A stretch of DNA of 40,622 bases from Candidatus Zipacnadia bacterium (GTDB lineage Bacteria > Armatimonadota > Zipacnadia > Zipacnadales > UBA5352): NCBI GenBank assembly GCA_029820295.1, contig JALGVA010000029.1, forward strand, positions 410-41,031. Reading direction: 5' to 3'. A program made the position numbers and the translations under genes. Numbering within the stretch: the stretch's first letter is position 1; the number at the start of each line of letters is the position of its first letter. Of this stretch, positions 1 through 40,622 are shown piece by piece. The notes beneath the pieces were generated by a model. The model did no database searches and was not told where the DNA came from. It saw only the letters and a list, made by a program, of their open reading frames with translations.

Positions 1-1325
1 AGGGGCCGATGCGCGAGTAGTTGCCGGAGCCCTCGGCGTGACGGTGTTCGGGGAAGAGCGTCTCGAAGACCCCCTGGTTGAAGAAGTCGGCGGCGTCGTT
101 GGGCAGGTTGTAGCCAAAGTAGCTCACTCCGCGGGAGGGGACGGAGCGGTCGTAGTCGAGCAGCAGCGCAACCGGGGAGATGATGGTGCCGCGGTCGGGA
201 TGGCGTTCGGCGAAGTCGAGCATGTCGGTCACGATGTGGCCAATGGTGGACAGCTCGGTCTGGCCGTCGCCCTCGATATCCTGCATGCAGGTCCCGGGAA
301 TGCCCTCATTGACGTAGTAGTTGGCGCCGATCAGCCAGGGCCGGTGGATGTAGTAGCGGACGTGCGGCAGGGGCAGGCCCCAGGAGTCGCCGCGGGTGCT
401 GTACCAGGCGCGCTCGATGTAGGCGTAGCGCTCGGTGGGCTCGTGACCGCGCCAGCAGACGGTGAACTTGCCCCCCGCCGAACTGCCGGTTCATCCCGCG
501 CAGGCGCGCAGCCGCGAAGGCGTCGGCGCCCTTCTCCCCTACCGCGACCGTGCCGGGCAGCGAAGCCATGTGGTAGTTGCCCACGTACATCCCCCACACC
601 AGGCAGCGGCCGACGGGGCGGTAGAATTCCTCACAGTAGATGTCCGAGAGCCGGCGCAGCTCCGGGCGCGTCCACTGGTGGTCGAGGTCGTGCAGGAAGG
701 GGAACTCCTGCTCGAGCCGTGGTATCAGGTCCTCGGCGAAGAAGCGCCTGGCTACCTCCGGGTCCCACAGGTGCATGGACGAGCCGACCCAGCGCTCGCC
801 GGTCTTGAGGTAGTGGAAGACCGGCTCGAGGCGGTAGACGGTTTCGGGCTGGCCGTCGCCGATCCACTGGTCGCCGATGATGTCCAGCAACTCCTGCGAT
901 GGCGGCGGGTTGCCCTGGAAGCGCGTGTAGAAGATGGTGTGGATGGGGTAGCCGTTGTCGAGCATGATCTCGATCATGCGGCGCATGGTCGAGTCGGGCG
1001 GGAGCTGCGCGCGCTCCTCGGGCAGGTAGTACTTGATGTAGCTGAAGTTCGTGTGCCCGGGAATGAAGCGGTCGAGCAGCCCAACCTGGCGCAGCGCGGC
1101 GAGCGAGTCCTCCTGGAACCACAGGTAGGGGCCCTGCGCGGCCATGTAGAAATCGCGCGGTCCGACCTGGCCGGTACGCCAGTAGTCGTTGAACTCCCAC
1201 GCCGTCGCGGGCTCGGCCAACGGCTCGATGCCGGGGAACTGCAGATCATGCGCGGGCGCAGGCTCCCCGGCGCAGGCGATCCCGGCGCAGACTGCCAGCA
1301 GCATCGCGGCCCAGATGGTCTTCAT
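1..1325 (-). CDS. Secreted glycoside-hydrolase-like protein, 3' end outside window, frameshifted
   Basis: The ATG at 1325 opens a protein with a clear signal peptide (basic start, hydrophobic run, cleavage near CAG/EP at about residue 20). The rest reads as an alpha/beta protein rich in aromatic residues, in the style of secreted glycosidase-like TIM barrels; I cannot name a family. The frame breaks at a run of six C at 471-476 (six G in the coding sense). Removing one base gives an uninterrupted reading that continues convincingly (KFTVCWRGHEPTERYAYIE and so on) to base 1 with no stop, about 440 codons in total. Seen directly: both halves are coding-like and the break is exactly at a homopolymer. 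Inference: a sequencing or assembly indel is more likely than a dead gene. It is the last visible gene of a minus-strand series, 25 bases after the preceding stop. Confidence 0.75.
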
Positions 1326-1350
1326 GCTCAGACCTCACCGGCGGCTCAAC

Positions 1351-1818
1351 TCAGGGGCCGGACTCCTCCTGTCCGCACACCTCCACCAGCGCGGCGTAGT
1401 GCGGTGAACCGAGGAAGCGCGCGGCCGCCTCACGCGCCGCCACCTCATGCGGGGCGTCGTACATCCCTGCCAGCCCGCGCCGGCGCCACTCGCGCAGGAA
1501 GCGCACGCTCCAGCGCACCGCCCCGGCGCGGCGGTAGTCGCGCACATGCCACAACTCGTGCGCGACGGTGTTCGCGTGCGCGGGCACCACGATCTCGTTC
1601 AGATATTGGTATGCCGCCTCGCGCCCGGCCGGGTAGATCACGTGGCCGGTCCATGCCCAGGCCGATGCCGGGCGATACCACTTCGCGACTCCGTCGGCGA
1701 ACGTGCCGGGGCGCACCTGCCAGAAGCGCACGCGGCCGAAGTCGTCGCGGAAGACCTCACCGATGGCCGCGATCAGCCGCGCGTCGATCTCGTCGGTGAC
1801 CTCGCGCAGGCCCAGCAC
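1351..1818 (-). CDS. Small zincin-like protein with HELWH motif
   Basis: A 155-residue protein with HELWH at residues 87-91, preceded by a small/hydrophobic stretch (ANTVA), the layout of a zinc-metallopeptidase active-site helix (HExxH). About 35 residues later an acidic segment (YDAPHEVAAREAA) could supply the third zinc ligand, as in DUF4157-type and related small zincins whose motif is usually HELxHVxQ. There is no signal peptide, so it is predicted cytosolic unless exported another way. The start is a GTG with only a weak ribosome-binding site, so the true start is not firm. It sits 23 bases after the beta-propeller gene and 25 before the glycosidase-like gene, suggesting one operon. Protease activity is inferred from the motif alone. 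Confidence 0.7.
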   Translation of the reverse strand: MLGLREVTDEIDARLIAAIGEVFRDDFGRVRFWQVRPGTFADGVAKWYRPASAWAWTGHVIYPAGREAAYQYLNEIVVPAHANTVAHELWHVRDYRRAGAVRWSVRFLREWRRRGLAGMYDAPHEVAAREAAARFLGSPHYAALVEVCGQEESGP

Positions 1819-1841
1819 ACCCGCGACCGCCCGCTTCAGAC

Positions 1842-4037
1842 TCAGTCGATCTTCACCCAGTCGATGCCCTGCTTCACGTAGGTGCCGCCGCGCTCAGGCG
1901 AGGCGGTGTGATGGCCGCCACGCTCGGTCCACAGCCTAACCGGCGTGCCCTTGATGAACCACCAGTGCTCCCGCTCGGCGCCGCCGCGGTACGAGATCGC
2001 CTCGGTGATGAAGCCGTCGGCGTCGAACAGCTCCAGGCTCTGCTGCACGCCGTCACGGTCCCGGTACTCGCGGCTGACGAGACGCCTATCCGCGTAGAAG
2101 GTGCGGCGGATGGCGAGGCCGTCGGGCGTGAGGTCGTGGCGCCGCACCAGTACGCCCGCCTCGTACCACTCCCGGTGGATGACGCCATCGTAGAGGTGCA
2201 CGATCTCACGCACCGCCTCGGGCGCGGCCATCGCCTCGTCGCGTGTCGCGCCCTCGCCATCGATCAGCCAGCGGTCGGCGGTCCAGGAGAAGTCATCCGG
2301 CGGCTCGGGCAGCGCCGCCAGCCCGGTGGCCGCGGCGATGCGCACCTCGTTCGACGGCTTGCTCTCGAGGCCCGACTGCTCGACCGCGATGGCCGAGTAC
2401 GCGCCCACGCCCGGCAGGTCGAAGGTCGCCCCCGGCGCGAGCGGCTCGCTGGTGATGCGCTCACCGTTGCGCAGCAGGTGGTAGCCAGCGGTCTCGAAGT
2501 GCAGTTCGCCGGGGATCAGCTCGATGCCGCCGCCCTCGCTCTCGCGCAGCCACGGCCGGTCGGGGCGGCGCGCCACCGCGACGTAGACGTCGGTCTGCCG
2601 CTGCCAGATGAGCGGCGAGTCGCGATCGGGGAAATCCTCGCGGGTGAAGCGCGCGGGCGCCTCCATCTCCGCGATCTGCTCGTCCGGGATCATGCGCGTG
2701 TCGAAGCTGGTGACGACCCGGCCCGGCCGCAGGTCACTCGGGAACTCGCTGCGCTCACGGCGCTGCTCGTCCGTCCACTCGGCGATGGCCGCCGGTCCGG
2801 TGCGGTACATGCCGCGCGTGAGGCCCTCGAAGGTCGTCTCGGTCTTGCGTTCGTAGCCGATGACCTCGGTGCGGATGCTCAGCCGGCCCTGCTCGGGGAA
2901 GCCCTCGGTCGAGTCCACGTGGATGCCGGGGCCGGTTTCGGGCGACGAGACCTCGCTGATGGTGGCGATGGGGCCGTCGCGCAGGTCGTAGCAGCTCACG
3001 AAGCAGATCTTGGTGCCATCGGGGCTGCCCTTGGCGTCGTTGTCGTAGTAGGCGCTGTCGCCGGAGTACTGGAAGGCCGGCGAGTCGTGGATGTATGACA
3101 GTGCCATGGGCAGCACCACGTGGCCATCGCCCGAGCGCGTGTCGGCGATGACGATGGCCCCGGTGGCGCCGCTGCCGACGATGTAGCGATCGGTGCTGCC
3201 GCCGCGGCAGATGTCGCCGCAGCCGATGGCGGTCAGGAAGTGCCAGTTGCTCGGGAAGGGCTCGTCCCAGCGCCGCCCGCGCATCTGCTGGTTGCCGAAC
3301 ATGTACCAGTCGCCGCCGCCCGACCACGACTGGTGGCACTGCTGGAGGCAGGTGCTGGCGACGGCCAGGTCGCCGCCGTCTGGGTCAAAGAACAGGCGCG
3401 TGGGCTTGAAGGGCTCGAAATAGTTGCTGATGCGCGTGTACACTCGCGGATGGCCGGGGTTGGCCTCAAGCTGCCCGCCGAGCGGGATCGGCTCCGGGAC
3501 GCCGCCGCGGATGGGTACCCGCGCCCCCGGAGCGGAGGAGCCGTCGGGCATGGTGACCGCGCTGGCGTAGATCCAGGTGTCCGTGAAGTCCACACTGCCC
3601 AGGTAGCTGGACCGGCCGCGGAGCGTCTCCACGCGATCGGTGGCCATGTCCCAGCACTTGATGTCCCACAGTGCGCTGTCCTCCTCGCGCTGCACGAAGA
3701 GCAGCCACGGCTGCGCGTTGGCCCAGCGTGGGGTGTTGGCGCGCGCGAAGCTGCGCACCACCTCGCCGGTCGCCACGTCGATCACGCGCACGAACGGCCC
3801 GCCATCGCCCGAGGGGTTGAAGGCCCGCGAGCGCGTCGTGCACACGTAGCGGCCGTCGGGGCTCCAGCAGTCGCGGATGTGGTAGTTGGCCCAGTCGCGC
3901 CACGACGGGTCGTTGGTCAGCCGCCACAACTCGGTGTCGGTGTCCTGCGGCGGCATGAAGCGCTCGACCTCGGCATGCGCCGCACAGAGCACGACCAGCA
4001 GCGCGATCGTCACCAGCGTCGCCCGCACCGGGATCAC
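1842..4037 (-). CDS. Secreted TolB/WD40-like beta-propeller protein with YwqK-like tail
   Basis: I place the start at the GTG at 4037. It overlaps the upstream stop (GTGA), has a strong GGAGGGGG immediately before it, and begins a signal peptide (VRATLVTIALLVVLCAAHAE). A second in-frame GTG at 4028 is possible. The 731-residue product has TolB-like propeller blades in its first half (SPDGRYVCTTRS; SPDGTKICFVS), an Ig/FnIII-like segment around residues 520-590, and a C-terminal run of YwqK/MORN-style strands (DGVIHREWYEAG, DGLAIRRTFYADRRLVSREY). TolB-type propellers mediate protein contacts or substrate reading in the periplasm. Here the exact role is unknown; export is the only firm inference. 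Confidence 0.8.
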   Translation of the reverse strand: MIPVRATLVTIALLVVLCAAHAEVERFMPPQDTDTELWRLTNDPSWRDWANYHIRDCWSPDGRYVCTTRSRAFNPSGDGGPFVRVIDVATGEVVRSFARANTPRWANAQPWLLFVQREEDSALWDIKCWDMATDRVETLRGRSSYLGSVDFTDTWIYASAVTMPDGSSAPGARVPIRGGVPEPIPLGGQLEANPGHPRVYTRISNYFEPFKPTRLFFDPDGGDLAVASTCLQQCHQSWSGGGDWYMFGNQQMRGRRWDEPFPSNWHFLTAIGCGDICRGGSTDRYIVGSGATGAIVIADTRSGDGHVVLPMALSYIHDSPAFQYSGDSAYYDNDAKGSPDGTKICFVSCYDLRDGPIATISEVSSPETGPGIHVDSTEGFPEQGRLSIRTEVIGYERKTETTFEGLTRGMYRTGPAAIAEWTDEQRRERSEFPSDLRPGRVVTSFDTRMIPDEQIAEMEAPARFTREDFPDRDSPLIWQRQTDVYVAVARRPDRPWLRESEGGGIELIPGELHFETAGYHLLRNGERITSEPLAPGATFDLPGVGAYSAIAVEQSGLESKPSNEVRIAAATGLAALPEPPDDFSWTADRWLIDGEGATRDEAMAAPEAVREIVHLYDGVIHREWYEAGVLVRRHDLTPDGLAIRRTFYADRRLVSREYRDRDGVQQSLELFDADGFITEAISYRGGAEREHWWFIKGTPVRLWTERGGHHTASPERGGTYVKQGIDWVKID

Positions 4038-5311
4038 TCCCCCTCCGTGAGCGGCACCAGCGTCAGGTAGTCGAGCGCCATGCCGTCGCCGAGGTTGGTC
4101 ATGCGCAGCGTGTGCTTCCCCGCCGAGAGCTGCACCGCCGGCCCCAGGCGGGCGATGCGCCAGTGGGCCTCGGTCACGCCGTAGCCGCCGGTCGGGGCGA
4201 AAGCAAGGTCGTCGAAGGCCGGGTCGGGTGAGGCGCCGTCGATGGTGAGCGCGCGGTGCGGGTCCTGCCCGCCGGAGCCGTAGCGCGCGTAGATGGCGTA
4301 ACGCCCCGCCTGGGGCACGCTGAACTGCCACTGCAGCCGGTGACCGAGGTCCTGGTGCCACTTGGTGACCATGCGGCCGACGTTGTGGCCGCGATCGGTG
4401 ACTTCGACCGTGCCGCCCTCCTGGGCGGCGAAGTCCTCGGCCTGGATGAGGATCATGCCCGGGACCGGGGCCTCGTGCGGCGCGGGCGGATCGATCGTGG
4501 CCTCCGCGGAAGCGGTGTTGCCCTCGCGGTCCTCGACCTCGACGGACACCGCGAAGGCCGCGAAGTCGCTCACCGGCAGATCGAGGTCGGGGCCCTGCAC
4601 GGCGCGCCCATCGGGGAGCCGCCAGGTGACGCGCGCGATGTCCCCGTCGGGATCGCTTGCGGCCGCGTGCAGGCGCAGGCGATCGCCGGGCCGCAGGATG
4701 GTCTCGCCCTCGATCTCCACGCGCGGCTTCGACGGCTCGAACAGGTCCCAGGGGGCGAAGGCGACCCAGCGCGCGTCCTCGCCCGGCGTGATGGTCGCCT
4801 CACCGGCCTCGGGGAACTCCAGCCGCTCGCCGGAGGGGTGCCGGAAGACCGCGCCGGGGGTCTCGCCCACCAGCACCGTGACCGGCTCATCCAGGGCCAG
4901 CATGAACGGGTGGAAGGCCGACCAGAGGCGCCACGGGCCGCCGAGCGCCGGGACCTCGAGCGTCAGGTAGCCCAGGGGCGGGCGGTCGATGCGCCAGTGG
5001 CCGGGCTCGCGCGGCGCGACGGTCTCGCCGGCCGGGTCGGTGAGCGCCGCACCCGCGACGGGCAGGCGATTCTCGTCGGGGCCGAGCAGCCACAGGTCGA
5101 GCGGCGGTCCGAGCCGCAACGCCGTGACCGGCCCGCCCTGGCCGAGGTCGGGCAGCGGCTGGGAGAGGATGCGGAAGCGCAGCGCCTGATCGCCGGTGAA
5201 GCTGACGGTCATGCCGCGCACGAACTCCCCACCGGTGAGCGCGGCATCGTCATCGGCGGCCACCAGTGCGCAGGCCGCGACGAGTGCGGTCACAATGCAC
5301 AGGGACCTCAT
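4034..5311 (-). CDS. Secreted PKD-like / CBM6-35-like carbohydrate-binding protein
   Basis: A 425-residue exported protein. The signal peptide (MRSLCIVTALVAACALVAAD) is followed by a beta-rich region, then an Ig/PKD-like module at about 195-275 (DPDGDIARVTWRLPDG). A C-terminal jelly-roll at about 285-420 starts with IQAEDF and carries GRYAIYARYGSGG and LDYLTLVPL, the hallmarks of CBM6/CBM35-like domains that bind glycans. No catalytic domain is evident, so it is probably an adhesion or substrate-capture protein. A plausible ribosome-binding site (GAAGGGAT) lies about nine bases before the ATG. It is the first gene of the minus-strand series and its stop overlaps the next start (GTGA), implying translational coupling with the propeller protein. 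Confidence 0.8.
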   Translation of the reverse strand: MRSLCIVTALVAACALVAADDDAALTGGEFVRGMTVSFTGDQALRFRILSQPLPDLGQGGPVTALRLGPPLDLWLLGPDENRLPVAGAALTDPAGETVAPREPGHWRIDRPPLGYLTLEVPALGGPWRLWSAFHPFMLALDEPVTVLVGETPGAVFRHPSGERLEFPEAGEATITPGEDARWVAFAPWDLFEPSKPRVEIEGETILRPGDRLRLHAAASDPDGDIARVTWRLPDGRAVQGPDLDLPVSDFAAFAVSVEVEDREGNTASAEATIDPPAPHEAPVPGMILIQAEDFAAQEGGTVEVTDRGHNVGRMVTKWHQDLGHRLQWQFSVPQAGRYAIYARYGSGGQDPHRALTIDGASPDPAFDDLAFAPTGGYGVTEAHWRIARLGPAVQLSAGKHTLRMTNLGDGMALDYLTLVPLTEGE

Positions 5312-5528
5312 GGGCGCTCATCCCTTCAGCGTGCGGGAATCGCCCGTCTGACGTCCTTTCGTCGCGCACGCGTCAGTCGCCTGCCGCCCTTGCCGCTGGT
5401 CCCGGACGCGACCGCTAACACGGCTACGGGAGGGAGACGCCGTCGCCGATCCGGGAGGACCGCCGCAGGCGGGCGGGAAATGCCGGAAGGCAGACGGACA
5501 CGAGCGCGCACTGAGGGGCAAGGAACCG

Positions 5529-5867
5529 ATGGCCGACAAGCACGCGAGGACGCTGGAGGAGGCGCTGGCGGACGTCACTGCACGTGTGCATCGCTACGCC
5601 GAACACGGTCCGTACCGGCTCTTCCCGGACGACGTGGTCATCAGCAATCTCCTCGCGAAGATGGCCCGCAACCTGGTGGAGCATGGGGCGGCGTACTGCC
5701 CCTGCCGCCCGGTCACCGGCGATCCGGCTCGCGATCGCCTGAACCTGTGCCCCTGCCGCGTGCACCACAAGGAGATCGCGCGCGATGGGCATTGCGAGTG
5801 CCGGCTCTACGTCAGCGAGGACTACCTGCGACAGCGTGAGGCGGCACGTGCCGAACAGGAGGGCTGA
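5529..5867 (+). CDS. Ferredoxin:thioredoxin reductase-type catalytic subunit
   Basis: A 112-residue protein with the FTR catalytic-subunit cysteine signature: CPC at 57-59, CPC at 74-76 and CEC at 89-91. By analogy with the cyanobacterial enzyme, C57, C74, C76 and C89 would hold the [4Fe-4S] cluster and C59/C91 would form the redox-active disulfide that reduces a thioredoxin-fold partner using ferredoxin electrons. The spacings (14 and 12 residues) differ from the classical 16 and 8, and the last motif has Glu where plant-type enzymes have the CHC histidine. No variable (alpha) subunit or ferredoxin gene is visible. The start ATG follows AAGGA at six bases. It ends two bases before a thioredoxin-fold gene, which is therefore its likely partner. 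Confidence 0.88.
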   Translation: MADKHARTLEEALADVTARVHRYAEHGPYRLFPDDVVISNLLAKMARNLVEHGAAYCPCRPVTGDPARDRLNLCPCRVHHKEIARDGHCECRLYVSEDYLRQREAARAEQEG

Positions 5868-5869
5868 CG

Positions 5870-6400
5870 ATGGCGATTTCGGTCGGAAGCAAGGCGCCGG
5901 ACTTCGACCTGCCGGGCGTGGATGGTGAGACATACTCTCTCGGCAGCTTCGCGGACGCCGACGCGGTCGTGGTCATCTTTTCGTGCAACCACTGCCCGTA
6001 CGTGGTGGCGAACGAGGACCGCATGGTCCAGATCCAGGCCGACTACGCCGATCGCGGCGTGCGGCTCGTGGCGATCTGCTCCAACGACGCGGCGAAGTAC
6101 CCCGCCGACAGCTTCGATGCGATGAAGGCACGCGCGCAGGAGAAGGGCTTCAACTTCCCCTACCTGCGCGATGAGACCCAGGAGGTGGCGCGCGCCTGGG
6201 GCGCAAGCGTCACGCCCGAGGTGTTCCTGCTGGGCCCCGAGGGCACCGTGGTGTATCATGGGCGCATAGACGACAACGCGATGGCGCCCACCGCCGTCGG
6301 GCGGCATGACCTGCGTGAGGCGCTCGACGAACTGCTGGCGGGCGAGGACATCTCGGTGCCGAGGACCGAGCCGGTCGGCTGCACCATCAAGTGGAAGTAG
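5870..6400 (+). CDS. PRX_like1-type thioredoxin-fold redoxin
   Basis: A 176-residue protein with an AhpC/TSA-thioredoxin fold. The N-terminal GSKAPDFDLPGVDG is typical of redoxins. The active site is SCNHCPYV at 38-45 (a CxxC pair, C39 and C42), characteristic of the PRX_like1 subgroup. A cis-proline region SVTPEVFLL and a GPEG turn follow. No signal peptide is present, so it is cytosolic. The gene starts two bases after the FTR-type gene, so co-translation is very likely. Inference: the FTR-type protein reduces the C39-C42 disulfide. Whether the redoxin acts as peroxidase or disulfide reductase cannot be told from sequence. Confidence 0.92.
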   Translation: MAISVGSKAPDFDLPGVDGETYSLGSFADADAVVVIFSCNHCPYVVANEDRMVQIQADYADRGVRLVAICSNDAAKYPADSFDAMKARAQEKGFNFPYLRDETQEVARAWGASVTPEVFLLGPEGTVVYHGRIDDNAMAPTAVGRHDLREALDELLAGEDISVPRTEPVGCTIKWK

Positions 6401-6422
6401 GCCCAGGGAGGAGTGAGGGCCG

Positions 6423-6992
6423 ATGACCACGCTGGCGATCGTGCTGGGCAGCTTCGCGACAGGGGGGATGGCCGGCCTGCTGGCGGGCAACGCGCTCAGC
6501 GGCTGCCTCGGCGGCGGCTGAGGGGACCCGACGCCAGGCTACTGCGGGCTCGTGGGGCTCGCGGTGGGGCTGGCGCTCGGCCTCCGGGTGAGGCCGCCGC
6601 ATATGCTGACGAGAGCCGGTCAGGCACTGCTTGCGCCGGGCGCGGTGCTGTGCCTCGCCAGCGTGCTGACGTTGCTGCAGGCGCTGTCGGCAGGCTACCC
6701 GGCGCGGGAGTTCGTCGTCTTCCTCGCCGCCGGCCTGTCGATGGCGGCCGCCGGTGTCGGCCTGTGGCGCGGTGCGCGCTGGGGATGGCCGCTGGCGATC
6801 GTCGCCGCGGGCGTCTGGGGCGTCGCCTCGCTGGTGATGGTGGTGACGGTCGGCCGTCCGCTCGTGCTGATGTATACTATCGGCCCGGCGCTGCTGTGCA
6901 CGGGCGTGGCGGTGGCGACGCGCGAGGCGCGGCATGACGTGGCGCCGCCCCCGCCGCCTCGGCGGCGGATCATGCGGGGAGGGGCGCACTGA
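6423..6992 (+). pseudogene. Polytopic membrane protein interrupted by in-frame TGA
   Basis: From the ATG at 6423 the frame encodes a hydrophobic segment and then meets TGA at 6519-6521, after GCLGGG. The same frame then runs open to 6992 and encodes about five further membrane segments, ending in a proline- and arginine-rich tail (PPPPPRRR). Read through, it is a coherent protein of about 189 residues with roughly six membrane segments. Options are a single-base nonsense change (for example GGA or TGG to TGA), a sequencing error, recoding, or re-initiation downstream at GTG 6552 or ATG 6603. TGA is a normal stop elsewhere in the window, so global reassignment is excluded. I do not recognise the family. 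It follows the redoxin gene by 22 bases and may share its transcript. Confidence 0.5.
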
Positions 6993-7004
6993 CCCGCGGG
7001 GCGA

Positions 7005-7082
7005 TCAGGGCAGGATGCGGCCCGCGAGGATATAGAGGCCGATGGCGACCACCAGCCCGACCACGATGCCCAGTTGAGCACG
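7005..7082 (-). pseudogene. Possible remnant of a small membrane protein
   Basis: On the minus strand an open segment bounded by TGA at 7083-7085 and TGA at 7005-7007 reads QLGIVVGLVVAIGLYILAGR followed by ILP. It is a well-formed membrane helix with a short polar end, but no start codon with a ribosome-binding site is visible. It looks like the 3' end of a lost gene, or a very short membrane peptide from the internal GTG. Too short for a firm call. Confidence 0.25.
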
Positions 7083-7144
7083 TCATGTGCAGCCAACCCC
7101 GGGCCCACGGCGCCGTTGGCCGTACGGAGGGGCTGCTCCCAGGG

Positions 7145-7273
7145 GCGGCTGCTGCGCAGCCGCAACGAGGAGTGCGAGGGACGGAGCGGAGCGACGCCCC
7201 TCGCAGCTTCCATGTCCGAACGGCGGGCCGGGATGGAACCTGACGCCTGCGAAGCGCAGCCGCCCAGGCGTCA
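7145..7273. repeat. Three successive inverted repeats (REP-like hairpins)
   Basis: Three perfect inverted repeats follow each other: GCGGCTGC-TGC-GCAGCCGC at 7145-7163 (8 bp, 3-base loop), TGCGAGGG at 7173-7180 with CCCTCGCA at 7198-7205 (8 bp), and TGACGCCTG at 7241-7249 with CAGGCGTCA at 7265-7273 (9 bp). The density is well above the neighbouring intergenic DNA. They resemble repetitive extragenic palindromes, but copy number elsewhere in the genome cannot be seen. Confidence 0.5.
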
Positions 7274-7398
7274 CTGCTCGCGCCTGCGGCGCTCGCAGCG
7301 GCCCCTCCGAACGAGTCGCGCCAACGCCATCGGCGTGCGTGCGTGCCCTCGGCGAGAACCACGCCCGCGCCGAGATGTGGGAAATGCATAGCCCGCCT

Positions 7399-7447
7399 GC
7401 GCACCGCAGGTGCGCTCAAGGAGAAGGGGGCCCGACGCAGTCGGGCC
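7399..7447. repeat. Two GCA-loop hairpins
   Basis: GCGCACC-GCA-GGTGCGC at 7399-7415 (7 bp) and GGCCCGAC-GCA-GTCGGGCC at 7429-7447 (8 bp) are perfect palindromes, both with a GCA loop; the hairpin at 7145-7163 has the complementary TGC loop. The flanks (GGAGAAGGG, GGGGGTGAG) look like common intergenic repeat sequence. Neither is followed by a T-run, so they are not obvious terminators. Confidence 0.5.
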
Positions 7448-7682
7448 GGGGGTGAGAAGGTCGTCCCACGGCGCCCTCGCGCTGTCTACCCACAATCTCA
7501 GGACGCGCTCCCGGGCCGTGGGCACAGCCACCGCCGAACGGCAACGGCACCATCGCCAACGGCGCCGGCAGAAGGGATGCCTGCCCCACAAGCGGCACCG
7601 GACGGTCCCCTCAGCAGGTCCTGCCCCACTGTGCGGTGAATTCCGGTACGCCGCAGCAGCCGACCCCAGGGAGCGATCGACC

Positions 7683-8765
7683 ATGGCTGACTCACCGAGG
7701 ATCTACTTCATGAATCCCGGCCGGCAGGCCCTCGACTGGTTCTATCGCGGACGATCGAGACAGCGCGCGGAGGAACTGGGATGGGACATCTGGGTTAACC
7801 AACGTGAGGAGCCCATCGAGCGCGCGGAGTGGGCCGAGATCATCGCCGACGCCGAGGCGCTGCTCACCACCTGGGGCTCGCCCAGGGTCGATGATGAGCT
7901 GCTGGCGGGCAACGACTCGCTGCAGATCATCGGCCACGTGGGCGGCTCGGTGGCGCCCTACATCGCCGACGAGGTGTTCGACCGCGGCGTGCGCGTGTGC
8001 ACCGCCAACACCTTCATGGCGCGCTCATGCGCCGAGCACTGCATGATGCTCATGCTCATGGGCACGCGCCGGGCGCACGAGCACATCAAGCTGGGTACGC
8101 GCTCGGAGCACATGGTGTGGTTCAAGGACTGGGAGCTGCGCGTCCCCCAGGACCTGGTCATCGGCATCTGGGGCTTCGGCGACATCGCGTCATGGCTGCT
8201 GAGCATGCTGCTGCCCTTCGAGCCGAAGGAGATCCTGGTGGCCAGCAGCCATCTCTCGGACGAGGACGCGGCCGGGAAGGGTATGCGCAAGGTCGAGTTC
8301 GACGCGCTCTTCGAGCAGGCCGACGTGGTGTTCACGCTCGCGGGGATGACCGTCGAGAACACGGGACGCGTCGGGCCGAAGCAGCTCGCGGCGCTCAAGG
8401 ACGGCGCGGTGCTGATCAACATCGGCCGCGCACCGCTGATCCAGCCCGACGCGCTGCTGGCCGAGCTGCGCAAGGGCCGCTGGACCGGCGTCTTCGATGT
8501 CTTCGAGCAGGAGCCGCTGCCTGACGATCACCCATTCAACGAGCTGCCCAACGTGATCCTCAGCCCGCACTACGCCGGGACGGGTCGCGACTCGTGGTAC
8601 ATGGCCGAGATGCTCGACGAGATCGACCGCTTCCGGCGCGGCGAGGAGTTGCGCTACGAGGTGTTCGGCGCGCGCGCGCGGCGGATGACCGACATGGGCG
8701 CGGTGCGGGACGCGCAGAAGAAGCAGGAGCCGGGTAACGCCACGAGCGAGGAGTCGATGAGATGA
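7683..8765 (+). CDS. D-isomer specific 2-hydroxyacid dehydrogenase
   Basis: A 360-residue NAD(P)-dependent oxidoreductase interconverting a D-2-hydroxyacid and a 2-oxoacid. The Rossmann loop is WGFGDIA at 163-169 (G-x-G-x-x-A). The catalytic arginine is R249 in NIGRAPLI (the family usually has RG here), the acid is E275 or E277 in DVFEQEPLP, and the catalytic histidine is H296 in SPHYAG. The N-terminal half carries the flavodoxin-like substrate domain (HVGGSVAPYI, TANTFMARSCAEH). The ATG at 7683 follows GGGAG at a proper distance. The stop overlaps the next start (ATGA), so it is translationally coupled to the ceramidase-like hydrolase. The substrate is unknown; coupling to hydrolases suggests a sugar-acid or hydroxyacid released in that pathway. 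Confidence 0.92.
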   Translation: MADSPRIYFMNPGRQALDWFYRGRSRQRAEELGWDIWVNQREEPIERAEWAEIIADAEALLTTWGSPRVDDELLAGNDSLQIIGHVGGSVAPYIADEVFDRGVRVCTANTFMARSCAEHCMMLMLMGTRRAHEHIKLGTRSEHMVWFKDWELRVPQDLVIGIWGFGDIASWLLSMLLPFEPKEILVASSHLSDEDAAGKGMRKVEFDALFEQADVVFTLAGMTVENTGRVGPKQLAALKDGAVLINIGRAPLIQPDALLAELRKGRWTGVFDVFEQEPLPDDHPFNELPNVILSPHYAGTGRDSWYMAEMLDEIDRFRRGEELRYEVFGARARRMTDMGAVRDAQKKQEPGNATSEESMR

Positions 8766-10219
8766 GCGAGATCGGGAGCGAAGGACTGAAGATCGGCTGG
8801 GCGCAGGCGGACATCACCCCGCCCGAGCCCACGTTGGTTGCGGGGCAGTTCCACGCGCGGGTGTCCGAGGGCGTGCGCGACCCGATCGTGGCGACGGTGC
8901 TGGTGCTCGATCGGGGCGACACGCACGTGGTGTTCGCAGGCTGCGACCTGGTCGCCATCTCCGATGAGCTGCGCGCCGCGATCGCGGAGCGGCTGGGGAC
9001 GGACGGACCTGAGCCGGGCGCCATCATCATGAACGCGACGCACACCCACACCGCCCCGGAGATCCGCCCGAAGGGCGATGAGCCCGGCAACACGGCGCAG
9101 GCCGTGGGCGTCGAGCTGGACGTCATGAGCGTCGAGGAGTACGTCGAGTTCGCGGGCGAGCGCATCGCCGCGGCGGTTACTGAGGCCTGGCAGGGCCGTG
9201 CGCCCGGCTCGGTGGCCTTCGGGTTGGGCTATGCGGTGGTCGGGCGCAACCGGCGCTGGGTGGATACCGCGGGCAACTCGACGATGTACGGGAACACGAA
9301 CGTGCCCGAGTTCAGTCACATTGAGGGGTACGAGGACCACTCCGTCAACGTGCTGGCGACGTATGACGCCGAGGGGGCGCTCACCGGCGTGGTGGTGAAC
9401 GTGCCCTGCACGTCGCAGGAGACCGAGGGGCTGTTCGAGATCAGCGCCGACTTCTGGCATGAGACGCGTGAGGAGCTGCGTCGGCGGCTGGGCGAGGGGC
9501 TGTTCGTGCTGCCGCAGGTATCGGCGGCGGGCGATCAGTCGCCGCACCTGCTCTATGAGAAGCAGGCGGCGAAGCGCATGCTCGAGCTGAAGGGCCGCGA
9601 CGAGCGGGAGGAGATCGCGCAGCGCATCGCCGACGCGGTCGAGGACGTGCTCGGCTGGATAGACGGGACCCAGGACAGCGCTCCGGTGCTGGCGCACGAG
9701 ACGATCACGCTGGAGCTGCCGTTGCGCGCGCTCACTCAAGAGGACGTAGACAATGCACAGGCCGAGGCCGAGGAGTGGCGCAAGCGCTACGAGGCGGAGA
9801 AGCGCAGGCTCGACGAGAACCCGGAGCTGCGCGATCAGCCGCGCTGGTACGTGGAGATCACCAAATGCTACCGGCGCATGAACTGGTACCTGCGCGTGGT
9901 GGAGAACTTCAAGCGCCAGCAGCGGGAGCCGAACCGGCAGGTCGAGCTGCACGTCGTGCGCCTGGGCGACATCGCCTTCGCCACCAACCCGTTCGAGTAC
10001 TACCTGGACTACGGCGTGTACATCAAGGTGCGCAGCCCGGCGGTGCAGACCTTCGTGGTGCAACTTGCCGGCGCGGGCACCTACGTGCCCAGTGCGCGCT
10101 CCATCGCCGGCGGCGGCTACGGCTCGGTGCCGGCCAGCACGCCCATCGGGCCGGCGGGCGGGCGCAAGGTCGCGGAGAGGACCGTCGAGACGCTGCTGCG
10201 GATGTGGAACAGCGAGTAG
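8762..10219 (+). CDS. Neutral/alkaline ceramidase-like hydrolase
   Basis: A 485-residue protein of the neutral/alkaline non-lysosomal ceramidase superfamily. It opens with IGWAQADITPPEP, followed by DRGDTHVVFAGCDLVAI and the metal-site signature NATHTHTAPE at 91-100, whose histidines bind zinc in characterised ceramidases. A later HE-containing region (ADFWHETREEL) and GDQSPHLL are also family-like. No signal peptide is visible, unlike secreted ceramidases, so it may be a cytosolic amidase or esterase of this fold rather than a true ceramidase. It starts inside the dehydrogenase stop codon (ATGA), so the two are co-translated and probably act in one pathway. Fold assignment is firm; substrate is unknown. 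Confidence 0.85.
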   Translation: MSEIGSEGLKIGWAQADITPPEPTLVAGQFHARVSEGVRDPIVATVLVLDRGDTHVVFAGCDLVAISDELRAAIAERLGTDGPEPGAIIMNATHTHTAPEIRPKGDEPGNTAQAVGVELDVMSVEEYVEFAGERIAAAVTEAWQGRAPGSVAFGLGYAVVGRNRRWVDTAGNSTMYGNTNVPEFSHIEGYEDHSVNVLATYDAEGALTGVVVNVPCTSQETEGLFEISADFWHETREELRRRLGEGLFVLPQVSAAGDQSPHLLYEKQAAKRMLELKGRDEREEIAQRIADAVEDVLGWIDGTQDSAPVLAHETITLELPLRALTQEDVDNAQAEAEEWRKRYEAEKRRLDENPELRDQPRWYVEITKCYRRMNWYLRVVENFKRQQREPNRQVELHVVRLGDIAFATNPFEYYLDYGVYIKVRSPAVQTFVVQLAGAGTYVPSARSIAGGGYGSVPASTPIGPAGGRKVAERTVETLLRMWNSE

Positions 10220-10298
10220 AGGTTGAAGGCGTGGGGGGGCAGCCCATCACCGGCGGCGCTGGCCGCACAGGAGGATGCGCGGCATCCTGAGGGATAAT

Positions 10299-13200
10299 AT
10301 GCACACGAGAGCGTACCTGATCATCACGCTGCTCATCATCACGGTGCTGCCGGCGTCGGCGCTCGGTGACGGCTGGCGCATCGCCGTGGGCGGCGGGCGC
10401 ATCACCGGCTTCATCGGCATCCTGGCCAGCAACGGTCTCAGTCGCGAGGTGCTCAGCGACGCCGAGCTGGCGGACATCGAGGTGTTGCGCCGCTACCGCG
10501 TCGTGATCGCGACCAGCGGCGCGAACAACTCCCGCGCGATCGCGCGCGCCATCGAGCGGTACGTCTCTGAGGGCGGCTGTGCGATCACCGAGGTGGAGAT
10601 CATCCCCTCCACGTCGGCGCTGGCGGGTCGGCGCATCGGCCCCAAGCGGGGGCCGAACATCGACTTCTCGGGCCACGATCACCCGATCAGCGCCACGATG
10701 CGCGGCACAGGGACGATCGTGACGACCTACGGCAATGCCATGGCGATCATCCCCTCCGGCGGCAACGCAACCGTCATCGCGCACTACACCGACGACGGCG
10801 TGCCGGACAAGTTCCGTGGGGAGCTGACCGGCGGGCGCAGGGACATGCCGGCGCTGGTGCTCTTCAAGCACGGCCAGGGCCAGTGGCTTTACTCCGGTGC
10901 GCCCATCGCCTTCGCGCTCGCCCTGCGCAGCCTCGACCTGCAGCCCGCGGTGCTTGCGGCCATCAGCCACTTCACCGGCGGGACGCTGACACCGCGCTTC
11001 ACCACGCTCGCCCCGGACCGCCGGCTGCTGCCGCGCGTGCAGTGGGACGCGCAGGTCAAGGAGCCGCCCGCCCGGCGGGCGCCCCGCGGGGCCGAGGAGC
11101 AGCCGCTGCCCGACGGCTTCGAGGCGCTGGAGCTATCCGAGGAGGCGCCCGAGGACTTCCTGGTGCTCGGCGACCTCGCGGAGGGAGCTGAGGCCGAGGT
11201 GCTGCTCCCGTGGTTCAGCGCCGACTCGCATCGGCGGCTACGCATCGCCGGCGGTCGGGCGCGACTCATCGAGGTGAGCGAGGGGCGCGAGCGCCTCCTG
11301 GCTGAGGGGGCAGTGCCGTCGGTCGAGGGCTCAGCGGAGCTGGCGGTGCGCCGACGGCCGCGCAGCGTGACCGTCTTCCTCGGGCACACCGCGGTGCTGA
11401 CCGCGGCCATGAACCCGATGGCGGGCACCTTCGCCGCACGCGGGCTGGGCGAGGCCTACCTGCAGGAGTGCGCGCCGGTGGTCTTCGCCGACGACTTCAT
11501 GCGCGCCGAGGGCGACGCCAACCCGTGGGAGACGCCGGCGGGGAGCTGGAAGCTCTACAAGGTCGAGGGCGAGCCCGAGCAGGGCTCGAACCCGTTCGCC
11601 TTCCGCGCCGAGGACGGCGAGCGCTCGACCGCCATCGCCGGCTACGAGTTCTGGGACGACTACGACTTCTCCGCCGCGGTGCGGCCGACGGCGCGCGCGG
11701 TCGAGATCCTGGCGCACTGGCGCGCCGACGACGACCACGTGGCCCTGCGGCTGACCCTCCCCGAGGGTGACGGCCGAGGTACGCTCGAGCTGGTGCGGCG
11801 GCTGCCGCAGGGAGAGCACGTGCTGGCCTCGGCGCCGGTGCAGGCCGAGCCCGACCGCTGGCACCAGCTCCGGCTGAGCCTCTCGCGCGGGCGCGCGCTG
11901 GCGCGGCTGGACGGCCGGGAGGTGCTGGTGGCCGGCGACGACCTGCTGCGCGGGCGCGGGCAGATCGGGCTGCAGGTGCACAACGGCGGCGCGTACTTCG
12001 ACGACGTGCGTGTGGCCGCCTGGCAGGCGACGCCGGTGGCCATCGGCGGCGACGGGGCGTGGCGCGTCGAGCGCGGCACGGTGACCATGGAGGGCGAAGC
12101 GCTTACGCTCGAGCCCGCGGGCTCGGCGCGCGCGCTGGCGCCCGACGCGGCGTACACCGACCTGCACGCGGGCGCGAAGGTCCAGCTCCGCGAGGCCGAC
12201 GTGGCCGGGCTGCTGCTGCGCTACCGCAGCCCCGGCGACCACTACCTGCTGGCGCTGGCGAAGACCGGTGGCGGCACGTCGCTGCGGCTGATCCGGCGCG
12301 AGCGCAACCACGAGACCCTGCTGGCGGAGGCCCCGGTGGGCGGCGGCGCGGGCGACTGGCATGACCTGGGTGCGACCCTGCGCGGCCGCAACATGACGGT
12401 CACGCTCGACGGCCGGCGCGCCTTCACCGTCGCCGATGAGGCCCTGGCGGCGGGCGAGTTCGGCCTGACCTGCGAGGGAGGCGCCGCCTCGATACGTGAC
12501 GCGGTGTGCTGGCCGGTGGACAACGAGCGCTTCCGCGTCGATCCGCCCACGCCGCCCTACGCGGGCATCATCGACCTGCACACCTGGGCGGGGGCGGGCA
12601 GCGGATGGCTGCCCGCGGCCGACGACCCCGACCGCTTCTGGCACCGCGGACTCTACGTCGATGACGCCGAGGTGCGCCTGGGCGTGCATCGCGCGGGCGG
12701 CGCGGCCGCGGCCTCCGTGATGATCGGCAACGGTGACGATCCGGACGCCGGCTGGGTGGCGCGCGCCGAGCAGCCGGCGCTGGGCGAGCCGGTGATGGTG
12801 CACCTGCTGCGCGCGGGGCAGGAGGTGGCGGCCGGCGAGGTGGACTGCTGGTCGGGCGAGGGCTACGCGCTCAGCCTGCAGCGCGTGGGCAGCCTGGTGG
12901 TGGCGCGCGTCGATGGTGAGGCGGTGTGCGAGTATCGCGATGTGAAGCCGCTGCAGGGGCTGCGCCACGTGGGCTTTCGCCGCGACCGCGCGACCATCGA
13001 CCCCGCGGACGCCGAGATCTTCTCGTCGGCGGCGCACACCTGGACCTTCGAGACCGCGCCCACCGACTGGCAGGTGCTCAGCGGCACCTGGGAGATCTCC
13101 AACCGCTGGTCGTGCGCGCCGCAGTGGACCTGGCTGGCGGGCTGGAACCAGGACGGTGAGGCCCGCACCATGACCCGCCAGTCGTTCGAGGGCGACCAGC

Positions 13201-13601
13201 GCATCGACCTCTACGTAGGCACCAAGATGATGCCCAAGCCCGGCGGCAACGGCTACTACGAGGAGCTGCGCGACCTGCACTTCGGGCTGTGCCAGGACGG
13301 CGCGGGCGGCGGCTACGAGATCGTGCTCGGGGGTAAGGAGAACACGTGGTCGGCGCTGCTGCGCAACGGCGAGCCCGTGGTCACGAGCGACTACCAGATC
13401 CCGCAGACCGAGCGGCACAACAACTGGCTGCTGATCACGCTGGACAAGCGCGGGCCGACCATCTCGGTGCGCGTGTGGGGCGAAGAGGTGTTCGAGTACA
13501 CCGACGAGCAGCCGATCGCGGGCGGGCGCATCTCGGTGGGCACCGAACACAACGGCATCACCGTGCCGCGCGTGACCGTCTACGGCAGCGTGGCGAACTG
13601 A
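10299..13601 (+). CDS. Secreted multidomain protein: GATase-like domain plus LamG-like modules
   Basis: About 1100 residues. I prefer the ATG at 10299 (GAGGG five bases upstream, directly before the signal peptide MHTRAYLIITLLIITVLPASA) over the ATG at 10275, which abuts its AGGAGG. After the signal comes a ThuA/GATase1-like alpha/beta domain to about residue 200 (YRVVIATSGANNSRAIARAI). A proline-rich linker and a beta region follow, then at least three concanavalin-A-like modules of the LamG/DUF1080 kind. They show recurring WHQLRLSLSRGRALARLDGR-type strands: about 395-570, 580-745 and 920-1100. Such modules bind or hydrolyse sugars. Whether any is catalytic is unclear. It lies 79 bases after the ceramidase-like gene. 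Confidence 0.78.
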   Translation: MHTRAYLIITLLIITVLPASALGDGWRIAVGGGRITGFIGILASNGLSREVLSDAELADIEVLRRYRVVIATSGANNSRAIARAIERYVSEGGCAITEVEIIPSTSALAGRRIGPKRGPNIDFSGHDHPISATMRGTGTIVTTYGNAMAIIPSGGNATVIAHYTDDGVPDKFRGELTGGRRDMPALVLFKHGQGQWLYSGAPIAFALALRSLDLQPAVLAAISHFTGGTLTPRFTTLAPDRRLLPRVQWDAQVKEPPARRAPRGAEEQPLPDGFEALELSEEAPEDFLVLGDLAEGAEAEVLLPWFSADSHRRLRIAGGRARLIEVSEGRERLLAEGAVPSVEGSAELAVRRRPRSVTVFLGHTAVLTAAMNPMAGTFAARGLGEAYLQECAPVVFADDFMRAEGDANPWETPAGSWKLYKVEGEPEQGSNPFAFRAEDGERSTAIAGYEFWDDYDFSAAVRPTARAVEILAHWRADDDHVALRLTLPEGDGRGTLELVRRLPQGEHVLASAPVQAEPDRWHQLRLSLSRGRALARLDGREVLVAGDDLLRGRGQIGLQVHNGGAYFDDVRVAAWQATPVAIGGDGAWRVERGTVTMEGEALTLEPAGSARALAPDAAYTDLHAGAKVQLREADVAGLLLRYRSPGDHYLLALAKTGGGTSLRLIRRERNHETLLAEAPVGGGAGDWHDLGATLRGRNMTVTLDGRRAFTVADEALAAGEFGLTCEGGAASIRDAVCWPVDNERFRVDPPTPPYAGIIDLHTWAGAGSGWLPAADDPDRFWHRGLYVDDAEVRLGVHRAGGAAAASVMIGNGDDPDAGWVARAEQPALGEPVMVHLLRAGQEVAAGEVDCWSGEGYALSLQRVGSLVVARVDGEAVCEYRDVKPLQGLRHVGFRRDRATIDPADAEIFSSAAHTWTFETAPTDWQVLSGTWEISNRWSCAPQWTWLAGWNQDGEARTMTRQSFEGDQRIDLYVGTKMMPKPGGNGYYEELRDLHFGLCQDGAGGGYEIVLGGKENTWSALLRNGEPVVTSDYQIPQTERHNNWLLITLDKRGPTISVRVWGEEVFEYTDEQPIAGGRISVGTEHNGITVPRVTVYGSVAN

Positions 13602-13628
13602 CCGGCAGGGCACAGGGCGCGTGGTCTC

Positions 13629-13658
13629 GGCCTCGGCGGCCACGGCCGGCGAGGCCTT
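13629..13658 (+). terminator. Hairpin after the LamG-module gene
   Basis: GGCCTCG (13629-13635) pairs with CGAGGCC (13650-13656), with a further CGGCC/GGCCG stem inside, followed by TTCG. There is no real T-run, so it may be a weak terminator or an RNA-stabilising stem 28 bases after the stop. Confidence 0.4.
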
Positions 13659-13734
13659 CGCGTACACGCGGGCGCCGGGCAAGTACGCATCCGCGGGCAG
13701 GTTAGTGTGCGTGCACCGCGGAAATCGGGAGGGC

Positions 13735-15618
13735 ATGAGGCTGTCAGCATCGGGGATGTGCCGTGGCCGGGCCGGCGCAGCGGCTGTTGGACTGGCGGGG
13801 CTCGCCATGGTCGCGTTCGTGGCCATCACTCCGCGTGCGGAGGGAGCGAGCAGCTTGGCGGACAGCGGGTATCACGCCGTGACGCTGCTGGACATGGAGA
13901 ACCCGGTCTCACCGGCGTGGCTGCAGCAGGCCGGCGTCGACTGCGTCTACGTCCCGGCGCCGCCCATCGAGACGGCCGCCGATGGCGCGCCCGTCGTCGC
14001 CCCGAGCCGGCGCCGGGCGTGGGAGGACGTGATGCGCCTCTACGAGGGGACGGGTGTGCACGTCCTCGTGATGGGCAACTTCTACATTAACCCGGCGACC
14101 GAGCACGAGGCCGTCGATGCCTTCGGCCGGCGCCATCCCATGGCATGCTTCCGCCAGCCCGGCTTCCAGGCGGCCATGCGCGAGCGCATCATGGCCCTGG
14201 CGCAGGCGCTGTCGCCGTACCCGGTCTTCGGGGGCTTCGTCTTCGATGATGGGCCGCACGTGCGCGTGGACTGCTGCTGGTGCGACCGGTGCCTCGAGCA
14301 GTTCCGGGCGCAGCACGGGGTCGAGCCGCCCGCCTTCGAGCCGGTCAGCGGCACGCGGCGCGTGCGCGACGACGCCCCCGTGCTGGCCTGGGAGGCCTTC
14401 CAGCGCGAGAGCTGGGAGATCTACCTGCGCACGCAGAGCCAGGCGGTGCGCTCGGTCTCCGACGATCTGCTGATGCTGACCATCCCGTCGGACTCGTACT
14501 TCTACGGGCGCTTCCTGGCGGTGGACACCCCGCGCGAGGAGAGCGTGCTCGGCCACAGCGGCCGGCTGCAGCGTATCGAGCGCATCCAGCCGCGCGAGTG
14601 GATGATCTCGCAGAGCTTCCCGCTCGCCCGGGTGCCCGAGGCCCATGAGCGCGGCCTGCAGAGCTGGGCGGTGGGCGCGCATATCACCGCCGACTCGCCC
14701 AAGATGCTGATGCACTGCCGCGGGCCTTACGCGCCCACCTACCAGCGCATCCGGTACATGAGCCCGGCCGAGATCGAGCGCATGGCGCGCACCAGCATCG
14801 TGGAGGGCGCCAACAGCATCTGCTACTGGACGCCGGCCGGCCCGCTGCCGTTCTACCCGAGCGCCTTCGACGCCATGGCCGAGGTCTACCGCGACGTGCA
14901 GCAGATGGAGGACGTGCTGGGCCAGCGCCGGCGCCCGCAGCAGGTGATCGGCCTGCTCTACTCGACCACGACCGAGACCATTGAGCAGGCGTGGCGCAGC
15001 AACACGGCCGAGCGCTGGCAGCATCTGCACGCCTTCGAGGGCATGGCCTACTCGCTGCGCCGGTGCAACATCCCGTTCGAGATCGTGATGGAGGAGGAGC
15101 TGAGCCCCGAGCGCCTGCGGCGCCTGAAGGCCCTGATCCTGCCGGCGGTGCGCTTCCTGACCGAGTCGGCGGCGGCGGCCATCGAGACGGCGGTGGCCGA
15201 GACCGGCCTGCGCGCGCTGGCCGCCGGGGAATGTGTGCCCCTGCGCGGCATGATCGCCAGCGGCTGCGACCCGATGATCTGGCACACCTGGGCCAGCCGC
15301 GGCTACCGCCAGGAGGAGTACGCCGACGAGCAGTGGGCCGAGGTGCGCAACACGATGACGCACCATCTGCTGCCCCTGGTTGAGGAGCCGGCGCGGGTCT
15401 ACTCCGAGCGCGCCATCGGGCAGCTCTACGAGATCGACGGCGGCGACCTGCTGCTGATGATCGCGAGCTGGGACCTCGACGAGCTGACCGAAGTGGCGGT
15501 CGAGGGCCCGGGCCGGGCCACAGACGTGCTCAGCGGCCGCGAGCTGGGCACGCTTGACGAACTGGGGCGCCTGACCATCCCGCCCGCGGGCTGGCGCGTG
15601 CTGCGCGTATCACAGTGA
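13735..15618 (+). CDS. Secreted glycosidase-like TIM barrel with Cys cluster
   Basis: The ATG at 13735 follows CGGGAGGGC and begins a signal peptide (arginine-containing start, then AAAVGLAGLAMVAFVAI). The 627-residue product looks like a GH42-type or related barrel. It has a strand with FVFDDGPH, then a Cys cluster C180-C181-x-C183-x2-C186 (CCWCDRC) that resembles metal-binding clusters in beta-galactosidase-like barrels. A second domain with a GATase-like strand pattern (ALILPAVRFLTE) and a small C-terminal beta domain follow. Catalytic carboxylates cannot be assigned with confidence; D and E residues in FVFDDG and SIVEGAN are candidates. It sits between a LamG-module protein and a lyase, consistent with glycan degradation. 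Confidence 0.72.
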   Translation: MRLSASGMCRGRAGAAAVGLAGLAMVAFVAITPRAEGASSLADSGYHAVTLLDMENPVSPAWLQQAGVDCVYVPAPPIETAADGAPVVAPSRRRAWEDVMRLYEGTGVHVLVMGNFYINPATEHEAVDAFGRRHPMACFRQPGFQAAMRERIMALAQALSPYPVFGGFVFDDGPHVRVDCCWCDRCLEQFRAQHGVEPPAFEPVSGTRRVRDDAPVLAWEAFQRESWEIYLRTQSQAVRSVSDDLLMLTIPSDSYFYGRFLAVDTPREESVLGHSGRLQRIERIQPREWMISQSFPLARVPEAHERGLQSWAVGAHITADSPKMLMHCRGPYAPTYQRIRYMSPAEIERMARTSIVEGANSICYWTPAGPLPFYPSAFDAMAEVYRDVQQMEDVLGQRRRPQQVIGLLYSTTTETIEQAWRSNTAERWQHLHAFEGMAYSLRRCNIPFEIVMEEELSPERLRRLKALILPAVRFLTESAAAAIETAVAETGLRALAAGECVPLRGMIASGCDPMIWHTWASRGYRQEEYADEQWAEVRNTMTHHLLPLVEEPARVYSERAIGQLYEIDGGDLLLMIASWDLDELTEVAVEGPGRATDVLSGRELGTLDELGRLTIPPAGWRVLRVSQ

Positions 15619-15692
15619 TCGTGCTCCGCGGCGACCGGCGTACCCGCGGCCGGCTCCCCGCACATACCAATTGACGTGCCACGAGGTGCCAC

Positions 15693-18581
15693 ATGCCCAC
15701 CAGAGCGATCGCCTGCTGCTCTCTTGTGCTCATCATCAGTGCCGCCTGCGGCCACGCGCAGCAGGAGCTGCTGACCAACCCGACGCTGGCCGCGGCGGAC
15801 GGCGACGAGGCGCCGGCCAACTGGGTTTACGGCGACTTCAACACCGGCGGCGAGCCGCTCTACGACGCCGCGGGCGGGCGCGACGGCGACGGCGCGGTCG
15901 GCGTGCGCTGCGAGACGGTCGAGCAGCGCGGCGCGTGGCGCCAGAACGCGGCGTTGGGCGAGGTGCGCTACGTGCTGGCCACCGGGCGCTACCGCACTGA
16001 GGGCGCCGACGCGAAGGCCATGCTGCGGCTGACCTGGCTGCGCGGGCTGGAGGGCTGGCAGTTCATCAGCGACGTGCGCCTCGACCTTCCCCCGTCTGAG
16101 CAATGGCGCGAGTTCAAGGCGGTGTTCCGCGCGCCGGACGAGGCGGTGGCGGTCGCACCCGAGCTGTTCAACTTCTTCGGCGCAGGGACCGCCTGGTGGG
16201 ATGAGGTCCACCTGCGCCGGGCGACACGCGAGGAGGTCGTGCAGATGGCCGGACAGGGCCTGGACCGTGCGCCACGCGATGGCGAGGTGTCCTACGCGCC
16301 CGCGGAGGGCACAACGTCGCCGACTAACCCGCCGGCCTTCGTCTGGCTGCCGGCTGAGGGCATCGACCGCTGGATCGTGCAGTTCGCTCCCGGCGGCGAC
16401 TTCGACGGCGCCAACGCCGTGACGGTCGAGGACCTGGAGATGACGGTCTTCACCCCGCACGAGACGCTGCGCCCCGGTGAGTGGGCGTGGCGCTACGGCT
16501 TCGTGACTGAGGTGGGCCCGGTCTTCAGTAAGCCACGCCGCTTCACCATCCCGGAGGACGCGGTCGAGTTCCCGCTGCCGCGCATCGACGAGGTGATGGG
16601 GCGGATTCCCGACGTGCACCCGCGCGCCTACTTCCAGCGCGACCGGCTCGAAGAGGTGCGCCGGCGGGTGGTCGAGGACCCCGAGTACGCCGCGATGGCC
16701 AGGCCCATCATCAGCTCGGCTGAGGGCAAGCTGGGCGAGGAGCTGTACCCGGAACCGGACTACCTGCCTGAGGGCGGAATCGAGCGCAGCCGCGCGTACC
16801 AGGAGTCGTTCCGCACCATGCGGCCGTTCACCGCGGGGATGGAGACCTGCGCTACGGCCTACGTGCTGACCGGCGATGAGCGCTTCGGCCAGGAGGCGCG
16901 GCGGCGGCTGATGCATTACATGACGTGGGATCCGGACGGGCCCACCAGCGTGAGCAACAATGATGAGGCGGCCATGGACATCGTCATGCGCTGCCCGCGC
17001 ACCTACGACCAGATCTGGGACCTGCTCAGCGAGCAGGAGCGCGCGACCTGCCGGGAGATGCTGGGCCGGCGCGTGGCGCAGGTCAACGCGATGCACCGGC
17101 GCATGCCCTTCGACAGCCGCCCGTACTCATCGCACCCGGGGCGCATGATCGGCTTCGTGATCGAGGACAGCATCATCCTCGCCCACGAGGTGCCCGAGGC
17201 GCGCGAGTGGCTCGACTACACGCTGCGGCTGCTGTGGTCGGTCTATCCGGCGTGGGGCAACCCCGACGGCGGCTGGGCGGAGGGGCCGGGCTACTGGAAC
17301 GCCTACATCGGCATGATGCAGCCGGTGGTACTGCTGCTCGACAACATCGGTGTGCCCTTCAAGGACAAGCCGTTCTGCCGGAACAACGGCTGGTTCGGGC
17401 TCTACGCGGTGCCGGTGGGCGGGAGGATGCGTCCCTTCGGCGACGGCCATGAGGGTTCGGTCGGTCGCGGCGACGGGCAGGTGCTCTACCGCTGGTCCAC
17501 ACTCTACCGCAACCCCTACTGGCGCTGGTACGCCGAGCAGCTTGGCGCCGGGCCGGGCACCGCGCCCGGCCAGTTCGGCTTCTACGACCCGACGCTCGAG
17601 GCCCGGCCGCCCAATGACATCCCGCAGGCGCGCGTCTTCCCCGACATCGGGCTGACCGCCATGCACTCGGAGCTGGCCGACCCGCCGAACGACATCTACC
17701 TGCTGATGCGCTCGAGCCCCTACGGTGCGGTCAGCCACAGCCACGCATCACAGAACGCCATCGCCATCGGGGCCTTCGGCGAGGCGTTGGCCATCAGCTC
17801 GGGCTACTACCAGCTCTACGGCTCGCCGCACCACGCGCAGTGGACCTGGGAAACGCGCGCGCACAACTCCATCCTGGTGGACGGGGAGGGGCAGGTCAAG
17901 CGCAACCCCAACTCGCGCGGGCGCATCACGGCCTTCGACGACCAGGATGAATACTGCTATACCGTCGGCGACGCGACCGAGGCCTACGGCGGGCGTCTGG
18001 ACCTGTTCCTGCGCCGCGTGCTGTTCATCCGCCCCGACACCTTCGTGATCTGCGATGAGCTGGACTCAGCGGGCGAGTCCACCTTCCAGTGGCTCCTGCA
18101 TGCCCGCAACGAGATGGCGCTTGACGATGACGCGCAGACCTGCCTGATCTCCGCGGGAAATGCGCGGCTGCTGACGCAGATCGTCGCGCCGCAGGGGCTG
18201 GCGCTGACACAGGTCGAGGGCTTCCCGGTCGCGCCCGAGCGCGAGGCGCCCGACCAGTTCCACTTCACCGCGCAGACCACCCAGCCCGCCGAACACGCGG
18301 TCTTCCTGTCGGTGCTCAGCGCCTACCGCGCGGGCGACGAGACCCGCGTGCCCCAGGCCGAGGCCATCGAGGGCGAGGCGGGCGCGGGCGTGCTGCTGCG
18401 CCGGGCTGATGAGAGCGCGCTGGTCGTCTGGCGGATGCACGACGCCAACGTCGCGCGCGTGGGCGATGTGGAGAGCGAGGCGGAGGTGGCGGTCATCCGC
18501 CGCGACGCCGCGGGCGCGGTCGTCTCGGTCTACAGCTACGGCGGCGGCTCAATCGAGGTCGCCGGCGAAGCAGTGAACTGA
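15693..18581 (+). CDS. Heparinase II/III-type polysaccharide lyase
   Basis: A 962-residue exported protein (signal peptide MPTRAIACCSLVLIISAACGHA). A carbohydrate-binding-like beta region (to about 185) and an FnIII-like segment (about 200-290) precede an (alpha/alpha) toroid with DUF4962/heparinase II-III features. These include PRAYFQRDRLEEVRRRV, the WAEGPGYW motif at 528-535, and the C-terminal beta-sandwich signature SHSHASQNAIAIGAFGE starting at 681, with H682 and H684. These are the family's usual active-site neighbourhoods for eliminative cleavage of uronate-containing polysaccharides (heparan sulfate, alginate and others). The ATG follows GAGGTG at seven bases. It leads a block of four closely spaced genes. 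Polysaccharide specificity is not predictable. Confidence 0.9.
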   Translation: MPTRAIACCSLVLIISAACGHAQQELLTNPTLAAADGDEAPANWVYGDFNTGGEPLYDAAGGRDGDGAVGVRCETVEQRGAWRQNAALGEVRYVLATGRYRTEGADAKAMLRLTWLRGLEGWQFISDVRLDLPPSEQWREFKAVFRAPDEAVAVAPELFNFFGAGTAWWDEVHLRRATREEVVQMAGQGLDRAPRDGEVSYAPAEGTTSPTNPPAFVWLPAEGIDRWIVQFAPGGDFDGANAVTVEDLEMTVFTPHETLRPGEWAWRYGFVTEVGPVFSKPRRFTIPEDAVEFPLPRIDEVMGRIPDVHPRAYFQRDRLEEVRRRVVEDPEYAAMARPIISSAEGKLGEELYPEPDYLPEGGIERSRAYQESFRTMRPFTAGMETCATAYVLTGDERFGQEARRRLMHYMTWDPDGPTSVSNNDEAAMDIVMRCPRTYDQIWDLLSEQERATCREMLGRRVAQVNAMHRRMPFDSRPYSSHPGRMIGFVIEDSIILAHEVPEAREWLDYTLRLLWSVYPAWGNPDGGWAEGPGYWNAYIGMMQPVVLLLDNIGVPFKDKPFCRNNGWFGLYAVPVGGRMRPFGDGHEGSVGRGDGQVLYRWSTLYRNPYWRWYAEQLGAGPGTAPGQFGFYDPTLEARPPNDIPQARVFPDIGLTAMHSELADPPNDIYLLMRSSPYGAVSHSHASQNAIAIGAFGEALAISSGYYQLYGSPHHAQWTWETRAHNSILVDGEGQVKRNPNSRGRITAFDDQDEYCYTVGDATEAYGGRLDLFLRRVLFIRPDTFVICDELDSAGESTFQWLLHARNEMALDDDAQTCLISAGNARLLTQIVAPQGLALTQVEGFPVAPEREAPDQFHFTAQTTQPAEHAVFLSVLSAYRAGDETRVPQAEAIEGEAGAGVLLRRADESALVVWRMHDANVARVGDVESEAEVAVIRRDAAGAVVSVYSYGGGSIEVAGEAVN

Positions 18582-18599
18582 CGCGCCCGGAGGGATGGG

Positions 18600-19301
18600 A
18601 TGTCCTGCGCGACGCCTCAGCAGCCGCGCTCATCGAACACCACGTGCATCATCATCGGCGCCGTGGCGGGCTGCGGCTGCCTGCTGCTCATTGGCCTCGC
18701 TATCGCCATCCAGCTCGGCGTCCTCGGCGGGCTGTGGTTCATGCAGCAGCAGACCGTGACCAATGAGGTCACGCCCGCGCCATCGGAGGTGTTCGGCGGC
18801 GAGACGCCCGGCCTCAGGGACGAGCCCCCCGCGGGCGGCGAGCTGCAGGCCACGCCGAGCCGCGAGGCGGCGCTCGATTGGGCGACGCGGCGCGCGCCCG
18901 GCTGGGTGAGGGAGGTCGATGACTACTCCGAGGACTGGGCGTGGGTCCGGCTGGTCATGGGCCCGCCGCAGTCGGAGTGGACCACGTGGCTGGAGATCGA
19001 GTGGGACGCCTCGGCGGGCGACTATCGGCTGCTGGACGAGGGCCCCATCGGCTATGACGGCGGTGACGCCTCGGCGGAGGGCCCCGGGCCGACCGAGGCG
19101 GGGGCGGTGCAGGCGGCGCTGGACGCGATCGAGCAGCCGACGTGGGTGACGCGCATCCAGGAGCGCAGTGAAGACTGGCGGCGGGTCACGGTGTGGGCGG
19201 GTCCGCCGCAGTCGGAGTGGGTCTACGAGATCACCGTTGAGTGGGACGACGACCTGCAGGCCTACGTGCCGCAGCAGACGAGCGAGGTGCCCTACCCCTG
19301 A
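18600..19301 (+). CDS. Single-pass membrane protein with a duplicated ~55-residue domain
   Basis: A 233-residue protein. A Cys-rich hydrophobic segment at about 17-48 (CIIIGAVAGCGCLLLIGLAI) would anchor it, followed by a proline-rich linker. Two homologous units follow, at about 89-145 and 171-223. Both contain a W-V-R or W-V-T-R helix start, SEDW, an identical GPPQSEW, and an I-E-W-D or V-E-W-D strand, so an internal duplication is clear. The unit could be a PepSY-like or other small alpha/beta sensor fold, but I do not recognise it. The ATG is 18 bases after the lyase stop, with GGAGG upstream; two small related genes follow at once. Function unknown; probably extracytoplasmic. Confidence 0.72.
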   Translation: MSCATPQQPRSSNTTCIIIGAVAGCGCLLLIGLAIAIQLGVLGGLWFMQQQTVTNEVTPAPSEVFGGETPGLRDEPPAGGELQATPSREAALDWATRRAPGWVREVDDYSEDWAWVRLVMGPPQSEWTTWLEIEWDASAGDYRLLDEGPIGYDGGDASAEGPGPTEAGAVQAALDAIEQPTWVTRIQERSEDWRRVTVWAGPPQSEWVYEITVEWDDDLQAYVPQQTSEVPYP

Positions 19302-19323
19302 GCGCGAGAGCGGAGGGAGGCCC

Positions 19324-19803
19324 ATGCCCACGGAAGTCATGGACCGGCGCGCCGCGGACAACGAGTATCTGCACAAGGACTTCCACGGTGCGCTGAGCAA
19401 CGCGCTGATCTACCTCGAGGAGCGCTTCGGACCGGACGCGGTGCGCGACTACCTGCGACAGTTCGCGCGCGCCTACTACGCGCCGCTGCGCGCGGAGTTG
19501 CGCGAGCGCGGGCTGGCGGCGATGGCCGAGCGGCTTCGGCAGGTCTACGCCGATGAAGGCGCCGACATCGAGCTGGAGCTGGGCGACGATGAGCTGATCG
19601 TGCGCGTGGCCAAGTGCCCGGCGGTAAGCCACATGCGCGCGCACGGCCACCGGGTGTCGCGCATGTGGCGCGAGACCATCAGCGCGGTCAACGAGGCCAT
19701 CTGCGAGGACAGCGCCTACGACTTCGACCTGGTGGACTTCGACGAACTGACCGGGCGCAGCGTACAGCGCTTCCACCGGCGCGGCGAGGAGGGCTCGGCA
19801 TGA
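19324..19803 (+). CDS. Small conserved protein, related to its downstream neighbour
   Basis: A 159-residue cytosolic protein with no signal peptide. The start ATG follows GGAGGG. It is helix-rich at the N terminus (LEERFGPDAVRDYLRQFA, LRAELRERGL), then an ELELGDDELIVRV strand pair, a KCP motif, a helix, and an acidic DLVDFDEL end. The order and the motifs LEER-x-G-x-D, L-R-x-E and K-C-P recur in the next protein, so the two are probably paralogues. The arrangement resembles the L-2-amino-thiazoline-4-carboxylate hydrolase-like family, but this copy lacks most of that family's cysteines. Its stop overlaps the next start (ATGA), so the two subunits may form a heteromer. Function uncertain. Confidence 0.65.
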   Translation: MPTEVMDRRAADNEYLHKDFHGALSNALIYLEERFGPDAVRDYLRQFARAYYAPLRAELRERGLAAMAERLRQVYADEGADIELELGDDELIVRVAKCPAVSHMRAHGHRVSRMWRETISAVNEAICEDSAYDFDLVDFDELTGRSVQRFHRRGEEGSA

Positions 19804-20279
19804 TCTCGTGCAAGGAGTTCATCCCCGCCTACAGCGAGCTGTTCCGCTACCTGGAGGAGCGCGGCGGCCACGATGAAGTGGTGCGTTTCTGGGAGTACCT
19901 GTCGGATAACTTTCTCGGCAATCTGCGCGAGCTGGTGGAGGAGCACGGCCTGCGCGGCTGCTGGATGTACTGGTCGCACACGCTCAACGAAGAGGCCGCC
20001 GACTTCACCATGGAGCTGGACGAGGAGGCCGGCGAGTTCTCGATCACCATGCACAAGTGCCCGTCCAAGGGCATGCTGCTGGCGCTGGAGCACGTCGAGC
20101 CCTACCACGACTACTGCTCGCACTGCGACACGCTCTACCGGCGGGTGCTGGAGCCGCTGGGCTTCGAGTATGACGTGGACCTGAGCGAGTGCGACCAGGC
20201 GCGCTGCCGGCTGGTGGTGCGCGACAGGGCAGGAGGTCGGGAACCGGGAACGGGCAACCGGCAGCCGGGGAGCGGCTGA
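19800..20279 (+). CDS. Small Cys-rich protein, ATC-hydrolase-like
   Basis: A 159-residue protein starting inside the stop of its paralogue (ATGA). Layout: LEERGGHDEV helix, LRELVEEHGLRG, paired beta strands (DFTMELDEEAGEFSITMHKC), then KCPSKGM, YHDYCSHCDTLYRRVLEPLG (CxxC) and ECDQARCRL. The late Cys pattern and the KCP motif resemble the L-2-amino-thiazoline-4-carboxylic acid hydrolase-like family, where the cysteines are conserved. This is family-style similarity seen by eye only. The last fifteen residues (GGREPGTGNRQPGSG) are low complexity and may be an extension into intergenic repeat. It is the last gene of the lyase block and meets a minus-strand gene 30 bases later. Confidence 0.65.
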   Translation: MISCKEFIPAYSELFRYLEERGGHDEVVRFWEYLSDNFLGNLRELVEEHGLRGCWMYWSHTLNEEAADFTMELDEEAGEFSITMHKCPSKGMLLALEHVEPYHDYCSHCDTLYRRVLEPLGFEYDVDLSECDQARCRLVVRDRAGGREPGTGNRQPGSG

Positions 20280-20282
20280 TGG

Positions 20283-20313
20283 CTGAGGGGGACCGGCGTC
20301 CGGTTACCCTCAG
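20283..20313. terminator. Bidirectional hairpin between convergent genes
   Basis: CTGAGGG (20283-20289) pairs with CCCTCAG (20307-20313), and inside it ACCGG (20292-20296) pairs with CCGGT (20300-20304) around a CGT loop. It lies between two convergent stop codons and overlaps the minus-strand stop. There is no T-run, so it is a likely but not classical terminator. Confidence 0.5.
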
Positions 20314-21236
20314 TCCGGCAGCGTGAGCAGGAGCGGGCCGGCGTCGAGTTCGGCGACCCCCGCGTCGGCGGTCACCAGCCCGCGCACCTCGCGCACCTCC
20401 TGGCGGTGCCGGTGGCCGTAGATGACCAGCTCGACGCCCTGCGTTGCCAGCAGCGCCTCGCCCAGCAACGGGCTGCCCAGGTAGGCACGGGCGAAGGCGC
20501 GCTTGGGGTCCTCGAGGTGGTAGTCGGCCAGTTCGGCGAAGGGCACGAAGTGCGTGACCGCCGCGATGCGCGCGGTGCGGCCCGCAGCGTAGTCGAGGTG
20601 CTCGCGCAGGCGTCCCGCGAAGTGCCGGGCCATCTCCGGGTCGCTGCGCCCCCAGTCGAGGTGCGCGGCGTCATTCCACATCGCCGCGTGCGGCGCGCCC
20701 TCGGTCTGCCAGATCAGGCCGCCGGGCGCGTAGTCGGCCGCCACCAGATCCTCCCATTGCCCCGCGGTGGCGCCGGGCACTGCGCTGAAGGCGACCTGCC
20801 CCTCCTCATCGCGCGCGACGTCGATGGGCGTCACCGTGATGTCCGGCGCGGGCGCGCGCGTCTGCCGGAAGCTGTAGTCGTACCAGCCCATGCACCCCAC
20901 GAAGGCCATGTCCCCGAAGATGAGGGGCTCGCGGTCGAGGCAGTGGAAGCCGTGCTCGGCGGCGATGGCGGGGATGACCTCGTCGTAGATGTGCCAGGTG
21001 TCGAAAGGCGGCTCGCGCTGCCACAGGTCATGGTTGCCCGGCACCAGCAGGCGCGGCCCCGGGAAGCTCGACAGCAGCGCCAGCGCCTCGGGGATGCGCT
21101 CGGGACCGTTGGCCGCGCAGTCACCCGCCAGCACCAGCACGTCGGCGTCCGCGCCCAGCGCGGCCTGCGCGATGGCCGCCACGCGCGCGCGGCTGGCGTC
21201 GCCCAGGTGCAGGTCGGAGAGCGCGACGATCCTCAT
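20310..21236 (-). CDS. Calcineurin-like metallophosphoesterase
   Basis: A 308-residue cytosolic enzyme with all motifs of the dimetal phosphoesterase fold: SDLHLGD (D8, H10), AGDCA (D39), GNHD at 67-70, THF (H229) and YGHRHR (H275, H277). Members hydrolyse phosphomonoesters or phosphodiesters. I chose the ATG at 21236 because it starts exactly at the first beta strand (MRIVALSDLH) and overlaps the previous stop (ATGA). The upstream extension of the frame is a shadow. Compared with short family members it has a long middle section (about 75-225) that probably caps the active site and sets specificity. It is coupled to a gene for an exported protein of unknown role; the substrate is unknown. 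Confidence 0.93.
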   Translation of the reverse strand: MRIVALSDLHLGDASRARVAAIAQAALGADADVLVLAGDCAANGPERIPEALALLSSFPGPRLLVPGNHDLWQREPPFDTWHIYDEVIPAIAAEHGFHCLDREPLIFGDMAFVGCMGWYDYSFRQTRAPAPDITVTPIDVARDEEGQVAFSAVPGATAGQWEDLVAADYAPGGLIWQTEGAPHAAMWNDAAHLDWGRSDPEMARHFAGRLREHLDYAAGRTARIAAVTHFVPFAELADYHLEDPKRAFARAYLGSPLLGEALLATQGVELVIYGHRHRQEVREVRGLVTADAGVAELDAGPLLLTLPD

Positions 21237-22096
21237 TCCACCACCAGCCCGGCCGCGACCGCGCGGGCCGCATCCTGCCACGTCGCCGGCGGCGCCTGGA
21301 AGCAGACGACCACCACCTCGGCGGCCAGGCTCAGGCCCTCGGGCCACGGGTCCTCCTCGGTCTCCAGCTTCACGTAGAGCTTACGGTAGCGCTGCGTGTC
21401 CCACCAGCCGGTGAGCATGCGCGCGCCCTCGGGCGCCGTGACGTGGCGCATGAGGAAGCCGGTGCGCTGCTCGGGGATGAACGCGGCGGTCCACTGCCAG
21501 CCCTCGTGCCACTCGAGGCCGCTCTCGCCGGTGAAGTCGCCCGACAGCTCCTCGCCGTCGCCGGTGACCGCCAGCCACTGCGTCGCCTGCGCGCTCACGC
21601 AGAACATGAACGGGTAGACGACGCTGACCACCACGTCCTCGGTGGCCGTGATCTCGCAGCGCTGGGTGAGACGCCCGTCCTCGAGGATGAGCTGCGCGTC
21701 GAGCTGCACGAGGTCGAGCATCGAGAGCTTGGTCAGCTCGATGCGCTCGCCCGGGTAGACGGCGCCGTCGGTCAGGTCGGCGACCTCGCCATCGACGGAG
21801 AGCGTGGCGTTCTCGATCTCCTCGACACCGCCCTCGGTGTGCGCGCCGCCGATCCAGCCGCCGGCGGCGGGCACGCACAGCAGTGTGCCGTAGGCGCCGG
21901 TAGGCGTGCACACCTCGACACCCTCCCAGGAGATGCGCTGCAGGTTCCACGCGTGCCGGGCCTGCAGGTCGGCGGTGAGGCCGCCGGAAACCAGCGACAC
22001 CGTCGCGGGCTCGGGCCGACCGTCCGCCAGAGCCAGCACCGCCGCCGCAACCGCGATCGCCAGGGCGAGCGACCTGATGTGTGTGCGTGCGTTCAT
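21233..22096 (-). CDS. Secreted protein of unknown function
   Basis: A 287-residue protein with a signal peptide (MNARTHIRSLALAIAVAAAVLALADG) and an otherwise beta-rich sequence with many Trp, Glu and Thr (NLQRISWEGVEVCTPTGAYG, GWQWTAAFIPEQRTGFLMRH). The layout resembles sugar-binding or beta-sandwich domains (galactose-mutarotase-like), but I do not recognise a family. The ATG at 22096 follows GGGAG at about ten bases, and the stop overlaps the metallophosphoesterase start, so both proteins are made from one message. Its role is not predictable. Confidence 0.72.
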   Translation of the reverse strand: MNARTHIRSLALAIAVAAAVLALADGRPEPATVSLVSGGLTADLQARHAWNLQRISWEGVEVCTPTGAYGTLLCVPAAGGWIGGAHTEGGVEEIENATLSVDGEVADLTDGAVYPGERIELTKLSMLDLVQLDAQLILEDGRLTQRCEITATEDVVVSVVYPFMFCVSAQATQWLAVTGDGEELSGDFTGESGLEWHEGWQWTAAFIPEQRTGFLMRHVTAPEGARMLTGWWDTQRYRKLYVKLETEEDPWPEGLSLAAEVVVVCFQAPPATWQDAARAVAAGLVVE

Positions 22097-22118
22097 GGCG
22101 GAACGGCTCCCAGTCGCG

Positions 22119-23102
22119 CTACCGGCGGACGAGCGGTCGTCGCACGTAGCTGAGCGCCGCTACCAGGTACCCCTGCAGCGTGCGCGCCAGCCATGCGCTG
22201 AAGGTCGGTCTTGCCGGCTGCGCGGGCGCGGTCGGGGCCGCCTGGGGCGTGCGCACACGGGCCGCCTGTGCCTGCTCCGCCGGCGCGGCGATCGGCTCCA
22301 TGCTGAAGCTGCTGGTCAGGCTCAGCGGCAGGTCGCCGAAGTCGCCCACGGCGGCCATGCAGTCGAAGCTCATGGCGCCGCGGGCCGAGGCGGGCAGGCC
22401 GGTGGCCAGGTCGATGGTGCGCTCCATGCCCGCCACGGCCAGCACGCCGTTGCGCACCGTGATATCGTTGTCCTGGAGCGGGTTGCGCGTGGTGAAGTCG
22501 GGGAGGCTGGCCCGCAGATCGGTGCTGACGGTCGCGACGCCATCGGCGATGCTCTCGAGGCGCGAGGTGGTGACCAGCGTCACCTCGCCGAGGCCGGGGA
22601 CGTCCTGCTCGCGCTCGCTCATCCAGCTCTCCCCCACGCCGACCGGCGCCTCGGGCAGCTCGACAACGCCGGCGAGCAGCACCACGACCTGGACCGGGAT
22701 GCCGCCGCTGGCGAAGAGATCGACGTCGCCGGCAGGGGGACCGCCGGTGGCGCCAACGATGCGCCCGAGGCGATCGACCTGCAGCTCGACGGGCTCTGGT
22801 GTCGCGGACGGCCTGGCCTCGCCCATCAGCTCGGCGGCCAGCTCGCTGAACAACGCCTGGACCGTCGCCACGCCCCGGTCATCGATCGCGAGCACGCTCA
22901 GCGTGACGTCGGCATCTGCCGCGCCGGTGACGGCCAGCGGCACGCCGGTACCCATCTGCACGTTGTCGATGCGCACGCTGAGGTGGTTGCTCAACTGCGC
23001 ACCCACCTCGAAGTGATACTGCGGCGCGAGCTGCAACTGCGCCTGTGCGAGACACCCGGTCGCGAGCAGCGCCACGGCCACGAGCGGCCATGCCCACCTC
23101 AT
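22119..23102 (-). CDS. Exported (lipo)protein of unknown function
   Basis: A 327-residue protein starting MRWAWPLVAVALLATGC. The ATGC (residues 14-17) could be a lipobox with C17, or cleavage may follow AQA. The body is beta-rich with a repeating set of strands, each followed by GVATV (DDRGVATVQALFSELA; SIADGVATVSTDLRA). This is reminiscent of DUF6263-type proteins, although I cannot confirm that. The C terminus is Ala/Pro-rich with a short basic amphipathic end. The ATG at 23102 has GGAGG eleven bases upstream. A TTG at 23108, in frame two codons earlier, has GGAGG at the ideal five bases and may be the real start. It begins the three-gene minus-strand unit. Confidence 0.68.
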   Translation of the reverse strand: MRWAWPLVAVALLATGCLAQAQLQLAPQYHFEVGAQLSNHLSVRIDNVQMGTGVPLAVTGAADADVTLSVLAIDDRGVATVQALFSELAAELMGEARPSATPEPVELQVDRLGRIVGATGGPPAGDVDLFASGGIPVQVVVLLAGVVELPEAPVGVGESWMSEREQDVPGLGEVTLVTTSRLESIADGVATVSTDLRASLPDFTTRNPLQDNDITVRNGVLAVAGMERTIDLATGLPASARGAMSFDCMAAVGDFGDLPLSLTSSFSMEPIAAPAEQAQAARVRTPQAAPTAPAQPARPTFSAWLARTLQGYLVAALSYVRRPLVRR

Positions 23103-23272
23103 CGTCAATCCGTCCTCCGTGATGCATCCGGCTGAGATACCGCGCTCTTGGACCCCGCCGCCCGCGTCGGGTTTCATGCGCGGCGACGCCCGCAAGCGGG
23201 TCGTGAAGGTGCGCGGGTCTGCGGCGCGAACCAACCGGCGTCGGACGCAGCTTCGACCGGGAGGGCTCGCAC

Positions 23273-23773
23273 GTGCTGGGAGCGATCATCATCACCCGCG
23301 ACATGGCGCCCGCCCGGCTGGCGGGCATTGATCAGATGCGGCTGACACTGGCCCACCACGCCGACCGCGTCATCATTTTCGGCGGCGTCGAGGGCGGCGA
23401 TGCACCCGACCACGTGCCCCTGGCTCCCCCGGCGAGTGAGCTGGGCGCCATCGCGACCGTGCTGGCGCACGCCGGCGACGAGCACGCGATCGTCGTGGCC
23501 GCGGACCTGCGCCATCCGTCGAGTGAGTTGTTGCGCTACATGATACATGTGCGCGGCGGCTTCGACGCCGTCGTGCCGGTCGGGCGCAACGATGTGCCCC
23601 AGCCGCTGCTGGCGCTCTACCACCCGCGCTGCGCCGGTCGCGCCCGCGGGCTGCTCAGCGCCGGCGAGAGTGACCCGTCGGAGCTGCTACGGATCGCGAC
23701 CGTGCGACGCGTCACCGACGACGAGGTCGCGAAGTTCGGCGACCCGGCCGAGCTGCTCGCCCGCGGTGGCTGA
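23273..23773 (+). CDS. MobA-like nucleotidyltransferase fold with degenerate signature loop
   Basis: A 166-residue protein from a GTG with GGGAGG eight bases before it. The body matches the MobA/CofC-like NTP-transferase order: beta strand with GAIII, helix, ADRVIIFGG, a short loop, SELGAIATVLAHAG (compare GPLAGLxAAL), AIVVAADLRHPSSELL (compare VLACDMPF), DAVVPV, then QPLLALYHPRC. The Gly-rich nucleotide-binding loop LAGGxSxRMGxxK after the first strand is missing and replaced by TRDMAPARLAG. The upstream frame gives nothing better, so this is not a wrong start. It is either a non-catalytic or repurposed relative, or the fold uses another ligand. It is a lone gene, divergent from 22119-23102 and convergent with the GNAT gene three bases away. 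Confidence 0.68.
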   Translation: MLGAIIITRDMAPARLAGIDQMRLTLAHHADRVIIFGGVEGGDAPDHVPLAPPASELGAIATVLAHAGDEHAIVVAADLRHPSSELLRYMIHVRGGFDAVVPVGRNDVPQPLLALYHPRCAGRARGLLSAGESDPSELLRIATVRRVTDDEVAKFGDPAELLARGG

Positions 23774-23776
23774 TCG

Positions 23777-24265
23777 TCACAGCGTCAGGTAGTACTCCAC
23801 GTGCGGACGCACCTGCTCGAAGCCGACCTTCTCGTAGGCACGCCGGGCCGCCGCGTGCGAGGGATCGAGTCCGGTGCCGACCTTGGCGTAGACCATCCCC
23901 GCCTCGCGGAAGCGTCGCAGCACCTCGCGGTACTGTGCGGTGCCGATGCCACGGCCCTGCATCGCCGGGTCGATCGCGTTGTTGGTGATCACGCCGACGC
24001 CGTTGTCCCCGAACGCGTAGGTGCAGAAGCCCACTACCGCCCCGTCCAGCTCGACCACGAACGCCTCGTCGGGGCGTTCGCGGAAGTGCCGCTCGACGCT
24101 GTCGGCCTTGCGCTCGAGCGGGTCGCCGGGGTGCTCGCGCCGCCACAGGTCCTCGCCCATCGCCTCGCGAAAGTACGCATAGATCGGCGCCCACGCTGCC
24201 TGCGCGATGCGGCGGATGTCGGCGATGTCCTCGTCGCGCGCGGGGCGGAAGGTCGGGTCACTCAT
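23777..24265 (-). CDS. GNAT N-acetyltransferase
   Basis: A 162-residue GNAT-fold protein that transfers an acyl group from acetyl-CoA to an amine. Motif A is clear: AIDPAMQGRGIGTAQYREVL with the Q-G-R-G-I-G-T pyrophosphate loop, preceded by VELDGAVVGFCTYAF and followed by GLDPSHAAARRAYEKVGFE (motif B). No signal peptide. The ATG lies eight bases inside the end of the preceding gene, so it is co-translated with it. The substrate is unknown. Confidence 0.92.
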   Translation of the reverse strand: MSDPTFRPARDEDIADIRRIAQAAWAPIYAYFREAMGEDLWRREHPGDPLERKADSVERHFRERPDEAFVVELDGAVVGFCTYAFGDNGVGVITNNAIDPAMQGRGIGTAQYREVLRRFREAGMVYAKVGTGLDPSHAAARRAYEKVGFEQVRPHVEYYLTL

Positions 24266-27200
24266 CGTTGTGCTTGGCCTCCATCGTGGTTCGGGTGCGC
24301 ACCCACACCAGCGCGGGCATCCCCGCCTGCGGACGCAGGCGCAGGACGGCGCCCACCTGCGGCACCTCCCGGGGCGCGAACGCGTTGGTCGCCGTCAGCC
24401 AGTCGCCCAGGTCCAGGCGGTCGCGGTCCAGCGTCAACTCGATGATGCGCTCATCGCGCGGGTTGGCGACCGCTACCAGGGCCTCGCCCCGCCGCGTGAA
24501 CGCGGACACCGGCACGTCCGGCGCATCCGAGCCCACCGGGCTGCGCGTCGCCCAGTAGGCCCACCAGCTCGCGGTCTCCGGCGCGAAGTCGTCGCGCGTG
24601 GACCACACGCTCTGCGCGAAGTCGATCGCCAACTCACCGTCGTCGGGGCACGGGGGCAGGTCGTGCAGCAGCGCCAGCGATAACGCGCCGAAGAGCGGCT
24701 GGGGCGCTCCGCCGCGCAGCACGACCTCGCTGGGCACGCCCAGCGCCGCCCCGGAGCCGGCGGCGAAGGCATCGGCAGAGAGCGGCTCGCCGGCGGCGTC
24801 CGTGGCCTGGCACAGCACGGCGTCGGCGATGGACACGATCGGCGCGATGGCCCCCGCCTCGTCGCCCACGGTCAGCAGGCCATCGGGGACGCGCGCGCGT
24901 ATCACGCTGCGCACGCGCCGCACCAGCTCGCGCGCGGTGGTGATGTCCCAGGTCGGGTGGCGGCCGGCGGCGTCCTCCCAGCCGCAGCCGTGCATTGCCG
25001 ACGCGCAGGCGGACACCGCGCCCATCCCGCGCAGGTACACGCCGTCCACGGCGTAGTCGTCGATGGCGCGTGCGACTGAGGCCACAAGGTAATCGGCCCA
25101 TGCCGAGGCCGGGCAGCCCACGGTCGGCGCCTCCGTGTCATCCGCGCGCGCACCCACCTCGTCGGCGTACGCCGACCATGCGGGCTCGCCGGGGAGCGTC
25201 GCGTCGGCGACCAGCAACACCTTCATCCCCCAGCCGTGCGCCGCCTCGACCAGCGCGGCCAGCTCCTGTGCGGCGTCCGGTTCGAGGCCCTCCGCGCGCG
25301 GTGCGAAGCGCGGGATGTCCACGATCAGCGTACGCACGCCCGAGCCGATGCCGCTGCAGGCGTCCGCGTCGGTCGCGGAGACGATGGCGCAGCGGCGCCC
25401 GCGCCAGCCCTCGGGCAGCGGCCGCACGGGCGTCGCCTGCAGGCCGAAGCTGGTAGCGAAACCCATGCCCGGCAGCAGCGCGCGATCGACCATGCGCACC
25501 ACCAGCGTGGTGCGCTCCCCGCCGCGGAGGATGCTCAGCGCCCGGCCGGGCTCGTCGAGCGCCCAGCCCTCGTCGGAAGCGCAGACGAACTGAAGGCCGC
25601 GTTCGTGGTCGCCCAGCCAGACGTCCGGCGCGAAGGCGCGCTGCCACCCGGCGGCGGGCGCGGGGCCGCGTATCGGCTCGCCGTTGACGGCATCGGTCAC
25701 GCGCACCAGTGCGCCCGATGCGGTGGCAACCGGGATGGCGAGTTCGACGCCGTCGAGGCGCTGCTCGGCGAGCGGATCGACGCGCATGTCGAAGGTCACG
25801 AGCCCATCGAAATCGCACACCGCGCGCAGCCGCAGCTCCACGGACGAGCCGCTGGCGCTGATCACGGCCACGGCGTGGGTGTTCGTCGTCTCGACCCAGC
25901 GGACAGGCGCCGCCTCCCAGGCCTGCGGGGCGCCGTCGGCCGACACGCGCACGCGCACCGGACCGGCGAGGACGTTCAGCCCACCCGCCACCATGCGCTC
26001 GGGCAGCGGGCCGGCGCCGAAGTCACAAAGCCCGCCGAGGTACCGCACCGCGCTGCCCTCGACCACGACCGGCGTCCATGGGTCGGGCAGCCGTGCGTCG
26101 CGGCCCAGGGAGTTGCCGGCCCACGCGGGCGGCTCGGGGAGGGCGACGGTCAGCGACTCGCGCGCCAGCTCCTCCTCTCCCGCCATAGCGGCCACCGTCA
26201 GCGTGATCTCAGGCTCGGCGTGCTCGGACAGGTCCACGGTAGCTCTGGTCGCGCCCGCAGCCGGCGGGATGGTCAGCGCCTCCACGCCGGGCGCGGCGAC
26301 GACGAAGCGCTCGGGCGCCTGTGCCAGGCCCGGCGTCATGATGGTCAGGGCCACCTCGCGCCGGCCCAGCAGCCGCCGCACCGCGCGCACGACCAGCGGC
26401 GGCTCGCGGGTCAGGGCGATCTCGCGCTGCAGTACCAGCTCACCGGCGGCATCCACGCCCGCCAGGCGCAGGCGGAAGTCCCCCGGCCGCGGCGGGGTCA
26501 CGGTCAGGGGCTCGCTCGCCGTCGTCTCGGTCGAAGACACCTCAGCGTCACCGTCGAAGAGCGTGGCGCGCAGGCTCGCGCCCGCCGACAGCAGCGGCCG
26601 CACGGTCACAGTGTCGCCGGCCAGCTCCAGCGCGTCGATGGCGACCGGCGAGCGCGCGTCGGCGAAGCGCAGGAAACCGGGCGTCGCCTCGTCACTCGGC
26701 GGCGCCCATGACGACGCAGAGCCCGAGGTCGAGGAGTGCACCCGCAGATCGAGCCGCCAGGTGTCGCCGGCGGCGGGGACCGGGGCCTGCAGGCCGGCGA
26801 AGGGGATGTGCATCTCGACGCGCCACTGATCGCCGGCGACCAGCGGCAGCGCGCGCCACGCGCAGTCCCACTCGAGGTCACCGTCGCGCGCTTCGAGCGT
26901 GTCGCCGCTCGCGCTCACTACGAAGCGATGCACCGGCGCCTCGGCCGCGGCGGCCAGCACCACCTCGACCGTGTCGTCGCCCGACAGGTCGCCATCGTGA
27001 CCGCGCCGGGTGCGCTCCGGTGCGCCCTGCACCCACCACGAGAGAGCGATGCCGGTCGCGTCATGGCCGATGAGGCAGCGCGCGCCCCGGCCGGCGGGCC
27101 GCCCGTCCGCGTCGAGGAAGACGCCGACGGCCGTGGCCGAGGCCCACTCCTCGCCGCCGCTGCGGCCGTCCACGGTGACGCTCACCGGCCCGGCGGTCAG

Positions 27201-27302
27201 CAGCGGCGGGGTCAACTCGCCGCCGAGGGCCGGGGCTGCGCAGGTGGCGAGGGCCAGGATCGGCAGGAGGGCTGCACGTGACCGCCACGGACCCGTGTGC
27301 AT
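24258..27302 (-). CDS. Secreted GH123/DUF6067-like protein with N-terminal CBM9-like domain
   Basis: The ATG at 27302 (AAGGAG nine bases upstream) starts a 1014-residue protein with signal peptide MHTGPWRSRAALLPILALAT. Next is a CBM9/DOMON-like module at about 35-220 (DGRSGGEEWASATAVGVF, GDDTVEVVLA, WRVEMHIPFAGL). Two Ig-like stretches with TxEPPLVVRA-type strands follow, then a galactose-mutarotase-like sandwich (about 410-640). A TIM-barrel-like domain (about 650-920) has AHGWGMKVLLVAD, a DGVYLRG strand and ARELVRRVRSVIRARVPDG. The C-terminal beta domain ends in MPALVWVRTR. This order is typical of GH123/DUF6067-type glycosidase-like proteins. The catalytic pair is not certain. It overlaps the GNAT gene by eight bases. 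Confidence 0.78.
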   Translation of the reverse strand: MHTGPWRSRAALLPILALATCAAPALGGELTPPLLTAGPVSVTVDGRSGGEEWASATAVGVFLDADGRPAGRGARCLIGHDATGIALSWWVQGAPERTRRGHDGDLSGDDTVEVVLAAAAEAPVHRFVVSASGDTLEARDGDLEWDCAWRALPLVAGDQWRVEMHIPFAGLQAPVPAAGDTWRLDLRVHSSTSGSASSWAPPSDEATPGFLRFADARSPVAIDALELAGDTVTVRPLLSAGASLRATLFDGDAEVSSTETTASEPLTVTPPRPGDFRLRLAGVDAAGELVLQREIALTREPPLVVRAVRRLLGRREVALTIMTPGLAQAPERFVVAAPGVEALTIPPAAGATRATVDLSEHAEPEITLTVAAMAGEEELARESLTVALPEPPAWAGNSLGRDARLPDPWTPVVVEGSAVRYLGGLCDFGAGPLPERMVAGGLNVLAGPVRVRVSADGAPQAWEAAPVRWVETTNTHAVAVISASGSSVELRLRAVCDFDGLVTFDMRVDPLAEQRLDGVELAIPVATASGALVRVTDAVNGEPIRGPAPAAGWQRAFAPDVWLGDHERGLQFVCASDEGWALDEPGRALSILRGGERTTLVVRMVDRALLPGMGFATSFGLQATPVRPLPEGWRGRRCAIVSATDADACSGIGSGVRTLIVDIPRFAPRAEGLEPDAAQELAALVEAAHGWGMKVLLVADATLPGEPAWSAYADEVGARADDTEAPTVGCPASAWADYLVASVARAIDDYAVDGVYLRGMGAVSACASAMHGCGWEDAAGRHPTWDITTARELVRRVRSVIRARVPDGLLTVGDEAGAIAPIVSIADAVLCQATDAAGEPLSADAFAAGSGAALGVPSEVVLRGGAPQPLFGALSLALLHDLPPCPDDGELAIDFAQSVWSTRDDFAPETASWWAYWATRSPVGSDAPDVPVSAFTRRGEALVAVANPRDERIIELTLDRDRLDLGDWLTATNAFAPREVPQVGAVLRLRPQAGMPALVWVRTRTTMEAKHNDE

Positions 27303-27339
27303 GGTGCGCTTCTCCTTCGCTAACAATGCCACGAAGCAA

Positions 27340-27374
27340 GACGGGGGAACCGGGGCGGGTCCGGTTCCCCCGTC
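27340..27374 (-). terminator. Strong 14-bp-stem hairpin terminator
   Basis: GACGGGGGAACCGG (27340-27353) is perfectly complementary to CCGGTTCCCCCGTC (27361-27374) around a seven-base loop. In the minus direction it follows the lipoprotein stop by about 45 bases and is followed by TTGCTTCG. It closes the subtilase-lipoprotein unit and sits 38 bases before the next minus-strand start. Confidence 0.82.
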
Positions 27375-27419
27375 ATCTCAGCGATGGTCGGGTGTCATAG
27401 CGCCGCGGCTGGGTCCGGC

Positions 27420-28475
27420 TCAGATCGGCGGCTGCTCCGGCGGAGCGTCGATGCCCTGCACCGTGAAGTCGATGAAGGGCGACTGCGAGGTCATGCCGGA
27501 GGTGTCGCGCACGGTCAGCCGCGCGCTGTAATTCTCCTCGGCCTGCACGCCGTCGGGCGACGGCTGGTTGTCGTTGGCGGGCACCCGGTAGGTGACGCCG
27601 AAGCTGGCGTCGAGCCAGCAGTTGCTCAGACCCGTGCAGGGCACCGCGGTCTGCGGGTTGGTGACCTGCATCGCCAGCGGGATGATGTTGTCGCCGGGCG
27701 CGAAGATCTCGACCGTGACGTCGTTGACGAAGACACCGTCGCCGTCGGCGATCGCCGCCGAGATGAAGACGTCGCCGCCGGTGGCCGGCAGGCTCCGCGG
27801 GGTAAGGTGGAAGCTGGTGATCTGCGGCGGCCGCGGCGCCACGACCACGACGGTGCCCGCGCGCATGGCGTCGCCGGCGAAGGCCTGTACCTGGCCGGAG
27901 CCCACCGTACTGGCGGTGAAGACTCCCTGCGGGGTGATCGTGCCGACACCACCGCTCACGACCCAGGTGGGCACCAGGTTGCTCAGCGCCTGCTGGGTCG
28001 GGCCCACGAGCTGGGTGTGGTAGGTGACGCGCCCGTTCAGATCGATGGTCACATTGGTCGGGTCCAGCAGTATCTGCGTCGGCGTAGCGGTGCCGATCGG
28101 CAGCACTGCGAAGTTCACGTGCGTGGTCTGATTGGCCGCGAGCGGCACGTCCGCCGTCGCGCTGCCGTACTCGGCGGACTGCGGCGTCTGCACGTTCACG
28201 GTCCACGTCCCGGCGGGGAGGTTGGCGATGGTGAAGGTGCCGTTCGCCGCGCTCGTGCCCTGCCGGCCCGTACCCTCGATGGTGATGAGGGCGTTACCGA
28301 GCTTGGTCTGGACGTCGTCGGCAGCCACGACGGTGCCGCTGAGTGTCGCAGTGCCCGTCATGGGCGACGGCGTACCATCGCCGCCTCCGCCATCACCGCC
28401 TTCGCAGCCCAGGCCGATCATGGCGATGACGACGATCAGGCCGGTCAGCCAGCCCAGCGCCCATCTGCTGTGCAT
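27420..28475 (-). CDS. Putative lipoprotein with carboxypeptidase-regulatory-like and Ig-like domains
   Basis: A 351-residue protein. The N terminus MHSRWALGWLTGLIVVIAMIGLGC ends in a candidate lipid-anchored C24, followed by an EGGDGGGGDG spacer, though the lipobox is not ideal. Then a carboxypeptidase-regulatory-like (CarboxypepD_reg) domain at about 42-120 (LSGTVVAAD, ANGTFTIANLPAGTW), a Big2-type Ig-like domain at about 130-215 (VSGGVGTITPQGVFTA), and a C-terminal beta domain. No enzyme motif is seen. Its start lies 50 bases beyond the second subtilase stop, and it is last before the 14-bp terminator, so it belongs to the same transcript. It is probably a surface structural or binding protein. 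Confidence 0.8.
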   Translation of the reverse strand: MHSRWALGWLTGLIVVIAMIGLGCEGGDGGGGDGTPSPMTGTATLSGTVVAADDVQTKLGNALITIEGTGRQGTSAANGTFTIANLPAGTWTVNVQTPQSAEYGSATADVPLAANQTTHVNFAVLPIGTATPTQILLDPTNVTIDLNGRVTYHTQLVGPTQQALSNLVPTWVVSGGVGTITPQGVFTASTVGSGQVQAFAGDAMRAGTVVVVAPRPPQITSFHLTPRSLPATGGDVFISAAIADGDGVFVNDVTVEIFAPGDNIIPLAMQVTNPQTAVPCTGLSNCWLDASFGVTYRVPANDNQPSPDGVQAEENYSARLTVRDTSGMTSQSPFIDFTVQGIDAPPEQPPI

Positions 28476-28525
28476 AGTCTGCTTCGCCCCCTCTGCGGGG
28501 AATTGTGGGTGGTGTTGTCAGGGCG

Positions 28526-31500
28526 TCAGCGCCGCACTGCCAGCGTGCGCACCGCCTGCGAACGCGTCCCATCGTCCCCCAGGGCCTCGACCTGCATAAG
28601 GTAGACGCCGCTGGGCGCCATCGCACCGCTATCGGAACGGCCGTTCCAGACGACTTGCGCGCTGCCGGCCGGACGCTGCCGATCGCTCTCGAGCACACGC
28701 ACGGTTCGACCCGCGATGTTGAGCACCTTCACCGTGCAGCGGGCCGCGGCGGACAGCGTAAAGCTGACCTCGGCGCCGCCTGCACGAGTAGGCTGTGCCG
28801 TCAGGCTAGTAAGTGTAAGCGCTCCGCCTGTCCGAGTCAACCTCAGATCGAGAGGGCGCAGGCTCTCGCCGGCGCGCAGCGTTGTCCGGTACCGCCCGGT
28901 GCGCAGGCTCACCTGCTCCCCGCTTGCCGGGTCGGAGAGCGTCACGGCGTAGCCGCTCGGGATCGCGTCCGGGTTGGCGCACCATACTTCGACCTGCTCG
29001 CCCGGCACTCCTTCAACCTGCATCTGCCAGCGCGCGCCCACCGAGCCCGCGGGCGTGAACCGCGCCGCCAGCCGGTCGCCGCCCCCCTCGGCGCGGAAGG
29101 ACAGGTCCACACCGTCCCCGGCCGGCGGCGGGCTGGCCAGCGGCGCCATCTGCGCCAACCGGTCGGACACGCCAAAGAAGTTGTCGCTGTCCTGGCCGCC
29201 GGCGCCACGCGCACACAGGCGCGCCACCCAGCCGTCCGGCTCACCGGCCGCCGCCGGGCCGACCACCCTATCCGGCGCGGCCAGCGTCCCCGGCCGCGGA
29301 AGAGTGAGCGTGCAGGCCTTCTCCAGCTTCACCCAGAATCCCTCCCACGGCTCGATGGAAGTCCCGCCGATGCCGAGGAAGGGGGCGATCAGGTTATAGT
29401 CGTTGTTCGCGCGGTCGTAGGTCCACATGGTCTGGCGCATGATGTTGGCCGCGTCGGCGCTGGCCAGGTCCATGGTCGTGCCCAGGTAGCGCACGGTGGC
29501 CTGCGACATGTCCATTGCGCTGAAGTAGGGGTTGGCGAGCTGGTGCCAGCCCTGCGCGAGGTTCAGACTCAGGCTCCCCGAGGGCGCGGGGTTGCCCGCG
29601 GGAGTGAAGCTCAGCGGGGCGGCGAGCTTGAGCCAGTAGCCGTGTCCGAGCACGAGCGGCAGGCTGCCCGGCCCGGAGTAGAGCCGGTAGTCCTCGTCGG
29701 CGCGCGACCAGCGAGCCAGCTTGAGCCGCGCCGGCGGGATCTGCAGGAAGCCCGCCGGGTCGCCGTCGGCGGGCTCCAGCGGCGCGCCGAAGAAGTGCAG
29801 CCCGGCCGGGAAGGTGGTGGGGCCGTTGGCGAACGATTGCACGGGGCCGACGGAGGTGACGCTGGTCTCCTGGTTACCGAAGTGGTCCACGGCGGTCACG
29901 GCGTAGAAGTAGTCCTGGCCGTCGGAGGTGGTGGTGTCCAGGTACTCCGTGGTGCCGGGGCCGGTGACCTCTGCTATCGGCCGCCGCGTCGCCACACTGC
30001 TGAACGCTGCGGTGGAGCGGTAGATGTTGAAGTGGTCGAAGTCAATCGGTGGCGAGTACGGGTCCCAGCCCACGCGGATGGCCCCGCCGCTGTCGGCCGG
30101 GCGGTCCTCCGCGTAGACGCCCTGCACGCGCGGTGGCGGGCCGTCATTGGCCGACTGCACGGGGCCAACGGTGACCGAGTCCGAGTACAGCGTCCCGTCG
30201 GTGGCGCGCACCTTGTAGAAGTAGTCCACGCCATCGGTGACGCCGGTGTCCAGGAACTGCGTCTCACCTGCGGCCACGCCGCCGACCTTGGAGAAGTTCC
30301 CCGAGGCGCCCTGGCGGCGCAGGATCAGGTAGCCGGTGACGCTGTTCGAGCCGGCGCCGTCGTCAAGCGAGAGCTGCCAGATGACGGTGATGGAGCCGCC
30401 GGAATCGCCGGCGGTGTCATAGGCGGCGGGGTCGCGGGGCGGGCGCGGCGCCAGCGGCTCACCCAGGGCCCGGGCGGCGTTGATGCGCCCCGCGCCGAGC
30501 TGGCCGGCGAATCCGGGGTTGAGCGCGTCGATGTCGTCGCACGAGGCCTTGATGGTGGCCCCCAGCGCCGCGGGAGTCATCGACGGGTCGTTGGCGAGCA
30601 GCAGCGCGGCCAGGCCGGAGACCAGCGGCGCGCTGAACGAGGTGCCCGAGTTGGTGGTGAAGTAGCTCGAGAAATCGGCGAAGCTCGGGTCGTAGTACCC
30701 GGTGCCGTACAGGCCATCGCCGGGCGCGCAGGCGTCCACGAAGGTGCGGGCGGTGCTGCCGTCGTAGTTGCTGAACGAGGCGCGCAGGTCGTTGCGGTCG
30801 GTGGAGGCCACGCCGAAAACGTGGTTGCCGATGCCGTCGTTGCAGGCGGGTGACTCCCAGGTGCTGGAGCTGTCGGTGAGCTGGCGACCGCCGTTGCCCG
30901 CGGCCGCGACTGCGAAGATGCCGCGGTTGTAGGCGTCGGCCATCACAGGGGTGAACGAGGCCGAGTAGGTGCCGCCGACGCTGAGGTTGATGATGTCGGC
31001 GCCCATGGCGATGGCGTACTCGATGCCCTCGATCACCTGGGAGACGGCCGCGCCGCCGTCATCGGGGAAGACCTGCACGGGCATGATGGTGGTGCGCCAG
31101 GTGACGCCGGCGGTGCCGAAGTTGTTGTTGCCGACGGCGCAGGCCAGGCCGGCCACGAGCGTGCCGTGGTTCACCTGGTCGTCGGGGCCACCGTAGGCGT
31201 CATCGTCCACGCCGTTGGGCTCGGGGTTGGGGTTGGGCGTGTCGTTCTCGAAGTCCCACCCGTTAACGTCGTCAATGAAGCCGTTGTGGTCGTCGTCCAC
31301 GCCATTGCCCGCGACCTCACCGGGATTGCGCCAGATGCGACCGGCGAGGTCCGGATGGTCGAGGTCCACGCCGGTGTCCACGATGGCGATGACCACGCCG
31401 GACGCGCCGGTGGTCACATCCCAGGCCTGCGGCGCGCGGATCAGCGGCAGGTGGTACTGCTTGGCATACTCGGAATCGTTGGGCACCAGCGCCGGGTAGA

Positions 31501-31861
31501 TGATGCGGTCGGGCTCCACGAACTCGACTGCGGGGTCCATGAGGGCGCGCGATGCCGCCGTCTGCATGCTGGTGCCGGGAGGCAGGTCCACGACCAGCAC
31601 CTGTCCGCCGGCGAAGCTGTTCGTGACCTGCCCGCCCATCAGCGAGCGCACCCAGTGGTAGGAGGCGGGACGCATGGTGGGCTTGACGCCGACCAGCAGG
31701 CGGTTGGGCACGACGGCCGCTGGGCGCATGGACTGCGCGAACGCTCCGGGGGCGGCCAGGCACACCAACAGGGCCGCCACAACGGACAGGCCGCGGCCGG
31801 ACACGAACCCGGCCGCGGCCTGAATCCCATGACGCACGATCTTCGAGACGATACCGGTCAC
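28526..31861 (-). CDS. S8 subtilisin-like peptidase with FnIII and FlgD-Ig-type C terminus
   Basis: About 1111 residues from the GTG at 31861. The start is uncertain: GTG 31837 is an alternative, and neither has a strong ribosome-binding site. A signal peptide ends near GAFAQS. After a prodomain (RLLVGVKPTM, VEFVEPDRIIYP) comes the S8 catalytic domain with D162 in VDTGVDLDHPDL, H232 in NHGTLVAG, oxyanion N323 in AAAGNGG and S408 in GTSFSAP. A Ca-binding-like DDDHNGFIDD insert lies after the Asp motif. Two FnIII domains (about 450-640), a beta module and a C-terminal FlgD-Ig-like domain (about 1025-1111, VLNIAGRTVRVLESDRQ) follow. This tail is typical of secretion/anchoring modules in this kind of organism. 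It begins 22 bases after the first subtilase. Confidence 0.88.
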   Translation of the reverse strand: MTGIVSKIVRHGIQAAAGFVSGRGLSVVAALLVCLAAPGAFAQSMRPAAVVPNRLLVGVKPTMRPASYHWVRSLMGGQVTNSFAGGQVLVVDLPPGTSMQTAASRALMDPAVEFVEPDRIIYPALVPNDSEYAKQYHLPLIRAPQAWDVTTGASGVVIAIVDTGVDLDHPDLAGRIWRNPGEVAGNGVDDDHNGFIDDVNGWDFENDTPNPNPEPNGVDDDAYGGPDDQVNHGTLVAGLACAVGNNNFGTAGVTWRTTIMPVQVFPDDGGAAVSQVIEGIEYAIAMGADIINLSVGGTYSASFTPVMADAYNRGIFAVAAAGNGGRQLTDSSSTWESPACNDGIGNHVFGVASTDRNDLRASFSNYDGSTARTFVDACAPGDGLYGTGYYDPSFADFSSYFTTNSGTSFSAPLVSGLAALLLANDPSMTPAALGATIKASCDDIDALNPGFAGQLGAGRINAARALGEPLAPRPPRDPAAYDTAGDSGGSITVIWQLSLDDGAGSNSVTGYLILRRQGASGNFSKVGGVAAGETQFLDTGVTDGVDYFYKVRATDGTLYSDSVTVGPVQSANDGPPPRVQGVYAEDRPADSGGAIRVGWDPYSPPIDFDHFNIYRSTAAFSSVATRRPIAEVTGPGTTEYLDTTTSDGQDYFYAVTAVDHFGNQETSVTSVGPVQSFANGPTTFPAGLHFFGAPLEPADGDPAGFLQIPPARLKLARWSRADEDYRLYSGPGSLPLVLGHGYWLKLAAPLSFTPAGNPAPSGSLSLNLAQGWHQLANPYFSAMDMSQATVRYLGTTMDLASADAANIMRQTMWTYDRANNDYNLIAPFLGIGGTSIEPWEGFWVKLEKACTLTLPRPGTLAAPDRVVGPAAAGEPDGWVARLCARGAGGQDSDNFFGVSDRLAQMAPLASPPPAGDGVDLSFRAEGGGDRLAARFTPAGSVGARWQMQVEGVPGEQVEVWCANPDAIPSGYAVTLSDPASGEQVSLRTGRYRTTLRAGESLRPLDLRLTRTGGALTLTSLTAQPTRAGGAEVSFTLSAAARCTVKVLNIAGRTVRVLESDRQRPAGSAQVVWNGRSDSGAMAPSGVYLMQVEALGDDGTRSQAVRTLAVRR

Positions 31862-31883
31862 CTTCCGCGGGGCGCCGGTCGGG

Positions 31884-34800
31884 TTAGCGCTCGAGCTGCA
31901 GGGCGCGCACGGCGCTGACCTGCTGACCGTCGGCGCCGCGCGCGACGATGCGCACCAGGTAGTTGCCGGCGGGCGCCGCCGTGCCCGCGGAGCTGCGGCC
32001 GTCCCAGACGAGCTGCTGCGGCCCGGCGAGCTGCTCGCGGCCCACGGCCAGCGATTGCACGACGCGGCCCGCGATGTTGAGCACATCGACCGTGACCGCG
32101 GCGTCGTCGGTGAGCGTGTAGACGACCTGCGCGGTGCCCACCCCGCCGATGGCGCCGGGCGCGACGATGGCCAGCGCGTCGCCGGCATCGCCGATGCGAA
32201 GGGTGAAGTTGCGCTCAACCGGCTCGTCGCCGACCTCATAGCTGTATCCCGTGCTCGTCCTCAGGTAGATGGTGCGGCCCGTGTCCTCGTCCACCAGCAC
32301 CGGGCGGCAGTCGGCGGGGAGCCGGCTCAGGTCGGGCCAGCTCAGCCGCACGGTCGCGCCGGGCGTGGCGCAGGCGACCCTGACCTTCCAGGTCGCCTCG
32401 GCGGCGGTCGTCACGAAGTCCGTGGCCAGCCGCGCGCCGGCGGCCGTGGGCCGGACGAAGTACAGGTCCAGGTCGGCGTCGGGCCGCGGCGGCGAGACGA
32501 TGCCGCTGACCTCGGCCGCGCGCGCGCTTACCCCCACGTAGTTATCCACGTCCGCCGCGCCGGCGGCCTCAGCAACCAGTTGCAGCGCCCAGCCGTCCAG
32601 CGGCTCCGGCTCCCGCTCGGCCGCCGCAGCCACCACCTGGCGCTTGAGCACCAGGGTCGCGGGCCGCCGCGCCATGAAGAAGACGCCGCGCCCCGGCTGG
32701 ATGAACTGCGTCGCGAACGGCAGGTTCGCGCCGGTGATCAGCCGGTAGCTGTTGGTGAAAGGATCGTAGGACCACGCGTAGTCGCGGGCGTAGCCCAACT
32801 GGTTCGACGTCTCCAGGCTCACCGGGGTTCCCTGGCCGATCCCGGTCACCTCGGTGGCCCCGAAGTCGAGCCGCACAGTGTAGGGGTTGCCCCACAGGCT
32901 CCAGCCCGCGGGCACCGGAAGCTCGAAGTCCTCGGCGGGCGCCGCCTCACCGCTGATGTTGACCAGGATGGGGCGGTCCGAGCGCAGCCACCAGGCGCGC
33001 CCCAGGGCCTGGGTGAAGAGCGCGTTGCCGGGCGCCTCGGACCACAGGACGTAGGCGCCGCCGTTGCTGGTCGCGTCCCAGGCGGCCAGGTCGATGGCGT
33101 CATCGGGGCCGATGCCCAGGATGTCGGCGATCTTGTTGCTGTCGGGCGCCGCCGGCACTGCGCCAACCGCGATGATCGACAGGCCGGGCGGGTAGTTGAA
33201 CGAGAAGTTCGGGTTGGACACCACCGGACCGGCCGGGATAACCTCGGTGTCCTCGTTGTCCTCATCGTCCACCGCGGTGACCGCGTACCAGTACTGAGTG
33301 CCGTCCTCGGTGGTGTCATCCACATAGTGCTGGCCCTCGGCGGGGTCCGTGGTGGCCAGTGGCTCCATGTCGGCGACGTCGGTGAAGCTCCCGGTGCCGC
33401 GGTAGACGCGGTACTCGGCGAGGTCATCGGGGAAGTCGTAGCCGTACCAGCTCAGCGAGATCGAGCCGCCCTGGTCGGCCTGGGTGTCGGCGGCCACCAG
33501 GTTGGTAATCTGCTCGGGTGGCAGGTCGTCGCGCGCCTCGGCGGGACCGGCCACGCTCGACGGCACCGAGTTGGCGGCGTCGAAGACGACGATCTGGTAC
33601 CAGTAGGGCGTATGATCGGACACCGGCGCGTCGATGTAGAAGCTGCTGCCGGGCGGAAGCTGGGCGATCTGGGTGAAGCCGCCCGGGGTGTGGGGCACGC
33701 CCGGGTTCTCCGGCGCCCGCAGCACGTTGTAGCCCAGCACGTCCTGGTCATCCTGCCTGGGCACCGACCAGGTCACGGTGATGCTGCCGCCCTCGTCGCC
33801 CAGCGTGTCGAAGGCCTGGACGTTGGTCGGCGGATCGGGCGGCACGTCGAGGCCCAGCGCCGCCGCGGTGTTGATGCGGCCCTCGCCGATGGTCCCCACG
33901 ATCAGCGGGTTCTCGGCGTCGATGTTGTCGCAGGTATCGCGGATCTGGTTGATGATGTCATCGGCCGAGTAGCCGGGGAAGTGGCCTTTGACCAGCGCCG
34001 CCAGGCCGGCGGCGATGGGACAGGCCATGGAGGTGCCGGTCATCAGACCGTACTCGGGGACCAGGTCCGCGAAGGCGGGGTTGGAGTAGTAGGTGCTGAA
34101 GGTGTCCACGCCCGGGGCGATGACGTCCACGAAGTTGTAGCTGGAGGCGTCGCGATTGCTGAAGTCACCGACGATGTCGGCCTCGTCGCTGGCGCCCACC
34201 CCGAGCACGAAGTTGTCCACGCCCAGGTTGGGGCCATCGTTGCACACCGGCGACAGCCACGTGCTCGGGTCGTCGGTAAAGGTCCAGTACTCATTGCCCG
34301 CCGCGGCCACGACCACGATGCCGGCCGCGTTGGCGTTGGCGAACACCGGGTCGTAGATGGGCGAGTAGCCGCCGCCGATGCTGAGGCTGATGACGTCGGC
34401 GCCGTTGTCGATGGCGTACTGGATGCCGCCGATCACGCTGGCGTCGGTGCCGCCGTCGAAGCCGAGGACGCGCAGCATCATGAGCTGACAGGCCCAGTCG
34501 TGCCCGGCGACGCCCAGGTCATTGTCGGTGGTGGCGCCCACCGCACCGGCGCAGTGGGTGCCGTGGCGCACGCTGTCGGGCAAGTAGGTGTCGCCCTGCT
34601 GCGGGCCGGCGTCGGGATCATTGTCGTCGTCGACGAAGTCCCAGCCGTAGATGTCGTCCACGAAGCCGTTGCCGTCATCGTCGGTGTCGGCCGTCCCGGC
34701 CAGCTCGGCCTGGTTGACCCAGTACTTGTCCACCAGGTCAGGGTGGTCGGGGTCGTAGCCGGTGTCGCACACGGCCACGACGGTCGTGCCCGCGCCGGTC

Positions 34801-35288
34801 TCGATGTCCCACCCGGCCGGGGCGGCGATCCTGTCCCACTGCCACTGCTGATCGTAGAGCGGGTCATTGGGCACAGCGGTCGGGTACTTGAGGTAGTCGG
34901 GGGCGGCCAGGGCGGCGACCGCTTCCCGCGTCCACAGGTCCCGGCCCTCCACCACAGACATGCCGTCGGGAAGGCCCACAACCACCAGCGAGGTGTTGTT
35001 GATGACCTCGATAAGCGTGCACTTGTTCGCATCGAGGCGCCGCTGCAGGTCGTCGAGCGTGGTGCCGGGAGCGAGCTGCACGATCACCCGACCCGCGACG
35101 GCCAGGTCCGGCACCAGTTGCACCCCGCCGCCGGGGGTGGCCATGGGATACATCCGGGGGCTGACCACCTCCGTCTCGAAGGCCGCGGCGCCCAGCGCAG
35201 ACACGAGCATGAGTGCGGACACAACACAGAGGGTGAGGGCGAATGGGGGCAGGTACCGCAGGCCGGTGTGGCGTCGGCCGTAAGACAT
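31884..35288 (-). CDS. S8 subtilisin-like peptidase with FnIII and FlgD-Ig-type C terminus
   Basis: A 1134-residue secreted protease. The ATG at 35288 follows GGGGAGG at about nine bases and starts a signal peptide (RYLPPFALTLCVVSALMLVSALGAAA). Prodomain to about 140; catalytic domain with D175 in CDTGYDPDHPDL, H242 in RHGTHCAG, N332 in AAAGNEYW and S420 in GTSMACP (Cys where Ala or Ser is usual). A Ca-binding-like DTDDDGNGFVDD insert is at 201-212. Two FnIII domains (about 478-680), a beta region and an FlgD-Ig-like end (VLNIAGRVVQSLAVGREQ) follow. Same architecture as the next gene, so a tandem duplication that has diverged. Read from the promoter at 35358-35386. Confidence 0.92.
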   Translation of the reverse strand: MSYGRRHTGLRYLPPFALTLCVVSALMLVSALGAAAFETEVVSPRMYPMATPGGGVQLVPDLAVAGRVIVQLAPGTTLDDLQRRLDANKCTLIEVINNTSLVVVGLPDGMSVVEGRDLWTREAVAALAAPDYLKYPTAVPNDPLYDQQWQWDRIAAPAGWDIETGAGTTVVAVCDTGYDPDHPDLVDKYWVNQAELAGTADTDDDGNGFVDDIYGWDFVDDDNDPDAGPQQGDTYLPDSVRHGTHCAGAVGATTDNDLGVAGHDWACQLMMLRVLGFDGGTDASVIGGIQYAIDNGADVISLSIGGGYSPIYDPVFANANAAGIVVVAAAGNEYWTFTDDPSTWLSPVCNDGPNLGVDNFVLGVGASDEADIVGDFSNRDASSYNFVDVIAPGVDTFSTYYSNPAFADLVPEYGLMTGTSMACPIAAGLAALVKGHFPGYSADDIINQIRDTCDNIDAENPLIVGTIGEGRINTAAALGLDVPPDPPTNVQAFDTLGDEGGSITVTWSVPRQDDQDVLGYNVLRAPENPGVPHTPGGFTQIAQLPPGSSFYIDAPVSDHTPYWYQIVVFDAANSVPSSVAGPAEARDDLPPEQITNLVAADTQADQGGSISLSWYGYDFPDDLAEYRVYRGTGSFTDVADMEPLATTDPAEGQHYVDDTTEDGTQYWYAVTAVDDEDNEDTEVIPAGPVVSNPNFSFNYPPGLSIIAVGAVPAAPDSNKIADILGIGPDDAIDLAAWDATSNGGAYVLWSEAPGNALFTQALGRAWWLRSDRPILVNISGEAAPAEDFELPVPAGWSLWGNPYTVRLDFGATEVTGIGQGTPVSLETSNQLGYARDYAWSYDPFTNSYRLITGANLPFATQFIQPGRGVFFMARRPATLVLKRQVVAAAAEREPEPLDGWALQLVAEAAGAADVDNYVGVSARAAEVSGIVSPPRPDADLDLYFVRPTAAGARLATDFVTTAAEATWKVRVACATPGATVRLSWPDLSRLPADCRPVLVDEDTGRTIYLRTSTGYSYEVGDEPVERNFTLRIGDAGDALAIVAPGAIGGVGTAQVVYTLTDDAAVTVDVLNIAGRVVQSLAVGREQLAGPQQLVWDGRSSAGTAAPAGNYLVRIVARGADGQQVSAVRALQLER

Positions 35289-35357
35289 GACTGACCGCCT
35301 CCCCAACGGAGGTTCAATCGCCATACGATCAGCAGCATCGAGGCGTGAGCCGAACCG

Positions 35358-35386
35358 ATGATACCAACTTCGGTGGGGCGTGTCAA
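35358..35386 (-). promoter_or_regulatory. Sigma-70 promoter for the subtilase-lipoprotein unit
   Basis: On the minus strand TTGACA (35386-35381) and TATCAT (35363-35358) are separated by exactly 17 bases, close to the sigma-70 consensus. Transcription would start near 35351, about 63 bases before the subtilase ATG. No other strong minus-strand promoter is seen in the unit. Confidence 0.85.
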
Positions 35387-35515
35387 CCGGCTGGCCCGCC
35401 GGGCGCTCGGGGCGTCCTGAGCCGCTCACCGGGCGGCCGGGATGTGGTGAGACACGCGGCTCGCAGGTGCCGAGCCGGGCCCCCCGCCGGCCGGTCGCAA
35501 GCCCGGAGGGCGCGG

Positions 35516-35544
35516 TTGACTTGCCCCCTGCCCTGTGCTATACT
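35516..35544 (+). promoter_or_regulatory. Sigma-70 promoter for yvcK
   Basis: TTGACT (35516-35521) and TATACT (35539-35544) with a 17-base spacer. Transcription would begin near 35551, giving a leader of about 140 bases before the yvcK ATG. It faces away from the minus-strand promoter 130 bases to the left. Confidence 0.85.
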
Positions 35545-35552
35545 CGCGCGTG

Positions 35553-35612
35553 CTGGCGGAGAGGCCCGTATTCCGCCGCCAGTGGCGCGTCTGGCGGCCC
35601 CGACGCCAGACG
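35553..35612 (+). promoter_or_regulatory. Structured yvcK leader with mutually exclusive stems
   Basis: Four complementary segments lie in order: A CTGGCGG (35553-35559), B CCGCCAG (35576-35582), C CTGGCGG (35591-35597), D CGCCAG (35604-35609). A:B and C:D can pair together (C:D extends to a perfect 9-bp stem, 35588-35596 with 35604-35612), or B:C can pair instead. This is an attenuator-like arrangement. No T-run follows D, so a rho-independent terminator is not shown; control of stability or translation, or simple chance in GC-rich DNA, remain possible. Confidence 0.45.
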
Positions 35613-35692
35613 GGCGCGTGGTAGACCGTCTGCGCCGCGCGCCGATCCGTGCCCCGCATCTGCGCACCATCACAGGAGGGCGACAGCGCGAC

Positions 35693-36982
35693 ATGACCGG
35701 CGCCCTGCGCAGATGGCTGAGCTGGCTCTACCCCGGACTGCGGGTCAAGCGCTGGCTGGCGCTGCTCACCGTGGGGCTGGCCGCGCTCAGCTTCGGCGTG
35801 CTGCTCATTGCCAACCTGACGGTCTTCGACCTCATAGGCTCGCTGGGCGGACCGCGGCGGGCCACCCTGGTCGGCCTGGCGGCGGCGGCGCTGGGCGTGC
35901 TGGCGGTGGTGGTGGCGCTGCGTCAGCTCATGAGTTCGGTGGCCAGCGCCCTGCATCCCGAGGGCGGCAGTCGGCTGGTGGACCTGATGCTCAGCCAGCG
36001 ACGGCTGCAGGTGGGCCCGCGCGTGGTCGCCATCGGCGGCGGCACAGGTCTGTCCACGCTGCTGCGCGGCCTCAAGCAGTTCACCACCAACATCTCGGCC
36101 ATCGCCACAGTGGCCGACGATGGCGGCAGTTCGGGGCGGCTGCGCGAGGACATGAACGTGCCCGCGCCCGGCGATATCCGCAACTGCCTGGTGGCGCTGG
36201 CCGACTCCGAGCCGCTGATGACCGAACTGTTCCAGTACCGCTTCAACGGCCAGTCCGGTGGCCTGGGGGGGCACAGCTTCGGGAACCTTCTCATAGCCGC
36301 GCTCACCGAGATCACCGGCGACTTCGAGCTGGCGATCCGCGAGACCAGCCGGGTCCTGGCCATCCGCGGGCGCGTGCTGCCGCCCACGGCCGACTCGGTG
36401 GCGCTGTGCGCGCGCATGAAGGACGGCTCGGTGGTGCGCGGTGAGTCGGCGATCACTGCGGCCGGTCAGGAGATCGACTACGTCTATCTCGACCCGCCCG
36501 ATCCGCGCGGGCTCGAGGAGGTGACCCGGGCGATCGCCGAGGCCGAGCTGATCGTGATCGGCCCGGGCAGCACCTTCACCAGCGTGATCCCCAACTTCCT
36601 GGTGCCGGCGGTCAACGAGGCGGTGCAGCAGTCCACGGCAACCAGGGTGTTCGTGTGTAACATCATGACCCAGCCGGGCGAGACGGTGGGCTTCACCGCC
36701 GCCGATCACGTCCGGGCCATCCTGCGGCACACCGGCGAGCTGCCCTTTGACTACGTGCTGATGAACTCCGCGCCGGTGGACGGCTGGGTGCTGCAGCGCT
36801 ATCATGCCAGCGGCGCGGACCTGGTCGAGCCCGACTACACCGAGGTAGCGCGCATGGGGCTGATCCCGGTGCGCGCCGATCTGGTGAGCGTGTCGCCTGA
36901 CGGCTGGGTGCGCCACGACGTCGAGGTCGTCGCGCGCAAGCTGGTGGAGCTGTACGAAGAACGCGCGCCCGTGCTGGTGTGA
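35693..36982 (+). CDS. yvcK: YvcK family gluconeogenesis factor, membrane-anchored form
   Basis: A 429-residue protein. Two membrane helices at about 21-48 and 57-77 precede the YvcK/CofD-like domain with GGGTGLS at 115-121, ADDGGSSG at 141-148 and PGDIRNC at 159-165, the UDP-sugar/nucleotide-binding and family signatures. In Bacillus and mycobacteria YvcK homologues bind UDP-sugars and are needed for cell-wall growth on gluconeogenic carbon. The N-terminal helices would place it at the membrane. The ATG at 35693 has AGGAGG 13 bases upstream, a rather long gap; upstream sequence in frame is not protein-like. It is followed at 95 bases by gap. Confidence 0.93.
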   Translation: MTGALRRWLSWLYPGLRVKRWLALLTVGLAALSFGVLLIANLTVFDLIGSLGGPRRATLVGLAAAALGVLAVVVALRQLMSSVASALHPEGGSRLVDLMLSQRRLQVGPRVVAIGGGTGLSTLLRGLKQFTTNISAIATVADDGGSSGRLREDMNVPAPGDIRNCLVALADSEPLMTELFQYRFNGQSGGLGGHSFGNLLIAALTEITGDFELAIRETSRVLAIRGRVLPPTADSVALCARMKDGSVVRGESAITAAGQEIDYVYLDPPDPRGLEEVTRAIAEAELIVIGPGSTFTSVIPNFLVPAVNEAVQQSTATRVFVCNIMTQPGETVGFTAADHVRAILRHTGELPFDYVLMNSAPVDGWVLQRYHASGADLVEPDYTEVARMGLIPVRADLVSVSPDGWVRHDVEVVARKLVELYEERAPVLV

Positions 36983-37059
36983 GCGCGACGACGGAAGTGA
37001 GTTCTCCCGGCAGGATTTCCCCCGCGGATCTGCTCCGGAGAGTTGACGCGTCGCAATAG

Positions 37060-38094
<1,035 letters not shown>

Positions 38095-38109
38095 GCCCTC
38101 GCGACGAAC

Positions 38110-38144
38110 ACAGGCGCCGTCCCCGCCCGGGGCGGCGCCTGTTT
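38110..38144 (+). terminator. Terminator hairpin between gap and pgk
   Basis: ACAGGCGCCG (38110-38119) pairs with CGGCGCCTGT (38133-38142), with an inner CCCC/GGGG stem, followed by TTTCACCTTT. It is a good rho-independent-type hairpin inside a glycolytic operon, so it may lower pgk-tpiA expression relative to gap, or end one of two transcripts. Confidence 0.75.
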
Positions 38145-38177
38145 CACCTTTGACGGGCGTGCACGGAGGGATCGATC

Positions 38178-39362
38178 GTGCCCAAGTTGAGTGTCAGTGA
38201 CGTGGACTGCGCGGGCAAGCGCGTGCTGGTGCGCGTGGATTTCAACGTGCCCATCGAGGACGGCGTCATCACCGACGACACCCGCATCGAGCGCGCGTTG
38301 CCCACCATCAACCTGCTCCTGGAGGCGGGGGCGACCGTGACGCTGTGTTCGCACCTGGGCCGGCCCAAGGGCGAGGTCGTGCCCGACGAGTCCCTGGCGC
38401 CGGTGGCCACGCGCCTGGACGAGATGGTCGATGCCGAGGTCATCATGGCGCCGGACTGCATCGGAGACGACGTCACCGCCCTGCGCGCGAACCTGCGTGC
38501 CGACCAGGTGCTCATGCTCGAGAACACGCGCTTCCACCCCGGCGAGAAGAGCAACGACCCCGGGTTCGCGCGTGCGCTCGCCGGTGACGCCGAGCTGTTC
38601 GTGGACGACGCTTTCGGCAGCACACACCGCGCCCACGCCTCGACCGTGGGCGTGACTGAGCACATCGACGTGTGCGTGGCGGGCCTGCTGGTGCGCGAGG
38701 AGCTGGAGAAGCTGCAGCCCTGCCGCGAGGCGTCGGGCGAGGGCTTCGTGGTGATCCTCGGCGGCGCCAAGGTCGAGGACAAGATCGACGCCATCCGCAG
38801 GCTACTGCCGCGCGCGGAGAAGCTGATCATCGGCGGCGCGATGGCCTGGGCGTTCTTCAAGGCACGTGACATGGAGATCGGCACGTCGCTGTGCAAGAAG
38901 AAGAGCCTCGAGGCCGCCGAAGAGATCATAGCGACGATGGGCAAGTACCTCGACCGCATGGTTCTGCCGGTGGACGTGCACATGGTGCAGAAGGAGCCGG
39001 ACACGGGCGAGATGAAGTTCGCCGCCGCCGACGCTATCGAGCCCGGCTGGGATGCGCTGGACATCGGCCCGGAGACGCAGGCGCTGTTCGGCGCCGCCGT
39101 CAGGGACGCGCAGATCGTGTTCTGGAACGGGCCGATGGGCTTCTTCGAGAAGCGGCCCTTCGACGAGGGCACCAGGGCGCTGGCGCTGGCGCTGGCCGAG
39201 ACCGACGCGTACACCGTGGTGGGCGGCGGGGACTCGGCCGCGGCCATCGCGCAGATGGGCTTCGAGGACGAGATGTCGCACGTCTCCACCGGCGGCGGCG
39301 CGTCCATTGAGTTCGTGCAGGGCGACGCGCTGCCCGGCGTTGACGCGCTCGACGACAAGTGA
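38178..39362 (+). CDS. pgk: Phosphoglycerate kinase
   Basis: A 394-residue enzyme that transfers phosphate from 1,3-bisphosphoglycerate to ADP. The GTG start follows GGAGGG at seven bases. Family signatures: RVLVRVDFNVP near the N terminus, SHLGRPKG (substrate side), ENTRFHPGEK, DDAFGSTHRAHAS, the ILGGAKVEDKI hinge region, and the nucleotide-side GPMGFFE and GGGDSAAAI. Length is normal. It lies 83 bases after gap beyond a terminator hairpin and 38 bases before tpiA; a 7-bp hairpin (39368-39384) sits in that gap. Confidence 0.98.
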   Translation: MPKLSVSDVDCAGKRVLVRVDFNVPIEDGVITDDTRIERALPTINLLLEAGATVTLCSHLGRPKGEVVPDESLAPVATRLDEMVDAEVIMAPDCIGDDVTALRANLRADQVLMLENTRFHPGEKSNDPGFARALAGDAELFVDDAFGSTHRAHASTVGVTEHIDVCVAGLLVREELEKLQPCREASGEGFVVILGGAKVEDKIDAIRRLLPRAEKLIIGGAMAWAFFKARDMEIGTSLCKKKSLEAAEEIIATMGKYLDRMVLPVDVHMVQKEPDTGEMKFAAADAIEPGWDALDIGPETQALFGAAVRDAQIVFWNGPMGFFEKRPFDEGTRALALALAETDAYTVVGGGDSAAAIAQMGFEDEMSHVSTGGGASIEFVQGDALPGVDALDDK

Positions 39363-39367
39363 CGCGG

Positions 39368-39384
39368 CGGCGGCAGAGCCGCCG
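39368..39384 (+). promoter_or_regulatory. Small hairpin at the pgk-tpiA junction
   Basis: CGGCGGC-AGA-GCCGCCG forms a perfect 7-bp stem six bases after the pgk stop and just upstream of the AAGGGAG ribosome-binding site of tpiA. It lacks a T-run, so mRNA processing or stabilisation is more likely than termination. Confidence 0.4.
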
Positions 39385-39400
39385 TAAGGGAGTGATACCG

Positions 39401-40213
39401 GTGCGCAAGCCGATCATGGCCGGGAACTGGAAGATGAACTGCGACAACGACGAGGCGCAGGCGCTCGCCGATGGCGTGTTGGCGCGCGCGGGGCAGGTCG
39501 AGGACGCGACCGTGATTCTGTGCCCGCCCGCCACCGCGCTGACCACGGTGCACGCCGCCATCGCCAACTCCAACATCAAGCTCGGCGGCCAGAACTTGTT
39601 CTGGGAGGAGGCAGGCGCCTTCACCGGCGAGATCTCGGCCAAGATGCTGCTCGCCTGCGGCTGCGAGTATGTCATCATCGGCCACTCCGAGCGGCGCGGC
39701 CGCTTCGGCACGGTCGATGAGGCCGACGCGGAGGACCTGGCCGCCATCTTCAGCGACACCGACGCGACCGTCAACCGCAAGGTCAGGGCCGCGCTGGCGG
39801 CGGGCCTGAGGCCCATCGTGTGCTGCGGCGAGCTGCTCAGCGAGCGCCAGGCCGGTAAGACCGACGGCGTGGTTGCGGCGCAGGTGCGGGCCATGCTCGA
39901 CGGCATCGATGACGAGGGCGTGGCCAACATGGTCATCGCTTACGAGCCCGTGTGGGCCATCGGCACCGGCGAGGTGTGTGACGCCGACGAAGCCGGGCGC
40001 GTGTGCGGGATGATCCGCGACGTGGTGGAGCAGGCGTGCGGCCCGGAGCTGGCCGAGGACATGCAGATCCTCTACGGCGGCTCGGTCAAGCCCGACAACG
40101 TCGAGGGCCTGATGGCCATGACGGACATCGACGGCGGCCTGGTGGGCGGCGCGTCGCTCAAGGCCGACTCGTTCGGCGCCCTGATCGAGGCCGCGGTCGC
40201 CAGCGTGCGGTAG
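39401..40213 (+). CDS. tpiA: Triose-phosphate isomerase with insertion near the active-site helix
   Basis: A 270-residue enzyme interconverting dihydroxyacetone phosphate and glyceraldehyde-3-phosphate. The GTG at 39401 is eight bases after GGGAG and starts at RKPIMAGNWKMN, so K11 aligns with the catalytic lysine. H95 is in GHSERR and E182 in AYEPVWAIGTG; the phosphate loops YGGSVKPDN and GGASLK are present. The family usually reads FGETDExVN after GHSERR; here about 15 extra residues (104-123) lie between FG and VN, which explains a length near 270 instead of about 250. The extension is a clade-type character rather than a defect. It ends the operon before a strong terminator. Confidence 0.97.
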   Translation: MRKPIMAGNWKMNCDNDEAQALADGVLARAGQVEDATVILCPPATALTTVHAAIANSNIKLGGQNLFWEEAGAFTGEISAKMLLACGCEYVIIGHSERRGRFGTVDEADAEDLAAIFSDTDATVNRKVRAALAAGLRPIVCCGELLSERQAGKTDGVVAAQVRAMLDGIDDEGVANMVIAYEPVWAIGTGEVCDADEAGRVCGMIRDVVEQACGPELAEDMQILYGGSVKPDNVEGLMAMTDIDGGLVGGASLKADSFGALIEAAVASVR

Positions 40214-40236
40214 CGCCGCGCCTCGGACATGACGAC

Positions 40237-40267
40237 AAGAGCCGCCGGCACGCGCCGGCGGCTCTTT
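40237..40267 (+). terminator. Strong terminator after tpiA
   Basis: AAGAGCCGCCGGC (40237-40249) pairs perfectly with GCCGGCGGCTCTT (40254-40266), loop ACGC, followed by TCGCTT. A 13-bp stem 23 bases after the tpiA stop ends the yvcK-gap-pgk-tpiA unit. Confidence 0.88.
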
Positions 40268-40564
40268 CGCTTGCGGCCGCCCGGGTCCCCGGGAGAGGCC
40301 CGAAGCGGTGAGGCGGATCATCCGGCCGGCGCGGCGCCGGTCACGATCGACCTGCGTCCCTCCCGAGGAGGGCGCCGGGACGAGGCTGGTCGCCCCGGCG
40401 CCTGTGCGTCAAAGCTCCCCCGATCTCCCCGTCGCCCCCTCTGCACACGCCTGTGGCCTCCGCGCCCGAACCCGCTCCCCGCCCGTGTGCGCATGGGTTA
40501 ACGGCACGCGCCGCCGGAACTTGAGTCCCGAGCCGGAGGAAAGCGCATCGCCCCGCAGGGGGCG
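40268..40564. other. Non-coding stretch with two hairpins
   Basis: No protein-like frame. CCCTCC-CGA-GGAGGG (40358-40372) is a 6-bp hairpin. GGCGCCGGG (40371-40379) pairs with CCCGGCGCC (40394-40402), a 9-bp stem with an inner CGA/TCG. The second lies downstream of the minus-strand gene that enters at 40622 and could help end its transcript. No recognised RNA family or promoter. Confidence 0.5.
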
Positions 40565-40622
40565 TCACCAATCGGCGAGGCACTGGACGGCGTCGCCCAC
40601 GACGACGGGCGAGGAGTACCCC
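40565..40622 (-). CDS. C-terminal end of a gene entering from the right, PQQ-propeller-like
   Basis: On the minus strand one frame reads GYSSPVVVGDAVQCLADW and then TGA (40567-40565). SSPVVVGD followed by a short strand is the pattern of a PQQ/BamB-like beta-propeller blade. Only 18 codons are visible and no start lies in the window, so both the gene and its fold are tentative. Confidence 0.4.
   Translation of the reverse strand, partial: GYSSPVVVGDAVQCLADW

Follow-up and report, generated by a model that had tools for sequence, protein, structure and literature searches.

Does a stand-alone FTR-type catalytic subunit serve a redoxin of its own, rather than a general thioredoxin? Two genes in the window (the whole 40,622-nucleotide stretch of DNA that was analysed) raise this question. 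Both are complete and lie on the plus strand (Table 1). The first-pass annotation had placed an FTR-type gene and a PRX_like1 gene two bases apart, and coordinates, strand and family matches all agree with this: the TGA stop codon of the FTR gene occupies 5865-5867, the redoxin ATG begins at 5870, and only bases 5868-5869 separate them. An AGGAGGG sequence located 6 nt before this ATG probably provides the redoxin gene with a good Shine-Dalgarno site. Four relatives have overlapping stop and start codons (TGATG), as in translational coupling.

Table 1. Positions of the two genes and of their predicted functional sites in the window.
Feature	Position	Strand	Basis
FTR/FDR-type catalytic chain, 112 aa, stand-alone	5529..5867	+	PF02943, NF041072, fold match
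CPC motif 1: C57 (putative cluster ligand), C59 (putative active-site Cys)	5697..5705	+	Homology; invariant 10/10; aligned to 1dj7/4tpu/7pwe
CPC motif 2: C74, C76 (putative cluster ligands)	5748..5756	+	Homology; invariant 10/10; aligned to 1dj7
C-E-C motif 3: C89 (putative ligand), C91 (putative active-site Cys)	5793..5801	+	Homology; C-E-C invariant 10/10
AGGAGGG, Shine-Dalgarno-like site for redoxin	5857..5863	+	Sequence; within 3' end of FTR gene
PRX_like1 redoxin, 176 aa	5870..6400	+	Redoxin/AhpC-TSA, PRX_like1 structure matches
C39-N-H-C42 motif	5984..5995	+	C42 in 70/70, C39 in 68/70 homologues
C171 in C-terminal GC[TS][IV]KW motif	6380..6382	+	C in 68/69 readable homologues; S in L050

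We identified the first gene product as a member of Pfam FeThRed_B (PF02943; 5.6e-17, 62 bits vs. a cut-off of 22). Its closest curated family by profile is the double-selenoprotein FtrB (NF041072; 6.9e-33), for which its score is below the curated cut-off (113 vs. 160 bits). FTRs have been described in which Sec occupies both redox-active positions (PMC2398784, PMC13188914), and in NF041072 proteins Sec replaces the two redox-active Cys. In contrast, the window protein contains no Sec: TGC Cys codons are present at both redox sites, and Cys occupies both in the window and its nine relatives (10/10).

The features of the classical FTR catalytic chain (three CxC motifs and the FTR fold) are present. 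An AlphaFold model of the protein matches the ferredoxin disulfide reductases (FDRs) 7pwe, which is the best structural match, and 4tpu, as well as the FTR 1dj7. The Cys region aligns without gaps to 4tpu and 7pwe, and thus has the FDR Cys spacing. By homology, the active disulfide is predicted to consist of C59 and C91, with C57, C74, C76 and C89 as ligands of a [4Fe-4S] cluster. The chloroplast and cyanobacterial FTRs (1dj7, 2puk) share the fold and the six Cys in three CxC motifs but, unlike the window protein, they form a heterodimer with a variable subunit, have a CHC third motif and indels between motifs, and reduce thioredoxins. The residue between C89 and C91 is Glu90 in all ten proteins of the window's subtype, compared with CHC in 1dj7 and CYC in 4tpu and 7pwe. 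This replacement of His by Glu beside the predicted cluster is a natural variant for studying the FTR mechanism. A C-terminal rubredoxin-like domain was not identified, as the protein ends at residue 112.

The second gene product matches the Pfam families Redoxin (1.3e-21) and AhpC-TSA (2.1e-21). The PRX_like1 structures 3u5r, 2cvb and 2ywi match it over its whole length (1e-38 to 1e-40), and it shares with PRX_like1 proteins (cd02969; 2cvb/2ywo, 2ywi, 3u5r) the NxCP motif and the C-terminal GCxxKW (PMC3514251). This PRX-like subfamily has been described as unclear in both structure and mechanism (PMC3514251), and our literature search found solved PRX_like1 structures but no established reductant, substrate or function.

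C42 is universal among the homologues compared and C171 nearly so, whereas C39 is missing from 3u5r and two relatives. C39 and C42 had been proposed to form a CxxC in the thioredoxin register. This reading fails, as in phmmer alignments to 2l5o and 2m72 the first Cys of the thioredoxin-type CxxC is matched by C42 and the second by Val45. Because Val45 occupies that position, the partner of C42 should be either C39 or C171. C39 was also considered as a hallmark of FTR partners, and rejected because 58 of 60 PRX_like1 proteins without FTR carry it. C39, C42 and C171 are equally conserved where there is no FTR neighbour, so these Cys did not arise as an adaptation to FTR.

The pairing itself was evaluated by searching 291 genomes of the window's phylum with the NF041072 profile. 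Matches were found in 14 genomes: ten are intact FTRs of the window's subtype, three are of other types, and one is a truncated remnant. The ten intact proteins, from six family codes, all read CPC...CPC...CEC. In every one of these ten genomes the FTR gene is followed directly by a PRX_like1 gene on the same strand; the spacing is -1 nt in four genomes, 2 nt in three (including the window), and 9, 28 and 43 nt in the others. The first-pass annotation had made its proposal depend on conserved adjacency in relatives, and the adjacency is conserved. As all ten genomes show it and each has several thousand genes, it is far beyond chance. When regions of 6-14 kb from the nine relatives and 13 kb of the window were compared all against all, no third gene was common to all ten loci; only FTR, PRX and frames overlapping them are shared. 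Thus, the pair has been kept together in otherwise unrelated surroundings.

PRX_like1 is encoded in 119 of the 291 genomes (1e-20), usually without FTR, and an intact C-E-C FTR was found in no genome of the 291 that lacks PRX_like1. In each of the ten FTR genomes the sole PRX_like1 copy (E <= 1e-20) is the FTR neighbour. Of the three FTRs that belong to other types, L020 (G242) and L021 (G271) have a C-terminal rubredoxin-like domain and one has CHC; none of the three adjoins PRX_like1. The distribution of the pair is patchy (in the window's family one genome of ten has it, and in the order few do), and a single-protein search of genome contigs matched only two MAGs of the same order.

Two loci in the phylum have individual features. 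The remnant (L071, G034:C261, ~2715-2875, minus strand) is an FTR cut off near residue 53, immediately ahead of the first CPC. No PRX gene is present on its 5.3 kb contig; either the pair was lost together or the assembly breaks there. At L004 (G012:C81), genes that by reading encode 4Fe-4S ferredoxin-like proteins follow the pair and one for a molybdopterin oxidoreductase resembling formate dehydrogenase precedes it; neither occurs at the other loci.

Outside the phylum we used two overlapping genome samples (~100 and ~320 genomes). No close PRX_like1 neighbour was identified within ~1.5 kb at the 37 FTR loci fetched, which are of other FTR types (many are FDRs with a rubredoxin-like tail), and at one of the loci examined (L117) there is a weak redoxin-like match near the FTR (23% identity, E 3e-4). 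Absence of the pair outside the phylum is weak evidence, as each family was represented by about one or two genomes. Proteins that combine an FTR catalytic domain with a rubredoxin-like domain at the C-terminus are common in the sampled bacterial genomes. The nearest single-domain FTR relatives outside the phylum sit in other gene contexts. CHC-type single-domain FTRs from another phylum were found at L112 (G313:C119), L131 and L132; at L112 the gene, by reading, follows one for an aldehyde:ferredoxin-oxidoreductase-like protein and precedes an ispE-like gene. The FTR protein had no match in plasmids or phages, and the FTR profile had none in viral contigs.

To follow the history of the pair, we constructed a tree of 70 PRX sequences (ten FTR partners and 60 without FTR). 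The ten partners fall in one clade (support 96/74) that has only two FTR-less members, L050 (G026) and L053 (G008). Their branches are long (0.76 and 0.83, respectively, vs. a median of 0.12), and L050 lacks C171 while L053 lacks C39; elsewhere among the 70, only L109 misses one of these Cys. When the tree was rebuilt with L050 or L053 singly, each was placed beside the three-genome group of the window with weak support (88/94 and 69/82). This suggests that a PRX of the FTR-coupled branch decays after loss of FTR, although it is not proof. The FTR distances are correlated with the PRX distances (r = 0.84), as expected for co-inheritance.

The gene content of the ten genomes fits a ferredoxin-rich anaerobic cell; some genomes are incomplete. 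Genes for 2-oxoacid:ferredoxin oxidoreductase (OFOR) were identified in all ten (178 of 291 phylum-wide). Heme-copper oxidase (COX1) was identified in none of the ten (191 of 291 phylum-wide), nor was a bd oxidase. Among the PRX carriers examined, oxidases occur in 0/10 with FTR vs. 51/60 of the others (Fisher p ~2e-7, ignoring relatedness). Few independent origins (one clade) underlie this association, so it cannot become significant when relatedness is taken into account. The variable (alpha) subunit of FTR (PF02941) was detected in none of the ten genomes, with a positive Synechococcus control, so the description of the FTR as stand-alone holds.

We consider it probable that the two genes provide an anaerobic bacterium with a ferredoxin-fed disulfide relay. 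In this relay the FTR-type subunit would receive single electrons at its [4Fe-4S] cluster from reduced ferredoxin (e.g., from OFOR). It would then use the cluster together with the C59-C91 disulfide to cleave a disulfide of PRX_like1, with C59 attacking Cys42 if the FTR mechanism applies by homology. The reduced PRX_like1 would pass electrons to a target of its own; a protein thiol or disulfide in oxidised form is the more likely target, and peroxide a possible one. We infer the cluster, the ferredoxin donor, the direct transfer from FTR to PRX and the final acceptor. At L067 (G248) the frames of the two genes are in register, and an AlphaFold model of the read-through FTR-PRX chain has well-predicted domains (mean pLDDT of ~90 or higher for both) and a pTM of 0.66; this pseudo-complex was built with unpaired rows and no cluster, and its pTM is little above the level of two unoriented domains.

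The identity of the acceptor leads to a variant of the relay, in which PRX_like1 is a ferredoxin-fed peroxidase: Cys42 attacks peroxide, and FTR recycles the enzyme as a defence independent of NAD(P)H. Membership of the redoxin in the AhpC-TSA/Redoxin family is in keeping with this, and such a defence is plausible in the genomes without heme-copper or bd oxidases to which the cassette is confined. However, the peroxidatic PxxxT/SxxC motif is absent from the redoxin, which has V35, C39 and C42 at the motif positions, and among its nearest folds beyond PRX_like1, ResA-type thiol:disulfide oxidoreductases predominate and precede BCP and 1-Cys peroxiredoxins. Judged from the missing motif, peroxide is not favoured over a disulfide as substrate; the peroxidase variant is somewhat doubtful, but still a serious alternative.

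It is less likely again that the FTR reduces a general thioredoxin of which PRX_like1 is a client, the two genes being merely co-regulated stress genes. Plant and cyanobacterial FTR homologues do reduce thioredoxins, and the PRX_like1 proteins without FTR (60 of the 70 examined) must use another donor, presumably thioredoxin. Outside the phylum, a related FTR with a CLC third motif (L156, G522:C54, 352-2057, minus strand) lies directly downstream of a WCAPC thioredoxin gene. A CcdA-like membrane gene is located further upstream there, and part of that sequence is N; this is another FTR with its own redoxin, in a different lineage. On the other hand, every intact C-E-C FTR comes with PRX_like1, and the conserved unit includes no thioredoxin gene. 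NADPH thioredoxin reductase (TrxB) scores above cut-off in nine of the ten genomes, and would already cover general thioredoxin reduction there. This fits a dedicated partner of FTR, as the first-pass annotation had supposed, and so does conservation of the pair as a unit without any other shared neighbour.

Patchy distribution is what hitch-hiking of functionally unlinked genes in transferred segments, or chance, could also produce, but this is very improbable, as exactly these two genes recur in the same order in six families whose flanking regions are unrelated, four genomes have overlapping stop and start codons, and chance adjacency is rejected by the 10/10 pairing. The dedicated pairing of FTR with PRX_like1 is well supported.

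How new is the ferredoxin-fed relay? According to PMC6262447, FDRs are FTRc relatives of archaea and bacteria that reduce MaTrx5 and act beside NTR, and an FDR that supplies the class III ribonucleotide reductase of M. barkeri is cited there. The Methanosarcina FDR (4tpu; Prakash 2018 and Wei 2015, via PMC6262447) has the same FTR-catalytic-chain fold and CxC-x14-CxC-x12-CxC spacing as the window protein; both are without a variable subunit and have an NADPH thioredoxin reductase alongside. For the known enzymes a ferredoxin donor and a dedicated redoxin are reported. The 4tpu type also has a further C-terminal domain and CYC, in contrast to the window protein with no extra domain, C-E-C and a PRX_like1 partner. 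The FDR of Desulfotalea psychrophila (7pwe) is likewise linked to a thioredoxin-fold partner of its own, but as an N-terminal glutaredoxin fusion, and with CYC, rather than as an adjacent gene for a PRX_like1 redoxin. The window redoxin differs from described PRX_like1 proteins in being tied to an FTR gene.

The pathway had been put forward as not widely described. Going by PMC6262447 and 7pwe, this does not apply to FDRs with dedicated redoxins, which are published. It does apply to the PRX_like1 partner and the C-E-C subtype, no description of which was found in our literature search. Thus, the concept of a redoxin dedicated to an FTR-type enzyme is already known, and the novelty is the PRX_like1 partner and the C-E-C subtype.

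The fixed partnership with a predicted ferredoxin-dependent reductase gives the PRX_like1 family a likely power source that can be tested directly. The partnership would also take electron flow from ferredoxin to thiols in bacteria beyond thioredoxin and glutaredoxin partners. More tentatively, the C-E-C FTR subtype dedicated to PRX_like1 may constitute an NAD(P)H-independent, ferredoxin-driven pathway for peroxide or disulfide repair that is characteristic of a set of anaerobic lineages and provides this PRX_like1 branch with its so far missing electron donor.
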